Below, piece by piece: positions 1 through 64,000 of a stretch of DNA of 64,000 nucleotides. A model generated the notes under the pieces. That model made no database searches. It was not told where the DNA came from and worked only from the letters and a program-made list of their open reading frames with translations. The DNA comes from an uncultured Paracoccaceae bacterium (GTDB lineage Bacteria > Pseudomonadota > Alphaproteobacteria > Rhodobacterales > Rhodobacteraceae), in NCBI GenBank assembly GCA_947499635.1, contig CANMPD010000001.1, positions 62,001-126,000 on the forward strand, written 5' to 3'. Position 1 is the first letter of the stretch; every line of letters begins with the position of its first letter. Both the position numbers and the translations under genes were made by a program.

Positions 1-1
1 A

Positions 2-46
2 CGGCAAGCCTTTGACAGCAAAGTTGTGCCTGAAACGCAAAGCTGA
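2..46 (+). CDS. Possible 3' end of a gene cut by the window start
   Basis: One plus-strand frame is open from the window edge to a TGA at 44-46 and reads 14 residues ending VVPETQS. A terminator hairpin follows 17 bases later, as expected after a gene convergent with mmsA. Too little is present to name a product, and a chance open frame cannot be excluded. Confidence 0.25.
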   Translation, partial: RQAFDSKVVPETQS

Positions 47-62
47 GCCGATGCTACATAGA

Positions 63-88
63 AAAAGCCCCAAGGATTTGGGGCTTTT
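63..88. terminator. Bidirectional intrinsic terminator
   Basis: A perfect 9-bp stem (AAAAGCCCC at 63-71, GGGGCTTTT at 80-88) with an 8-base loop has a T tract on either strand. It can end mmsA on the minus strand and any gene entering from the left on the plus strand. Confidence 0.8.
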
Positions 89-141
89 GCAGGTTTTTGG
101 CATTGCGGCGCGACCGATAGGTTTAATGGCGCGCTTGTGGA

Positions 142-1641
142 TTAATCCATGGCCTTAAAGTTAAATTCACCGCCGTCTTTGATGCCAGAGAACCAGCGTG
201 CAGTGACTGTTTTAGTTCGTGTATAGAACTTAAACGCGTCGGGACCGTATTGGTTCAGGTCACCAAATGCAGATTTTTTCCAGCCGCCAAAGCTGTGGTA
301 GGACAGGGGCACAGGGATTGGGAAGTTGATGCCGACCATGCCCACATTGACCCGGTGGGCAAAGTCACGGGCTGTGTCTCCGTCTGCGGTGTAGATGGCG
401 GTGCCGTTGCCATAGGCGTTGTCACGCACCAGAGTGAGGGCGTCCTCATAGGTGTCCATGCGTACGGTTGACAGGACAGGGCCAAAAATTTCTTCTTGGT
501 AGATGTCCATATCGGCTGTGACATTGTCAAACAGGGTCGGGCCGACAAAGTTACCACTTTCATACCCTTGAAGCGTCAAACCGCGCCCGTCAGTGACCAA
601 TTTCGCGCCTTGAGCCACGCCACTGTCAATGAGGCCTTCGATACGAGATTTGGCCGCAGGGGTGATAACGGGACCAAAGTCGATGTCTTCGCCGGCGGTG
701 TAAGGGCCGACTTTAAGCTTTTCGATGCGAGGGACCAATTTTTCAATCAAACGATCCGCGGTTTCCTGCCCGACAGGGACGGCGACCGAAATAGCCATGC
801 AGCGTTCGCCTGCGGCACCAAAACCTGCGCCCATCAGTGCGTCAGCGGCTTTGTCCAGATCTGCGTCGGGCATGATCAACATATGGTTTTTCGCGCCGCC
901 AAAACACTGTGCGCGTTTTCCGTTGGTGGCGGCACGGCCATAGATATATTGCGCAATCGGAGTGGAGCCCACAAAGCCGACGGCCTGGATGGTGTCATTG
1001 TCAAGCAGGGCATCCACGGCTTCTTTGTCCCCATTTACAACTTGCAGAACACCATCAGGCAGACCAGCCTGTTGCAGCAATTCAGCCAGATACAACGCGG
1101 TTGAGGGGACGCGTTCAGATGGTTTGAGGATCATTGCGTTTCCGCAAGACAGGGCAGGTGCCATTTTCCAGAGCGGGATCATCGCCGGAAAGTTAAAGGG
1201 TGTGATGCCTGCAACGACGCCCAAAGGCTGACGCATGGAGTATAGGTCGATACCCGGACCGCCTGCATCAGTGTATTCGCCTTTGAGCATATGTGGCGCG
1301 CCCATGCAGACTTCGACCACTTCAAGGCCACGCTGCACATCACCACGGGCATCGGGCAGGGTTTTACCGTGCTCGCGCGAGACCAATTCGGCCAGTGTGT
1401 CCATGTGTTCGTTGATCAATGCAGCGAATTTCATCATGACACGGGCGCGTTTTTGAGGGTTTGTCGCAGCCCAGCCGATTTGTGCTTCAGCGGCTTTGGC
1501 CACGGCAGCGTCGATCTCGTCTTTGGTGGCGAGAGGCACTGTGGCCAGTTTTTCGCCTGTGGCGGGACTTTGGATATCCGCAAAGCGTCCGGAGGTACCG
1601 GTGGTTTTTTCGCCGTTGATGAAATGGGTTAGCTCTTGCAT
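142..1641 (-). CDS. mmsA: Methylmalonate-semialdehyde dehydrogenase (CoA-acylating)
   Basis: A 499-residue aldehyde dehydrogenase. The family oxidises methylmalonate semialdehyde and malonate semialdehyde to propionyl-CoA and acetyl-CoA, in valine, pyrimidine and beta-alanine breakdown in the cytoplasm. Visible motifs are the cofactor-binding TPFNFP (about 147-152), FVGSTP (223-228), the catalytic cysteine C281 in GERCMA, and EEIFGPV near the C-terminus. The usual general-base glutamate region (ELGGK in other ALDHs) reads FGGAKNH, with Asn, which is typical of the CoA-dependent MMSDH subfamily. Length is normal. The ATG has a GGAGA ribosome site. It is divergent from a LysR-type regulator at 1806, the likely controller, and a CtrA-type site lies between them. 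Confidence 0.93.
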   Translation of the reverse strand: MQELTHFINGEKTTGTSGRFADIQSPATGEKLATVPLATKDEIDAAVAKAAEAQIGWAATNPQKRARVMMKFAALINEHMDTLAELVSREHGKTLPDARGDVQRGLEVVEVCMGAPHMLKGEYTDAGGPGIDLYSMRQPLGVVAGITPFNFPAMIPLWKMAPALSCGNAMILKPSERVPSTALYLAELLQQAGLPDGVLQVVNGDKEAVDALLDNDTIQAVGFVGSTPIAQYIYGRAATNGKRAQCFGGAKNHMLIMPDADLDKAADALMGAGFGAAGERCMAISVAVPVGQETADRLIEKLVPRIEKLKVGPYTAGEDIDFGPVITPAAKSRIEGLIDSGVAQGAKLVTDGRGLTLQGYESGNFVGPTLFDNVTADMDIYQEEIFGPVLSTVRMDTYEDALTLVRDNAYGNGTAIYTADGDTARDFAHRVNVGMVGINFPIPVPLSYHSFGGWKKSAFGDLNQYGPDAFKFYTRTKTVTARWFSGIKDGGEFNFKAMD

Positions 1642-1740
1642 GGCAAGTCTCCGCAGGGGTCAAGGTGTGTGCAAGTTAATCTTGCAAAATACCAGCGCCA
1701 AGAGGAAATATTTCAAATAGGACTTGCATAAACGCAATGG

Positions 1741-1755
1741 TTAATCTTCCATTAA
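1741..1755. promoter_or_regulatory. CtrA-type binding site in the mmsA/lysR divergent region
   Basis: The sequence TTAA-TCTTCCA-TTAA followed by CC matches exactly the full TTAA-N7-TTAA consensus of the alphaproteobacterial response regulator CtrA. It lies 51 bases upstream of the LysR start and 100 bases upstream of the mmsA start. The match is seen directly; binding is inferred. Confidence 0.5.
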
Positions 1756-1805
1756 CCACGAAGCAGATAACAACAGACAACAAAAATTAAGACAGGGCCA
1801 TTTCA

Positions 1806-2702
1806 ATGGATGCGCAATGGGATGACATGAAAGTATTTCTCGCCGTGGCGCGAGAAAGTAGCCTGTCGGGGGCGGGGCGTGTGTTGAAAATGGATCCCGC
1901 CACGGTTGGACGGCGCATTGCGCGGTTCGAAGAGGCGATTGGAACCACATTATTCATAAAGTCACCGCAAGGCTATGCGATTACTCCTGCAGGTGATCGT
2001 CTGCTGTCTCACGCCGAAGAAGCCGAGCAGGCCATGCGTGCAGGTCAAGATGCCTTGATGGGGGTGAGCGACACGATGTCGGGTCAAATCCGTCTGGGTG
2101 CGCCGGATGGCTGTGCGAACTATTTGCTGCCGCAGGTCTGTGCCCAGATCGCCAAGGAAAACCCGGATCTCGATATACAGATTGTTGCCTTGCCGCGTAC
2201 AATCAATCTGAGCCGCCGCGAGGCCGACATGGCTGTGTCGGTCAGTGCCCCGACAGCGGGACGTTTGCTGGTGCAAAAGATCACAGATTATAAATTACAT
2301 CTCGCGGCGTCGCGGTATTACCTGCGTGATAATCCCGATATTATCCGTCTCTCGGACCTGAAAAAGCACCCTGTCATTGGATATATTCCGGATATGGTTT
2401 TTGATCGAGAGCTGGATTACCTCTCTGATTTGGGGGTGGAACGCGTAAAATTGGCGTCAAATTCGGTTTCGGTTCAGGTGAAAATCGCGGTCGAAGGCAC
2501 GGGCCTATGTGTGATGCATGACTTTGCTTTGCCTGCACATCGTGTGCTGCGTAAGGTTTTGAAAGATAAGATAAGTTTGACTCGTAGTTTCTATTTGGTG
2601 CGTCATCAGGCAGATCACCGCAGTGAGCGGTTGAACCGCTTTGCTTTGGCGTTGACGCGAGGGTTGCGAAATGAAGTTGCGCGATTGGAAGGCTTGACTT
2701 GA
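1806..2702 (+). CDS. LysR-family transcriptional regulator (next to mmsA)
   Basis: A 298-residue protein with an N-terminal winged helix-turn-helix (about 1-62; the recognition region reads PATVGRRIARFEEAIG) and a LysR effector-binding domain (about 90-290). Length is normal for the family. It is transcribed divergently from mmsA, the classic arrangement for a LysR regulator and its target, so control of mmsA by a metabolite of valine or malonate-semialdehyde breakdown is a reasonable inference. The effector is not predictable from the sequence. The perfect CtrA-type site in its promoter region is unusual. Confidence 0.88.
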   Translation: MDAQWDDMKVFLAVARESSLSGAGRVLKMDPATVGRRIARFEEAIGTTLFIKSPQGYAITPAGDRLLSHAEEAEQAMRAGQDALMGVSDTMSGQIRLGAPDGCANYLLPQVCAQIAKENPDLDIQIVALPRTINLSRREADMAVSVSAPTAGRLLVQKITDYKLHLAASRYYLRDNPDIIRLSDLKKHPVIGYIPDMVFDRELDYLSDLGVERVKLASNSVSVQVKIAVEGTGLCVMHDFALPAHRVLRKVLKDKISLTRSFYLVRHQADHRSERLNRFALALTRGLRNEVARLEGLT

Positions 2703-2756
2703 TATCGCATTGCGGCAAGCCTTGGGATGTCGATGTAAAATTGCTGAGGTGAAGGT

Positions 2757-3191
2757 ATGCTTGTTAAAACGATTTTGAACTCCAAAGCGATGAAACAGAT
2801 TGTGACCGTCACGCCGAATTCCACAGTTGCCGATGCCGCGACACTGTTGGCACAGAACGGGATCGGGACGGTTGTGGTTTCAACGGATGGGATGGCTGCG
2901 GATGGTATCTTATCCGAGCGTGATATCGTGCGACAACTTGCCAAAACTGGCGCGGACTGCCTGTCGCAACCTGTCAGTGAATATATGACAACGAAACTGG
3001 TGACATGTACATCTGATGCGAATGTACAAACGCCGCTTGAGCAGATGACCAGCGGCCATTTCCGCCACATGCCGGTGGTAGATGATGGTAAGTTGATAGG
3101 TGTTATTACGCTGGGGGATGTGGTCAAAGCGCAATTGTCGCATGTGGAAATGGAGAAAACGGCGCTGGAAGGGATGATCATGGGGCACTAG
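2757..3191 (+). CDS. CBS-domain protein (stand-alone pair)
   Basis: A 144-residue cytoplasmic protein made only of two CBS motifs (about 8-65 and 75-135). CBS pairs form a Bateman module that usually binds adenosyl nucleotides such as AMP, ATP or NAD. The signature strings GILSERDIV and GVITLGDVV end the two repeats. There is no attached enzyme or channel domain, so the partner is unknown; such stand-alone proteins are common in Rhodobacteraceae. A purine-rich GAGGTGAAGGT precedes the ATG. It lies between the LysR gene and coaD on the same strand, with no overlap to either. Confidence 0.88.
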   Translation: MLVKTILNSKAMKQIVTVTPNSTVADAATLLAQNGIGTVVVSTDGMAADGILSERDIVRQLAKTGADCLSQPVSEYMTTKLVTCTSDANVQTPLEQMTSGHFRHMPVVDDGKLIGVITLGDVVKAQLSHVEMEKTALEGMIMGH

Positions 3192-3292
3192 GCCTCTTGT
3201 CGTCTTTACCTTTGTCATTTTCCAAGGTCTTGGGGCTGTTCTATGTGGCTCTGCTCTTGCAAACCTGAGATCAACATGTTTGCGTGCGCGCA

Positions 3293-3307
3293 TTAATTGC
3301 CTGTTAA
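3293..3307. promoter_or_regulatory. CtrA-type binding site upstream of coaD
   Basis: TTAA-TTGCCTG-TTAA followed by C is a second exact TTAA-N7-TTAAC match. It ends 19 bases before the coaD ATG, so a bound regulator would overlap the start region of any transcript. Direct sequence match; binding not tested. Confidence 0.45.
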
Positions 3308-3326
3308 CGAAATCAGGAGTGCCCCC

Positions 3327-3824
3327 ATGCGGATTGGTCTCTATCCCGGAACTTTTGACCCTATTACCCTGGGTCATATTGATATTATTCGTCGCGCCTG
3401 TGCGATGGTGGATAAGCTTGTGGTTGGGGTGGCTATCAATCGTGATAAGGGCCCATTGTTTTCGCTAGAGGAACGCGTTGCGTTGCTGGAAGCAGAATGC
3501 GCCATGCTGTGTGAGCAAACTGGCACTGAAATTGTTGTGCACCCTTTTGAAAACCTGCTGATCAACTGCGCGCGCGACGTCGGTGCCCAAATCATCGTAC
3601 GCGGCCTGCGGGCTGTGTCGGATTTTGAGTATGAATTCCAGATGGTTGGAATGAACCGCGCGTTGGATGATACGGTTGAGACTGTGTTTTTGATGGCCGA
3701 AGCCAAACATCAGGCGATCGCATCGAAGCTGGTCAAGGAAATCGCACGTTTGGATGGTGACGTATCCGGTTTTGTGACGCCATTGGTTCAGGAGAGATTA
3801 TTGAAGAAGCTTGGAAAGTCTTAG
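3327..3824 (+). CDS. coaD: Pantetheine-phosphate adenylyltransferase
   Basis: A 165-residue enzyme of coenzyme A synthesis that transfers AMP from ATP to 4'-phosphopantetheine. The N-terminus MRIGLYPGTFDPITLGHIDI carries the TxGH nucleotidyltransferase motif. The second signature is the stretch AIASKLVKEIARLDGDVSGF near the C-terminus. A longer frame opens at 3297, but the ATG at 3327 matches the family start and has AGGAG 7 bases upstream. Length is normal for CoaD. It sits alone between a CBS protein and aqpZ; the TTAA-N7-TTAA element just upstream is the only unusual point. Confidence 0.96.
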   Translation: MRIGLYPGTFDPITLGHIDIIRRACAMVDKLVVGVAINRDKGPLFSLEERVALLEAECAMLCEQTGTEIVVHPFENLLINCARDVGAQIIVRGLRAVSDFEYEFQMVGMNRALDDTVETVFLMAEAKHQAIASKLVKEIARLDGDVSGFVTPLVQERLLKKLGKS

Positions 3825-3825
3825 C

Positions 3826-3923
3826 CAAAAGCGTTTGGAACCAAAGCTTTTGAGGACCTGACACGACCCTAGGTGCGTATCCTAGGGCGCCAAGAAATCC
3901 CGAACCTCTTTGGAACTCGGGAT
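3826..3923. other. Three consecutive inverted repeats between coaD and aqpZ
   Basis: Three stems follow one another: CAAAAGC/GCTTTTG (3826-3832 with 3846-3852, further pairing TTTGG/CCAAA inside), CCCTAGG/CCTAGGG (3867-3873 with 3881-3887) and ATCCCGA/TCGGGAT (3897-3903 with 3917-3923). None ends in a T tract, so they do not look like simple terminators. They may be a structured leader of aqpZ or an attenuating 3' region of coaD. Confidence 0.4.
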
Positions 3924-4018
3924 CCTAATATGGCGTGTCCTGCTGATTTTTCCCATGGCGGCCGATTTGGAACAGACTAAGGCTCTGCGGCGATATGTTT
4001 AACCAGAAAGGGTCTGAA

Positions 4019-4702
4019 ATGAGTAAATCGCTCGCGGAGTTTATTGGTACATTTACGTTAGTGTTGTTTGGTTGTGGCTCGGCCGTGATTGCAGGGGCTG
4101 ATATTGGTCTGTTTGGCATTAGTTTTGCCTTTGGCCTTGCCTTGATTGGCATGGCCTATGGGATTGGACCTGTTTCAGGGTGTCATATTAACCCTGCAGT
4201 TTCTCTGGGTGTATGGGCCGCAGGTCGTATGTCACTGTCTTCGGCCATCCAGTATATTGTTGCGCAACTTCTAGGCGGCATTGCGGCTGCATTTGTTCTG
4301 TTGATCATTGCTTCTGGCAAGGCGGATTATAGCGTTGCTGTAAATGGGCTTGGTCAAAACGGTTGGGGCGCTGGATATCTGGGCGAGTATACCATGGGCG
4401 CGGCCTTTATGTTCGAAGCCGTCGCGACGTTTATTTTTATGGTTGTTATCCTTGGGTCCACTGGATCTGCTGGGACGCCGGCGATTGCTGGTCTTGCAAT
4501 CGGTTTGACATTGGTTGTGATTCACCTCGTGGGTATCAACATCACAGGCGTTTCGGTCAATCCTGCACGTTCGGTTGGTCCGGCGCTGTTTGCAGGTACC
4601 ACCGCGATTTCACAGCTTTGGCTGTTCATCGTTGCACCGATCCTTGGTGCAGTTGCTGCAGGTCTTGTCTTTAAGACAGGGATGCTGGACGGCGCGCAGT
4701 AA
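4019..4702 (+). CDS. aqpZ: Aquaporin Z-type water channel
   Basis: A 227-residue inner-membrane protein of the MIP family. Six hydrophobic segments and the two half-helix motifs NPA (in HINPAVSLG and SVNPARSVG) are present. The His in VVIHLVGI, the Thr in ITGVSVNPA and the Arg after the second NPA match the narrow, water-selective filter of AqpZ rather than glycerol channels. A frame opens earlier at 3995, but the ATG at 4019 (MSKSLAEFIGT) is preceded by AAAGGG and fits the family start. It probably equalises osmotic pressure. No adjacent gene is functionally linked; a tandem of hairpins lies upstream. Confidence 0.94.
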   Translation: MSKSLAEFIGTFTLVLFGCGSAVIAGADIGLFGISFAFGLALIGMAYGIGPVSGCHINPAVSLGVWAAGRMSLSSAIQYIVAQLLGGIAAAFVLLIIASGKADYSVAVNGLGQNGWGAGYLGEYTMGAAFMFEAVATFIFMVVILGSTGSAGTPAIAGLAIGLTLVVIHLVGINITGVSVNPARSVGPALFAGTTAISQLWLFIVAPILGAVAAGLVFKTGMLDGAQ

Positions 4703-4721
4703 GCGTATCGTCTTACGTAGA

Positions 4722-4747
4722 ACCTGTTGCGGGGATCCGCAGCAGGT
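4722..4747. terminator. Strong hairpin after aqpZ, terminator-like
   Basis: An 11-bp stem with one wobble pair (ACCTGTTGCGG at 4722-4732 with CCGCAGCAGGT at 4737-4747) and a GGAT loop lies 19 bases after the aqpZ stop. No T tract follows, so it may be an mRNA-stabilising or Rho-assisted end. Confidence 0.4.
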
Positions 4748-4792
4748 CACCTAAAGGATTAGACTGGATAATGGTTTGGAGGGCAGGGCAGC

Positions 4793-4936
4793 TTAGCGCC
4801 AGAAGGCCATCCATTCGATGAGCTCATAAAAACGCTTGCCCAAGAACACGAAATGTTCACTGCCAAAAAAGATCGCATCAACACCACCGATCAGCAAAAG
4901 TACGAGGCCAAAGCCGAGTGCGGTTTTATTGGTCAT
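4793..4936 (-). CDS. Small membrane protein of 47 residues downstream of gap
   Basis: A short frame starts MTNKTALGFGLVLLLIGG and ends ELIEWMAFWR. It has one hydrophobic segment (about 6-24), an aromatic stretch, a basic KR pair and a Trp-rich amphipathic C-terminus. I recognise it as a small conserved hypothetical that follows GAPDH genes in many Rhodobacteraceae; no function is known to me. It lies 95 bases downstream of gap on the same strand and may be co-transcribed. The upstream ribosome site is weak. The compositional pattern (hydrophobic core, coherent codon use, clean start and stop) supports a real gene. Confidence 0.75.
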   Translation of the reverse strand: MTNKTALGFGLVLLLIGGVDAIFFGSEHFVFLGKRFYELIEWMAFWR

Positions 4937-5031
4937 AGTCTGTTGTTTGCCTGTCTGGACATAAATTCACCGCTTGGACTGTGCCCGAGCGGTGAAAAAA
5001 TCTCAAGTCTGATAATAGCTTGGCAACGCAG

Positions 5032-6033
5032 TTAGTTGAGACGCCCCATGGCAGCAGCCACGTCAGCCATGCGAACAGAAAAGCCCCACTCATTATCGTA
5101 CCATGCAAGAACACGCACCATACGGTCGCCCACAACGCGGGTCTGATCTGGTGCAAAGATCGAACTTTCTTCGGTGTGGTTAAAGTCAGTGGAGACCAAC
5201 GGGGCAGGTTCATATCCCAAGACACGCGACATCGGCCCTGTTGAGGCCTCGGCAACCGCGGCGTTGACCTCTGCGACGGTGACATTGCGACCCGCGCGGA
5301 ACGTCAGATCGACGGCTGAAACATTTGGTGTTGGAACACGGATAGAAGAGCCATCTAGGCGGCCTTTGAGATTTGGCAAAACCTCACCAAGTGCTTTTGC
5401 GGCGCCCGTGGATGTGGGGATCATCGACATTGCCGCAGCACGGGCGCGGTACAAATCGTTGTGGCGGCGGTCCAAGGTAGGTTGGTCGCCGGTGTAAGAG
5501 TGGATCGTGGTCATAATACCGCTCTCGATACCGAAAGCACCGTCAAGGACTTTGGCAAGCGGCGCCAGGCAATTGGTGGTGCAGGATCCGTTGGACACCA
5601 TAGTGTCATTGGCAGTGAGCAGGTCATCATTCACGCCAAAGACAATTGTCTTGTCGACATTGACGCCGGGCGCTGACAACAAAACCTTACCTGCGCCGCG
5701 TTCAAGGTGGGTTTTGGCCTTGAGGCCGTCATTAAAGTTGCCGGTGCATTCTAAGACAACATCGCAACCATCCCAGTCCAGTTCGGACATGTCGTAGGTT
5801 GAAAACATCTGAATGTCTCCGCGCCCTAAATTCATGTGGCGGTCACCGTAATCAACCTTGCCGGGGAAGCGCCCATGGATACTGTCATATTTCAGCAGAT
5901 GTGCAGCGGTTTCAATGGGGCCAGTGGCATTGATTTTAACCACGTCGATGTCATTGCGCAGTGATCCTGCGATATGGGCCAATGTGCAGCGGCCAATGCG
6001 CCCAAATCCGTTGATGCCAACTTTGATGGTCAT
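5032..6033 (-). CDS. gap: Glyceraldehyde-3-phosphate dehydrogenase, probable NADP-accepting (GapB-like) type
   Basis: A 333-residue enzyme interconverting glyceraldehyde 3-phosphate and 1,3-bisphosphoglycerate. The Rossmann motif GINGFGRIGR (6-15) and the active-site cysteine C151 in SNGSCTTNC are clear. The start at 6033 (MTIKVGING) fits the family; an earlier in-frame ATG at 6087 would add 18 unrelated residues. The position after the second strand, normally an NAD-selecting Asp (IND), reads INATG, and the loop usually LP reads RR (LDRRHNDL). Both changes resemble NADP-tolerant GAPDHs used in gluconeogenesis. The nearby tkt and the small membrane gene form the usual family neighbourhood. 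Confidence 0.95.
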   Translation of the reverse strand: MTIKVGINGFGRIGRCTLAHIAGSLRNDIDVVKINATGPIETAAHLLKYDSIHGRFPGKVDYGDRHMNLGRGDIQMFSTYDMSELDWDGCDVVLECTGNFNDGLKAKTHLERGAGKVLLSAPGVNVDKTIVFGVNDDLLTANDTMVSNGSCTTNCLAPLAKVLDGAFGIESGIMTTIHSYTGDQPTLDRRHNDLYRARAAAMSMIPTSTGAAKALGEVLPNLKGRLDGSSIRVPTPNVSAVDLTFRAGRNVTVAEVNAAVAEASTGPMSRVLGYEPAPLVSTDFNHTEESSIFAPDQTRVVGDRMVRVLAWYDNEWGFSVRMADVAAAMGRLN

Positions 6034-6321
6034 AATGTGCCTCGTGTCCGAACGATAATTTAACTTGCTCATAGAGGGTGGTGACAATCGGTAAAAGGGA
6101 AAAATTTATTAAACACAGGATGTTAGCGCAAAATATTCATGTTTGCGGTAACGGTTTTAAAATGGTTGCGTTAACAACGATGTTTTTAACAGCAACAACA
6201 TCCTAGGTGGTGACGCTTGGGGGAAAATCTATCAATTGGTGTCACCTTTGTTGGGGCTCTTGATCGCAGCGCACCCCTCGGGCACAAAGCCTATGTAACA
6301 CAGCCACGTGAGGATGGATAA

Positions 6322-7263
6322 ATGAGCGGACTTTTGGCGCTGTTGGATGATGTGGCAGCGATTGCCAAAGTTGCAGCGGCTTCGGTGGATGATATTGCGG
6401 CGCAATCGCTTAAGGCGGGGTCCAAGGCGGCGGGGATCGTGATCGATGACGCCGCAGTGACGCCAAAATATGTCACAGGACTACAGCCAGCGCGTGAATT
6501 GCCGATGATCTGGCGCATTGCGCGCGGCTCGTTCATCAACAAATTGGTGTTTTTGCTGCCGGTGGCCTTGCTGATGTCGCAGTTTGCACCGTGGCTGATC
6601 CCGCCATTGTTGATTATGGGGGGGTGTTATCTGTGTTTTGAGGGGGCCGAAAAGATCCTGCATGTCCTCAAACCTCATGCGTCCCATACATCTGAGGAAG
6701 CATCAGATGGCGATGTCGCCCATCTTGAAGAGCAAAAGGTCAAAGGGGCGATTAAAACCGATTTTATTCTCTCGGCTGAGATCATGACCATTGCGCTGTC
6801 GGTGATTGACAGCGACAGCTTGTTCGTGCGCGCATTCACGTTAGCTGTGGTTGGGATAGGGATCACCATCGCGGTTTATGGCGTGGTGGCGATTATCGTA
6901 AAGATGGACGACATTGGTTTGTGGCTGACGCGTGTCGGTAAAACCGAGGTCACCCGTGCAACGGGCCGTGGCATTGTGGCGTTTATGCCGTGGTTTCTGA
7001 TCGCTCTTTCCGTGATTGGCACGGCTGCGATGTTGTGGGTTGGCGGCTCGATCATTGTGCATTCACTGCATCAAATGGGCTGGCACGGCCCCGAAGATCT
7101 GATCCACAGCATTGCACATAGCCTTGGTCAGGCTGACGCATTTTTAGAGTGGTTGGTTAAAGCAGTGATTGATGGTGTGCTTGGGTTTGTTGTCGGTCTT
7201 GTGTTGGTTCCTGTGGTGACCAAACTGATCGCGCCTTTGTTGGGTAAAAGCGCCGCGCATTAA
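6322..7263 (+). CDS. DUF808 (YedI-like) inner-membrane protein
   Basis: A 313-residue protein of the DUF808 family. The N-terminus MSGLLALLDDVAAIAKVAAASVDDIA and the following KAAGIVIDDAAVTPKYV are characteristic. Several transmembrane segments follow (about 75-105, 150-200, 220-250 and 280-305). The family's function is not established; E. coli YedI is its best-known member. It is the only plus-strand gene between gap and tkt, both on the minus strand, and ends at a 15-bp bidirectional terminator shared with tkt. Confidence 0.88.
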   Translation: MSGLLALLDDVAAIAKVAAASVDDIAAQSLKAGSKAAGIVIDDAAVTPKYVTGLQPARELPMIWRIARGSFINKLVFLLPVALLMSQFAPWLIPPLLIMGGCYLCFEGAEKILHVLKPHASHTSEEASDGDVAHLEEQKVKGAIKTDFILSAEIMTIALSVIDSDSLFVRAFTLAVVGIGITIAVYGVVAIIVKMDDIGLWLTRVGKTEVTRATGRGIVAFMPWFLIALSVIGTAAMLWVGGSIIVHSLHQMGWHGPEDLIHSIAHSLGQADAFLEWLVKAVIDGVLGFVVGLVLVPVVTKLIAPLLGKSAAH

Positions 7264-7287
7264 GCGCCGCGACTGTTGGTAAATGGA

Positions 7288-7322
7288 AAAAGCGCCGCTT
7301 GGATAAACCAAGCGGCGCTTTT
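7288..7322. terminator. Bidirectional terminator between the DUF808 gene and tkt
   Basis: A perfect 15-bp stem (AAAAGCGCCGCTTGG at 7288-7302, CCAAGCGGCGCTTTT at 7308-7322) with a 5-base loop gives T tracts in both directions. It serves the two convergent genes. Confidence 0.92.
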
Positions 7323-7362
7323 ACATATATGTAAGATGGGGGCGAGCGCCCCCAGTTGGAGC

Positions 7363-9384
7363 TTAACCGAGAAGATCTTTGACTTTGGCGACGGCTGCAT
7401 CGGCAGTGATGCCGAATTTTTCAAAGAGCTCACCAGCAGGGGCAGAGGCACCAAATCCGGTCATGCCAACAAAGCCCGCTTTTTTCTCTTGGCCGCGTTC
7501 ACCCATCAACAGACGATCCCAACCGCCATCGCGTACGGCGGCTTCGATGCCAACGCGCACAGCCCCTGCAGGCAGGATCTTGCGGCGATAGGTTTCGTCT
7601 TGGGCAAGGAACAGCTCCATACAAGGAACTGAAACCACGCGGGTACCGATGCCTTGAGATTCAAGCTGGTCTTTGGCCTTCATCGCAAGCGAGACCTCAG
7701 AGCCGGAGGCAATCAGGATCGCCTGACGTTTGCTTTCGGCTTCGGCGAGAACATAGGCGCCTTTTTCGGTCAGGTTGTTCAACTTGTGCTCTTTGCGCAG
7801 GGTCGGCAGACCTTGGCGTGTCAAAGCAATAACCGAGGGTGTCTCTTTGGAGGACAGTGCGATTTCCCAGGCTTCGGCCGTTTCCACAGCATCTGCGGGA
7901 CGGAAGGTATAGCTGTTGGGGGTCGCACGACAAATCGCCAGATGCTCAACCGGTTGGTGAGTCGGGCCATCTTCGCCCACACCGATAGAGTCATGTGTCA
8001 TGACAAAGACGGTAGGGATCTTCATCAATGCTGCCAGACGCATGGCGGGGCGGGCATAGTCGGTAAAGCAGAAGAATGTACCAGAGTATGGACGCAGACC
8101 ACCATGCAGTGCCATGCCGTTCATTGCAGCGGCCATACCGTGTTCACGGATGCCCCAATAGACGTAACGGCCCGCGCGGTTATCTGTGTCGAACACGCCA
8201 AGATCACCGGTTTTGGTGTTGTTCGAACCGGTGAGATCCGCAGAGCCCCCTACGGTTTCCGGCATGATCGGGTTGATTACGGCCAGTGCCATCTCGGACG
8301 CCTTGCGGGTCGCCACCGAAGGTTGCTCTTCGGAGATCTGCTTTTTCAGTTTCTTGACTGTCGCAGAGAGCTTGTTTGGCACCTCTAGAGCAAAGGCGCG
8401 GTTAAAGCGGTCTTGTTTCTGCTTAGAGATCTCAGCAAAGCGCGCTTCCCAAGCGGCGCGTTCTTCTGCGCCACGGGTCCCAATCGCTTCCCATGCTGAT
8501 TTAATCTCGGCGGGAACCTCAAATGCGCCGCCGGTCCAGCCATAGGCTGCTTTGGCTGCGGCCAGTTGGTCCGCATCCGTAAGAGCACCGTGACCTTTTG
8601 AGGTATCCTGCGCTGCGTGACCCAGTGCGATATGGGTTTTGCAGGCAATCATCGATGGCTTTTTGGTCTTCTTTGCAGCTGTAATCGCGGCATCAATCTC
8701 GGCCGGGTTATGGCCGTCGATCTCTTGAACATGCCAGCCAGACGCCTTGAAGCGTTGTACCTGATTGGTGCGATCGGACAGGTCAACACTGCCGTCGATG
8801 GTGATGTTATTGTTATCCCAGAACACAACCAGTTTGCTTAGCTGGTGGCGACCTGCAAGACCGATGGCCTCTTGCGAGATGCCTTCCATCAGGCAGCCGT
8901 CGCCTGCGATCACATAGGTATAGTGATCGACGACCTTTTTGCCGTATTGTGCGCGCAGCATTTCTTCGGCCATAGCAAAGCCCACGGCATTGGAAATCCC
9001 TTGCCCCAACGGGCCAGTTGTCGTTTCAACAGCATCCAGAAGGAAGTTTTCCGGGTGTCCGGCTGTCAGCGCGCCCATTTGGCGGAAATTCACCAGCTGG
9101 TCGTGTGTCACCTGCGCGTCACCCATGAGGTACAGCAAGGAATACACCAACATGGAGCCGTGGCCCGCAGACAGGATAAACCGGTCACGGTCGGCCCATT
9201 TAGGGGCGGAGACGTCAAATTTCATGTGTTTTTCAAACAACACGGTGGCCACATCAGCCATGCCCATAGGCATGCCAGAGTGGCCTGAATTGGCGGCGGC
9301 TACTGCATCCAACGTCAAGGCGCGGATGGCGGTGGCTTTGTACCAGTGATCGGGGTTGTCAGTGCGCAGGGCGGTCAGATCCAC
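7363..9384 (-). CDS. tkt: Transketolase
   Basis: A 673-residue thiamine diphosphate enzyme of the pentose phosphate pathway. The cofactor motif [16 protein letters not shown]...DNNNITIDG lies near residues 155-195, followed by the pyrimidine-binding domain (about 355-530; [19 protein letters not shown]) and a C-terminal domain. Length is normal. The start codon is GTG at 9384 (reads as [14 protein letters not shown]) with AGGA 8 bases upstream. It is divergent from the coiled-coil/zapA operon. A 16-bp perfect palindrome lies in the shared upstream region. Confidence 0.97.
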
Positions 9385-9578
9385 TGAATGTATCCTCTTT
9401 GGGTTCGCAGGGGTGAGGGCTGGATACCACTGTCGCTCAGGAATTCAAGTATTTGCGCACGCAACTTGTTGCTTCATGCGGAGTCTCGCGTGCAAGTGGT
9501 TGAAAGCGCAGGGAGGGTGTTTTAATCCTTCTGTGTATAAATGACGGCAAATTGTGATCAATGAGATTGATTCGGGGT

Positions 9579-9594
9579 AAAACCGATCGGTTTT
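9579..9594. promoter_or_regulatory. 16-bp perfect palindrome in the tkt / zapA-operon divergent region
   Basis: AAAACCGATCGGTTTT is perfectly self-complementary with a central CG, the shape of an operator for a dimeric regulator. It lies 195 bases upstream of tkt and 135 bases upstream of the coiled-coil gene. A second inverted repeat, ATCAAT-GAG-ATTGAT, lies just to the left. The rest of this 344-base gap (9385-9728) shows no convincing gene. Confidence 0.4.
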
Positions 9595-9728
9595 GGGTTC
9601 GAATTTTGGACCAATTGATTGTGACTTATGGGTCGTGCGGAAAAAACAGGTTTGGCCGACTGGCTGTGTCGCTTTGGGGATCGCCCTGATGTGAAGTGCC
9701 AGAAGGTACAGTGAGGCGAAGGTAGCGG

Positions 9729-11036
9729 ATGGAGCATCTCGAAGAATTGCAGGGCCGTATAAAGGCCGCGCTGGATCGTATTGGATCCGGCGTTGGGGCT
9801 TTGGATGAAAAATACGCCAATCGTCCGCCCGAGGTGGTCGAAGTTGCCGCAGCGTCTAATGCGGACGCGGATGCTGCGTTGCTTGAGGCACTGGAGGATG
9901 AAAAAACCGCCAATGCTCAGCTTGAGGCGCGCAATACGCAGCTGCATGGCCGTATTGTTGAAATGGAAAAAAAGGTCGCGGCTGTCGACAAGGTCGACCA
10001 TGTGGTCGCGCTTGAGGCCGAGTTGGAGCTTTTGCGCAACGAAGCCAATAGTGCTGTAACTGCCACAAGCGCAATTGAGGCGCTGAACAGTGAAGTAAAC
10101 CGTCTCAAAGGTGAACTTGAGGGGGCTCGTAACGAGTTTGCGAGCGAAAAAGAAACATTTGAAGACGAGATCGCAGCGCTAAAAAACCGTCTTACTGATT
10201 TGCAAGAGGCGGCTGAAAGCACGGCGGCTGATCCTTCGGTGACGGATTCTTCGGAGACTGAGACGCCCGTTCAAGGTGACGTCTCGGACGCGACTGTCGA
10301 TGCAAGTGCCGCGGACACCGCTGCGGTTGAAGCAGCAACTGCGGCGCTACAACAAGAGGTCGACGCGCTTAAGGCTGAGCTTGAGAAGTCACAGACAGAT
10401 GCGCAGGCCTTTGCGCAGGCAGCCGTGGATTCGCAAGAAGCAGAAGTTGCAGCTAAAGCGATGACCGAAGCCGCAGAAAAAGCATTGGCGACTGCGCAAC
10501 AAGAGGTTGCTGCTGGGACACAGGCACTGAGTGACGCGCAGGCGAAAGCCACTTCGACCGCGCAGGCTCTAGCTGAATTGCAAAATTCTTCACAATCCGA
10601 GATCGAAGCTGCGCAAGATGCAGCGCTTGAGGCACAAAGCGCCGCAACGCAGGCACAACAGCTGGCTGCTCAGGCAGAAGAACGCGCCCTTCAAGCCGAA
10701 GAGGCGCAGGCAGCAGCACCAGCCGAAACCGCCGTAGATGAGACATTGACGGTTACGAGCCTAGAAACACGTCTGCAGGAGTTGGACGCGCGTTTAAACA
10801 CGTTACGTGCCACCAATGATGAACTGACAAAGGCCAATGCGGCCCTGCGTCAGGCGATTTCCGAAGGTCTGGGAGACGCAGGTTTGATTAATCAGGGTCT
10901 TGAGGCCGAATTGGCCGCTGCCAATGCGGCTCGTGATGCGGACCAGGCCGAGGTCAACGCGATCCTTGCGCGCCTTGAGATGCTACTGCCCGAGGCTCCG
11001 ACGCTACAAGCCGTAACCCCAGAGGGAGACGCGTAA
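9729..11036 (+). CDS. Long alanine/glutamate-rich coiled-coil protein, probable ZapA partner (ZauP-like)
   Basis: A 435-residue soluble protein almost wholly built of heptad-like Ala/Gln/Glu/Leu sequence: a first coiled coil (about 50-165), an acidic low-complexity linker (about 165-205, many D, T, V), a very Ala-rich coiled coil (about 205-340) and a final coiled coil (about 345-425). No enzymatic motif or signal peptide is visible. Its stop overlaps the zapA start (TAATG at 11036), so the two are translationally coupled. In Caulobacter a coiled-coil protein, ZauP, is encoded upstream of zapA and acts with it on the Z ring. This protein may be a much longer counterpart. Homology cannot be shown by eye. 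Confidence 0.8.
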   Translation: MEHLEELQGRIKAALDRIGSGVGALDEKYANRPPEVVEVAAASNADADAALLEALEDEKTANAQLEARNTQLHGRIVEMEKKVAAVDKVDHVVALEAELELLRNEANSAVTATSAIEALNSEVNRLKGELEGARNEFASEKETFEDEIAALKNRLTDLQEAAESTAADPSVTDSSETETPVQGDVSDATVDASAADTAAVEAATAALQQEVDALKAELEKSQTDAQAFAQAAVDSQEAEVAAKAMTEAAEKALATAQQEVAAGTQALSDAQAKATSTAQALAELQNSSQSEIEAAQDAALEAQSAATQAQQLAAQAEERALQAEEAQAAAPAETAVDETLTVTSLETRLQELDARLNTLRATNDELTKANAALRQAISEGLGDAGLINQGLEAELAAANAARDADQAEVNAILARLEMLLPEAPTLQAVTPEGDA

Positions 11037-11560
11037 TGCCCGAACTTACTATTCATATTGGTGGCCGCGCCTTTGAGGTGTCATGCCAAGAAGGCGAAGA
11101 GAGCTTTCTGCAGATGGCGTCAAAGATGTTAGACGACGAAGCGCAGGTGCTTTCCGACCAAATTGGTCGCGTGCCCGAGGCGCGTATGCTGTTGATGGCT
11201 GGCCTTATGTTGGCGGATAAAACTGCGGCGGCAGACGACCGAAACCGCGAGCTAGAGGTGGAGCTTGCTCAGCGAGTTGCTGAAATCGAAGAATTACGGG
11301 CCGCGCCTGCGCCAGAACCAGAGCAAGTTGAAATCATACCACCCCAAGTCCAGGAAACACTGGAGGTTCTTGCCACACAAGCGGAGGCCCTCGCAGATGA
11401 CCTAGACGCGCGCCTTGCGGGGGACACATCCGTTGACGCCGAAGCCTCGCCTATGGCTGATGTAACTGACGAAGCGGATGTTCTCGCAGTTTCTCCGGGC
11501 GATAGTGATGCGCCAGAGGCACCCGAACCTAATGTACCTGACGAGACCGTCGGCGTTTAG
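11036..11560 (+). CDS. zapA: Cell division protein ZapA with acidic C-terminal extension
   Basis: A 174-residue protein. The N-terminal ZapA domain (about 1-90) starts with MPELTIHIGGRAFEVSCQEGEE and contains the helix MLLMAGLMLADKTAAADDRN. ZapA binds FtsZ and bundles filaments at the division site. The usual ZapA length is about 100-130 residues; here an acidic, Pro/Ala/Glu/Asp-rich tail (about 95-174) follows, which looks disordered. It starts at the last base of the coiled-coil gene and forms a two-gene operon with it. A 10-bp hairpin follows the stop. Confidence 0.9.
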   Translation: MPELTIHIGGRAFEVSCQEGEESFLQMASKMLDDEAQVLSDQIGRVPEARMLLMAGLMLADKTAAADDRNRELEVELAQRVAEIEELRAAPAPEPEQVEIIPPQVQETLEVLATQAEALADDLDARLAGDTSVDAEASPMADVTDEADVLAVSPGDSDAPEAPEPNVPDETVGV

Positions 11561-11601
11561 GCCTCGATCAATATATTCACAATTTTGGTAACGTCTGCTC
11601 T

Positions 11602-11633
11602 TTAACTCCCGTCGCGTTTGTGGCGGGAGTTAA
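11602..11633 (+). terminator. Probable terminator of the zapA operon
   Basis: A perfect 10-bp stem (TTAACTCCCG at 11602-11611, CGGGAGTTAA at 11624-11633) lies 41 bases after the zapA stop and is followed by the T-rich TTAATTCGTTTT. The rest of the 356-base gap to grxD is AT-rich and shows no gene I can support. Confidence 0.5.
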
Positions 11634-11851
11634 TTAATTCGTTTTCGGCTACAATTTCTACGTTTTACGTGAACTGTGCCGTAACTTGTTACGAAAGCTT
11701 CGCTTAATCATTTAAGAGTCATGAATTAAATTGGATCTTAAATTTTCAGATGACCAAACTCATTTAATAAAAGCTCTGGGTATAAACGTATCAGAGACCT
11801 GATGAGAATTAGATCTAGAAAGATCTGCGATTTTACTGTGGTAAAGTAGGC

Positions 11852-11881
11852 AAAAAAGACCCGCCGGTTTTGTTCGGCAGG
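11852..11881 (-). terminator. Terminator of the purL-bolA-grxD strand
   Basis: On the minus strand a 7-bp stem with one G-U pair (CCTGCCG with CGGCGGG) is followed by GTC and six T. It lies 35 bases past the grxD stop. Confidence 0.65.
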
Positions 11882-11916
11882 CCTTTGGCTTACAATTGAT
11901 AAGGGAACAGCGCCTA

Positions 11917-12282
11917 TCAGCCGTTGGCTTCGCGGATTTTATCCGCAGCGTCTTTATCGTATGCGATGTTGTTTTGTTCGAACATACCGTCCAACTCGCC
12001 GGACAGGGTCATCTCGGTGATGATGTCGCATCCGCCAACAAATTCACCTTTGATGTAGAGCTGCGGGATTGTAGGCCAGTCAGAATATTCTTTGATACCT
12101 TGGCGCAGTTCGTCGTCAGCCAGAACATTCACATCGCTGTAGTCCAAGCCAATATAGTTAAACACGCCAGCCACGCGTGAAGAGAAACCACATTGTGGCA
12201 TTTCTTTTGTGCCTTTCATGAACAGCACTACGTCGGTGGATTTTACAAGCTCGTCGATACGGGCGTTTACGTCAGTCATCAT
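11917..12282 (-). CDS. grxD: Monothiol glutaredoxin (Grx4/GrxD type)
   Basis: A 121-residue protein with the monothiol active-site motif CGFS in [10 protein letters not shown]. Monothiol CGFS glutaredoxins bind and deliver [2Fe-2S] clusters and form complexes with BolA proteins. The later [19 protein letters not shown] is the glutathione-binding region. Two adjacent ATG codons (12282 and 12279) follow AAGGACGAG; either may be used. The bolA gene lies 148 bases upstream on the same strand, which supports a joint iron-sulfur role. Confidence 0.95.
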
Positions 12283-12430
12283 TCTCGTCCTTTTTCAGGC
12301 GGGTGCTACCTTGGGAGGTGGTAGGTCAATGTCGGGTCATTGCTGCGGATATAGGGCGTAAATTGAAAAATGTAAGAGGCATTCACGCACCTCAATACCG
12401 CCCAGAGACATCCGATCACAATTGTTTAGA

Positions 12431-12667
12431 TTATTCAGGAACTTTAGTCGTTAACGCAAGAGCATGAAGGTCACCATTGGGGCCATCCATCTTACCCTTG
12501 AGTGCGGCATAGACTGCGCGTTGCTGTTGGACGCGGTTTTTGCCGCGAAAGCTTTCGTCGGTGATCATCGCAGACATATGCACGCCATCGTTACCGCCAA
12601 CCTCGATGACCGCGTCGGGGAAGGTTTCGCGTAAAAGCGCCTCGATTTCGTGTGGTTGCATTGGCAT
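12431..12667 (-). CDS. BolA/IbaG-family protein
   Basis: A 78-residue protein starting MPMQPHEIEALLRETFPDAVIEV and containing the BolA fold signature (GNDGVHMSAMITDESFRGKNRVQQQRAVYAAL). BolA proteins bind [2Fe-2S] clusters together with monothiol glutaredoxins, using a conserved His; H in the GVHMSAMI stretch is a candidate. The frame could begin at 12727, but the ATG at 12667 gives the normal family length. It lies between a Cys-rich protein gene and grxD on the same strand. Confidence 0.93.
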   Translation of the reverse strand: MPMQPHEIEALLRETFPDAVIEVGGNDGVHMSAMITDESFRGKNRVQQQRAVYAALKGKMDGPNGDLHALALTTKVPE

Positions 12668-12733
12668 GGGGGAGAGGATCCTTTCCTGTGTTGTCGGAAA
12701 TGTAAAACGACAGGCCAAGTCGCGCAAGCGGGA

Positions 12734-13261
12734 TTAATGCGGTGCGGTCACATACGAGGCAAGGCTGGGGATGAACTGTGGCACTTCAGCGAGAGCATCT
12801 TGGACCTCATGAGCTTCGAAATCCCAGATGGATTTTGCATCTTGTGGACACATCGCGGCCATTAGCGCCACACACCGCGCACGTACTGGTGCGGGAATGG
12901 GCAGATTTGAGGCTTCTCGTAGGATCAATAGAGCCTCGTGAATGGGACGTAGGACCCGTAAGGCGTAGGTCATATGCGACAGAAGATCTTCGTCATCCCG
13001 CCAACTCTCCCCGTCAAACAGCACCTGTGTGACGCGTTGGCCAGCACCGGCACAGGAATAAGCAACACAACCCGCGAATCCATCTGGTGTTAGGGTGTCA
13101 TGAATAGAGCAGCTGTGCGCACAGAGATTGGGGCAGGGGCTGTCGGTTGCTTTTGCCAACGCAAACTCTGCGCCGACATCAAAGGGATAGGCCACGCAAC
13201 ATAGCGCTGCGCAGCTTGCACAATCAGGGGTCAAATCTGGCAGATCAGGCCCCTGTTGCAT
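12734..13261 (-). CDS. Cysteine-rich protein of unknown function between purL and bolA
   Basis: A 175-residue cytoplasmic protein. The N-terminal half holds many cysteines in spaced groups: DCASCAALCC, CPNLCAHSCSIH, GCVAYSCAGAGQRV. This resembles putative metal- or Fe-S-binding Cys clusters seen in some YkgJ-like and pentapeptide-linked proteins. The C-terminal half (about 80-175) is helical and lacks cysteine clusters apart from two single cysteines. The ATG at 13261 follows the purL stop by 4 bases; an upstream in-frame ATG at 13405 lies inside purL and is unlikely. The neighbourhood with BolA and a CGFS glutaredoxin suggests a role in iron-sulfur metabolism, perhaps linked to the Fe-S enzyme of purine synthesis. 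That is inference. Confidence 0.85.
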   Translation of the reverse strand: MQQGPDLPDLTPDCASCAALCCVAYPFDVGAEFALAKATDSPCPNLCAHSCSIHDTLTPDGFAGCVAYSCAGAGQRVTQVLFDGESWRDDEDLLSHMTYALRVLRPIHEALLILREASNLPIPAPVRARCVALMAAMCPQDAKSIWDFEAHEVQDALAEVPQFIPSLASYVTAPH

Positions 13262-13265
13262 AGTT

Positions 13266-15431
13266 TTAAGCGACAGCTTCGCCAAAGCTGCTGCGGAAGA
13301 TTGCAGACAGTTCGGACAGCTCTGCTTCAGAACCACCCATGCGTACAGAGGTGCCGGTGAACCGACCAACAGATGTGAGAGTGACGCCTGCTTGACCGGC
13401 CGCAAGCATCAGACCTTCGGCTTGGTCAAAGTTACAGGCCACCAGATAGCGGGCTTGATCTTCGCCAAACAGTGTCTGCGTGTCACTTGCATCCAGTTGA
13501 ACACCGACGCCTGCGGTTTCGGCCATTTCAAAAGCCGCCAGTGCCAGGCCACCGTCGCTGAGGTCTGTGCAGGCTTTGATCAGGTCGCGGTTGGCGCGGA
13601 TAAATTCGCCGTTTTTCTTTTCATCAGCCAGATCAACCGCTGGAGCATCGCCATCTTCGCGGTTGAAGACTTCGGCCAGCAGAGCAGATTGCCCCAAGTG
13701 ACCTGTTGTTTCACCAATCAACAAAAGTACATGACCTTCGCGTGCTTCGCCCAAAATGGGCTCTTCGCCTGCAGCCACGAGGCCCACGGCACCAATGGTT
13801 GGCGTTGGCAGGATACCTTGGCCATCGGTTTCATTGTAAAGCGACACATTGCCGGATACGATTGGCATATCCAACGCAGACACCGCCTGTCCGATACCAT
13901 CGAGTGCACCGACAAACTGGCCCATGATTTCGGGCTTTTCTGGGTTACCAAAGTTCAGGTTGTCTGTTGTTGCAAGCGGCTTTGCGCCAACAGCACAAAG
14001 GTTGCGATAGGCTTCGGCAACGGCTTGTTTGCCGCCCTCAACAGGGTTCGCCTTGACATAGCGCGGCGTTACATCCGAGGTGAAGGCCAGTTTCTTGTCA
14101 GTGCCGTGAACGCGGATCATGCCGCCACCCAAACCGGGACGACGTGCAGTGTCGCCCATTACAGTGGTGTCGTATTGCTCATAAACCCAGTGTTTGCTGC
14201 CATAGTTTGGCGTCGCAAGCAGGGCCTTGAGGCCGTCAATCGGGTCGATGTTTGGCACATCGGCATCTGTCAGCGGTTCAGGCGTTGGGGTTGGCACCCA
14301 TGGGCGGTCATATTCTGGCGCAGAGGACGCCAGTTTCGACAGTGGCATATCGGCTTTGATCTCGCCGTTGTGCATGATGAGAAAGCGGTCTTCGGCAATG
14401 GTCTCACCAACGATGGCAAAATCCAGATCCCATTTTTCAAACACGGCTTTGGCTTCGGCCTCGAGTTCGGGCTTGAGAACCATCAACATCCGCTCTTGGG
14501 ATTCCGACAGCATCATTTCATAGGCCGTCATGTTTTCTTCGCGCTGCGGGACCTTTTCCAGATCCAGACGCACGCCAAGGCCGCCTTTGTCCCCCATTTC
14601 AACCGCAGAACAGGTCAGGCCGGCCGCGCCCATATCCTGGATCGAAATCACAGCACCGGTTTGCATCAACTCGAGGGTTGCTTCCATCAGGCGTTTTTCG
14701 GTGAAAGGGTCTCCAACCTGAACGGTCGGGCGCTTTTCTTCGATTGTGTCGTCAAATTCCGCCGAAGCCATAGTCGCGCCGCCAACACCATCACGGCCGG
14801 TTTTGGCCCCAAGGTAGACAACTGGCATGCCAACACCTGACGCGGCCGAGTAGAAAATCATATCCGTTTTAGCCAAGCCCGCCGCAAATGCGTTGACAAG
14901 GCAGTTGCCGTTATAGGCCGGATGAAAGCGCACTTCGCCGCCAACACAAGGCACCCCGAAACAATTGCCATAGCCGCCAACACCTTCGACGACGCCATTT
15001 ACCAGCTGGCGCGTTTTCGGGTGCGCGGTCTCTCCAAAAGACAGCGAGTTCATGGAGGCCACAGGACGAGCGCCCATTGTAAACACGTCGCGCAGGATAC
15101 CGCCAACGCCGGTTGCCGCGCCTTGGTAAGGCTCAATATAAGATGGGTGGTTGTGGCTTTCCATTTTGAACACGACCGCATCGCCATCGCCAATATCCAC
15201 GATGCCCGCGTTTTCGCCCGGGCCGCAGATAACTTGGGGGCCAGACGTCGGTAGGCCGCGTAGCCATTTTTTGGACGATTTATAAGAACAGTGCTCGTTC
15301 CACATCGCCGAGAAGATACCGAGTTCGGTAAAGGTTGGTTCGCGGCCGATGATCTCGAGGATCATGTCGTACTCTTCTGGGTTCAAGCCGTGATTTGCAA
15401 TGAGTTCAGGCGTGATGGCAGGATCGGTCAT
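13266..15431 (-). CDS. purL: Phosphoribosylformylglycinamidine synthase subunit II
   Basis: A 721-residue small-type PurL, which with PurS and PurQ converts formylglycinamide ribotide to the amidine with ATP and glutamine. Motifs include [12 protein letters not shown] (about 44-55), the ATP/metal region [24 protein letters not shown] and the glycine-rich [15 protein letters not shown]. Length is normal for the small form. It heads a minus-strand group with the Cys-rich gene, bolA and grxD. The upstream region contains an 11-bp inverted repeat and an 18-bp palindrome. Confidence 0.97.
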
Positions 15432-15542
15432 GGCGCGAGAGGCCCCTTTGTCTTGGCGAATGTCTTAAAATTCATATAAGGTTGCGCGCCTTCTAAAGCA
15501 TGCGCGACGCTAGGGGAAGATCTCTTAGCCATCTTAGATGAG

Positions 15543-15580
15543 ACAGTTTGCAACGTGAATTGGCGGAATTTGCAAACTGT
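15543..15580. promoter_or_regulatory. 11-bp inverted repeat upstream of purL
   Basis: ACAGTTTGCAA (15543-15553) and TTGCAAACTGT (15570-15580) are exact reverse complements with a 16-base spacer. It lies 112-149 bases upstream of the purL start. It could be a paired operator or an RNA hairpin in a long leader. No known regulator is assigned. Confidence 0.5.
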
Positions 15581-15624
15581 ATGAAAATTAGACCGAGGCT
15601 GGTGTAAATAGGTGAACTTAACGG

Positions 15625-15642
15625 CGCTAAATAAATTTAGCG
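15625..15642. promoter_or_regulatory. 18-bp near-perfect palindrome
   Basis: CGCTAAAT-AA-ATTTAGCG has 8-bp arms and a 2-base centre. It is operator-like and lies between the 11-bp inverted repeat and a terminator. Confidence 0.4.
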
Positions 15643-15677
15643 GAAAATCGCATTGGGGATTGAGAAAGCGGATTTAC

Positions 15678-15707
15678 AAAAAAAAGGGCCGAGCACTAAG
15701 CTCGGCC
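15678..15707 (-). terminator. Intrinsic terminator on the minus strand, without an obvious gene before it
   Basis: A perfect 8-bp stem (GGCCGAGC/GCTCGGCC at 15687-15694 and 15700-15707) is followed on the minus strand by one C and eight T. The nearest upstream minus-strand gene is the LysR gene, whose stop is 293 bases away, so a short independent transcript is possible. Confidence 0.75.
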
Positions 15708-15790
15708 TAAGTCCAACAGGGAGGTATGAAGTGCGCGATGCGCTCTCTTCATATCTATCATTTAGGAAGTCACTCAGCTTTACGCAAGAC
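15678..15790 (-). ncRNA. Candidate small RNA ending at the minus-strand terminator
   Basis: Read on the minus strand, a first hairpin (ATGAAG and CTTCAT arms with inner GCGC pairs, 15726-15752) is followed by an unpaired ACCTCCC, then the GGCCGAGC terminator. Hairpin, single-stranded anti-Shine-Dalgarno-like stretch and terminator is a common small RNA plan; CCTCC-type loops occur in Rhodobacter small RNAs. The 5' end is a guess. No protein-coding frame of useful length fits here. Confidence 0.3.
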
Positions 15791-16000
15791 CTACACCTGT
15801 GAGATTGAGACAAATCCGCTATGTATTTTATGCATACCGATTTGCGCCTGCGGAATATCTTTGTGACACCGTAAGTTATCCCGCTTTTAGCCTAATTCAT
15901 CAAAGAGTGGTGAAATTTTGCCCAGAGGTTACAAGGCGACATCACCTTGAAGATGAGTGTAATTTTTCCTTGGGTTGCATGAGGTGATTTCGAATCACCT

Positions 16001-16906
16001 TTAGAGTTTGCCTAGCTCTTTCATGTGGCGCCGGTGCGCGATGATCTCGTTTTGTACAAAGTCACGAAAGGCTGCAATACGCTGTGATTGACGCAATTCT
16101 TCGGGGTAGGCGAGATATACAGGAACTGGGTTTGTGTCCTCTTCCGGCAGGATTTGTATAAGGTCGGGGAAATCTTCGGTGACATAGTCAGGCAAGACGC
16201 CAATGCCCAAATCGTGCAAGACAGCCTGTAACACCCCAAAGTAGTTGTTTACCGTCAACATGGTCGCAGGTTTATGCGCCAGCAGTTTTTGCACAACCAC
16301 AGCCGCCGACCCGGCCTGCGCAGATTGCAGGCTTTGGCAGATGACGCGATGTTCTGTAATTTCACCGATTTCGTTGGGGGTGCCGTGTTTGGCGATGTAA
16401 CCGCGTGATGCATAGAGACGCATTTGAACAGACATGAGACGTTTGCGAATCAAATCCGCTTGGCTTGGTTCTTTCATACGAATGGCAACATCGGCCTCGC
16501 GCATGGGCAGATCCAACACACGTTCTTTCAGCATCAGATCAATATTGAGGTTTGGGTATTGCTCGTACAGCTTAGTGAGCCGCGGCGCCAACCATAGCGT
16601 GCCAAAACCGGTTGTGGTGGTCACGCGCAACTGACCAAACACACCTTCTTCGCTGTCTCGAATGCGCGCGGATGCGGATTCAAGGCGCTTTGACATGCTT
16701 GAGGCGGCATCAAACAACAGTTCGCCCTGTTCCGTTAAAATCAGGCCACGCGCGTGACGGTGAAACAAGGTGGCGTTCAAACTGTCTTCGAGAGCTCGGA
16801 TTTGCCGAGAAACCGCTGATTGTGACAAATTGAGTTTATCACCCGCATGGGTCAGGCTTCCGGCGTCTGCGACGGCGTGAAAAATCCTTAGCTTATCCCA
16901 ATCCAT
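16001..16906 (-). CDS. LysR-family transcriptional regulator
   Basis: A 301-residue regulator. The N-terminal winged helix (about 1-60) contains the clear LysR signature LSQSAVSRQIRALEDSLNATLFHR; the effector domain spans about 90-290. Length is normal. There is no neighbouring operon on the opposite strand close enough to name a target: the next plus-strand gene, an acyltransferase, starts 421 bases away. The regulon is unknown. Confidence 0.9.
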   Translation of the reverse strand: MDWDKLRIFHAVADAGSLTHAGDKLNLSQSAVSRQIRALEDSLNATLFHRHARGLILTEQGELLFDAASSMSKRLESASARIRDSEEGVFGQLRVTTTTGFGTLWLAPRLTKLYEQYPNLNIDLMLKERVLDLPMREADVAIRMKEPSQADLIRKRLMSVQMRLYASRGYIAKHGTPNEIGEITEHRVICQSLQSAQAGSAAVVVQKLLAHKPATMLTVNNYFGVLQAVLHDLGIGVLPDYVTEDFPDLIQILPEEDTNPVPVYLAYPEELRQSQRIAAFRDFVQNEIIAHRRHMKELGKL

Positions 16907-17327
16907 ATCGGCCTCATGTTTCTTTTTGTCATTGGTTGAATCTTATATTGTTTTCGCGGGACAGACAAAGGAAAGGCAGGTCCTTCAGCGTTTTCTCGCA
17001 TAAATGCCCGGTGCTGTGACATCGTTTCCGCTGTTTGCGTTGTTTTTCCGCAAAGTAACAGTGAAATCGCAGTGAATTGAGTGTCATCAATCTGTTATAC
17101 GATGTTTCTGATCCTTCTTATCAACCCAATACCGGCTTCGATTACCTGAATGTTAGACTAAATGCCCTGCGAAATAGTTACGCAGGCAGGGCGGCAGTGT
17201 GGACTCTCAAAACGGAACTCCATATATTGGGTGGACTGAACACTGTGCCGTCTAAGATTTGATGAATTCCTATATATGTGAAGCGCATGCATCGTGTTCT
17301 ACTTAGTCTGATGGAGATCCCCCAAAG
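16907..17327. other. Intergenic region without a recognised element
   Basis: This 421-base gap separates the divergent LysR and acyltransferase genes. I see no supported gene, RNA or clear repeat; it presumably holds two promoters. Confidence 0.5.
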
Positions 17328-18206
17328 ATGAAAGCGCGCCCTCGTACTGCTCGAGATATTTCCTACGCACATTCTGCTGTAACCCGGCCTGGACGTATGA
17401 TGATCCGTCTCATCGAAAACTCGACCGGCCGGTGGCGTTTGATAAAACGCGCCAAAGGGTATGAGGCTGAGGTCGCCGCCGGGCGCAGTTTTTGGGACGT
17501 GATTGTCGAACGTTACGGCATGTCACTTGAGGTCACGAGCGGTAGTTTGGATAATATCCCCAAAGATCGCCCGGTGATCCTGATTGCCAATCACCCCTAT
17601 GGGATGCTGGATGGCATGATGATGGGCTATATTCTGTCCAAAGCACGTGGCGATTTTAAAATTTTGGCGCATCAGATCTTTCGCAAAGCGGATGATTTGA
17701 AAAAGGTGATTTTACCGATCTCTTTTGATGAAACCAAAGAGGCCGTACGTACCAACATCCAAACCCGCAAAGAGGCGCTGGAATATTTGGAACAGGGCGG
17801 CGCAATCGGTATTTTTCCCGGTGGTACTGTCTCGACTGCGGCAAAACCGTTTGAGCAACCCATGGATCCGGGCTGGCGTGGCTTTACGGCGCGCATGGTG
17901 TCAAAATCGAATGCGGTTGTTGTGCCTGTCTTCTTTGAAGGCCATAACTCACGACTGTTCCAGATTGCGTCACATCTGCATGTAACGCTGCGTATGGGGC
18001 TTTATATCAAAGAGTTTAAAAAGCGGATCGGGACACCGATACGTGTGGTTGTTGGTGAGCCTATTGAACGTGACGTTTTAGACGCGCTTGGCGGTGATTC
18101 CAAAGCGATGATGGATTTCCTGCGCGAAGAAACGTATAAGCTGTCCCCAGACCCTCTCCAGTTGGATAAATACGGGTTTGAGTTTGACGAGAAATATCGC
18201 ACCTAA
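17328..18206 (+). CDS. Lysophospholipid acyltransferase-family protein
   Basis: A 292-residue protein of the PlsC/LPLAT family, which transfers acyl chains to lysophospholipids or ornithine lipids at the inner membrane. The first catalytic motif reads NHPYGMLDG (about 87-95), with His and Asp separated by five residues rather than the usual four; this variant occurs in a hemolysin-like or OlsA-like branch. The later [10 protein letters not shown] (about 160-169) is the acceptor-binding motif. No long membrane segment is obvious. The murI start follows the stop by 10 bases, so the two may share a transcript. The substrate is not predictable. Confidence 0.85.
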
Positions 18207-18216
18207 AGGCAACGCA

Positions 18217-19026
18217 ATGGCTGTAGGCATCTTTGATTCAGGTCTAGGCGGTTTAACTGTTCTAGACGCGGCGCAGCGGCGCCTTCCTGATGTAGACTTT
18301 CTGTACTATGGGGATAACGATCGTGCCCCCTATGGTGTCCGTGATGCTGAGGACGTCTTTCAACTGACCAATACAGCCGTTCACAACATGTGGGATATGG
18401 GCTGTAACCTGGTGATCTTGGCTTGCAACACAGCCTCGGCCGCAGCGCTGCGCCGGATGCAAGAGGCTGGTGTACCAGAGGGTAAACGCGTCTTGGGCGT
18501 ATTTGTACCACTGATCGAGGCCCTGACAGAACGCCACTGGGGGGATAATTCCCCGCCACGTGAGGTCGAGGTTAAAAACGTCGCCCTGTTTGCCACGCCA
18601 GCGACCGTGGCCAGCCGTGCGTTTCAGCGTGAATTGGCGTTTCGCGCGATTGGTGTCGATGTCGAGGCGCAGGCCTGTGGCGGGCTCGTGGATGCTATCG
18701 AAGACGGTGACATGATCCTGGCAGAGGCTTTGGTCAAAAGCCATGTGGATGCGTTGCTGCGCAAGTTGCCGTCACCTCAGGCTGCGATTTTGGGCTGCAC
18801 GCATTACCCTTTGATGCAGGATATTTTTCAAGCGGCCTTGGGACCGGATGTCAAAGTGTTCAGCCAAGGTAATCTTGTGGCGGACAGTTTGGCCGATTAC
18901 CTGCAACGTCGCACCGACATGCACGGCAGTGGTGCGGGCGGGTATTACACCACCGGAACACCAGAACGTGTGAGCCGACATGCCACCCAATTTTTGCGAC
19001 GAGAAGTCAACTTTCAGGCCGTCTAG
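18217..19026 (+). CDS. murI: Glutamate racemase
   Basis: A 269-residue enzyme making D-glutamate for peptidoglycan. The two catalytic cysteines are in ACNTASAA (about 72-79) and GCTHYPLM (about 195-202), and the N-terminus [13 protein letters not shown] is the family signature. The frame can be extended to 18178, but the ATG at 18217 fits and lies just after the acyltransferase stop. Length is normal. Confidence 0.95.
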
Positions 19027-19110
19027 GCCCCTTAGTTTACCTAGATCTCGGGCCGCTGTCGCTGTCCCATATATTCATAACACACCATATAATTCCTTCG
19101 AGGTTCTCTC

Positions 19111-20139
19111 ATGCCCAAAAACGTGGCTATCCTTGGCGCATCCGGTTACACAGGTGCAGAACTTGTCCGGCTGATTTCTCAGCATCCAGACATTGAAATC
19201 GCGGCCCTTGCGGCGGAACGTAAGGCAGGGATGGAGATGGCGGATGTGTTTCCACATCTACGCCACTTAACCCTTCCAACCCTTTGTAAGATAGGTGAAA
19301 TTGATTTTTCAAAGATCGACCTATGCTTCTGTGCTTTGCCGCATAAAACCAGCCAAGAGGTGATTTCTAAATTACCTATGTCACTTAAAGTCGTGGATCT
19401 GTCTGCTGATTTCCGTCTGCGGGACCCGCAGGCTTATGAGACGTGGTATGGTAACCCTCATTCGGCAGTCGATGTCCAAAAAGAGGCCGTGTATGGCCTG
19501 ACCGAATTCTACCGAGAAGAGATCAAAGCCGCGCGTCTTGTGGCCGGAACCGGCTGTAATGCAGCGACGGGACAGTTTGCACTGCGCCCGCTGATCGCGG
19601 CTGAGGTGATCGATTTGGACGATATTATTCTCGATATGAAATGCGCCGTCTCAGGTGCTGGTCGTGCGCTTAAGGAAAACCTGCTGCACGCCGAATTGTC
19701 CGAAGGGTATCACGGCTATGCTCTTGGCAGTACGCACCGCCATTTGGGGGAATTCGATCAGGAGTTTTCAGCCATTGCCGGACGTCCGGTCAAGGTTCAG
19801 TTTACGCCACATCTGCTGCCGGTAAACCGGGGGATTCTTGCGACAACCTATGTCAAAGGCGATGCGCAGGAGATCCATGATACGTTGTTGGCCGCCTATG
19901 CGGATGAACCCTTTGTTCAAATGCTGCCACTGGGTCAGGGGCCGTCAACGCACAATGTGCGCGGATCTAATTTTGTGCATATCGGAGTGGTCGCAGATCG
20001 TACCGAAGGGCGTGCAATTGTAATCGCAGCCCTGGATAACCTGACAAAAGGTAGCAGCGGACAGGCTTTGCAGAATGCAAACCTGATGTTAGACTTACCG
20101 GAGACAGCAGGCCTTATGATGGCTCCGCTATTCCCATAG
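19111..20139 (+). CDS. argC: N-acetyl-gamma-glutamyl-phosphate reductase
   Basis: A 342-residue enzyme of arginine synthesis that reduces N-acetylglutamyl phosphate with NADPH. The Rossmann motif [15 protein letters not shown] is at 6-20 and the catalytic cysteine lies in [11 protein letters not shown] (about 145-155). The His in [12 protein letters not shown] is the expected second active-site residue. The 342-residue length is type 1 (long). It is followed 19 bases later by ccmE on the same strand, as in related genomes. Confidence 0.96.
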
Positions 20140-20158
20140 TTTGACGCAGGGGCGTGCG

Positions 20159-20599
20159 ATGAAATCCCTTAAGAAACAACGCCGTATTCAAGTTTTGTCA
20201 TTGATGACCGTGGCTTTGGTCACGTCGACGGCGCTGATTGGTTATGCGATGCGTGACGGGATCAATTTCTTTCGCAGCCCCACACAAGTTCTAGAAGACC
20301 ACCCAACTGCAACCGAGGTGTTTCGCCTTGGTGGTTTGGTTGAAGACGGCAGTATCCAACGTGGTCAAGGCGAGGTTGTGCGCTTTGTTGTGACGGATGG
20401 CGGTGCGTCTATTAACGTGACGTTCACCGGTATTTTACCGGACTTATTTGCGGAAAACCAAGGTATGATCGGGACCGGTCGCTACATTGATGGCACCTTT
20501 CAAGCCTCTGAAATTCTTGCAAAACATGATGAAACATACATGCCAAAAGAAGTCATGGACGCGCTGAAGGAACAAGGCGTTTACAAACCAGATAGTTAG
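20159..20599 (+). CDS. ccmE: Cytochrome c maturation haem chaperone CcmE
   Basis: A 146-residue membrane-anchored periplasmic protein that carries haem covalently to the CcmF/H lyase. A basic N-terminus (MKSLKKQRRIQ) precedes one transmembrane segment (about 12-32), then the OB-fold domain. The haem-binding motif HxxxY is present as HDETY near residue 122. The frame opens with TTG at 20141, but the ATG at 20159 with an upstream AGGGG is preferred. It lies between argC and the endolysin gene, separated from ccmF by the lysis pair. Confidence 0.95.
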   Translation: MKSLKKQRRIQVLSLMTVALVTSTALIGYAMRDGINFFRSPTQVLEDHPTATEVFRLGGLVEDGSIQRGQGEVVRFVVTDGGASINVTFTGILPDLFAENQGMIGTGRYIDGTFQASEILAKHDETYMPKEVMDALKEQGVYKPDS

Positions 20600-20628
20600 C
20601 ATGCTCTGCAAGGTGTTGCAGAGCATGC
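20599..20628. terminator. 13-bp perfect hairpin between ccmE and the endolysin gene
   Basis: GCATGCTCTGCAA (20599-20611) pairs exactly with TTGCAGAGCATGC (20616-20628) around a GGTG tetraloop. It starts at the last base of the ccmE stop. No T tract follows on either side, so it may be a transcript-stabilising or processing element, or a Rho-assisted end isolating the lysis genes. Confidence 0.5.
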
Positions 20629-20698
20629 GCACGCCTAGATGAGCCAACATTAGGATGACTATGGCACCTTGACCTAAAGAACTGGTCAGGAGTGTCCG

Positions 20699-21319
20699 AT
20701 GTTAGATATTCACCACATCACCGATGAAATCCTTGCCCGCGAAGGCGGCTATGTAAACGATCCAGACGATCCGGGTGGGGCGACAAACCATGGTGTGACC
20801 CTTGGCACCCTGCAGCGGTTGGGCTTGGATGTGAACGCCGATGGGCAGGTGAATATACAAGATGTGCGCCAGTTGTCCCGCGAACAGGCAGCAAATATTT
20901 TTCTGCGACATTATTATTATGAGCCTAAAATCAATTTGTTACCAGATAAACTTCAGCCAAGTGTCTTTGATATGTATGTGAATTCGGGCAGCAACGCGGC
21001 GCGTATCTTACAACGATTGTTGCGGCAAATGGGGTATGATCTGCGTGTGGATGGTGCGCTTGGGCCGCAAACCGCACGCAGCGCGCATGCTGCAGCCCAA
21101 GTGGATGTGGCTGCACTCGTGGATGCGTATGGGATCGCACGGCGCAACTATTATTTCGACCTCGCTGATCGACGTCCCGCCAGCCGGAAATACGCACGTA
21201 GCCGTTCAGGCGATAAAGGAGGGTGGATCAAGCGCGCAGAAGAGTTCATTTCGCCAGCCTTTCATCTCAGTAATGCAGACTTTGCTGCACGGGTGCAGAC
21301 ATGGGGAGCGAATATATGA
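20699..21319 (+). CDS. GH108-family peptidoglycan hydrolase (GTA-type endolysin)
   Basis: A 206-residue muramidase-like protein of glycoside hydrolase family 108. The catalytic Glu E15 is in REGGYVNDPDDPGG, followed by ATNHGVT; a C-terminal peptidoglycan-binding segment (about 95-165; VDGALGPQTAR) is present. No signal peptide is visible, as expected when export depends on a holin. Its TGA overlaps the ATG of the next gene, a 3-TM holin. In Rhodobacter capsulatus an endolysin/holin pair of this type lies away from the gene transfer agent cluster and releases the particles. This pair is likely its counterpart. Confidence 0.9.
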   Translation: MLDIHHITDEILAREGGYVNDPDDPGGATNHGVTLGTLQRLGLDVNADGQVNIQDVRQLSREQAANIFLRHYYYEPKINLLPDKLQPSVFDMYVNSGSNAARILQRLLRQMGYDLRVDGALGPQTARSAHAAAQVDVAALVDAYGIARRNYYFDLADRRPASRKYARSRSGDKGGWIKRAEEFISPAFHLSNADFAARVQTWGANI

Positions 21320-21843
21320 TAATGCCATTGGTGAGTTCGTTTTTTGGAAACAATCGTAATGTGTTACGAGAAACAATTGAAGTTTTCCAAGAGAATGCCG
21401 AAGCAAGTGCCGTACGTGATAATTCGTTGACACAGGCAGCTTTGGCCCAGTTCGCAAAAGAATTCCAATCGCCCAAAGGCAGGTTCGAACGGGTAATGGA
21501 TGGGTTGAATCGCCTGCCACGCCCGATGTTGGCGTTGGGAACGTTGGGGTTGATGGTGTCGGCTATGGTTGATCCGCTATGGTTTGCTGCGCGCATGCAA
21601 GGAATTGCTTTGGTGCCAGAGCCACTTTGGTGGTTGTTGGGCATCGTTGTGTCTTTTTACTTTGGAGGGCGTGCGCAAATGAAGTCTCAGGAATTTCAAA
21701 GCAGTATGGCGAATACCTATGTGAATGCACAGCAGGTTGTATCACGGATAAATAACCTAACGCGCACCGAAAAAGCGAAACCAGACAATCCAGCATTGGC
21801 CCAATGGCAAACCCGCAAGGCTGCGGCGGCACGACGCGGGTGA
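21316..21843 (+). CDS. Holin-family protein (3-TM, gene-transfer release type)
   Basis: A 175-residue protein of the 'holin of 3TMs, for gene-transfer release' family. Hydrophobic segments are seen at about 70-90 (LALGTLGLMVSAMVDPLWFAA) and 105-120 (WWLLGIVVSFYFGGRAQMKSQEF), with helical flanking regions; the YFGGRAQMKS element is typical. Start choice: ATG at 21316 overlaps the endolysin TGA (ATGA), giving translational coupling; a longer frame begins at 21301. The pair probably permeabilises the inner membrane for the endolysin. Confidence 0.85.
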   Translation: MIMPLVSSFFGNNRNVLRETIEVFQENAEASAVRDNSLTQAALAQFAKEFQSPKGRFERVMDGLNRLPRPMLALGTLGLMVSAMVDPLWFAARMQGIALVPEPLWWLLGIVVSFYFGGRAQMKSQEFQSSMANTYVNAQQVVSRINNLTRTEKAKPDNPALAQWQTRKAAAARRG

Positions 21844-21884
21844 TTGCGATTGGCTGCTGAGGCTTACAGGGATATACAGGGGGT

Positions 21885-23867
21885 ATGATAACAGAATTTG
21901 GCCACTTCGCCCTGATCCTCGCCTTTATGGTTGCCGTCGTTCAAATGGTGGTGCCGATGATTGGTGCATATAAACGCTGGGACGGCTGGATGGCCGTTGC
22001 AGAACCAGCTGCCCAGGGGCAGTTTTTGTTCACCTTCTTTGCTTTTGGCACCTTGATGTGGGCCTTTGCGACTTCGGATTTCTCGGTGGAATTGGTTGTC
22101 TTAAACAGCCATTCGGCGAAACCGATGCTTTATAAGCTTGCGGGGACTTGGGGCAATCACGAAGGGTCCATGCTGCTGTGGGTGCTTATTGTAACGCTGT
22201 TTGGGGCGGTGGCATCATTTGGTGGCAATGGCTTGCCACCGACGCTTAAGGCGCGGGTTCTGTCCGTTCAAGCAGCGATTGCGGTGGCGTTCTTTATCTT
22301 TATTCTGTTTACATCTAACCCGTTTGTGCGTGTGGCGGTTCCCCCCTTTGATGGGCAGGATTTAAATCCGTTGTTGCAAGATCCAGGCCTCGCCTTTCAT
22401 CCACCGTTTTTGTATCTCGGTTATGTAGGTCTGAGCATGGCGTTTTCCTTTGCCGTGGCTGCCCTGATTGAGGGGCGTGTGGATGCCGCATGGGGACGTT
22501 GGGTGCGGCCGTGGACCTTGGCCGCTTGGGTGTTCTTAACCATCGGTATTGGGCTTGGATCATGGTGGGCCTATTACGAACTGGGTTGGGGTGGTTTTTG
22601 GTTTTGGGACCCAGTCGAGAACGCGTCGCTGATGCCTTGGCTATTGGCTGCTGCGCTATTGCATTGCGCGATCGTTGTCGAAAAACGCGAAGTTCTCAAA
22701 AGCTGGACTGTATTGTTGGCAATTTTGGCCTTTGGCTTTTCTTTGATCGGCACGTTTATTGTTCGCTCGGGGCTGCTGACGTCGGTCCATGCGTTTGCGA
22801 ATGACCCCGAACGTGGCATCGTGATCTTGGTAATCCTGAGCTTGTTCACGGGCGGTGCGCTTATGTTGTTTGCACTGCGGGCGCAGGCGCTTGAGGCCAA
22901 AGGCGTTTTTGGAGCAGTCAGCCGGGAAAGCGCTTTGGTGGCGAATAATATCCTGTTGGCAGTTGGATGCTTTGTCGTCTTTGTTGGCACGGTGTGGCCC
23001 GTGGTTGCTGAGATGCTGTTTACGCGCAAATTATCGGTCGGACCTCCGTTTTTCGAGGCCGCCTTTACTCCGTTTATGGTTCTGCTTGGTCTGCTGTTGC
23101 CGATTGGCAGTATCATTCCTTGGAAACGCGGCAAGGTCCGCCGCAGTTTGTGGAGCCTGCGCTATGCAGCAGCATTGGCCGTTGCGCTCGCGGGATTGGC
23201 ATGGGCAATGCAAAGTGGTCAAAGCTTGCTGGGGCCTGTGGGTCTTTTGCTGGGGGCATGGATCGTCTTTGGGGCCATTGTCGATGTGTCGCTGCGGATC
23301 GGCAGCTGGACGCGCTTGTCGCGGTTGTGGCGGTTGCCACGTGCGGATTGGGGTAAGGCCGTGGCGCATGCGGGCTTTGGGGTGACAGTCTTTGCCATTG
23401 CGGGTCTTCTGGCCTGGCAAAAAGAGGACATTCGCGTTGCGCGCTTAAATGAGCCGTTTCAGGTTGGCCCATATCATTTGCTATTAGAGCATGTGAGCCA
23501 AGAACCTGGCCCCAACTATAGCAGTACCGTGGCGCAGATTGCTGTTACCCGGGACGGGCAATTGATTACCAAGCTGCATCCAGAAAAACGCATCTACCCC
23601 GTTGCACAGATGCCAACCACCGAGGCCGCGATTGATTTCCGTTTCACCCGGGATCTATATGTCGTTTTGGGGGACGCGCAGGATGGTGGGGGCTGGGCAA
23701 TTCGGACCTATATCAAACCTTTTGCCAATTGGATTTGGGGTGGGTGTTTGTTAATGGCGTTTGGTGGTCTCCTAAGCCTAAGTGATCGTCGTTTCCGTGT
23801 TGCGGCCCCTGGACGGAAAACGGGAAAGACAGGTGCGCCTCCTCCTGTGGAAAGGTCTGCGGTATGA
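21885..23867 (+). CDS. ccmF: Haem lyase CcmF
   Basis: A 660-residue polytopic inner-membrane protein that, with CcmH, attaches haem to apocytochrome c. The tryptophan-rich WWD haem-handling motif GGFWFWDPVENASLMPW lies near residues 238-254, and many hydrophobic segments span the protein. A large periplasmic loop (about 525-620) precedes the last segment. Length is normal. The ATG follows CAGGGGGT directly. Its stop overlaps ccmH by ATGA. The lysis pair lies just upstream and may be read through. Confidence 0.96.
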   Translation: MITEFGHFALILAFMVAVVQMVVPMIGAYKRWDGWMAVAEPAAQGQFLFTFFAFGTLMWAFATSDFSVELVVLNSHSAKPMLYKLAGTWGNHEGSMLLWVLIVTLFGAVASFGGNGLPPTLKARVLSVQAAIAVAFFIFILFTSNPFVRVAVPPFDGQDLNPLLQDPGLAFHPPFLYLGYVGLSMAFSFAVAALIEGRVDAAWGRWVRPWTLAAWVFLTIGIGLGSWWAYYELGWGGFWFWDPVENASLMPWLLAAALLHCAIVVEKREVLKSWTVLLAILAFGFSLIGTFIVRSGLLTSVHAFANDPERGIVILVILSLFTGGALMLFALRAQALEAKGVFGAVSRESALVANNILLAVGCFVVFVGTVWPVVAEMLFTRKLSVGPPFFEAAFTPFMVLLGLLLPIGSIIPWKRGKVRRSLWSLRYAAALAVALAGLAWAMQSGQSLLGPVGLLLGAWIVFGAIVDVSLRIGSWTRLSRLWRLPRADWGKAVAHAGFGVTVFAIAGLLAWQKEDIRVARLNEPFQVGPYHLLLEHVSQEPGPNYSSTVAQIAVTRDGQLITKLHPEKRIYPVAQMPTTEAAIDFRFTRDLYVVLGDAQDGGGWAIRTYIKPFANWIWGGCLLMAFGGLLSLSDRRFRVAAPGRKTGKTGAPPPVERSAV

Positions 23868-24334
23868 TGCGTTTTGTGCGGCGTTGTGTGTTAACGCTAT
23901 GTCTGTGTCTTCCCGCTACATTTGCAGTTGCGGTTGAACCAGACGAAATTTTGAGCGACCCGGTGTTGGAAAATCGGGCGCGTGACATTTCACAGGGCTT
24001 GCGCTGTTTGGTATGTCGCAACGAAAGCATTGATGAATCCCATGCAGAGTTGGCCCGTGATTTACGTTTGCTGGTCCGGGAACGCCTTGTGGCAGGGGAC
24101 AGCAATGACGAAGTGGTCGCCTTTGTGGTCGATCGCTACGGAGAGTATGTTTTGCTCAACCCCACCACCACTGGTGTTAATTGGTTGTTGTGGGCTGCAG
24201 GGCCGATCATGTTTTTGATCGCAGCCGGGGTTGGTATTGTCTACGTACGCGGGCGAGATAAGCCCACTCAGGCAGCCGCATTGAGCGCACAAGAGCAAGC
24301 AAGGTTGGATGAGATTCTAAACGGTGAGACGTGA
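23864..24334 (+). CDS. ccmH: Cytochrome c maturation protein CcmH
   Basis: A 156-residue membrane-bound thiol oxidoreductase that reduces apocytochrome c. After a signal peptide (about 1-22), the CxxC motif occurs as LRCLVCRNESIDES (about 45-58). One transmembrane segment (about 103-125) anchors it. It starts in the ccmF stop codon. A separate CcmI-like partner is not in this window. Confidence 0.95.
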   Translation: MMRFVRRCVLTLCLCLPATFAVAVEPDEILSDPVLENRARDISQGLRCLVCRNESIDESHAELARDLRLLVRERLVAGDSNDEVVAFVVDRYGEYVLLNPTTTGVNWLLWAAGPIMFLIAAGVGIVYVRGRDKPTQAAALSAQEQARLDEILNGET

Positions 24335-24431
24335 ACTTAGGGCAGAGCTTTAAACCGTTATGCGGTCAAATTCTGCAGTTCAGTATATTCTAAAATCCCA
24401 CAACACTCGCCGAAAATATAACCACAAATAT

Positions 24432-24461
24432 AAAAGGCCCCGCAGATATGCAGGGCCTTTT
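24432..24461. terminator. Bidirectional terminator between ccmH and gltA
   Basis: A 9-bp stem (AAAAGGCCC at 24432-24440, GGGCCTTTT at 24453-24461) gives T tracts both ways between the convergent ccmH and gltA genes. Confidence 0.85.
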
Positions 24462-24479
24462 GAAGATTTTTAAAAGCGT

Positions 24480-25775
24480 CTAGCGATCTTCGATCTTGAC
24501 GTAATCACGGGCGCTTTCACCGGTGTACAGCTGGCGTGGACGGCCAATTTTCATTGCTGGATCCGAGATCATCTCTTTCCACTGTGACACCCAACCAACG
24601 GTACGCGACAGCGCAAAGATCGGTGTGAACATGGATGTTGGGAAGCCCATCGCTTCGAGAATGATGCCTGAATAGAAATCAACATTCGGGAACAGTTTTT
24701 TCTCGATGAAATATGGATCGTTCAGGGCTGTTTGTTCCAGCTCTTTTGCGACCTGCAAGAGTGGGTTGTCTTCGACGCCCAGCAGCTCCAGAACTTCGTC
24801 CGCAGATTTCTTGAGAACGTTTGCACGTGGATCCGTGTTTTTGTAAACGCGGTGACCAAAGCCCATCAGACGGAACGGATCGTTCTTGTCTTTGGCGCGT
24901 GCAATAAATTCAGGGATACGGTCGACTGTTCCGATTTCCTTGAGCATTTCCAAGCAAGCTTGGTTTGCGCCACCATGCGCAGGACCCCATAGGCACGCGA
25001 TACCAGCGGCGATGCTTGCAAATGGGTTTGCACCAGACGAAGACGCCAGACGTACAGTCGAGGTCGACGCGTTTTGTTCGTGATCTGCATGCAGAGTAAA
25101 GATTCGGTCCATCGCACGCGACAGAATTGGGTTTACCTTGTACTCTTCGGCGGGCACCGAGAAACACATGTGCAAGAAGTTGGCTGCGTAATCCAGATCA
25201 TTACGTGGATATACAAATGGCTGGCCGATAGAATATTTATAAGCCATCGCCGCGATTGTTGGCAGTTTCGCGATCAGACGAATTGCTGCAACTTCACGCT
25301 GCCAAGGGTCGGTGATGTCGGTGGAATCGTGATAGAACGCGGACATTGCGCCTACAACGCCAACCATGGTCGCCATAGGGTGTGCGTCCCGGCGGAAGCC
25401 ACGGAAGAAGTTGTGCATCTGTTCATGCACCATCGTGTGACGTGTCACGCGAGTTTCAAAGTCATCAAGCTGTGTCTGCGACGGTAGCTCACCGTACATC
25501 AACAGATAGCAGACCTCGAGATAATGAGATTCGCCAGCGAGCTGATCAATTGGATAACCGCGGTGCAAAAGTTCACCTTTGCCGCCGTCAATAAATGTAA
25601 TGGTCGAGTCGCAGCTCGCGGTTGAGGTGAAACCTGGATCATATGTAAACACACCCGCTTGGGCATAGAGCTTGCGGATGTCCAGAACGTCAGGACCAGC
25701 AGTTGGTGAGAAAATGGGGAGTTCATAGGTCTCACCGTTCAGGCTGAGCTGAGCGGATTTCTGGGTGTCGGTCAT
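24480..25775 (-). CDS. gltA: Citrate synthase
   Basis: A 431-residue enzyme of the TCA cycle condensing oxaloacetate and acetyl-CoA. Signature regions are [42 protein letters not shown] split over about residues 235-275 and [14 protein letters not shown] (about 312-325), containing the catalytic His residues; the catalytic Asp is in the [12 protein letters not shown] region. The frame extends to 25856, but the ATG at 25775 with AAGGGAC upstream fits the family. It follows gltX on the same strand by 126 bases. Confidence 0.97.
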
Positions 25776-25901
25776 GTTAAGTCCCTTCCTGTTACAGGCG
25801 CATGGTGGCTTAGCCACCTGCGCAGCCGGACCACCTGACCACAGTATGTGGCTCAAGCGAAGTCCTAGCGTAATGGGCTTACTTACAACTTAACGTGTAT
25901 T

Positions 25902-27302
25902 TCAGCCCGTTACATCCTTAAGCCGGGCCACAGTTTCATCACGGCCCAGAATTATCATCATGTCAAATACCGACGGCGTCACAGCACGACCGGACAGCAC
26001 GGCCCGAAGAGGGCCTGCGAGCTTGCCAAACTTAGTCTCATGGGCCGCCGCAAATGCGTTTAGCGTGGCCTCTAGCTCCTCACGTGTCCAGCTAGCATTT
26101 TGCAGGTGCGGCGTCAATTCGTCCAGTATACCTTCGGATACTGTATCCAGTGCTTTTTGGGCTTTGGCGTCGCATTCTAACGGGCGTGCGGCGAGTGCAA
26201 ATTGTGCTTTCTCCAGCAGTTGCGGCAGGGTACGTGCACTGGATTTTAAGCAATACATTGCCTTTTGTAAGCTTTGTTTTTGCGTGTCCGTCAAGGGGGT
26301 GAGATCCGCAGCGGCAAGATAGCCTTCGATTTCCGATACGATTTCGGAATCGTTCATGATTGCAAGGTGTTGGCCGCAGATGTTCTCAAGTTTTTTGGTG
26401 TCAAACCGAGCCGGGCTTTTCCCTATTCCACCCAAGTCAAACCACTCTTTTACCTGGGTGTCTGTAAAGAATTCATCGTCTCCATGCGACCAACCCAGAC
26501 GCGCCAAATAGTTACGCATACCAGGCGCTGGATACCCCATGGCTTGATATTCCTGAGCGCCTAAAGCCCCATGGCGTTTGGAAAGTTTTTTGCCATCCGG
26601 GCCGTGGATCAAAGGAATATGTGCATAAACGGGCAAGGGCCAGCCCATTGCTGTGTAGATCATCATCTGCCGTGCAGCATTGTTGAGGTGGTCATCGCCG
26701 CGGATCACATGCGTGACGCCCATGTCATGATCATCCACAACAACAGCCAGCATATAGACCGGCGTTCCATCTGAACGCAGCAGGATCATATCATCCAGTT
26801 GCGTATTTTTTATCGTAACCTGACCTTGGACCTCGTCATTGATGACTGTCTGACCGTCTTGTGGTGCTTTGATGCGCACAACATAGGGCGCATCCGGATA
26901 GGTTGCAGGATCTGCATCGCGCCATGGGGACCGGTAGAGTGTCGATTTGCCTTCAGCCTTGGCGGCGTCGCGGAAAGCAGCGATTTCGTCTTGTGTTGCA
27001 AAACATTTATAGGCTTTGCCCTCAGACATCAGCTGATGGGCCACTTCGGCATGGCGGTCGGCGCGATCGAACTGGCTGATGACATCGCCATCATGATCCA
27101 ACCCCAACCATGACAGGCCTTGTAAAATAGCGTCGGTGGCTTCGGGTGTTGAGCGTTCGCGATCGGTGTCCTCGATCCGCAACAGAAATTTACCACCACG
27201 CCCACGGGCGTAAAGCCAGTTAAACAGCGCCGTACGAGCGCCTCCGATGTGCAAGTAACCGGTAGGCGAGGGGGCGAAGCGAGTGACAACCGTTTGGGAC
27301 AT
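25902..27302 (-). CDS. gltX: Glutamyl-tRNA synthetase
   Basis: A 466-residue class I aminoacyl-tRNA synthetase. The HIGH motif appears as [16 protein letters not shown] (about 14-29) and the KMSKS motif as [11 protein letters not shown] (about 240-250). A C-terminal anticodon-binding domain follows. Length is normal. It is divergent from the ComEC-like gene, whose ATG lies 79 bases beyond the gltX start. Confidence 0.95.
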
Positions 27303-27381
27303 AAGTAGCGTTTACCTTTTAGAAACCATATTTGGTTTTGATTTAACCACTGTCTACCGAGCCATTGGGTCAGGAGCAAGC

Positions 27382-29487
27382 ATGGGAGCCATCAATTGGG
27401 GGACGAACGTGTTTGACGCACAGCGCGGTCATCTGTTCACCTGGGTGCCTGTTTGCTTTGCTTTGGGCATTGGGCTGTATTTTTCCGTTTTAGTCGAACC
27501 TGATTTATGGGTGTATTGTCTGCTGATCCTTACGGCCTGTGGTTTAGCTGTGGTCGTATATTGCGCCCCATCGCCATTGGATGTCTTTGCTTTCGCGGGT
27601 ATTTTGGTGATTTTTGGCCTGTGTTATATGGGGGCACGTGCGCATTATATCGCGGCACCCGTGTTGGAGTTTCGTTATTACGGTCCTGTCGAAGGACGCG
27701 TGATCCTACGAGATCGGTCATCCAGTGATCGCATTCGGTTAACATTGGATCAGGTCCGTCTGGACGGGGTGCCCTCTGAGCGTAGGCCGACTCATGTACG
27801 GATTTCGCTGTTAGGGGACGCGGCCGTCGCAGCAGGTGGGCTTGGCGTCGGAGCACTGGTGATGACGACGGCACATCTGTCTCCACCTTCCAGTCCGGTT
27901 GAGCCGGGTGCGTTTGATTTTCGTCGCTATGCTTGGTTTCAGCAACTTGGCGCGATTGGGTATAGCCGTGTACCTGTTGTCTTGCGTGGAGAGGCTGACA
28001 CCACGGTGGTGCAACGGCTGCGCGGTCGAGTTTCGGCCTATCTACGGCAAGCCTTACCAGGAGATGTCGGGGCTGTCGCCGCTGCCCTTGCCGTTGGTGA
28101 TCGCAGTTATATCACACAAGATATATGGGATACGTTACGCCGTAGCAATCTGGCGCATTTGTTGGCCATATCTGGGCTGCACATGGGGTTGTTCACGGGC
28201 GTGGTGTTCAGCAGTTTGCGGGTGTTTTTGTCCCTATGGCCGCGCCTCGCGTTGCGATTGAACGTTAAAAGTTGGGCTGCGGCAGGTGCTTTGGTTGCTG
28301 GTGGAGGCTATTTGGTGATGTCCGGGGGCGCAGTCGCGACTGAGCGGGCTTTCGTCATGGTGGCGGTGATGCTGATTGCAACCATGATGGACCGACAGGC
28401 GATTACTGTGCGCGCCTTGGCTTTAGCTGCGATGATCGTCCTGTTGCGCCGACCTGAGAGTTTGTTGAACGCAGGGTTCCAAATGAGCTTTGCTGCAACG
28501 TTGGCATTGATCTTTGTATTTGGGGCGCTGCGTGACTGGCGGGCAAAAACACAATGGCCACGTGTGCCCAAGATTGTCATATGGGGGGCGGGCGTTTTTA
28601 TATCGTCTTTGGTGGCGGGGGCGGCGACAGCCCCTTTCGGAGCGGCGCATTTCAATGTTGTGTCACGTTATGGCTTGGCTGCAAACCTATTGGCTGTGCC
28701 TGTCATGGGGGGCGCCGTGGCCCCTGCCGCAGTTTTGAGCCTTGTGTTGTCAGCGATCGGTTTGCAAAGCCTAGGTTTGTGGATCGTCGGAGGTGGGATA
28801 TCCTATATTATATGGGTTGCTGATTGGGTCGCCGGTTGGACCGGTGCGCAGGCAGCTGTTGTGATACCTCCTCCTTGGGTTTTGCCTGTTATGTCACTTG
28901 GGGCTTTGTTTGTCGTGTTGTGGCAAGGGCGGTTGCGATGGTTGGGGGGGCTGCCTGTTGCCATCGCATGCGTTGCTTGGACGGCTGCGGGGGCAACTAT
29001 GAACAGCCGTCCCGAGGTTTTGATTGCTCAAGACGGAGGCCTCGTTGGTGTTATGACATCCCAAGGGCGTGCCCTGTCTCGGGCTAAAACAAAGGCATTT
29101 GCGGCAGATGCCTGGCGGCGCCACGATGGAGATGCGGCCTCACAAGAGGTGGCAGCACAACGATGGCCGGTGGGTGCGACACAGGTTTTACGTACTATTC
29201 CCTATGGTGCTGGCGAAATCATACATGTGATCGGAAAGCGTGGGGCTGCACAGATCACGAACTGTACGAAAGGGCAGATTATTGTAACGAACCAGCCTAG
29301 TAATATCGCGGGCGACTGCGAGATCTTTGATCCCGCGCGCCTACGTGTGTCAGGCAGTGTCGCATATCGTGGTCAGGGGCAACTGGTCACAGCGGCAGAT
29401 ATAGCAGGTGACCGGTTCTGGACATCACGTGGTTTACGCGAGTGGACATTTCAGTCATCAATATCTGGACAGGATTTTGGTCAATAG
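27382..29487 (+). CDS. ComEC/Rec2-family membrane protein, apparently without the metallo-beta-lactamase motif
   Basis: A 701-residue polytopic membrane protein. The competence core (about 200-470) contains the family signature [13 protein letters not shown] after [19 protein letters not shown], in the channel that takes up single-stranded DNA. An N-terminal DUF4131-like segment precedes it. The C-terminal region (about 560-701) shows no HxHxDH metal motif of the nuclease-like domain found in Gram-positive ComEC. The ATG at 27382 is preceded by AGGAG; a longer frame opening at 27283 overlaps gltX and is unlikely. Its stop overlaps the end of lexA by 7 bases on the opposite strand. Confidence 0.88.
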
Positions 29488-30203
29488 GTGCGAATTAGCC
29501 CTGCTAAAACGCCTTGAACTTGCACTTGGCCAAGAGGGAAGCTGCGTGTGGGAAAGGCGGGGTTTGCAGCCTCAAGTTCGACAGTATCGCCGGTGCGAAA
29601 ATATCGTTTGAGAGTGGCCTCATAGCCTTCCACCATGGCGACAACGATGTCTCCATTTCTAGCAACGCTTGTCTCGCGGATTACAACCACATCACCGTTG
29701 TTGATACCTGCTTCGATCATAGATTCGCCTTTAACCTCAAGCGCGTAGTGCTGACCCGAGTTTGATAGCATCGCATTTGGAATCGTAACATGTTGCGCCC
29801 CATCTCCAATCGCCTCGATTGGGATACCAGCAGCAATACGCCCCATCAATGGAAGCTCAGTAACCGCGGCTGAGGCAGGCGGTTGTGTCTCTGAGGATTT
29901 TCCACCCTCAATCACCTGTGGCTCAAACCCTTGATCAGATGGGGGCTTTGAGGCCTCTAAACCTGCAGGGGTTGCCAACTCACCGATACTATCGGGCAGG
30001 CGCAAAATTTCAATCGCGCGGGCACGATGTGCAAGACGACGAATAAATCCGCGTTCTTCGAGCGCGGTAATCAGGCGATGGATGCCAGATTTAGATCGTA
30101 AATCGAGTGCGACTTTCATTTCATCAAAACTGGGTGATACACTATCGCGTTGAACACGTGTGTGAATAAATTCCAGCAGTTGTAACTGTTTTTTGGTCAG
30201 CAT
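29481..30203 (-). CDS. lexA: SOS repressor LexA
   Basis: A 240-residue repressor. The N-terminal winged helix (about 1-65) is followed by a linker and the S24 self-cleavage domain. The cleavage site Ala-Gly is in [10 protein letters not shown] (about 125-134). The catalytic Ser lies in [15 protein letters not shown] and the Lys in EATLKRYF. The length is usual for alphaproteobacteria. A LexA box lies 33 bases upstream, indicating autoregulation. The gene follows moeA by 114 bases. Confidence 0.97.
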
Positions 30204-30235
30204 TACTGTTGCCTCAGGTTTGATGTGTTTTGTTT

Positions 30236-30250
30236 GTTCTATACATGTTC
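30236..30250 (-). promoter_or_regulatory. LexA box (GTTC-N7-GTTC) upstream of lexA
   Basis: The direct repeat GTTC-TATACAT-GTTC matches exactly the alphaproteobacterial LexA consensus known from Rhodobacter. It lies between moeA and lexA, so lexA has its own SOS-controlled promoter. Confidence 0.9.
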
Positions 30251-30317
30251 CCGTTTTGTGTCAACGATCGTTCTGGTGCGCAGACGTAAGCCATACGTTA
30301 AAACAGCAACATATATG

Positions 30318-31517
30318 TCAAAACCAAAGGTAATTGACGGTTTCACCGGCTTTGTGTTCAAGGTCTTCGATGGGGCGGATCAGCAGTGCGTTTGCCTGTG
30401 CAAGTGTGGCCAGCAGTGAGCTGTCTTGGCTGTCGCTTGGTGTAATCACCGGGGTTGCACCATCGTATGTGACATGCGCCCGCATATAATGTTCGCGCGG
30501 CCCGTTGGCGGCAATGTCGCAGGTCAGGCGTGCTTGACCGATAGGTCCGATATCAGCGGGCAGGCCCAGCATTTTACGGATCATTGGCACAAGGAACAAT
30601 TTGGTGCAAACCATTGATGAGACAGGGTTCCCGGGCAGGCCGACCATAGCCATGCCGTGTTGCGCACCTTTGGTTAAACGTCCGGCAAGTAAGGGCTTTC
30701 CTGGACGCATCGCCACTTTGTAAAACACGCGTTCCAACCCAAGCTCGAGAGCTGCACTTGAGACCAGATCATGATCGCCAACCGAAGCCCCCCCGATGGT
30801 GACCAATAGGTCAGCACCTGCGGCGAGATCAAAGGTGGTCTTTAAGGAGGCGATCGTGTCGCGTGCGATGGGGAGCAGGCGTACATCTGCACCAACCTGT
30901 TCCAGCATAGCTTTGATGCCATAACTGTTTGATGCGATGATTTGGTCAGGGCCCGGAGTTTGACCGGGTGAGACCAGTTCGTCCCCGGTGGCAAGAACAG
31001 CCACGATCGGGCGACGGGTGACGGGAACATCCGATATGTTCATCGAGGCGAGCAGGGCAATATCCGAAGCTCCCAAGAGGCGAGGGGCCGAAATTTCGTC
31101 GCCAATGGAAAAGTCACACCCCAGAGCCCGGATATTGTTTTTAGTACCAGGATCTTTGGAAATCGTGATTACGTTGCCTGAGCGTGTGATGTCTTCTTGG
31201 ATGACGACGAAATCTGTACCTTCGGGCACCGGTGCGCCGGTAAAGATGCGCACAGCCTGACCTGCGCCAACTGTGCCGTCAAACGCATGGCCGGCTGCGG
31301 CTTCGCCGATAACTTTGAACATGGCGTGCTGTTCGACTTCGGTAGACTTCATCGCATAACCGTCCATGGCCGAGGCATGAAACGGCGGTTGATTGCGTCG
31401 CGCCGCGACAGATTGGCCAAGCACACGACCGGCTGCGTCTTTCAAAGGAACAGTTTCGCAAGGAAGTTGCGTTGCCAGTTCAAGAACCGCAGTGCGGGCT
31501 TGGTCGACGGTGATCAT
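30318..31517 (-). CDS. moeA: Molybdopterin molybdenumtransferase
   Basis: A 399-residue enzyme inserting molybdate into adenylylated molybdopterin. Typical MoeA features are the N-terminal [13 protein letters not shown] (about 44-56), the MoCF-binding [11 protein letters not shown] (about 256-266) and [11 protein letters not shown] (about 312-322). Length is normal. It overlaps moaC by 4 bases. Confidence 0.95.
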
Positions 31518-31990
31518 AGTTCGGCCTCGTAACGACCGGATTTTCCACCGTCTTTTAATATGACGCGAATGTTATTTATTTCCATAGCTTTGTCGGCAGC
31601 TTTGGCCATGTCATAGACCGTGAGCGCCGCAGTTGACACGGCGGTGAGGGCCTCCATCTCAACGCCGGTTTGCCCGGTGGTTTTCACGGTTGCCTCAATT
31701 TGGATGCCGGGAAGATCTGGGTCAAGTGTGAGCTCTACCGCGACTTTGGTGATGGGCAATGGGTGACACAATGGGATCAAGGTCGATGTGTGTTTGGCAC
31801 CCATAATGCCCGCAAGCCGTGCAACCGACAGCACATCCCCCTTTTTTGCACGGCCTTGCGCGATCAGATCAAAGGTGTCTTGTGCCATTTTGATCTGGCC
31901 TGCAGCGGTCGCAATGCGGGATGTAACGTCTTTATCCGAGACATCAACCATATGGGCGTCGCCCTTGGCGTCGAAATGGGTCAGGCTCAT
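31514..31990 (-). CDS. moaC: Cyclic pyranopterin monophosphate synthase
   Basis: A 158-residue enzyme that, with MoaA, makes the first pterin precursor of molybdenum cofactor. Signatures are [29 protein letters not shown] and [20 protein letters not shown]. Length is normal. It follows trpC by 52 bases, so the molybdopterin genes ride behind the tryptophan genes, an arrangement conserved in this family. Confidence 0.96.
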
Positions 31991-32042
31991 ATGGTGTTCC
32001 TTTGCAGGTGTAGATTTATAGAGCTTACATGTTGGGCAAAGC

Positions 32043-32855
32043 TTACATAGCGCCAGGCATAAGCGGATTGGTCAATAGGTCACGGGTTGCAGCCGCCACA
32101 TCGTCCTGGCGCATCAGGCTTTCACCGATCAAGAATGTGCGGGCGCCATAGCGGGCAATGTCCGACAGATCGTCGGTACTGGTGAGGCCACTTTCACAGA
32201 CAATAAGACGGTCAGCAGGAACCATCCGCGACAGTATACGGGTGGTGTCCAATGTGGTCTCAAAAGTTTTCAGATTGCGGTTGTTAATGCCCATCAAGGG
32301 GGATTTCAATTTGCAAGCGCGCTCCAGTTCGACTTCGTCGTGGACCTCGAGCAGCACATCCATATTCCATTCAAAGGCACAAGCCTCGAGCTCAGCAGCT
32401 TGCGCGTCGGACACGGAGGCGAGGATGATCAGGATACAATCGGCCCCAAGGGCGCGCGCTTCGGCGACTTGATAGGTGTCATACATAAAGTCTTTGCGCA
32501 GCACAGGTAAGTCACAGGCTGCACGTGCGGCGACAAGGAATTCTTTAGCCCCTTGAAAGGACGGTGTGTCCGTCAAGATAGACAAACATGATGCTCCGCC
32601 TGCGGCATAGGCTTGGGCCAGTTCGGGTGGGTTGAAATCGGGGCGGATCAGGCCTTTGGAGGGTGACGCTTTCTTGATCTCGGCGATCAATCCATAACCC
32701 TCATGGTTGTCGCGACGCAAAGCATCAGCGAACCCGCGGGTTGGGCTGGCTGCACGGGCTTCCTCTTCGACGTCAGCGCGGGATTTTGCAGCTTTGTCCG
32801 CGGCGACCTCTTCGAGTTTGTAAGCTTTGATCCGGTCCAATACGTTTTCAGACAT
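32043..32855 (-). CDS. trpC: Indole-3-glycerol phosphate synthase
   Basis: A 270-residue TIM-barrel enzyme of tryptophan synthesis. The catalytic lysines and glutamates sit in [18 protein letters not shown] (about 61-78), the [12 protein letters not shown] region and [10 protein letters not shown]. The frame extends to 33050, but the ATG at 32855 ([12 protein letters not shown]) matches family members; upstream sequence overlaps ung. It lies 14 bases after ung. Confidence 0.96.
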
Positions 32856-32869
32856 GATGTGATCTTTCT

Positions 32870-33526
32870 TTATGAGGTCCATTTGATCGTGGGTACCCCA
32901 CGGGCTTGTAACCATGTGTTCACGGCGGAAAAGGGTCGAGATCCAAAAAATCCGCGACGGGCCGACAAAGGCGAGGGATGGGCTGATTTCAAGATCAAAT
33001 GATCCCCCGGTTGAATATAGACGTCTAGCGCCTGCGCCTGTTTCCCCCAAAGGATAAAAGCTGTTGGGGTTTGTGACACATGTGCAAGAACTTGGTGGGC
33101 TAGCTGTTGCCAGCCGAGGTTTTTATGTGCGTTGGCTTCGCCTTCGGGGACCGACAACACAGTGTTGAGCAGCAATACCCCTTGATCTGCCCAAGGACGC
33201 AGATCTCCGGTTGTTGGGGCAGGGCGACCCAGATCGGTTTCTAATTCTTTATATATGTTTTTGAGAGAACGCGGCAGGGGTTGGACGTTTGGTTCGACCG
33301 AAAAGGATAAACCATGCGCATGACCTGCTGTTGGATAAGGATCTTGACCCATGATAACCACCCGAGTGGCCTCGGCAGAGGTGCGCTCTAGGGCTGCAAA
33401 GCGCTGTGATTGCGGAGGCAAAATTGTTCGGCTGTCTGTCGCCAGTGCGGCCTTGATTTTTGGATAGGTGGTTTCAAAGAACGGCAGTTTGGCCCAATTT
33501 CCTAATGAGTTCAGATCGGTCGCCAT
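32870..33526 (-). CDS. ung: Uracil-DNA glycosylase (family 1)
   Basis: A 218-residue repair enzyme removing uracil from DNA. The water-activating motif [17 protein letters not shown] (about 60-76) and the [18 protein letters not shown] stretch (about 182-199) are complete. The ATG at 33526 is one base beyond the trpD stop; a longer frame reaches 33580 inside trpD. Its position within the trp operon between trpD and trpC is unusual and may make it part of a single transcript. Confidence 0.95.
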
Positions 33527-33527
33527 A

Positions 33528-34550
33528 TCATTTGGCCTCTGACGTGATCCGTGCGAGTGCCTCGAGCTTGGCTTTGGCAAGACCGCTGTCGATACTTTCG
33601 ATGGCGCGTGCGACCCCTTCGCGGAGATCGCTTGCTTTGTCTGCCACCATCAATGCAGCAGCTGCATTCAACAAGACGGCGTGACGGTAACCATTGGCCG
33701 CACCGTCCATCACAGCACGCAAAGCGGTGGCGTTTTGTTCGGGGGTGCCACCGGTGATGGCGTCAAACGAATGGACAGGCAAGCCGGCCTCCTCGGGGTG
33801 GATCTCAAAATCAGTGATGCTGCCATCTGTGTTTAGGGCCGACACCCATGAGACGCCGGTGATTGTCAGCTCGTCCGTGCCGTCGCTTCCGTGTACAAGC
33901 CAGGCTTTTTCGCTCCCCAATTGACCCAAGGTCTGTGCCATAGGACGGATCAGGTCTCGGGAAAAGGCGCCAGTGAGTTGGCGTTTGACACCAGCCGGGT
34001 TGGTCAGTGGGCCAAGGATGTTAAAAATGGTGCGCGTGCCCAGTTCTTGTCGGGTTGGCATAACATGGGCAATGGCCGGATGGTGCATGGGGGCCATCAT
34101 AAACGCCATACCCACCTCGGCGAGGGCGCGTTCGACCACATCTGCACCAACCATCGTCTGGATGCCGAGCTGGCCAAGCGCATCCGCAGAGCCAGAGTTT
34201 GACGACAGTTTGCGATTGCCATGTTTCGCCACGGGCACGCCGCAGCCTGCAACCACAAAGGCGGTTGCTGTTGAAATGTTCAGCGTCTTTTTACCAGAGC
34301 CGCCGGTGCCCACAATATCTATCGCATCGGCAGGGCCGGCAACGGGCTTACATTTTGCGCGCATCACTGCGGCAGCTGCGGCGTATTCATTCACTGTTTC
34401 GCCGCGTGTGCGCAGCGCCATCAACAATCCGCCGATCTGGCTTGGTGTGGCGGCCCCGTCAAACAACACTCCAAAGGCGGTTTCAGCCTCGCTACAGGTC
34501 AGGGGGCGATCAGCTGCTGTGCCGATCAGGGGCTTTAACGCATCGCTCAT
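33528..34550 (-). CDS. trpD: Anthranilate phosphoribosyltransferase
   Basis: A 340-residue enzyme joining PRPP and anthranilate. Motifs are [14 protein letters not shown] (about 82-95; the usual GTGGD is GTGGS here) and [21 protein letters not shown] (about 109-129). Length is normal. Its ATG overlaps the trpG stop by 4 bases. Confidence 0.96.
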
Positions 34551-35128
34551 ACAGGTGCCTGCATATCATCAAGAAAGTTTTTAAGGAGCGCGTGGCCATG
34601 TTCTGAGGCAATGCTTTCGGGATGGAATTGCACGCCGTGAATCGGCAGCTCTTTGTGTTGCAGCCCCATAATCGTACCACCCTCGAGCGCGGCAGTGATG
34701 CTCAGGCAGTCCGGCAGTGTTTCGCGTTCAACAATCAGTGAGTGATAGCGCGTGGCCTGAAACGGAGTGGGGAGACCTGCAAAAACGCCAGTGTCATTAT
34801 GGTGCATCGCGCCCATCTTTCCATGAACAATTTCATGGCAACGTTTCACTGTGCCACCAAAGCTCTGACCAATGGTTTGATGTCCTAAACACACACCCAT
34901 TAAAGGTGTCTTTGTCTCCGCGGCTGCAGCCGTGAGCCCAAGGCAAACGCCCGCATCATCTGGCGTTGCGGGGCCGGGTGACAACAAAATACCGTCGGGT
35001 TTCATTGCCATAGCCTCTTGGACGTTCAGCGCATCATTGCGCCAAACCTGTACATCAGCGCCGAGTTCGCCGAGGTAATGTACGAGATTGTAGGTGAAGG
35101 AATCGTAGTTGTCGATTAGCAGCAACAT
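34547..35128 (-). CDS. trpG: Anthranilate synthase glutamine amidotransferase subunit
   Basis: A 193-residue class I amidotransferase supplying ammonia to TrpE. The catalytic triad is Cys in [10 protein letters not shown] (about 78-87) plus His and Glu in [11 protein letters not shown] (about 168-178). Unlike many bacteria it is separate from trpE, which lies 4 kb away. It starts the trpGD-ung-C series. The 257-base gap to the divergent yibQ-like gene holds their promoters; no trp leader peptide was seen. Confidence 0.95.
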
Positions 35129-35385
35129 CTTGGCAGGCTCTTTTAGGGGCTGGCGGCACAGGGGTGCACCGCGTTATAGTCTTGGTAACATACATGTTCA
35201 GGGATGTGCAGCAGCGTCAAGGCCAGTTTGGTGAATGGAGCGTGGCAAAGAGCAGGAAAGATTAATCTCATTCAAGGCGCGCCGCGCCGATGTGCAGGAT
35301 TATCTTTGTTTCAAGATGTCACGAGCTTTCATGATTTTGGCGCAGCTTTGCAAGGATTTGGATCAAACGACAAAGAGGCGGAAAT

Positions 35386-37032
35386 ATGCGTGGTTTTTTG
35401 GGCGGTGTAAGTACCGGAGCGATTGTGGCCTTGGCCGGTGCCGCAATGGTATCGCTATCTGTACCCTTGGCGCCTTGGGGGGCATCGCCGCAAAACGCAC
35501 TCGAAGCAACGGCACCTGTGGAGGGGGGCTCGGATACGGCTGGTACTCCGCTCGAGGAAGGGTCTCAAGAGCCCGAGACTCAGGTTCAGCAAGAAACCGC
35601 GACTTTGGATCCCGTTGCGGCTTTGAACACTGTCCCTGATGCTGAGGCGGTACAGGACGCAGATCTTGTAAACCTTGCCCCGAATCCCCTTGATGACTCC
35701 GCGCCGCTAAAAGATGACTCCGCGGAAGTTGAGGCCAAAAGTGCAACCCGTCCAGATATTGATCTTGGTACAGCTCTTGCACCATTGCCTGACGCCGGTT
35801 CGTCGATCGTGCCTGAAAGGCAAAACGATTTGCCCAGTACGGTTGAGGTCACAGATCGCAACGGCGCCAAACCGGTCTCTGTGCCTCAGGCAGATGTTTT
35901 ACCAGATTCGGCGCCAGAAATTGCTACAGAAACAGCCAGTGCACCTTCAGTTCCCCTACCATCGGCTGGGCAAGATGTGCCAGACCTAGGTGATCGCGAC
36001 AAAATTACCCAAGACGAAGCAGGCGGTGAAACCGTGGTGCCGCAAATCGTGCAAACACAATCGACCGCGATTTCGAAAGGAGACGACCCTGTTCGCGTTG
36101 TTGCACCGGATGTGGTACAACCACCACAGATTGCTGCGGTTCCCGTTCAAGATCCCGCGCAACAGCCAGTGCAAGAGATTACTGCGCCGGATTTTGAGGG
36201 AAATGCCAACACAGGTAAATCCGTCCGCAGTGCTTCCTTGCCGCAGGCTGGTGTGAACGAGCTTGTGACACGAACGCCTCCGGGGGAACCTGTGCTGCCG
36301 CTGATCAAGCGGAATGAACTGCAGGACAACACTCGCCAAGAAGCTGTGGCGAAAGATACACCCTTTGAGCGAAATTCGGTGTCCGCAAGGCCTCTGCCGG
36401 GGCAACCATATATGTCGATCGTCTTAATCGAAGACGCGTCCTCGGCTGGGGGGGATGCTCTTGATGGTTTTCCTTATCCATTGACGATTGCGATTGACCC
36501 AACAACCGCAAATGCAACAAAGCGCATGCAAGACCGCCGTGCTGATGGCTTAGAGGTCATGATCTTGGCGGATCTGCCACGAGAAGGCACGCCACAGGAT
36601 GCCGAGATTGCTTTGCCCATTTGGTTTGATCGCTTGCCCGACACGGTTGGTATTTTGGAAGGGGTTAAAACCGGTGTGCAAGGCAGTCGAGCATTAGCAG
36701 ATCAGGTGTCCGAGATTGTTGGCGATGATGGATATGGGTTAGTTTTGCAGAACAATGGTTTGAACACCGTTCAAAAACTGGCAGCCCGTGACGGTGTCCC
36801 ATCGGGCGTTGTTTTCCGGGATTTCGATGGTGCAGGCCAAGACGAACGCGCGATGCGCCGTTTCCTAGATCAGGCTGCGTTTCGAGCACGTCAGGAAGAA
36901 GCAGTGATCATGGTTGGACGCCTGAAACCTGACACTATTTCAGCTTTACTGGTCTGGGGATTGCAAGATCGTGCCAGTAAAGTTGCCTTGGTACCAGTGT
37001 CAGCGAGTTTGAAATTACTGCAAACGCCATAA
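35386..37032 (+). CDS. Divergent polysaccharide deacetylase-family protein (YibQ-like)
   Basis: A 548-residue exported or anchored protein. An N-terminal hydrophobic segment (about 5-27) is followed by a long Ala/Pro/Asp/Gln-rich, probably disordered region (about 35-310), then the divergent polysaccharide deacetylase domain (about 340-540), recognised by FPYPLTIAIDP, the EVMILADLPREG stretch and RDGVPSGVVFRDFDG. E. coli YibQ is smaller because it lacks the linker. The gene lies between trpE and trpG, as it does in related genera. Ribosome site GAGGCGGAAAT precedes the ATG. Confidence 0.88.
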   Translation: MRGFLGGVSTGAIVALAGAAMVSLSVPLAPWGASPQNALEATAPVEGGSDTAGTPLEEGSQEPETQVQQETATLDPVAALNTVPDAEAVQDADLVNLAPNPLDDSAPLKDDSAEVEAKSATRPDIDLGTALAPLPDAGSSIVPERQNDLPSTVEVTDRNGAKPVSVPQADVLPDSAPEIATETASAPSVPLPSAGQDVPDLGDRDKITQDEAGGETVVPQIVQTQSTAISKGDDPVRVVAPDVVQPPQIAAVPVQDPAQQPVQEITAPDFEGNANTGKSVRSASLPQAGVNELVTRTPPGEPVLPLIKRNELQDNTRQEAVAKDTPFERNSVSARPLPGQPYMSIVLIEDASSAGGDALDGFPYPLTIAIDPTTANATKRMQDRRADGLEVMILADLPREGTPQDAEIALPIWFDRLPDTVGILEGVKTGVQGSRALADQVSEIVGDDGYGLVLQNNGLNTVQKLAARDGVPSGVVFRDFDGAGQDERAMRRFLDQAAFRARQEEAVIMVGRLKPDTISALLVWGLQDRASKVALVPVSASLKLLQTP

Positions 37033-37294
37033 TGTGAGGTTGTAACCTCTATGCCGTTTGAGTCTAAGTTTTGGCCAACATTTCAATATTTCAAAATTGA
37101 AGAATGTTGTTCCCAAACAGAGATTATGGATTATATGAGTAAGTTTTTGCTATCTAACTCTAAGAATGAGTAATTTTCCCGCAAAATAATCGTGAAGAGC
37201 ATGTGTTTTTCATGAATATTACGATGTATTCGGTTTTTCTTAATGTACCTCCGGCAGCGTCATAGCCGAGTGTAATGTTAAGGGATCTGCCCGT

Positions 37295-39121
37295 ATGTTT
37301 CGTATTAGTTTATTTCGCACAGTTGCGATGAAAACCAGATTACTTGTGTCTGGAATAATTTCGGTATTTGCAATTGTAGGCCTTGCTGGTTTGTCGCTTT
37401 ATAGTCTGTGGCAAAGTGAATTGGCCTTAGAGCACCAAATTGACATGATGCATGCCGTGCGCTCAGAATTAACGGCCAATCTAAAGCATGACTCGATTGA
37501 GGCAAGCGTTGTCTACGCAATGTTGATTGGTCCAGAAGGCAAAGCCGAAAAGCAGAAGTCCATTCGGGATAAAACTGACCATCATATTGTAGAATTACGC
37601 CAAGCTATTACCGAATTGGAAAACATGGAACTCGGGGCGGATATTGCGTCTTTAGTCGAAGATATCAAACCATTTGCAGAACTGTTCATAACGCATGGCA
37701 TCGAAGTCTTGGATATTGCATTTAAAGATAGCTCAGCTGCCAGAGCAAGGTTTGATGCATTTCAAAAGGATTATGAAATTCTGGACAAAAAGTTGCACCC
37801 GTTGGATGCAGCGATAAAAGAGCGTTCCGAAACGGCTGCAATCTATGCAAGAAATCATGATCTAATGATGATTTACATCAATATGGGCTTTGCATTTTTG
37901 ATGGTTGTGGTTTCAATTTTTAATGCAAGAAGCATCACGAATACAATCAGTAAACCGATCGCCCGTCTACGCACAGCCCTGCAGGAAGTTGCAAAGGGAG
38001 ATTTTCGTCGTAGAATTTCAGATATCATGCGCAAAGATACTTTTGGGGATATTGCCAAGGATATCGATGCGGTTTCTTCCCGAGTTGTGATTGCGTTAGA
38101 AGAGCAAGAACAGTTGCGTCTTACAGGTGAAAAAGTGATTGAGCGCCTGCGCGAAGGCCTACAACGTTTGTCTGCTGGCGATTTGAGCCAACCAATTGAA
38201 GCACAATTTGAAGGCGATTATGAAGCGCTGCGCGTGAACTATAATGAGACCGTTGAGCGGCTCAATATGTTGGTTGCAGACGTCGTATCGTCCTGTGGAA
38301 CGCTTCAGGGCCAGTCCGAAAAGATATCTTCAGATTCAAGTGATTTGTCTCAACGCACAGAAAGCCAAGCTGCAACGCTCGAACAAACCGCGGCCGCACT
38401 TGAAATTTTAACACGCAGTGTTAACACATCCGCACAAAATGCTAAGGACGTGGAGCAGGCGGTTGCTGTTGCGAAGACAGACGTACAACGGAGTGAAAAA
38501 GTTGTAGAGAGTGCGATAAGCGCAATGACTGCGATAGAGACGTCGTCTGGTAAAATTTCACAAATTATTGCCGTGATTGATGACATTGCCTTTCAAACCA
38601 ATTTATTGGCTTTGAATGCACGTGTTGAAGCTGCGCGCGCAGGTGAGGTTGGTCGTGGTTTCGCCGTTGTTGCATCAGAGGTGGGGAGCCTAGCGCAACG
38701 CTCGTCCGATGCTGCAAACGAGATCAAAGAGTTGATCACCGAGAGTACAACCCATGTACAAGATGGGGTTGATAAAGTTCACGGAGCAGGCCACGCGCTT
38801 TCGGGAGTGATTGAACATGTCAACGAAATCGCAACTTTGATGGTTGGAATCTCAAACGAAGCGGCAGAGCAAGCGCACGGATTGACCGAAATCAATACCG
38901 GGATGGGACAACTTGACCAGGTAACACAGCAAAATGCATTGATGGTGGAAAGTTCTGGTCGGTCCATCATTGCAATGAACTCGGAAACTTCAGGGCTTAA
39001 TCGTTTGGTTGGGCAATTCAATCTAAAGGGTAATGATCCAACATCTGCTGCTGATTTCGACGAGGATACGGATTTTGATGAATTCGACTCACAGGATGAG
39101 CAACTGAAATACTCGGCGTAG
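37295..39121 (+). CDS. Methyl-accepting chemotaxis protein
   Basis: A 608-residue chemoreceptor. The first transmembrane segment (about 12-36) and second (about 192-212) flank a periplasmic helical-bundle sensor. Two HAMP-like segments follow (about 213-270 and 280-330), then the signalling domain with the hairpin tip [22 protein letters not shown] (split here about residues 430-452). An acidic tail ends the protein ([15 protein letters not shown]). The canonical tip reads ALNAAVEAARAG, so the Arg is a small change. It sits between the yibQ-like gene and trpE, and the flanking sequence is AT-richer than the neighbours, suggesting insertion. The ligand is unknown. Confidence 0.92.
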
Positions 39122-39228
39122 GGTACAGTTGCTCAATCTTGAGAGGGCGTATGACGGTTACTTGTTCAAAACTCACGCAAGGCAGGGTACGTGACGAAGG
39201 ACTATGTACCAGAGGCGTTTAATATACT

Positions 39229-40743
39229 TCAGCTGTTGTGCCCGTTTTTTGTAAAACGGGCGGCATCAGCGGCGGCTCGCCGGATGGCGTTGGATTTGTG
39301 GACAGTTTCCATATATTCTGATTGGGGATCACTGTCGTAAACGACGCCTCCGCCAGCTTGAATATAAAGTTTTTGATCCTGCACAATTGCGGTGCGCAGT
39401 GCGATACACATATCCATGTCTCCACCAGCGCTAAAATAGCCGACACCACCGCCGTATAGGCCGCGTTTTTCTGGCTCCAGCTCGTCAATGATTTCCATCG
39501 CGCGTACTTTTGGCGCGCCAGACACCGTGCCGGCAGGCATACCCGCAAAGAACGCATCAAGCGCGTCCTTATCAGGGTGAAGCTCTCCCACTACATTTGA
39601 GACGATGTGCATTACATGGCTGTAGCGTTCAATAATGAATTCCTCGGTAGGTTTAACTGTACCGATTTTTGCCACGCGACCCACATCGTTGCGGCCAAGA
39701 TCCAAGAGCATAAGGTGTTCAGCCAGCTCTTTTTTATCGGCGAGCAAATCTAATTCGTTTGCTTTATCCTGTTCCGGCGTTTCGCCACGAGGACGCGTAC
39801 CTGCAATCGGGCGAATGGTTACTTCGTTACCAAAGACACGCACTAAAATTTCGGGCGAGGCCCCAATTACCTGAAAACCACCAAAGTTGAAATAGAACAT
39901 AAACGGCGATGGGTTTGTGCGGCGCAGGCTGCGATACAAGGCAAATGGAGGCAATGGGAAATCTTGTGTCCAGCGTTGTGCGGGGACAACTTGGAAAATG
40001 TCACCTGCACGGATATAGTCCTTGGCGCGTTCGACTGCCGCTTTGTACCCTTCGTGCGTAAAATTTGATGTGGGGGGAGAGACGTCATGTGCCTCGCCCA
40101 AGTCACGACTTTCGGAAGGCATCGCGCGTTCTAAATCACGTACTGCGTCCATCACGCGTTCCGCAGCCTGCGCATAGGCGGCTTTGGCAGATTGGCCAGT
40201 GTTTGCCCAAACAGGAGAAACAACTGTGACCTCGCCTTTGACGCCGTCCAAAACGGCAATCACCGAAGGCCGCATCATTACAGAATCAGGTAGCCCAAGT
40301 GGGTCCGGGTTGACGTCCGGTAGGTGCTCGACCAAGCGGATCATATCATAGCCTAGATAACCAAACAGCCCAGCACTGGCTTGGGGCAGATCCTCGGGGA
40401 GGTCAATTTTACTCTCGGCGAGCAGTGCGCGTAGGTTATCCAGCGGGTTTCCCTGTTGCTCTGTAAAAGCATCGGCATCAAAGCGCGCATCACGATTGAG
40501 GTCTGATGTCTCCCCACGACAACGCCAGATCAGATCAGGCTTTAGGCCGATAATCGAATACCGCCCTCGGACCTCTCCTCCGGTGACCGACTCGAGCATG
40601 AAAGCGTCTTTTTGGGCACCGGTGAGTTTCAGCATCAAAGACACAGGTGTATCTAGATCCGCTGCAAGACGGGTATAGACCACCTGATTTTTGCCAGCGT
40701 CATAATTGCGGGCAAAGCTGTTAAAGTCGGGAGTAAGTACCAT
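39229..40743 (-). CDS. trpE: Anthranilate synthase component I
   Basis: A 504-residue enzyme producing anthranilate from chorismate. Signatures include IAGTRPRGETPEQD, LLDLGRNDVGRVAKIG, GMPAGTVSGAPKVRAMEIIDELEP split over about residues 395-420, and YGGGVGYFSAGGDMD. The N-terminal LES in FMLESVTGG is part of the tryptophan feedback site. The 3' end holds a small hairpin (CCCGTTTT/AAAACGGG, 39241-39260). It is preceded by the PpiD-like gene with a 24-base gap, suggesting cotranscription. Confidence 0.97.
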   Translation of the reverse strand: MVLTPDFNSFARNYDAGKNQVVYTRLAADLDTPVSLMLKLTGAQKDAFMLESVTGGEVRGRYSIIGLKPDLIWRCRGETSDLNRDARFDADAFTEQQGNPLDNLRALLAESKIDLPEDLPQASAGLFGYLGYDMIRLVEHLPDVNPDPLGLPDSVMMRPSVIAVLDGVKGEVTVVSPVWANTGQSAKAAYAQAAERVMDAVRDLERAMPSESRDLGEAHDVSPPTSNFTHEGYKAAVERAKDYIRAGDIFQVVPAQRWTQDFPLPPFALYRSLRRTNPSPFMFYFNFGGFQVIGASPEILVRVFGNEVTIRPIAGTRPRGETPEQDKANELDLLADKKELAEHLMLLDLGRNDVGRVAKIGTVKPTEEFIIERYSHVMHIVSNVVGELHPDKDALDAFFAGMPAGTVSGAPKVRAMEIIDELEPEKRGLYGGGVGYFSAGGDMDMCIALRTAIVQDQKLYIQAGGGVVYDSDPQSEYMETVHKSNAIRRAAADAARFTKNGHNS

Positions 40744-40767
40744 GATGCGGATGCCTTGAAACTGCGT

Positions 40768-42600
40768 TTAGTGGAAAGAAGCGTGGACCGCTTCAATCGT
40801 GTGTTGGTTGACACGAGGCGTGGCGTCATCGCGTAGAGCCGTCAGATAGGTTTGCAGCAACTGCGTGGCGATGCTTTGATCCAACTGTGTGCTGAGTGCG
40901 TCTGAAAGGCGCGCCATTTCGTCGTCTTCGGCAGGGGGCAGAATGTCGTCGAGACGTACAACCAACGCAGTTTGCGCATCGGAGACGACGCGCAATTCGC
41001 CGGGCTCCATCTCAAATACCTGATTCAGCAGATCTACCGGTGCTGTATCTATATAGGCCGTACGACGTAGGCCGGTTTCAACGGTAGCGGTGTAGGTTTC
41101 AGGGAATGTGCCGTTGTTGTCACTGGTTTGCTGACGCAGCGCGTCGGCCTGTTCTGCCAAAGCTTTGGCGATACGATCCTGAGTATATGCCGCCAACACG
41201 TCATCGCGGGCTTGGTCAAATGGGTTTGGGCGTGCGGCTAGGGTTTCGTTTAGGCGCAAAGCGAACAGGCTGCCATCTTCTAGAAATGCCGTGGTTGGGA
41301 AATCGGCCTCGGTGACAACATTTGCCGCGTTACGGAAAGTGTCGAATGCAGCCATTCCATCGGTGCTCTCGCCCGTCCAGCTGATCAAGCCCAATTCTAG
41401 TTCTTCATCGGCGGCGACCTCTTCCAGGGTTGCACCACCTGCCATCACGTCTTCGATATCCTCGGCACGTTGCTCGATCACACGGCGGGCGCGATCTATG
41501 GCGAGTTCACTGCGGAGCTCGGCTTCGGCTTGTTCAAAAGTGGTCTCGCGTCCTTCGAGCACACCATTCACGCGATAAAGCGCAGGACCAAGATCAGAAG
41601 GCAGTGGCCCAACGGTTTCTCCAACCTGCGCGGCAAAAATCCCGTCGGCGGCAGCGCCCAATTGCGTACGCGCCACATCACCTAAATCAACGTCAGACAG
41701 ACTGAGGCCACGCTGTTCGACCAAGGTCTCGAATGTCGTACCGCCAACTTCAAGCTGGGCCATTGCGGTTGCAGCAGCATCTTGATCCGAAAAGACCAGA
41801 CGTTCAACCAAACGGCGGTCTGGGACGATATATTCGTCGCGACGGGCTTCATAGGCATCACGCAGAGACTGAGCGTCGATCTCTACCGTGTCGAGCAGCA
41901 TTTCAGGACGCAGCGCCACGTAGGTGATCTCTTTACTTTCGGGGAGTGTGAATTGTGCGATGTTTTCATCGTAAAATGTCTGCAGGTCTGTATCCGTCGG
42001 TGCAACCTGCGTCAGGGCGATATCGTCAGCTGCCAGGCTTACATAGCTAAAGCTGCGACGTGCACCAATATAATCGGTCAAAGTGTTCGCCATAATTGTA
42101 GGCATTTTTGCCCCGCTCATGATCGCGCCTTGGGCAAGGATACGGGCGGCCTCTTGGCGCATATCTTCCTCGAACTCAAGCTCGCTAAGACCAGCGTTTT
42201 GTAGGGAAAATGAGTAAGCGTTGCGGTCGAATTGACCGCTGCCATCTTGAAATGCGGAGATTTGCGAAATTTGCTCAAGCAGAGTTTCATCGCCGATCGA
42301 CAGACCAATGCGCGACATCTCATCGTCAAGTACAGCGGTCGAAATCAGCCGGTTAAGGACAGTACGATCCACGCCAAAAGAAATCAGTTGTGGTAGCGAA
42401 ACGGACTGGCCACTTTGGGCTTGGATCGCTTGTTGTTCCTGTTGCAGCGCGCGACCATAATCGTCGAGGCTGACGTATTCTGAGCCGACCGAAGCAACAG
42501 AACGGCTGGTGCCGGATCCGTTTACAACACCAAATCCGGCGAGACCAACAATCAATAGGCCCATGAGGATCCAGATAAATGTCTTGGAGAGCTGTTTCAT
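40768..42600 (-). CDS. Membrane-anchored peptidyl-prolyl isomerase (PpiD/SurA-like)
   Basis: A 610-residue periplasmic chaperone. A single N-terminal transmembrane segment (about 9-29; TFIWILMGLLIVGLAGFGVV) is followed by a SurA N-terminal-like helical domain, a parvulin-type PPIC region (about 260-370) and a C-terminal domain. The frame extends to 42771, but the ATG at 42600 (MKQLSKTFIW) gives the normal anchor. Such proteins fold outer-membrane proteins. It lies directly before trpE, a neighbourhood conserved in the group. Confidence 0.9.
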   Translation of the reverse strand: MKQLSKTFIWILMGLLIVGLAGFGVVNGSGTSRSVASVGSEYVSLDDYGRALQQEQQAIQAQSGQSVSLPQLISFGVDRTVLNRLISTAVLDDEMSRIGLSIGDETLLEQISQISAFQDGSGQFDRNAYSFSLQNAGLSELEFEEDMRQEAARILAQGAIMSGAKMPTIMANTLTDYIGARRSFSYVSLAADDIALTQVAPTDTDLQTFYDENIAQFTLPESKEITYVALRPEMLLDTVEIDAQSLRDAYEARRDEYIVPDRRLVERLVFSDQDAAATAMAQLEVGGTTFETLVEQRGLSLSDVDLGDVARTQLGAAADGIFAAQVGETVGPLPSDLGPALYRVNGVLEGRETTFEQAEAELRSELAIDRARRVIEQRAEDIEDVMAGGATLEEVAADEELELGLISWTGESTDGMAAFDTFRNAANVVTEADFPTTAFLEDGSLFALRLNETLAARPNPFDQARDDVLAAYTQDRIAKALAEQADALRQQTSDNNGTFPETYTATVETGLRRTAYIDTAPVDLLNQVFEMEPGELRVVSDAQTALVVRLDDILPPAEDDEMARLSDALSTQLDQSIATQLLQTYLTALRDDATPRVNQHTIEAVHASFH

Positions 42601-42804
42601 ACGCTTATGCCTTTTATCTTCGCGGCTGTCTTGCCGTATCGTCTGGTGCCCGCGGGCGTGTCCTGTGCGTTTGGTGTCATCCCTGTCGGGAAGCTTGGGA
42701 ACGCCGTATGTGCATACGCTGCTCACTGGTGCGGGGCAAGGTCTGTCCTGCGATCCGGCAAGAGAGGGCATGAATTGTTCGCGTTCAAATACGGTGCGCC
42801 CCCT

Positions 42805-43986
42805 TTAACTGCTGGGAGTGTAAGTCGCGAGACGATCAAAAAGTTCGGTAATGCCGTCACAATCCACATTGGCAAAGGCTATGCGGAATTGGCGCGGGCC
42901 ATCGAGGTCACCTGCGGGTACAAACATCGTGCCTGGTAACATCAGGATGTTTACGTCATGGACCATTTTGCGCGCCAATGTTTGGGCGTCTTGCGGGAAT
43001 GGGTGCTGAACGTAGGCGAAATAGGCCCCGAGCCCAAGCAGTTTCCAGCCCCTGGCGGCCAGTGGTGCAAAACCCGTCTCAATGGCGGCGCGACGGCGTA
43101 GGATTTCGTCTCGTTCTTGCGCCAACCAGGGCCCAAGGTTTTCAATCCCCCACTGCGCCCCAATTTGTCCCAGTTGCGCAGGGCATATTGCGACAGTGTC
43201 GAGAAATTTCTCGATCTCCAAGAGACGTGCGGCAGAGGTGGAAATTGCGCCTACACGGTGGCCAGTTAGACGATAGGCCTTGGAGAATGAGTATAAGTGA
43301 ATCAACGTGTTATCCCAGCCCTCGCGTTGGAATATCTGATGTGGTGCGCCGTCGCGACTGTCAAAATCACGGTAGGTTTCGTCCACAATGAGCGCAATGC
43401 CATGTGCTTTTGCGAGGTCGAAATAGCGATCTAACAATGTGTCAGGGTATTCAATGCCACATGGGTTGTTCGGGGTGACTAAAACAATTGCGCGTGTGCG
43501 GGGCGTGATCAATGTTGCTGCCAGATCAGGGTCAGGCAACATGGCGTCGTCGGTTTTGAGTGGAACCGTAGTAACGCCTTGCATATCAAGCCACATCTTG
43601 TGATTGAAATACCACGGGGTGGGCAGCAAGACTTCGTCGCCCTCGGTGCAAATTGCACTAATGGTGGCAGCAAAAGCTTGATTGCAGCCTGCGGTGATGG
43701 CGATTTGGTCCGAAGCAACGTCGGCGTTATAGTGGTCGCTCATTTGCGCAGCAAGTGCAGCACGTAGGCTCTCACGTCCGAGAACATCACCGTATAGATG
43801 CGCATCTGCATCCTCGAGCGCAGCACGGGCGAGTTCTTGGCGCAAGCCCAAGGGGGGAAGATCTGCTGGTGCAGCTTGGCTTACATTAATCAAAGGTTGC
43901 GTGGGTGTGTAACCCTCGAGCCAGCGACGCGATTCGACAATCGGAGAGGCGAATGTAGCGGATGTGCGCGAAATGGGCATCGACAT
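42805..43986 (-). CDS. Pyridoxal-phosphate aminotransferase, class I/II
   Basis: A 393-residue aminotransferase. The PLP-binding Lys is in YSFSKAYRLTGHRVGA (about 232-247) and the substrate/cofactor loop in TPNNPCGIEYPD (about 160-171). Length fits the aspartate/aromatic class; the amino-acid substrate cannot be told. The ATG at 43986 has AGGA 8 bases upstream; a second ATG two codons later is possible. It is followed by a 204-base gap to the ppiD-like gene. Confidence 0.87.
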   Translation of the reverse strand: MSMPISRTSATFASPIVESRRWLEGYTPTQPLINVSQAAPADLPPLGLRQELARAALEDADAHLYGDVLGRESLRAALAAQMSDHYNADVASDQIAITAGCNQAFAATISAICTEGDEVLLPTPWYFNHKMWLDMQGVTTVPLKTDDAMLPDPDLAATLITPRTRAIVLVTPNNPCGIEYPDTLLDRYFDLAKAHGIALIVDETYRDFDSRDGAPHQIFQREGWDNTLIHLYSFSKAYRLTGHRVGAISTSAARLLEIEKFLDTVAICPAQLGQIGAQWGIENLGPWLAQERDEILRRRAAIETGFAPLAARGWKLLGLGAYFAYVQHPFPQDAQTLARKMVHDVNILMLPGTMFVPAGDLDGPRQFRIAFANVDCDGITELFDRLATYTPSS

Positions 43987-44064
43987 GTCTGGCGTCCTGT
44001 ATGCGAAAAGATATTGGGGTATTAACGCGATCAGAGGGGGCAGGGGCAAGGCAGTCGCGCAATG

Positions 44065-44098
44065 AAAAGGCGTGCCCTAACAGAGCACGCCAAAAAAA
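44065..44098 (-). terminator. Terminator of the fabI-gpt transcript
   Basis: On the minus strand a 7-bp stem (GGCGTGC / GCACGCC, 44069-44075 with 44085-44091) is followed by TTTT. It lies 28 bases beyond the gpt stop. Confidence 0.8.
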
Positions 44099-44126
44099 TC
44101 GTCACTGGTGTTGTCACCCGTATGGG

Positions 44127-44633
44127 TTATTCTTTGCCACGATAGGGTTCGACATATTGTAGTGCCATATCCCATGGGAAAAAGATCCATGTGTCTTGGC
44201 TGACTTCGGTGATGAAGGAATCAACCATCGCCCGTCCTTTCGGCTTGGCATAGACGGTGGCAAAATGAGCTTTGGGGTACATTTGTCGTACAAGCTCTAG
44301 TGTTTTGCCACTGTCAACGAGATCATCAATGATGAGAATTCCCTCGCCATCAGCGCCCATCAGATCAGCGTCAGGCGCCTTGAGAACCTGTGCTTCGCCT
44401 TGATCCTGGTGATGATAAGACTGAACCCCGATGGTATCGACGACACGAATGTCGAGCTCGCGAGCGATGATCATTGCCGGTGCCATACCGCCGCGCGTGA
44501 TGGCGACAATCGCGCGCCATGCACCCTCATTAGGGCCATTGCCGTCCAACCGCCAAGCCAGTGCACGTGCATCACGGTGTAGTTGATCCCATGAGATGTG
44601 AAAGCCTTTTTCGTGAGGCAGGCGATCTGTCAT
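44127..44633 (-). CDS. gpt: Xanthine/guanine phosphoribosyltransferase
   Basis: A 168-residue purine-salvage enzyme joining xanthine or guanine to PRPP. The PRPP-binding motif is [18 protein letters not shown] (about 97-114); [16 protein letters not shown] precedes it. The frame extends to 44690 inside fabI, but the ATG at 44633 with AAGGAAC upstream fits. It follows fabI by 28 bases. Confidence 0.93.
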
Positions 44634-44661
44634 TAAACTGTTCCTTTTCGGGTTCTTGCTC

Positions 44662-45468
44662 TTAAGATTTGCTAATATCAGGCGCGTCAACGGCCTTCAT
44701 GCCAACAACATGATAGCCTGCGTCAACGTGCAGGTTTTCGCCTGTTACGCCTGAAGACAAATCAGATAGCAAATAAAGCGCCGATTTTCCAACATCATCG
44801 ATGGTTACGTTGCGTCGCAGTGGCGAGTTATACTCGTTCCACTTCATGATATAACGGAAATCGCCGATACCGGACGCCGCGAGAGTTTTGATAGGGCCGG
44901 CAGATATCGCGTTGACGCGAATGCCATCTTTGCCAAGATCTTCTGCCAGATATTTCACAGATGCTTCGAGTGCTGCTTTGGCGACGCCCATAACATTATA
45001 GTGTGGCATCACTTGTTCAGCCCCATAGTAGGTCAGGGTTAACAAAGATCCACCTTCAGACATCATCTTTTCAGCACGTTTAGAGACGGCTGTGAAAGAA
45101 AAGACCGAAATGTCCATGGTCATCGAGAAGTTTGCGCGAGAGGTGTCAACATAACGTCCGCGCAATTCATTTTTGTCGGAGAAACCGATGGCATGAACAA
45201 CAAAATCGAGCTTGCCCCAAGTTTCTTCCAGTGTTGAAAACAGCGCGTCGATAGTGGCTTCATCAGACACGTCGCACGGAAGGACGATTTCACTTCCCAA
45301 TCGCGCAGCCAAGGGGGCGACCCGTTTTTTCAAAGCATCGCCTTGATACGAGAAGGCCAGTTCTGCGCCAGCGTCTGCGCAGGCTTTGGCAATTCCCCAG
45401 GCAATGGATTTATCGTTGGCCAGGCCCATAATAAGGCCACGTTTTCCGGCCATCAGATGACTTTTCAT
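44662..45468 (-). CDS. fabI: Enoyl-[acyl-carrier-protein] reductase FabI
   Basis: A 268-residue short-chain reductase completing each round of fatty-acid elongation with NADH. The catalytic Tyr and Lys are in [21 protein letters not shown] (split about residues 150-175; Y-X6-K). The N-terminal nucleotide region reads [18 protein letters not shown]. The start at 45468 has GGAGA upstream; a shorter start at 45453 (MAGKRGL) is also possible. It is divergent from pdxH, with a 130-base spacer. Confidence 0.95.
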
Positions 45469-45598
45469 GCAGGTTCTCCGCCCGTAATCGGTTAATTTCA
45501 GTCCATCTAATACGCTCTGCGTTTTGCTTCAAGGGCTGAGGCACTTGAGAATGCGGGTCCGCGGCGCTAGCTAAGGGGTGTAAGCGGGAGTATATATA

Positions 45599-46210
45599 AT
45601 GTCTGAACCTGATCGTAATGGTATTTTTGCTGGTGAAGATCCGTTTGAAATTGCCCGCAACTGGCTGGCAGAAGCGACGGAAACGGAAATAAACGATCCA
45701 AATGCGGTCTCGTTATCAACCGTTGATGCGGACGGCATGCCTAATGTGCGCGTGGTGTTACTTAAGGAAATCGAAAGTAATGGTTTCGTGATCTATACGA
45801 ATTACGAGAGCGTTAAAGCGAATGAATTGGACCAATCAGGCCGTGCCGCCTTTGTTTTACATTGGAAGTCGTTACGTCGACAGATACGCGTACGCGGGAC
45901 GGTTTCACGAGAAGATGGGTCTCAGGCGGACGAATATTATGCGTCACGGTCATTGAAAAGCCGGTTGGGCGCTTGGGCGTCACAGCAATCACGTCCTTTA
46001 AAAAGCCGTGGTCACCTGATGGCAGAAGTTGCGAAAGTCACTGCAAAACAAGGGACTAATCCTAAGAGGCCACCGTTTTGGGGAGGGTATCGCATTCAGC
46101 CAGTAGAGATTGAATTTTGGGCGGATGGCGCATTTCGCCTTCATGATCGCTTCCGTTGGTCGCGATCTTCTGTCGAGGATAAGTGGCGTATTGATCGCCT
46201 TAATCCTTAG
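45599..46210 (+). CDS. pdxH: Pyridoxamine 5'-phosphate oxidase
   Basis: A 203-residue FMN enzyme making pyridoxal 5'-phosphate. Family signatures are [23 protein letters not shown] and the C-terminal [14 protein letters not shown]...RLHDRFRW. Length is normal. Upstream GGGAG precedes a TATATATA-like stretch and the ATG. Its divergent pairing with fabI is usual in the group. Confidence 0.95.
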
Positions 46211-46331
46211 GCAAAATTTGCAATAGGTTTACACTTTGTTAGTTTTTTTACCGTTTGCACTTGAATGTCACTATTAGAATCGCGCAATAAGTGACCTATT
46301 AAAATACTAAACCAAGCGATGGAATGCGCAA

Positions 46332-46874
46332 GTGGCAGAAGATCTGAGCGGTTTGCAACAAATCCGTGGGCTAGTTAAATGGTTTGATCCAGTAAAAGGA
46401 TATGGGTTCATTCTGTCTGATGAAGGTGGAACCGATGTACTTTTACACATCAATGTTTTAAGGAATTTCGGGCAAAGCTCGGTGGCTGATGGCGCGGTGG
46501 TCGAGGTGGTCACACATCGTACTGACCGAGGTGTTCAAGCTGTTGAGGTGATCTCGATCGCCCCCCCAGAATGTGATAATTCGCCAGTCTTGAGTGATTT
46601 GGCGGAACTTAATCCCGAAGATTTGGCGGCAACAGTGTTGACGCCAGCTCGTGTTAAATGGTTCGATAAAGCTAAGGGCTTTGGCTTTGCGAATGTGTTT
46701 GGATGTCATGATGATGTGTTTTTACACATAGAAGTGCTACGCCGTTCTGGTTTAGCCGATGTTCAAACAGGAGAAGCGTTAGCCATTCGTGAAATATCGG
46801 GGCAGCGTGGAAAAATCGCAGTTGAAGTGATGGCTTGGGAGGCAGCAGTTAGCCTTCTTAAGGAGCACAAATAA
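46332..46874 (+). CDS. Double cold-shock-domain protein
   Basis: A 180-residue protein with two cold-shock OB folds (about 12-75 and 105-175), each carrying RNP-like motifs (KGYGFILSD and VLLHINVL; KGFGFANVF and VFLHIEVL). Single-domain CspA proteins are about 70 residues, so this is a tandem form. The likely start is GTG at 46332; nearby ATGs are out of frame. It is joined to the DUF192 gene by an overlapping TAATG. Confidence 0.9.
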   Translation: MAEDLSGLQQIRGLVKWFDPVKGYGFILSDEGGTDVLLHINVLRNFGQSSVADGAVVEVVTHRTDRGVQAVEVISIAPPECDNSPVLSDLAELNPEDLAATVLTPARVKWFDKAKGFGFANVFGCHDDVFLHIEVLRRSGLADVQTGEALAIREISGQRGKIAVEVMAWEAAVSLLKEHK

Positions 46875-47347
46875 TGAAGTGGCTGTCGCAGTGTTTGATT
46901 GGGGCAGCCATTTTTTTGTCTCCCCTAGAGAGTGTCGCTTCTGAGTGTCATCCATCTTATGTCGAGCTCAAAGGGGATTGGGGACATGCCCGGTTTTCTA
47001 TTGAAATCGCTGATACGGTCGAAAGTCGCGCACAGGGTTTAATGCATCGTGCCGAATTGGCGCCGTCAGCAGGGATGCTGTTTGTTTATGAAAGCCCAAC
47101 AAAAGTGGCTTTCTGGATGAAGAATACTTTAATTCCTTTGGATATGATTTTCACAGACGAGACAGGACGTGTTGTTTCCATTCACGAAAATGCCATTCCG
47201 GGAGATTTAACATCCATCCCGGGAAAAGGTATGGTGTTTTCCGTCTTGGAAGTGAATGCAGGTATCGTGCAACGTTATGGTATTTCCGTAGGTACGGCAC
47301 TGCGTCACGATGTTTTTTCAAAGAAAACTGCAATTTGGCCCTGTTAA
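46874..47347 (+). CDS. Exported DUF192-family protein
   Basis: A 157-residue protein with an N-terminal signal peptide (about 1-22) and a DUF192 domain (about 30-145; RAQGLMHRAEL, GMLFVYESPTKVAFWMKNT, PLDMIFTDETGRVVSIHENAIP). The domain's role is unknown. It starts on the last base of the double cold-shock gene, so the two are translationally coupled. Such a pairing of an RNA-binding cold-shock protein with an exported DUF192 protein is common in this family but unexplained. Confidence 0.88.
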   Translation: MKWLSQCLIGAAIFLSPLESVASECHPSYVELKGDWGHARFSIEIADTVESRAQGLMHRAELAPSAGMLFVYESPTKVAFWMKNTLIPLDMIFTDETGRVVSIHENAIPGDLTSIPGKGMVFSVLEVNAGIVQRYGISVGTALRHDVFSKKTAIWPC

Positions 47348-47392
47348 AGGGTTTTCATTCCCGAACCACTTAGTTAGAAGACGGCCATGGTC

Positions 47393-47469
47393 CGGGGCGT
47401 GGCGCAGTCTGGTAGCGCACCTGTTTTGGGTACAGGGGGTCGTGAGTTCGAATCTCGCCGCCCCGACCA
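47393..47469 (+). tRNA. tRNA-Pro (anticodon TGG), copy 1
   Basis: A 77-base cloverleaf: acceptor CGGGGCG with CGCCCCG, D-stem GCGC/GCGC, anticodon stem CCTGT/ACAGG with loop TTTGGGT giving anticodon TGG, T-arm GTGAG-TTCGAAT-CTCGC and encoded ACCA. It is identical to the copy at 47675. Confidence 0.98.
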
Positions 47470-47674
47470 TAAATCTCATATATTTCAGATAATTAGCATT
47501 CTTCGCAGCCAGGACGCTGTTATCGGGACATGTATATATGTGTCGCGAACGATGATAATCGAGATCTGTGTATTTCCGTCAAATCATTGATAAGAAATAT
47601 GTATATCGTCCGGATTTGCGTCTGTTTTGGGCTTTTCATTCCCAGATCACTTATATAGAAGATGCTTCATGGTC

Positions 47675-47751
47675 CGGGGCGTGGCGCAGTCTGGTAGCGC
47701 ACCTGTTTTGGGTACAGGGGGTCGTGAGTTCGAATCTCGCCGCCCCGACCA
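47675..47751 (+). tRNA. tRNA-Pro (anticodon TGG), copy 2
   Basis: Identical 77-base sequence to copy 1 with encoded ACCA, 282 bases further on, as part of a tandem duplication. A second copy raises the dose of the tRNA reading CCA and probably other CCN codons. Confidence 0.98.
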
Positions 47752-48501
47752 TAAATCTCCATTTATAAATTACCTTATATCGGTGTGTAGGACTTCGCTT
47801 GCCTACATCTTGATATTTGATGCTCTGTTTCTAGGTAAGGGAGAGAATCGATTAAGGTCAGGAATCTTAAGGTTTTCGGCGTAGTCAGTTTTCTTGTTAA
47901 CCTTTGATTTACGAATTGTAGCGTGCTGGCGTCAGTTCCTTAGTTTAGTGTTAATGCATAGGTTGAGTTGATGTTTTCATTAACACATAAACGAGAGTGC
48001 CAAATAAAAGCACATGTGCTTGCGGCTGTTTTATCAAATGCTCTGATGAGAGGAGGAACAGTTCCGTTTTTCTGCCCACGATGGGTGACGGAGCGAGACA
48101 AGCCCCTTGGATTTCAGGAGAATTTCGAGGTCGTGGCCGTAGGTCATTTTTGTACATTTTAGTATCAGCGTGTAAACTGAATCGCTTGATATCGCTGACC
48201 CTAGGTTTCAGGAATTTGGTCAACTACAAAGAGTGGGATTTAGTTCAAATTTTTGCGTTGACCCCCGATGTCCATTTACGCCAAATTGTATGTGGCTAAA
48301 GGTTGTTCGCTACATCTGGTATGAATTTGCGAACGGCCGGGACAAAACAATCGTTGTTTCGAGCGAGAGATTATCCACAGATGTGGACCCATGAGATGTG
48401 TGCATACACGCCTCATGACAGGTCTTTCATGGGCAATGATTGGGGCTGGCATCGCAAGGTGCGCATTGGGTTGAACTAGGACATTCAGGGGCACGCGGGT
48501 C
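47752..48501. other. Long intergenic region upstream of nrdJ
   Basis: This 750-base gap has no gene I can support. It includes an exact TTATCCACA (48371-48379) followed by GTGGA, an inverted pair TCCAC-AGAT-GTGGA. That may be a DnaA box or an NrdR-type site controlling nrdJ. No cobalamin riboswitch was seen. Confidence 0.5.
48371..48386. promoter_or_regulatory. DnaA-box-like / NrdR-box-like site upstream of nrdJ
   Basis: TTATCCACA is a perfect E. coli DnaA consensus and is part of the imperfect palindrome TCCAC-AGAT-GTGGA. Ribonucleotide reductase genes are often under NrdR, and in E. coli also DnaA, control. It lies about 116 bases before the nrdJ ATG. Which factor binds is inference. Confidence 0.4.
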
Positions 48502-51500
48502 ATGAAAATCGAACGCAAATTCACTAAATCAGGGCAGGATGCCTATGCGTCTTTGGACTTCGTCGAAGCAACGTCTGAGATTCGAAACCCTGATGGGACA
48601 ATCGTTTTTCATCAAGATGATATCGAAGTACCTGCGTCCTGGAGCCAAGTGGCGAGTGATGTCATTGCACAGAAGTATTTTCGCAAAGCTGGTGTGCCTG
48701 CACGTCTGAAGAAAGTTCGTGAAAAAGATGTCCCCGAGTTTCTATGGCGGTCAGTGCCGGCCGATGACAAAGTGGTGTTTGGTGGCGAAACGTCGTCGAA
48801 ACAAGTGTTTGACCGTCTGGCAGGTGCTTGGGCGTATTGGGGCTGGAAGGGTGGCTATTTCTCGACCGAAGAAGATGCACGCGCTTACTTTGACGAAATG
48901 CGTTATATGTTGGCCAGCCAGCGCGCCGCGCCAAATTCACCGCAATGGTTTAATACCGGTTTGCATTGGGCTTACGGTATTGATGGGCCTGCACAGGGGC
49001 ACCATTATGTGGATTATAAAACCGGCAAGCTGACGAAATCCAACAGTGCCTATGAACACCCACAGCCACATGCTTGTTTCATTCAATCGGTTTCGGATGA
49101 TTTGGTGAACGACGGCGGGATCATGGATCTATGGGTTCGTGAAGCAAGACTGTTTAAGTACGGATCCGGCACTGGTACCAACTTCAGCCATCTGCGTGGC
49201 GAAGGCGAGGCCCTGTCTGGTGGCGGAAAATCCTCTGGTCTTATGGGCTTTTTGAAGATTGGCGACAGATCTGCCGGTGCGATCAAATCTGGTGGTACCA
49301 CTCGGCGTGCCGCGAAAATGGTGATCGTGGATGCGGATCACCCCGATATTGAGAAATTTATCGAGTGGAAGGTGCTGGAAGAGCAGAAAGTTGCCTCCAT
49401 CGTCGCTGGTTCTAAGATGCATGAGAAAATGCTGAATGGCATTTTCGAGGCAATACGGTCTTGGGATGGTTTGGCAGATGACGCCTTTGATCCGTCAGAA
49501 AACTCTGGCCTAAAACAGGCGATACGCGCCGCCAAAAAGGTTGCGATTCCAGAGACATATATCAAGCGTGTGTTAGATTATGCGCGTCAGGGATATGATA
49601 GCATCGAATTTCCCACTTATGATACGGACTGGGACTCTGAGGCTTATAGTTCTGTCTCTGGTCAGAACTCCAACAACTCTATCCGTGTGACAAACGCGTT
49701 TTTACATGCGGTTGAAAAGGATGCGGATTGGCAATTGTTAAACCGCGTTGATGGATCGGTTTCCAAAACTGTTAAAGCGCGAGACTTGTGGGAAAAAGTC
49801 GGTCACGCTGCCTGGGCTTGTGCAGATCCGGGTATCCAGTTTCATGACACAGTGAATGAATGGCATACCTGCCCAGAAGACGGTGAAATCCGTGGATCAA
49901 ACCCGTGTTCCGAATATATGTTCCTTGATGATACGGCCTGTAACCTTGCATCGCTGAACCTGTTGACGTTCCTTAAGGATGGTCAATTCCAAGCCGAAGA
50001 CTATATGCATGCGTGCCGTTTGTGGACGGTGACCTTGGAAATTTCGGTGATGATGGCGCAATTCCCGTCCAAGGAAATTGCACAGCGGTCTTATGATTTC
50101 CGCACGCTTGGTTTGGGCTTTGCCAATATCGGCGGTTTGTTGATGAATATGGGCTTTAGTTATGACAGCAATGAGGGCCGCAGCCTGTGTGGGACACTCA
50201 GTGCGATCATGACCGGTGTTGCCTATGCGACCTCTGCTCAAATCGCATCTGAATTGGGTGCGTTCCCAGGTTATGCAAAAAATGCTGATCATATGTTGCG
50301 TGTCATGCGCAATCACCGCACCGCCGCTTATGGCGCGCGCGACGGATACGAGGCGTTGACTGTAAAGCCGGTTCCGTTGGATTTAGACGCTTGCCCTGAT
50401 TCACAGTTGACTGTTTTGGCCCAAAAAGCATGGGACGAGGCTGTTTCTCTTGGCGAAAAACATGGATATCGCAACGCGCAATCGACAGTTATTGCGCCCA
50501 CCGGCACTATTGGTCTGGTTATGGATTGCGATACGACCGGGATTGAACCTGACTTTGCGCTGGTGAAGTTCAAAAAACTCGCAGGCGGCGGATATTTCAA
50601 GATTATCAACCGTTCGGTTCCGGCTGCACTGGAAGGGTTGGGTTATTCTTCGGCACAGATTTCTGAAATTATTGCTTATGCGGTTGGGCACGGCTCGATC
50701 GGTAATGCGCCGGGGATCAATCATACCTCTTTGACAGGACACGGATTTGGCCCAAATGAATTGGCAAAAGTCGACGCAGCACTAGAAAGCGCCTTTGATG
50801 TACGGTTTGTCTTTAATCAATGGACATTGGGCGAAGAATTCTGCACCGGCGTGTTGGGGATCCCATCCAGTAAACTCAACGATCCGACGTTTAACTTGCT
50901 GCGTCATTTGGGGTTTAGCAAAGCGGATATTGACGCCACCAATGATCATGTCTGCGGAACGATGACCCTTGAGGGGGCGCCGCATTTGAAGACTGAACAT
51001 TACGCCATCTTTGATTGCGCCAACCCGTGTGGTAAAAAAGGTAAGCGTTATCTGAATGTTGACAGCCACATTCGCATGATGGCAGCGGCACAGAGCTTTA
51101 TCTCTGGGGCGATCTCTAAAACGATCAATATGCCCAATGATGCCTCGATCAAAGACTGCCAAAAAGCTTATGAGCTAAGCTGGTCGTTAGGTATCAAAGC
51201 CAATGCATTGTATCGTGATGGATCCAAACTGTCGCAACCGCTGGCATCGGCCTTGGTGGAAGATGATGATGACGCAGCAGAGACACTGGAGAACGGATCT
51301 GTTCCGGAAAAAGTGGCTGTGCTTGCGGAAAAAGTGATTGAAAAAGTCATCGTCAAAGAAATCGTGCGCAATCATCGCGAGAAAATGCCACAGCGTCGTA
51401 AAGGGTATACGCAAAAGGCAAATGTGGGCGGTCACAAGGTTTACTTACGTACCGGTGAATATTCTGACGGCACCTTGGGTGAAATCTTTATTGATATGCA

Positions 51501-52134
51501 CAAAGAGGGCGCGGGCTTTCGTGCAATGATGAACAACTTTGCCATCGCGGTGTCTGTCGGCTTGCAATATGGTGTGCCACTTGAGGAGTTTGTCGACGCC
51601 TTTACCTTCACCAAATTTGAGCCAGCAGGCATGGTGCAAGGGAACGATTCAATCAAGAATGCGACGTCGATTTTGGATTACGTGTTCCGCGAATTGGCCG
51701 TGTCTTATCTGGACCGGACCGATCTGGCACATGTCAAACCTGAAGGTGCAGCCTTTGATGATATTGGCAAAGGTGAGGCGCAGGAAGGGCTTTCTAACCT
51801 GTCCGAGCTGAGTGACAGTGCCGCATCTAAGTCCTTGGAAGTGCTAAAGCAAATTTCATCCACTGGATACTTGCGTAAGCGTTTGCCACAGGATTTGGTG
51901 GTGCTTCAGGGCGGTAACAGCGCGCCTTTGGCCGGCGGTGTTGATCCGGTTGCAGCGTTGCAAACGCTGGTGCCAGAAACGTCTGCGCCTGAAACAGGTT
52001 TAGACGCGCGGACCAAAGCTAAGATGCAAGGTTATGAAGGTGACCCTTGTGGCGAGTGCGGGAATTACACGCTCGTGCGCAACGGAACCTGTATGAAATG
52101 TAATACCTGCGGCGGCACATCTGGCTGCAGTTAA
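48502..52134 (+). CDS. nrdJ: Adenosylcobalamin-dependent ribonucleotide reductase (class II)
   Basis: A 1210-residue enzyme reducing ribonucleotides with coenzyme B12, needing no oxygen. The substrate loop [16 protein letters not shown] is near residue 220 and the cysteine motif [21 protein letters not shown] near 465-485. The C-terminus holds a CxxC zinc-ribbon-like [18 protein letters not shown]. The length is typical of the long alphaproteobacterial NrdJ. The encoded C-terminal cysteines ([11 protein letters not shown]) probably shuttle electrons. It stands alone after the tRNA-Pro pair. Use of NrdJ implies a need for cobalamin. Confidence 0.97.
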
Positions 52135-52200
52135 GGTAAACGGCCGTAAGCCGCATTCTGATCGCGCCACCTGGGGGCGTGTAAGGGGAGAGAGAGACAG

Positions 52201-52313
52201 TTCGTCGATTTTCTCCCCGACGAAATAAGTGACCGTTGTGTCATTTGACTGTATCGCACACCCTGATGAGCGGAGATGTGTGAACGAAGTCTGAGGCAGG
52301 TGCGCCTGCCTCA
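52201..52313. other. Two inverted repeats downstream of nrdJ
   Basis: TTCGTCG/CGACGAA (52201-52207 with 52218-52224) and a perfect 9-bp stem TGAGGCAGG-TGCG-CCTGCCTCA (52292-52313) lie 67-180 bases after nrdJ. Neither has a T tract. They may act as a Rho-assisted end or RNA stabiliser. The rest of the gap to the next gene (52135-52507) shows nothing else. Confidence 0.45.
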
Positions 52314-52507
52314 TGCGCCGAGAAGGACCAGGCAAGAGACATAAAAACGGGCAGTCCAATGAGAACGAGCCTGATCGGCGAAACTTACCCTTCGATAGCA
52401 ATATCGGAGGGATTTTTATGTCAGGCCGTGCCTTACAAATTAGGTCTATGTTTACTTAAACTTGTGAATAGCTTGTTAAAGACTTTGCGCGAAACTGACG
52501 TTGGGGA

Positions 52508-53080
52508 ATGAATCACGCGATTGCGTGTATCAGTTTGCGAAGGTTGCCACCTGTTATGCCAAGTGTTCAGAAAATACGTCGTTTATGCCTATGTGCCGGA
52601 TGGGTGTTTTTATGTGCCACGTATTTGATGGCGACGGTTGTCGCGGCACAAGATGTACGACCTCGGTATATCAGTAATATGCGTTTCGCACCGTCTATCT
52701 CGACGTTAACCCAAGCGATGCAAGGCATTGATAATGCGAGTATACCCACTGTAGGTTTGGATTCCGAGCAATTGGGAGACACGACTGGTGCAAAACCTGA
52801 CAATCGCTTGTCACGTTGGATTGACCAAACGATCGGTAATGCCGAAGGCGTTCTTTTAACACGCGGTCACGGGCCGTCAGCGACTATTGAAAATCCTTTT
52901 GGTGCACGTACTGGGTTGCAGGCTGATGATCAGCCGGAGTTTGAAGCAGGGGTTCGCATTCCTTTGGGACAACATAGTGAGCTTATGGGCAGTGTCGGGG
53001 CTGAGCAATCTCGCACTACAGGACGCGGGGATATGCGTTATCGAGGACGCGTTTCCCTACGTGCCGCATTTCGCTTCTAG
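52508..53080 (+). CDS. Exported hypothetical protein, possibly outer-membrane associated
   Basis: A protein of 190 residues from the first ATG, or 174 from the ATG at 52556, which is preceded by GAAGG and gives a better signal peptide. A basic N-terminus and hydrophobic segment (RRLCLCAGWVFLCATYLMATVVAAQD) form a signal peptide cleaved near AAQ. The C-terminal part ends in alternating polar/hydrophobic residues and a final Phe (RVSLRAAFRF), as in outer-membrane beta-barrel ends, but the protein is short for a barrel. I do not recognise the family. It stands alone. Confidence 0.6.
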   Translation: MNHAIACISLRRLPPVMPSVQKIRRLCLCAGWVFLCATYLMATVVAAQDVRPRYISNMRFAPSISTLTQAMQGIDNASIPTVGLDSEQLGDTTGAKPDNRLSRWIDQTIGNAEGVLLTRGHGPSATIENPFGARTGLQADDQPEFEAGVRIPLGQHSELMGSVGAEQSRTTGRGDMRYRGRVSLRAAFRF

Positions 53081-53347
53081 TTTATCATACTCCCAAATGT
53101 AAGCGATGAATAAACTGCTTGGTTCAGATCTGCAGGCGTGTTAGTCGGGATTTATGAAACAGATCGTGTCCCAGATTTATATCTGTATTTCCTGCTAACA
53201 TAGTCAGCGGGCCGTTTTCTGTCGTTTCTTTCTCTGTGACAAATTGCTAAGCCCGCCTTGCACCATGGGAACTGCGCTGTTGTGCTGTTTACTATGCGTG
53301 TTCTGATGAACGTGAGGGACAGGCGATCCACCGTCTAAGGAGCTGAG

Positions 53348-54721
53348 ATGACGACGATTAAACTGCACAATACAAAGACCCGATCCAAAGAGGTTTTTGT
53401 TCCAATTGATATCAAAAATGTGCGGATGTACGTCTGTGGCCCGACGGTTTATGACCGTGCGCATCTTGGTAATGCACGCCCTGTTGTTGTTTTTGACACA
53501 TTGTTTCGTCTACTGCGCCATGTTTATGGCCCTGACCATGTGACCTATGTACGTAATTTCACCGATGTGGATGATAAAATTAACGCGCGTGCAGCACAAA
53601 GTGGACGCAGTATTGAGGATATCACTGACGAGACCATCAGCTGGTACCTGCAGGACATGGGGGAGATCGGTGCACTTGAACCCAACGCAATGCCGCGTGC
53701 GACGCAATATATTGCGCAGATGGTGACGATGATTAAAGATTTGATTGCAAAAGGTCACGCCTATGCCGATGGCGCGGGACATGTGTTGTTTGCGGTGAAA
53801 TCTTATGCTCAATACGGCGCCTTATCTGGACGGTCTGTTGACGATATGATTGCTGGTGCACGAGTCGAGGTCGCAGATAACAAACGGGATCCAATGGATT
53901 TTGTGCTGTGGAAACCGTCCACAAGTGATCAACCTGGGTGGGATAGCCCTTGGGGGCGCGGGCGTCCTGGATGGCATATTGAATGTTCAGCGATGGCGAA
54001 AGATTTACTGGGCGACCAGTTTGATATTCATGGTGGTGGGAATGATTTGATGTTCCCACATCACGAAAATGAGTTGGCGCAAAGCTGCTGTGCCTCGGAT
54101 CACAGCGAGGATGGCGAAGGGTTTGCCAATGTCTGGCTTCACAACGAGATGTTGCAGGTTGAAGGTAAGAAAATGTCCAAGAGTTTGGGCAACTTTTTTA
54201 CCGTACGAGATCTTTTAGATCAGGGGTACCGTGGCGAAGTGATGCGGATGGTGTTGTTGTCTACGCATTACCGTAAGCCAATGGATTGGACACAAGTCAA
54301 AGCGCGTGACTGTGAAGCAACGTTGCGCAAGTGGTGGGCGTTGACAGAGGGCGTCGAACCCTCGGTCAACGCGGCTGCCGCGGTCGTTGACGCACTTGCG
54401 GATGATCTGAACACGGCCGGGGCGATTGCGGAGATGCATAAGCTGGCCTCTTCAGGGGAGGCAGCACAGCTAAAAGCCTCTGCACAGTTGTTAGGGTTAC
54501 TAAACACCCCAGTTGAAGAGATGGCGTGCTTGGATTTGTCGTCTTATGCAAACCGTCTGTTTGAAGTTCGCCAGATTGCAATGCAGAGCAAAGACTTTTC
54601 CGAAGTAGACCGGTTGAAAACGGCATATATTGATGCCGGGTTAGAAGTTCGTATCTCCAAGACAGAAGTTGAATTGGTTCCCACGCCCGATTTTGATGTG
54701 TCGAAGCTGGAGGGGCTGTAA
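53348..54721 (+). CDS. cysS: Cysteinyl-tRNA synthetase
   Basis: A 457-residue class I synthetase. The HIGH variant is in [16 protein letters not shown] (about 36-51), the zinc site includes CGPTVYD and WHIECSAMA, and the KMSKS loop is in [11 protein letters not shown] (about 275-285). Length is normal. Ribosome site AAGGAG precedes the ATG. Its stop shares one base with the cimA start (TAATG), so the two are coupled. Confidence 0.96.
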
Positions 54722-56343
54722 TGGCGGAACGGCTGTATCTTTATGATACCACATTGCGCGATGGGCAGCAGACTCAAGGCGTACAATTTTCGACCGATGA
54801 AAAAAAGAAAATTACCCAGGCGTTAGACGACCTAGGCATTGATTACATCGAAGGTGGCTGGCCAGGGGCAAACCCAACGGATAGCGCATTTTTCGAACAG
54901 GTGCCGTGCACGCGTGCAAAAATGACAGCCTTTGGAATGACCAAACGGGCAGGGCGCTCGGCCGAAAATGACGAGGTTTTAGCTGCCGTTTTGAACGCTG
55001 GCACCGAGACTGTATGTCTGGTGGGAAAGTCACATGATTATCATGTCACCACGGCTTTGGGGATAACGCTCGAAGAGAACCTTAAAAATATAACTGCATC
55101 TATTCAGCATGTCGTCACGCAGGGGCGTGAGGCTTTATTTGATGCGGAACATTTTTTTGATGGTTATAAAGACAATCCGGATTACGCTTTGGCTTGCTGC
55201 CATGCCGCGATCAGTGCTGGGGCGCGTTGGGTTGTGTTATGTGATACCAATGGTGGAACATTGCCAACAGATGTTTATCGCATTGTCTCTGAGGTGATTG
55301 CGACAGGGATCGCTGGGGATCGGCTTGGCATTCATACCCATAATGATACGGAAAACGCAGTTGCTTGCTCGCTTTCTGCAATTGATGCCGGTGCACGGCA
55401 AATTCAAGGGACGTTGAATGGATTGGGGGAGCGGTGCGGGAATGCCAATCTAACGAGCTTGATCCCAACCTTGTTGTTGAAAGAGCCATACAAAAGTCAA
55501 TTTGAGACTGGGGTTTCACATGTCGCGCTGCAAGGGGTGACGCAGCTAAGCCAGACGTTGGATGATATGTTAAACCGTGTGCCATTACGACAAGCCGCTT
55601 ACGTTGGGGCTTCGGCTTTTGCGCATAAGGCAGGATTGCATGCGAGTGCGATTTTGAAAAACCCCTCAACCTACGAGCATGTTCCCCCCGAGGTGGTCGG
55701 CAACAGCCGTATCGTGCCTATGTCAAATCAGGCAGGGCAATCTAATTTACGTAAACGTCTCGCAGATGCGGGGTTGAGCGTCGAAAAGGGCGATCCGGCT
55801 TTGGCGCGTATCCTGGATCGGATCAAAGAGCGCGAGGACCAAGGGTTTTCCTACGATACGGCGCAAGCCTCGTTCGAGTTGTTGGCGCGCCAAGAACTGG
55901 GGGTAAGTGCATCGCTTTTCGAGGTGGAGCGATACCGTGTGACTGTAGAGCGACGTAGAGGGCAAAATGGGCGTCCCATGTCGATGTCTGAGGCTGTTGT
56001 CGTGGTGAATGTGGATGGTGAAAAACGATTGTCAGTCAGCGAATCCTTGGATGACCAAGGCAGTGATCGCGGACCTGTGAATGCTTTGGCCAAAGCATTG
56101 TTGAAAGATCTGGGACGTTATTCCAGTGTGTTGGCTGATATGCATCTCGTGGATTTTAAGGTTCGCATTACGCAGGGTGGTACCGAAGCTGTAACGCGTG
56201 TGATTATTGACAGCGAAGATGCAAGCGGACGACGTTGGTCGACGGTTGGGGTAAGCCCTAACATTATAGATGCATCCTTTGATGCCTTGGTGGATGCGAT
56301 CCGTTGGAAATTGTTACGCAGTGAGATCGAGGTCCATTCGTGA
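54721..56343 (+). CDS. cimA: (R)-citramalate synthase
   Basis: A 540-residue HMGL/LeuA-family enzyme condensing pyruvate and acetyl-CoA in threonine-independent isoleucine synthesis. The N-terminal LYDTTLRDGQQTQGVQFS carries the catalytic metal-binding aspartate; GIHTHNDTENAVACSLSAIDAGARQIQGTLNGLGERCGN (about 200-240) holds the metal-binding histidines. A LeuA-type allosteric domain is at about 400-530. It could instead be an isopropylmalate-synthase-like enzyme, but the TQGVQFS form and length favour citramalate. The next gene begins at its stop codon. Confidence 0.9.
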   Translation: MAERLYLYDTTLRDGQQTQGVQFSTDEKKKITQALDDLGIDYIEGGWPGANPTDSAFFEQVPCTRAKMTAFGMTKRAGRSAENDEVLAAVLNAGTETVCLVGKSHDYHVTTALGITLEENLKNITASIQHVVTQGREALFDAEHFFDGYKDNPDYALACCHAAISAGARWVVLCDTNGGTLPTDVYRIVSEVIATGIAGDRLGIHTHNDTENAVACSLSAIDAGARQIQGTLNGLGERCGNANLTSLIPTLLLKEPYKSQFETGVSHVALQGVTQLSQTLDDMLNRVPLRQAAYVGASAFAHKAGLHASAILKNPSTYEHVPPEVVGNSRIVPMSNQAGQSNLRKRLADAGLSVEKGDPALARILDRIKEREDQGFSYDTAQASFELLARQELGVSASLFEVERYRVTVERRRGQNGRPMSMSEAVVVVNVDGEKRLSVSESLDDQGSDRGPVNALAKALLKDLGRYSSVLADMHLVDFKVRITQGGTEAVTRVIIDSEDASGRRWSTVGVSPNIIDASFDALVDAIRWKLLRSEIEVHS

Positions 56344-57116
56344 CGTTTGATGATGACCTGACGGCTTGCGCCGACGCAGTACAAACGCATGACCCATTGC
56401 GGTTTCAATCTGTTATGGCATCTCCGGTTGCCGTGCGCCCGTTTTTGTTTGCGCTTTATGCATTCAACATCGAACTTGCCCGTGCGCCTTGGGCCAGCCA
56501 AGAAAGCATGATTGCGGAAATGCGCGTACAATGGTGGCGAGACATCGGCAGTGAAATCGAAGCCGGCGCAGGCGTGAGGCGTCATTATGTGGCGACACCA
56601 CTGGCGCGTTTGCTGCCTGCGGATCTTGCATGTCATATAGATACGATGGCCGAGGCGCGCCGTTGGGATATCTATCGTGATCCATTTGAAGATCAGGCGG
56701 CGTTTGACTCTTATATTGATGCGACGGCTGGGGGCGTAATGTGGATGGCGGCTGCAACGCTAGGAGCTGCTGCGCATGACGAGGGGGCCGTTCGCGATTT
56801 TGCTTATGGGGCCGGTTTAGCGACTTACTTACAAGCGATACCTGAACTGGTAGCGCACAAGCGTATTCCTTTGTTGGATGGTACGCATACAGGCCTGCGG
56901 GCGCTGGCAACCAAGGGGCGCACCAGAATCGCGGCGGCACGTAAGAAAGGCGTTACGCGCCTGGCTGTGCCTGCATTGCTGACCGGTTGGCAGGCCGATG
57001 CGGTTTTAGCACAAGTCGAACGTCAACCTGAGCGGGTTGAGCAAGGGGCATTGGGGCTGAGCGAGTTTCACAAACGCAGCAGTCTAATGCTGCGCGCAAT
57101 GACCGGACGTTGGTAG
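56340..57116 (+). CDS. Squalene/phytoene-synthase-fold protein without catalytic aspartates (NDUFAF6-like)
   Basis: A 258-residue all-helical protein of the squalene/phytoene synthase superfamily. Real synthases carry two DxxxD motifs. Here the first site reads YAFNIELARAP (40-50) and the second LATYLQAIPELVAHKRIP (160-177), both without the aspartates, so isoprenoid synthesis is unlikely. The sequence resembles NDUFAF6, the mitochondrial complex I assembly factor (FNxELA; MRxQxW; A-T/I-P). The gene begins with GTG overlapping the cimA stop (GTGA). A role in respiratory complex assembly is inferred, not shown. Confidence 0.8.
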   Translation: MTFDDDLTACADAVQTHDPLRFQSVMASPVAVRPFLFALYAFNIELARAPWASQESMIAEMRVQWWRDIGSEIEAGAGVRRHYVATPLARLLPADLACHIDTMAEARRWDIYRDPFEDQAAFDSYIDATAGGVMWMAAATLGAAAHDEGAVRDFAYGAGLATYLQAIPELVAHKRIPLLDGTHTGLRALATKGRTRIAAARKKGVTRLAVPALLTGWQADAVLAQVERQPERVEQGALGLSEFHKRSSLMLRAMTGRW

Positions 57117-57136
57117 GCACATGACATATAGGCCGA

Positions 57137-58360
57137 TTAAATCGCAACCTGCTTTGGTTTGAGCACCAACCAGATCAGTGCCCCGCCTGCCAAAACAAGA
57201 AATGGGGCCATCGCTATGTTCACGGCGTTCCATCCATCCACTGGAGAGCCACCGGAACAGTTCATTAATCCACCTGATGCCAGCGATGCAAAGGTGACAC
57301 CGCCAAAGACGATTACATCATTGATGCCTTGTATCCGACCGCGCTCATGCGGTTCGTGGGCATTCGAAAGCATAGTCGTCGCACCGATAAAGCCAAAGTT
57401 CCAGCCAAGTCCTAATAGGATCAGCGCGCTGAAGAAATTGAACAGTTCAACACCACTTAGCGCCACAACAGAAGCACTGGCTAAAATCACCAATCCACAA
57501 CCGATGATTTTTTCGACGCCAAACCGTGTGATCAGATGACCTGTGAAAAATGAGGGTACAAACATGGCCAAGACGTGGAGACTCACGACATCAGCTGCGT
57601 TGTTTTGCGTAAAGCCGCAGCCCACGACTGCCAATGGTGTTGAGGTCATCACCAGGTTCATCAGTGCGTAACTGACCATACCACAGATCATAGCAACAGC
57701 GATCTTGGGTGTTGTGAGCAATTCAATCAAATTACGCCCTGCTGGTGTGCCCGCCGTAGGGGCTTTGGGTTTGGGGATTTTTAAAAAGGCAAATAAAAAC
57801 ATGCCGATTAGGTTGATCACTATAACTGTAAGATATGTACCCATGAATGGGACAACAAAGGCATCACTTGTAATTTTAACCAATTGTGGCCCGATGATCG
57901 CTGACAGCAGCCCACCCGCCATAACATAGGAAATCGCCTTTGGCCGGAATTCAGGTGACGCAGTATCGGCTGCTGCAAACCTGAAAAACCCTTGCGAACT
58001 CATGTAGATGCCTGTCATGAAACTGCCGAGCAAGAAAATCGGAAAGGATGCATGATAGAGCCCATAAGCTCCAACAACGCCGCCTGCTGCACCGCCGATT
58101 GCACCAACAACAAATCCCGTCGCGCGCCCATACCGCTGCATGATTGCCGATAAAGGCGAGGCCGACATCATCGATCCCGCTACGATAAGAGAAATAGGCA
58201 AGGTCGCAAAACATAAGTTTGTGGCCAAAGATTGCCCAGCAAGACCCGCAATGGTGAACAGCATAGGCATCTGCGCGCCTAAAAAGGCTTGAGCAAGCAC
58301 AAGAAAGAAAACGTTGCGCTTGGCAATTCTATCGTCGGCGGAGAGAGAGATATCTGTCAT
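57137..58360 (-). CDS. MFS transporter
   Basis: A 407-residue major facilitator with about 12 transmembrane segments and a central loop (about 180-195; KIPKPKAPTAGTPAGRN). The second-half signature region GRIQGINDVIVFGG resembles drug/metabolite transporter motifs. The frame extends to 58441, but the ATG at 58360 (MTDISLSADDRIAKRN) is likely. The substrate is unknown. It is convergent with the NDUFAF6-like gene and divergent from the DNA glycosylase, with an 89-base shared promoter region. Confidence 0.87.
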   Translation of the reverse strand: MTDISLSADDRIAKRNVFFLVLAQAFLGAQMPMLFTIAGLAGQSLATNLCFATLPISLIVAGSMMSASPLSAIMQRYGRATGFVVGAIGGAAGGVVGAYGLYHASFPIFLLGSFMTGIYMSSQGFFRFAAADTASPEFRPKAISYVMAGGLLSAIIGPQLVKITSDAFVVPFMGTYLTVIVINLIGMFLFAFLKIPKPKAPTAGTPAGRNLIELLTTPKIAVAMICGMVSYALMNLVMTSTPLAVVGCGFTQNNAADVVSLHVLAMFVPSFFTGHLITRFGVEKIIGCGLVILASASVVALSGVELFNFFSALILLGLGWNFGFIGATTMLSNAHEPHERGRIQGINDVIVFGGVTFASLASGGLMNCSGGSPVDGWNAVNIAMAPFLVLAGGALIWLVLKPKQVAI

Positions 58361-58449
58361 AGTTAAAGGCGTAATGTGGAATAAAGCGCAGAGCAAGGAT
58401 TGCACTGAGTACAGGTACAATTTGTCGCGCTTCTGTTTCAAATGATCGG

Positions 58450-59109
58450 ATGGCTATGACTGACTGTAATACTGCCCAACCAATCGGCAGGATAATCACA
58501 TCAAAAGCGTGTGTCGCCGAGGGTGCCGCATGGCTGTCGACGCATGACCCTCGCTTTGCGACGGCATTGGCCGTGACGGGTCCATTGCCGTTGCGCCGCA
58601 AGCCTGATGGCTTTGCCCAATTACTGAGTGCGATCGTGAGCCAACAGGTCTCAGTTGCGTCAGCTAATGCGATTTGGGGACGTCTAAAGGACGCAAAGCT
58701 TGCGGGACCACGTAAAATCAAATGGGCCAGTGATGATGATTTGCGGGCCTGTGGCTTGAGCCGACAAAAAATCCGTTATGCGCGCGCCCTGGCAGAGGCA
58801 GGGATTGATTATAAAGCGCTGCGTGGTGCTTCTACAGATACTGTGATTTCCGAGTTGACCCAAGTGGCTGGGATCGGGGTTTGGACAGCTGAAATTTACG
58901 CGATGTTCTCATTGGGCCGGGCGGATGTCTTTGCGCCGGGTGATTTAGCCTTACAAGAAGCGGCGCGTATCCTGTTTGATCTGGATACACGTCCAAAGGA
59001 AAAACAGTTGCGCGAAATGGCGCAGAACTGGTCGCCGTGGCGGTCGGTTGCAGCGCGGGCTTTGTGGGCGTATTACCATGTGGCAAAAGACAGGGAAGGT
59101 ATCCGATGA
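58450..59109 (+). CDS. DNA-3-methyladenine glycosylase II (HhH-GPD family, AlkA-like)
   Basis: A 219-residue base-excision repair enzyme. The helix-hairpin-helix and catalytic loop is LTQVAGIGVWTAEIYAM followed by SLGRADVFAPGDLALQ (about 135-168); the catalytic Asp is D in PGDLAL. No iron-sulfur cysteine loop is present, as in the AlkA group. A second ATG at 58456 could be the true start. Its stop overlaps the esterase ATG (ATGA), so both are coupled. Confidence 0.92.
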   Translation: MAMTDCNTAQPIGRIITSKACVAEGAAWLSTHDPRFATALAVTGPLPLRRKPDGFAQLLSAIVSQQVSVASANAIWGRLKDAKLAGPRKIKWASDDDLRACGLSRQKIRYARALAEAGIDYKALRGASTDTVISELTQVAGIGVWTAEIYAMFSLGRADVFAPGDLALQEAARILFDLDTRPKEKQLREMAQNWSPWRSVAARALWAYYHVAKDREGIR

Positions 59110-59771
59110 CTCGCGTATTAACAGCTGGCCGCAAGGCACCGCTCTCAGGGGAGACTCGCTCTGTTGTGGTGTTTCTGCATGGGTATGGTGCCAACGGCGC
59201 CGATTTATTAGGGCTTGCCGATCCGCTGGCCGAGCATCTGCCAGACACACTGTTCGTGGCCCCTGATGCGCCCGAGGCTTGTGCGGGCGCGCCGCTTGGC
59301 TTTCAATGGTTTCCAATTCCCTGGCTTGATGGATCTTCCGAAGAAGAGAGCATGCGTGGCATGGCGGCAGCGGTTGAAGACCTAAACGCCTTTCTAGATG
59401 CGCTGATGGTCGACGAAGATGTGCTGCCCGAACAGGTGGCCTTGTTTGGCTTTTCTCAAGGCACAATGATGAGCCTACATGTCGCCCCGCGTCGTGAAGA
59501 TCCCATTGCGGGCATCGTGGCCTTTTCGGGGCGCCTGTTATCACCTGACACCTTTTCGGAAGAGGTGGTGAGCCGGATGCCTGTTCTTTTGGTGCATGGT
59601 GATGAGGACGACATGGTGCCTCCGCAATCATTGCCCGAGGCGGTAGACGCATTGGGCGCGGCGGGATTTCGCGATGTCTTCGCCCATGTTATGAAAGGCA
59701 CCGGCCATGGCATAGCCCCGGATGGGCTTAGCGTGGCATTGGCCTTTATGCGCGATAAGCTTAACTTTTAG
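59106..59771 (+). CDS. Carboxylesterase/phospholipase of the alpha/beta-hydrolase family
   Basis: A 221-residue esterase. The nucleophile Ser is in GFSQGTMM (about 118-125), the Asp in [10 protein letters not shown] and the His in GTGHGIAP near the C-terminus; the oxyanion region is HGYGANGAD. It belongs to the bacterial carboxylesterase/phospholipase family (EstB type). The frame opens earlier, but the ATG at 59106 overlaps the glycosylase stop. Its end overlaps the rluE-like gene by 11 bases on the opposite strand. Confidence 0.9.
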
Positions 59772-60438
59772 AGCTATTTTTATGAGATGAGGGTTTGCGC
59801 GGGGATCTAGGTTTGTTGCGCGCAGCCTCTACTTTGGGACGTCGCGGCGGTTTGTGTTTCGGCTTTGGCGGCGCTGGTATGTCGGGAACTTCCAGCGTAT
59901 CCCACTTACCTTGAGGTAAGTCGCCCAGCGTCCACGCGCCAATAGCATATCGTATCAATCGTAATGTTGGAACGCCCACTGCCGCTGTCATACGGCGCAC
60001 TTGCCGATTTTTACCTTCGGTAATCTTCAGTTCGATCCATGTGGTTGGTATGTTTTTGCGTTCCCGAATGGGTGGAGTACGCGCCCAAAGGTTTGCAGGT
60101 TCGTCAATAATACGGGCTTTGGCGGGACGCGTTACCCCATCTTTTAATGAGACGCCTTTGCGTAACGCGGCCAAAGCAGCCGTATCCGGCTCGCCTTCGA
60201 CCTGCGCCCAATAGGTCTTTTCCATCTTATGTGCGGGATCGCTGATCCAAGATTGTAAACGGCCGTAGTCTGTAAGTAGCATCAATCCTTCGCTGTCACG
60301 ATCCAGACGTCCGGCGGGGTATACTCCTGGGCACTCAATATAATTGCTCAATGTTGGGCGAGGGTTGTCGATCATGCTGTTGTCTGTGAATTGCGGCAAC
60401 ACGTCGAAGGGTTTGTTAAAGCGGATCAATCGCGGCAT
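59761..60438 (-). CDS. RluE/RsuA-family pseudouridine synthase
   Basis: A 225-residue enzyme that isomerises uridine in rRNA. The catalytic Asp is in [16 protein letters not shown] (about 41-56). It lacks the N-terminal S4 domain, as in the RluE branch that modifies 23S rRNA. A strongly basic C-terminal tail (about 180-225; [17 protein letters not shown]) probably contacts RNA and is longer than usual. The precise target is not certain. Confidence 0.9.
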
Positions 60439-60656
60439 GAGCTGACCTATCTTTGATGTGCCTGACCTTTGATCTGTCTGGCATGACGGAAGAAGTCATA
60501 TACGAGAAAACCGTCAGAGGAGGTAGTGTTATTTACTGCAACGATGTGCGGGTGATCATAAGTTGCCGAGGGCGGCAGAGTAGGCCGCGAGCAATGGCGC
60601 CAGAACGTGTAGATCGCGCAGAACAATTGGTTTTGAATGGCGTAGGGCATTCATCA

Positions 60657-60744
60657 AAGGAGACATTTGTCCATTGCCCCGCGAATATCGATTGTGATCC
60701 CAGGATGTCTGATGCTGCGCTTTGCTCGAAGGATCGCTATAAGT
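60657..60744. repeat. Dispersed intergenic repeat, copy C (partial)
   Basis: Matches the second half of copy A (61309-61393): AAGGAGACATT, GCGAAT, TGCTGCGCTTTG are shared with many substitutions. The surrounding gap (60439-60778) shows no other supported feature; a 109-codon open frame here looks spurious. Confidence 0.6.
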
Positions 60745-60778
60745 GGATCAGAACCAGTAGGGAACAGGTCTCGCAAAA

Positions 60779-61186
60779 ATGAGTATTGATCGCCTTTTGT
60801 CGTTTTGGGCTAGAACTGCACCTGAAACACCTATGCAACGCGTGGGCGCACTTTTAATGGCACTGAATGCAGTTTTTTGCACGATCATAATCTTAATGGT
60901 GATTGTCAGTGCCTCTGCGAACACTTGGACCTGTGCAGGGTTGTTGGGCAGCGTATTTGGTTTGAGTGTTATTCTATTGGTGCTTCCGGTTGGAATAGCC
61001 CATGGATTGGCGGCCTGTTTTCCAAGGATACTGAAGCCTTGGAGGCGTGAGCCGAACGGACGTTTAGAAGAGATAAAACTCCATTCCTCCGCCAAAATGA
61101 GGGATATATATCTTGTTGTTGGTTGGTCCGTTTCGATTGGTGCTATCTTGCTGCTGTTGTACCTAGCGGCGCTTCGCGCGCATTGA
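60779..61186 (+). CDS. Membrane hypothetical protein
   Basis: A 135-residue protein with three hydrophobic segments (about 25-45, 55-78 and 110-132) and a basic loop (RILKPWRREPNGRLEEIKL) between the second and third. No family is recognised. It is flanked on both sides by decayed copies of a dispersed repeat, so it may be a mobile-region or orphan gene. The ATG is preceded by a poor ribosome site (AGGTC). Its reality is moderately supported by the hydrophobic pattern. Confidence 0.6.
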   Translation: MSIDRLLSFWARTAPETPMQRVGALLMALNAVFCTIIILMVIVSASANTWTCAGLLGSVFGLSVILLVLPVGIAHGLAACFPRILKPWRREPNGRLEEIKLHSSAKMRDIYLVVGWSVSIGAILLLLYLAALRAH

Positions 61187-61235
61187 TCGATGGGCGTTTG
61201 TTCACAGAGCAGACCTTTAGCTGGATGCGTCGAAC

Positions 61236-61393
61236 GACAACTTTGTCCGCATGGCTGCCATCCATTGCCACAATGTCGTATGACTGGTTAGGGTAGGGCG
61301 TCCAAGTAAGGAGACATTCGTCGATTGCGCCGCGAATGTCGACTGTGAGCCCGCTTTGACCAATGCTGCGCTTTGCGCGAATGTCCGCTAAAG
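61236..61393. repeat. Dispersed intergenic repeat, copy A (longest)
   Basis: The first half (61236-61310) matches copy B at 62229-62302 (CCATTGCCACAATGTCG, ATGACTGG, TAGGGTAGGG); the second half matches copy C. Palindromic words GCGAATGTCCGC near the end are typical of intergenic repeats in roseobacters. No coding frame is present. Confidence 0.65.
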
Positions 61394-61435
61394 TATGAAA
61401 GAAAAAAGGTTCTTCAAAAAAATCTCTACGTTTAG

Positions 61436-62080
61436 CTAGTCTTCAACACGTAGTTCGTCGTAGGAGATTGCGACGTGTTTTTTGAAGGCGCTGCGATCGC
61501 TCAATCTTTGATAATAGGACTGAAGATTGGGTAACTCCGGGCGGTCGATATCAATGTCAAAGTAACGATACAGCACGTGACCGAATTGAATGTCGGCAAG
61601 CGTAAAGCAAGAACTAGCTAGCCATTCTCTTTTGGAAAGCTGCTGTTCAGCGATAACAAGAAAATGGCTCAGTGAAGTCATAGCGGCATCGATTGCCTGA
61701 GGATCTCTTTGTGATGGTGCGGTGCGAACGACGCGCCAGAAAATTGGCCCGGTGAATTTAAGTGTGATATTGATTTTTGCCCATTCAGCCCATTGATCAA
61801 CCTGTGATCGTGCAGCCAGGTCTTTGGGCCAGAACGCATCATCCCCATATTTTTCAGACAGGTAACGCAGGATCACACCAGTTTCCCAAATTGGCACGCT
61901 ATTCCCATCTTTGAGGACTGGAACTGTACCATTTGGGTTCATAGCGAGAAATTCCGGAGTATCATTGCCCCCATAAATAAAACCAGTGTCATGCCTAATG
62001 TGCTTCAAGCCAAGCTCTTCGGTCGCCCACATCAACGCTTGAACATTGGACGATGAAGCTCGCCCCCAAATCTCAATCAT
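61436..62080 (-). CDS. Glutathione S-transferase family protein
   Basis: A 214-residue protein with an N-terminal thioredoxin-like domain (about 1-80; RASSSNVQALMWATEELGL, NPNGTVPVLKDGNSVPIWETGVILRYL) and a helical C-terminal domain. The Ser in SSSN could be the thiol-activating residue. The class and substrate are unknown. Ribosome site GGAGA precedes the ATG. It lies between two repeat copies. Confidence 0.9.
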   Translation of the reverse strand: MIEIWGRASSSNVQALMWATEELGLKHIRHDTGFIYGGNDTPEFLAMNPNGTVPVLKDGNSVPIWETGVILRYLSEKYGDDAFWPKDLAARSQVDQWAEWAKINITLKFTGPIFWRVVRTAPSQRDPQAIDAAMTSLSHFLVIAEQQLSKREWLASSCFTLADIQFGHVLYRYFDIDIDRPELPNLQSYYQRLSDRSAFKKHVAISYDELRVED

Positions 62081-62228
62081 TTAACATTCTCCAATGCCGG
62101 GATTTTGGCGAATCTGGACGGCCTCTACAAGCATTATCATGGTATGTTCGGCCTTCTCGCGACCTTCTCGAAAACCATTTTCAGTTCAACGGACGGCCTA
62201 ACCGGACATTGGTGCGTCTGCCGCGAAC

Positions 62229-62302
62229 GGAAAGTTTGTCCCGCAGAGCGGCCGTCCATTGCCACAATGTCGAATGACTGGCTAGGGTAGGGGGTCCATT
62301 AA
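62229..62302. repeat. Dispersed intergenic repeat, copy B (partial)
   Basis: Shares CCATTGCCACAATGTCG and GGGTAGGG with copy A (61236-61310). The rest of the gap to tRNA-Leu (62303-62499) shows only a 41-codon open frame that I do not support. Confidence 0.6.
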
Positions 62303-62499
62303 GGGGGATTTTTACAATGTAACGTCTCAGATTGGATGTGAATGACCCTAAGATATATCGAACCTATGAGATGGATGAAGCAAGGTCTTAGCATCGTAAA
62401 TCGCCGTCACGAGCAGCGCGGCTTCTTGGGGGGTATCTATGTGGTTCGCGACCTGTTGACTGGCCTAAAACATGTGAGTGGGAGTAAATGAGTTTAGCA

Positions 62500-62542
62500 A
62501 TTTTAAGGGGCAAACCGACAATAGCGTTTTGCCCCTTAAAAT
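62500..62542 (-). terminator. 15-bp hairpin directly after tRNA-Leu
   Basis: ATTTTAAGGGGCAAA (62500-62514) pairs exactly with TTTGCCCCTTAAAAT (62528-62542), a 13-base loop between. It begins one base past the tRNA 3' end on the minus strand and should end or process the tRNA transcript. Confidence 0.75.
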
Positions 62543-62543
62543 A

Positions 62544-62629
62544 TGGTACCCAAGGCCGGACTCGAACCGGCACGATATCACTACCGGGGGATTTTGAATC
62601 CCCTGCGTCTACCATTCCGCCACTTGGGC
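62544..62629 (-). tRNA. tRNA-Leu (anticodon CAA)
   Basis: An 86-base class II cloverleaf with long variable arm. Acceptor GCCCAAG pairs with CTTGGGT (one G-U). Anticodon stem GGGGA/TCCCC with loop TTCAAAA gives CAA, reading UUG. T-arm GCCGG-TTCGAGT-CCGGC and encoded ACCA complete it. Confidence 0.98.
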
Positions 62630-62791
62630 ATGGCGCGGTACTACATAAGCCGAAAGGAGAGGTCCAGAGCTAAAATGCATAATCTTGTGAAAATGCGGGA
62701 AAAAATAGCAAAGGCCGTGGGGAGCCTTGACCGGATGCCGTCATCATGCGACGCCCGAGGGGAATATTGATGGCCTTGGGTTTATATTTCT

Positions 62792-63370
62792 ATGTTGCGA
62801 CCTCTCTACAATCGAACCATGGCACTTGCCGATCACCCTAAAGCCTTGTGGTTTTTGGCGGCTGTGTCTTTCGTCGAAAGCTCAGTCTTTCCAATTCCAC
62901 CGGATATTTTGATGATCCCTATGATCCTTGCTCGGCCGTCGCGGGCGTGGTTGATTGCATTGGTGGCTTTGATATCCTCCGTTTTGGGCGGGCTGTTGGG
63001 CTATGCGATCGGAGCGTTTTTTTACGAAGGCATCGGCCAACCTATTCTCGAGGCGATGGGTAAGGGCGATAAAATGGCCGAGTTTAACACCCGGTTTAAC
63101 GACTTTGGTTTCTGGGCTGTACTGATCGCGGGAGTTACACCTTTCCCTTATAAAGTGATCACGATCATGTCAGGTTGGACTGCGATGCCGGTTGGGACAT
63201 TCGTTGCCACTTCAATCCTTGCCCGAGGGCTGCGCTTTTTTATTGTCGCGGGGCTTTTATGGAAATTTGGCGCACCGGTGCGTGACTTTATTGAAAAACG
63301 CCTGGGGTTGGTTTTTTCAATATTCTGCGCCTTATTGGTGGGCGGATTTGTTCTGCTTAAATACCTATAA
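62792..63370 (+). CDS. DedA/YqaA-like VTT-domain membrane protein
   Basis: A 192-residue polytopic protein with a VTT (SNARE-associated) domain. It starts MLRPLYNRTMALADHPKALW, the usual start in close relatives; a shorter start at 62819 is possible. Features are FVESSVFPIPPDILMIPMIL, the glycine-rich GGLLGYAIGAFFYEG and GVTPFPYKVITIMSGW. Four or more membrane segments are seen. DedA proteins move lipid carriers or affect membrane potential. dsbB follows by 12 bases. Confidence 0.9.
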   Translation: MLRPLYNRTMALADHPKALWFLAAVSFVESSVFPIPPDILMIPMILARPSRAWLIALVALISSVLGGLLGYAIGAFFYEGIGQPILEAMGKGDKMAEFNTRFNDFGFWAVLIAGVTPFPYKVITIMSGWTAMPVGTFVATSILARGLRFFIVAGLLWKFGAPVRDFIEKRLGLVFSIFCALLVGGFVLLKYL

Positions 63371-63382
63371 GGAGTTGCCAAA

Positions 63383-63853
63383 ATGGCATTTGCACGGTTT
63401 TTGACGATATTGGCTGCTCTGGGATCTGCCGCATTGCTGCTTGGAGCATTTGGGTTTCAATATCTGGGGGGGCTTGCTCCGTGCAAAATGTGCCTATGGC
63501 AAAGGTATCCGCACGCAATAGCCATTGGCATCGGTGCACTCGCTGCCTTTATACCATTTGCATTTCTGCGTTACCTTGGTGCTCTTGCCGCGCTAACAAC
63601 AGCGGGGGTGGGGGCATATCATGCAGGGGTTGAGTGGAAGTGGTGGCAAGGGCCGACCAGCTGTACCTCAAGCCCGATCAACGATTTATCGCCACAAGAG
63701 CTGATGGCGCAAATCTTGGCGGCACCGATTACACGATGTGATGATATTGCTTGGGAAATGCTAGGCTTATCTATGGCCGGCTGGAATGCAGTTATATCGT
63801 TTGGACTGTTTTTATTATGGATTGCAGCAGCGCGATCCAATCGGTTGGGCTGA
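63383..63853 (+). CDS. dsbB: Disulfide bond formation protein DsbB
   Basis: A 156-residue inner-membrane protein that oxidises a DsbA partner and passes electrons to quinone. The first cysteine pair is CKMC in LAPCKMCLWQRYPH (about 34-47), and two further cysteines follow in TSCTSS and ITRCDD (about 93 and 114). Four membrane segments fit the family. The ATG has AAGGAG upstream; the gene is probably cotranscribed with the DedA-like gene. Confidence 0.92.
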   Translation: MAFARFLTILAALGSAALLLGAFGFQYLGGLAPCKMCLWQRYPHAIAIGIGALAAFIPFAFLRYLGALAALTTAGVGAYHAGVEWKWWQGPTSCTSSPINDLSPQELMAQILAAPITRCDDIAWEMLGLSMAGWNAVISFGLFLLWIAAARSNRLG

Positions 63854-63876
63854 GGCCAATAAGGTGATGCCAGCGG

Positions 63877-64000
63877 CTAGGCTTCTAGCTCGCTATCCCA
63901 ATATAGGTAATCAATCCAACTCTCGTGCAAATGGCCCGGTGGAAATTTCCGGCCAGTGTTATGCAATTCTGTCGCGGCAGGACGGCGCGGCGGTTTGCGC
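63877..64000 (-). CDS. Partial gene cut by the window end (C-terminus)
   Basis: The minus-strand frame is open from the window end to a TAG at 63877-63879, giving at least 40 residues, ending HESWIDYLYWDSELEA. The N-terminal part is basic and proline-rich (RKPPRRPAATELH). I do not recognise the family. It is convergent with dsbB, 23 bases apart. Confidence 0.65.
   Translation of the reverse strand, partial: RKPPRRPAATELHNTGRKFPPGHLHESWIDYLYWDSELEA

Follow-up and report, generated by a model that had tools for sequence, protein, structure and literature searches.

A helical protein encoded directly ahead of zapA in a Rhodobacteraceae genome is most likely an orthologue of the division factor ZauP with a greatly enlarged middle

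The probable zauP-zapA locus

Here, we describe a gene pair in 64,000 nucleotides of DNA from an uncultured Paracoccaceae bacterium (GenBank assembly GCA_947499635.1, contig CANMPD010000001.1, positions 62,001 to 126,000), the whole of which is called the window below. The upstream gene, most likely zauP, is named so throughout. The features of the pair are as follows (window coordinates).

9729..11036, + strand: probable zauP, 435-aa helical protein (ATG-start open reading frame [ORF]; same-place ORF in relatives; C-terminal module profile matches)
11022..11028, + strand: Shine-Dalgarno-like GAGGGAG for zapA, within the last zauP codons (sequence; site match in relatives)
11034..11038, + strand: TAATG stop-start overlap of zauP and zapA (recurs in relatives)
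11036..11560, + strand: zapA, 174 aa (PF05164 at 60.8 bits, cut-off 23.8; single copy)
11342..11425, + strand: ZapA C-terminal helix, residues 103 to 130, conserved throughout the family (alignment, structure model)
11420..11557, + strand: ZapA acidic tail, final 46 residues (modelled with low confidence; patchy in the genus)

An earlier sequence-only reading of this DNA had reported a 435-residue ORF overlapping the zapA start by one base, and this was confirmed (9729-11036); the zapA ATG takes its A from the last base of the zauP TAA stop (11034-11036). The zapA regions of 49 relatives and 80 named Rhodobacteraceae loci were compared, and nearly all had an ORF terminating at the start of zapA or shortly before it (one named locus was partly masked). 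The same reading had raised the absence of the pair from relatives as a point against a division role; the pair is instead present across the Rhodobacteraceae loci, with an ORF ahead of zapA in all 80 named ones. In the named loci, the overlap was one base in 74/80, eight bases in 5, and none in 1. The recurrence of both pair and overlap argues that the arrangement is not due to chance. The gene tkt adjoins the pair in 111/113 loci, and a profile of the ZauP C-terminal module (A3) matched 246 of 298 family genomes, with a single match in nearly all. On the tkt tree, the zauP-zapA locus of one record titled Nocardioides marinus (L159) falls with Leisingera, and that assembly is probably mislabelled.

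A Shine-Dalgarno match of at least 5 bases lay inside the last zauP codons in 71/80 relatives (versus 8.7% of control positions). The site in the window is a weaker match (GGAG, 4 bases). The C-terminal EGEE/EGED of many ZauP relatives would correspond to the codons carrying this site. Together, the overlap and the matches in relatives fit coupled translation, in which ZauP and ZapA would be made together from one operon and zapA would be translated by reinitiation or from a ribosome-binding site within the last part of zauP. No sigma-70 promoter or terminator was found above chance near the pair, and an Rfam search directly behind zapA matched no known RNA. 6S RNA does lie directly behind zapA in several other alphaproteobacteria (e.g., G038, G040, G045, and G047); in the window's genome it is on a different contig from zapA (G000:C4:197181-197333, − strand). 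Elsewhere in the window, a SorX small RNA match at 15681-15768 (− strand) narrowly passed the family's gathering score (46.8 versus 46.6 bits), and two tRNA genes with identical scores lie 282 bases apart (47393-47466 and 47675-47748, + strand), perhaps as a tandem duplication.

ZapA is the sole copy in the genome (PF05164 match, 1.6e-16, residues 5 to 87) and has the usual domain, followed by a long helix, a linker, the helix at 103 to 130, and the 46-residue tail. An 80-residue acidic tail had been proposed; the last 46 residues are indeed acidic (13 acidic, no basic), and the remainder is the linker and the conserved helix. By eye, about ten of 17 members of the window's genus (apparently Tritonibacter/Epibacterium) have an acidic tail of this kind. 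Growth of the tail with ZauP length was rejected within the genus (Spearman −0.33, P = 0.20).

Probable kinship with ZauP

Outside Rhodobacteraceae, the protein before zapA is about 50 to 105 aa long; locus L072 departs from this range, but the longest frame there is unlikely to be the true gene. ZauP is a known kind of protein encoded ahead of zapA throughout the alphaproteobacteria, and in other orders these short proteins match DUF4164 (PF13747), and they resemble the window's protein in position, in the first 25 residues, and in their short helical ends. When the first 25 residues of the window's family were aligned with a short DUF4164/ZauP-like set (hhalign), the profiles matched start to start and scored 31.6 and 33.5, compared with 17 to 20 for reversed profiles and at most 15.8 for shuffled ones; kinship was judged in this way via the short proteins of other orders and concerns 25 helical residues plus position. 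DUF4164 itself scored 14 bits at the window locus (cut-off, 27.2), so the ORF is not filed as a PF13747 member; the Caulobacter control genome likewise gave no hit above the cut-off. Matches to TPR_MLP1_2, FlaC_arch, and SMC (Pfam/NCBIfam) also fell below their cut-offs and are typical for helical low-complexity sequence.

Conserved position and the N-terminal match together make the ORF most likely zauP, and the window's gene most likely orthologous to a known division factor, with its middle greatly enlarged. We put the probability at roughly 0.8 that ORF 9729-11036 is zauP, with ends that carry binding and a middle that serves as a helical linker of adjustable length. Another explanation would be that an unrelated helical gene with a different role displaced zauP beside zapA in Rhodobacteraceae; Pfam DUF4164 misses the tested Rhodobacteraceae proteins, and homology is hard to prove with helical low-complexity sequence. 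Such a displacement is improbable, given that short forms of 78 to 92 aa occur within the family at the identical position (L047, L060, and L229) and that the start-to-start match exceeds both the reversed and the shuffled controls.

The link to Caulobacter ZauP, proposed earlier from the letters of the window, is borne out by gene position and the N-terminal profile match. Caulobacter crescentus ZauP (CCNA_03357) is likewise helical and encoded directly before zapA in one operon (PMC7188993, PMC7858052), and both genomes hold a ZapA gene and a ZapT gene (a candidate in the window's genome). The Caulobacter protein is small (26 kDa including a SUMO tag), whereas that of the window reaches 435 aa through its enlarged middle. 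Caulobacter ZauP binds ZapA and the C-terminus of ZapT and is found at midcell with ZapA (PMC7188993, PMC7858052); by analogy, the window's ZauP is predicted to bind ZapA and ZapT and to sit at midcell. The job done in Caulobacter by ZauP and ZapT is that of ZapB and MatP in enteric bacteria. Escherichia coli ZapB (PF06005) is alike in principle, being a helical ZapA partner that joins the Z-ring to a terminus-binding protein, but its partner is MatP, not ZapT (PMC7858052), and it has no significant sequence match to the window's ZauP (residues 1 to 75 scored 16.9 bits, where 31.5 are required; 0.0089 over 18 residues).

Conserved ends and a length-variable middle

Alignment of 55 homologues and an AlphaFold model divide the protein into the following parts.

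9729..9818, + strand: N-terminal conserved module, residues 1 to 30 (MEHLEELQGRIKAALDRIGSGV...), in all aligned homologues (residues 1 to 25 match the DUF4164/ZauP-like set above controls)
9864..9953, + strand: second N-terminal conserved module, residues 46 to 75 (occupancy 1.0 in 55 homologues)
9954..10763, + strand: length-variable middle, residues 76 to 345, mostly predicted helix (AlphaFold, occupancy, dN/dS)
10224..10583, + strand: segment of the middle almost restricted to the window's species, residues 166 to 285 (occupancy mostly 0.02 to 0.31)
10764..10988, + strand: C-terminal conserved module, residues 346 to 420, two helices and a GLGDAGLIN turn (alignment, AlphaFold, profile A3)

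Across the 55 homologues, residues 1 to 30, 46 to 75, and 346 to 420 are conserved, and residues 76 to 345 vary in length. AlphaFold predicts helices at 2 to 30, 34 to 86, 89 to 167, 194 to 329, 339 to 378, and 384 to 419 (mean pLDDT, 80.5), with a disordered stretch of low pLDDT at about 170 to 194, inside the private part. Heptad character is limited to parts of the protein (about residues 1 to 28, 113 to 165, and 337 to 378), and residues 225 to 330 form an Ala/Gln/Glu-rich helix with few large hydrophobics. The window's residues 206 to 345 have helical periodicity above shuffles (z = 4.0), whereas the middles of 63 long homologues on average have none, and for this reason "helical linker" is preferred here to "coiled coil" as a name for the middle. 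Of the coiled coil described in the sequence-only reading, mostly predicted helix was seen, with heptads in parts; the middle is not a clear heptad coiled coil.

In sets of close relatives, dN/dS of the middle was 0.04 to 0.19, similar to that of the N-terminal end (some sets approach saturation of dS, and the sets cover neither the Ruegeria middle nor the window's private part), which indicates that the middle is constrained as protein by purifying selection. Expansion of zauP by DNA tandem repeats was considered and rejected, as only one minor 29-base array was found.

The basal length of ZauP in Rhodobacteraceae is about 160 aa. Among named relatives the median is 252 aa, with extremes of 92 and 474 aa, and the window's genus spans 271 to 435 aa; when each genus was represented once, the open frame of the window ranked in the top 5 of 149 among the matches listed. 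A 474-aa ZauP-like frame in a Phaeobacter (L155:1577-2998) has an extra Pro/Ala-rich tail at its end. On the tkt tree (FastTree), the minimum number of switches between long and short ZauP was 8 with the cut-off at 200 aa, 9 at 230 aa, and 11 at 260 aa. The long form had been suggested to be specific to one clade, but it is found in many Rhodobacteraceae genera and arose repeatedly, so that claim does not stand; the window's long ZauP is the extreme of a widespread trend.

A scaffold or spacer role of ZauP, as first suggested, is possible. A length-tuned spacer, in which the middle would set the distance from the Z-ring layer to the terminus DNA, or the spacing of FtsZ filaments, and length itself would be adaptive, agrees with the fixed ends and variable middle, with the low dN/dS of the middle, and with a single 136-residue helix in the AlphaFold model, which standard helix geometry would make about 20 nm long. 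The disordered break at about 170 to 194 indicates, however, that ZauP is not one rigid rod, and ZauP length shifts often among relatives. These frequent changes (at least 8 to 11), together with the want of periodicity above shuffles in the 63 long middles, favor tolerated growth, in which a helix-prone low-complexity middle drifts in length while its helical, soluble, and acidic character, not its length, is selected. Against such drift stand the low dN/dS, which constrains residues and says little on length, and the exact length of 265 aa common to about ten Ruegeria genomes, though these are close kin.

The ZapT candidate and a predicted link to the terminus

Caulobacter ZapT is a MerR protein whose gene adjoins ihfA; it binds terminus DNA, and its C-terminus binds ZauP (PMC7188993, PMC7858052). 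The window's genome has a ZapT candidate outside the window, encoded after ihfA (G000:C2:136015 onward; L112, L080), with 808 aa arranged as a MerR domain (PF13411, 2.5e-17), a stretch of approximately 675 residues in which A, P, S, T, E, and D abound, and a C-terminal helix. It resembles Caulobacter ZapT in its MerR domain, ihfA neighborhood, and C-terminal helix; the Caulobacter protein is about 21 kDa including its tag, and the length of the candidate comes from the 675-residue middle, which is acidic (net charge, −125) and disorder-like. The C-terminal helix of ZapT candidates matches its counterpart in other orders with scores exceeding the controls, although the match is weaker for the window's genus. 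Candidates are 623 to 940 aa long in that genus where the frame is complete and 125 to 563 aa in other sampled family members, with open frames of 605 to 1032 aa in a few other genera. One ZapT frame (G013, L114) leaves its contig end in the perfect repeat ATEATEATE, which suggests that slippage may drive growth of the ZapT middle.

ZapT as well as ZauP is long in the window's genus, as a length-tuned spacer might predict. Coordinated lengthening of the two was rejected, since a comparison of 106 genera gave no correlation between their lengths (Spearman 0.07, P = 0.44; ORF lengths, uncorrected for kinship). This leaves a coordinated spacer unsupported, and we consider the length-tuned spacer doubtful, at about one chance in four. 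For tolerated growth, which the same result favors because ZauP length follows neither ZapT nor ZapA, the odds appear about even. The presence of both stretched proteins in the window's genus may be coincidence; that the whole Z-ring-to-terminus link is stretched there, by a long helical ZauP and the disordered ZapT segment of about 675 residues, is unlikely, somewhat more so than the tuned spacer. If true, the terminus would be on a long leash to the division ring, and the reach of the leash would be evolving.

Under the preferred reading of the ORF as zauP, the protein would oligomerize, attach to ZapA at the Z-ring, and bring in ZapT, which would hold the replication terminus. The conserved ends would provide the binding and oligomerization surfaces, and the middle, about 270 residues here, would act as a helical linker whose length can be adjusted.

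In the literature, little was found on which parts of ZauP matter. In these marine bacteria, the middle of the probable ZauP is enlarged several-fold, with both ends unchanged. Rhodobacteraceae offer natural ZauP length variants from 78 to 474 aa, and because the ends are fixed across them, residues 1 to 75 and 346 to 420 are likely contact surfaces. The same variants make any role of the distance between the Z-ring and the chromosome terminus simple to probe.
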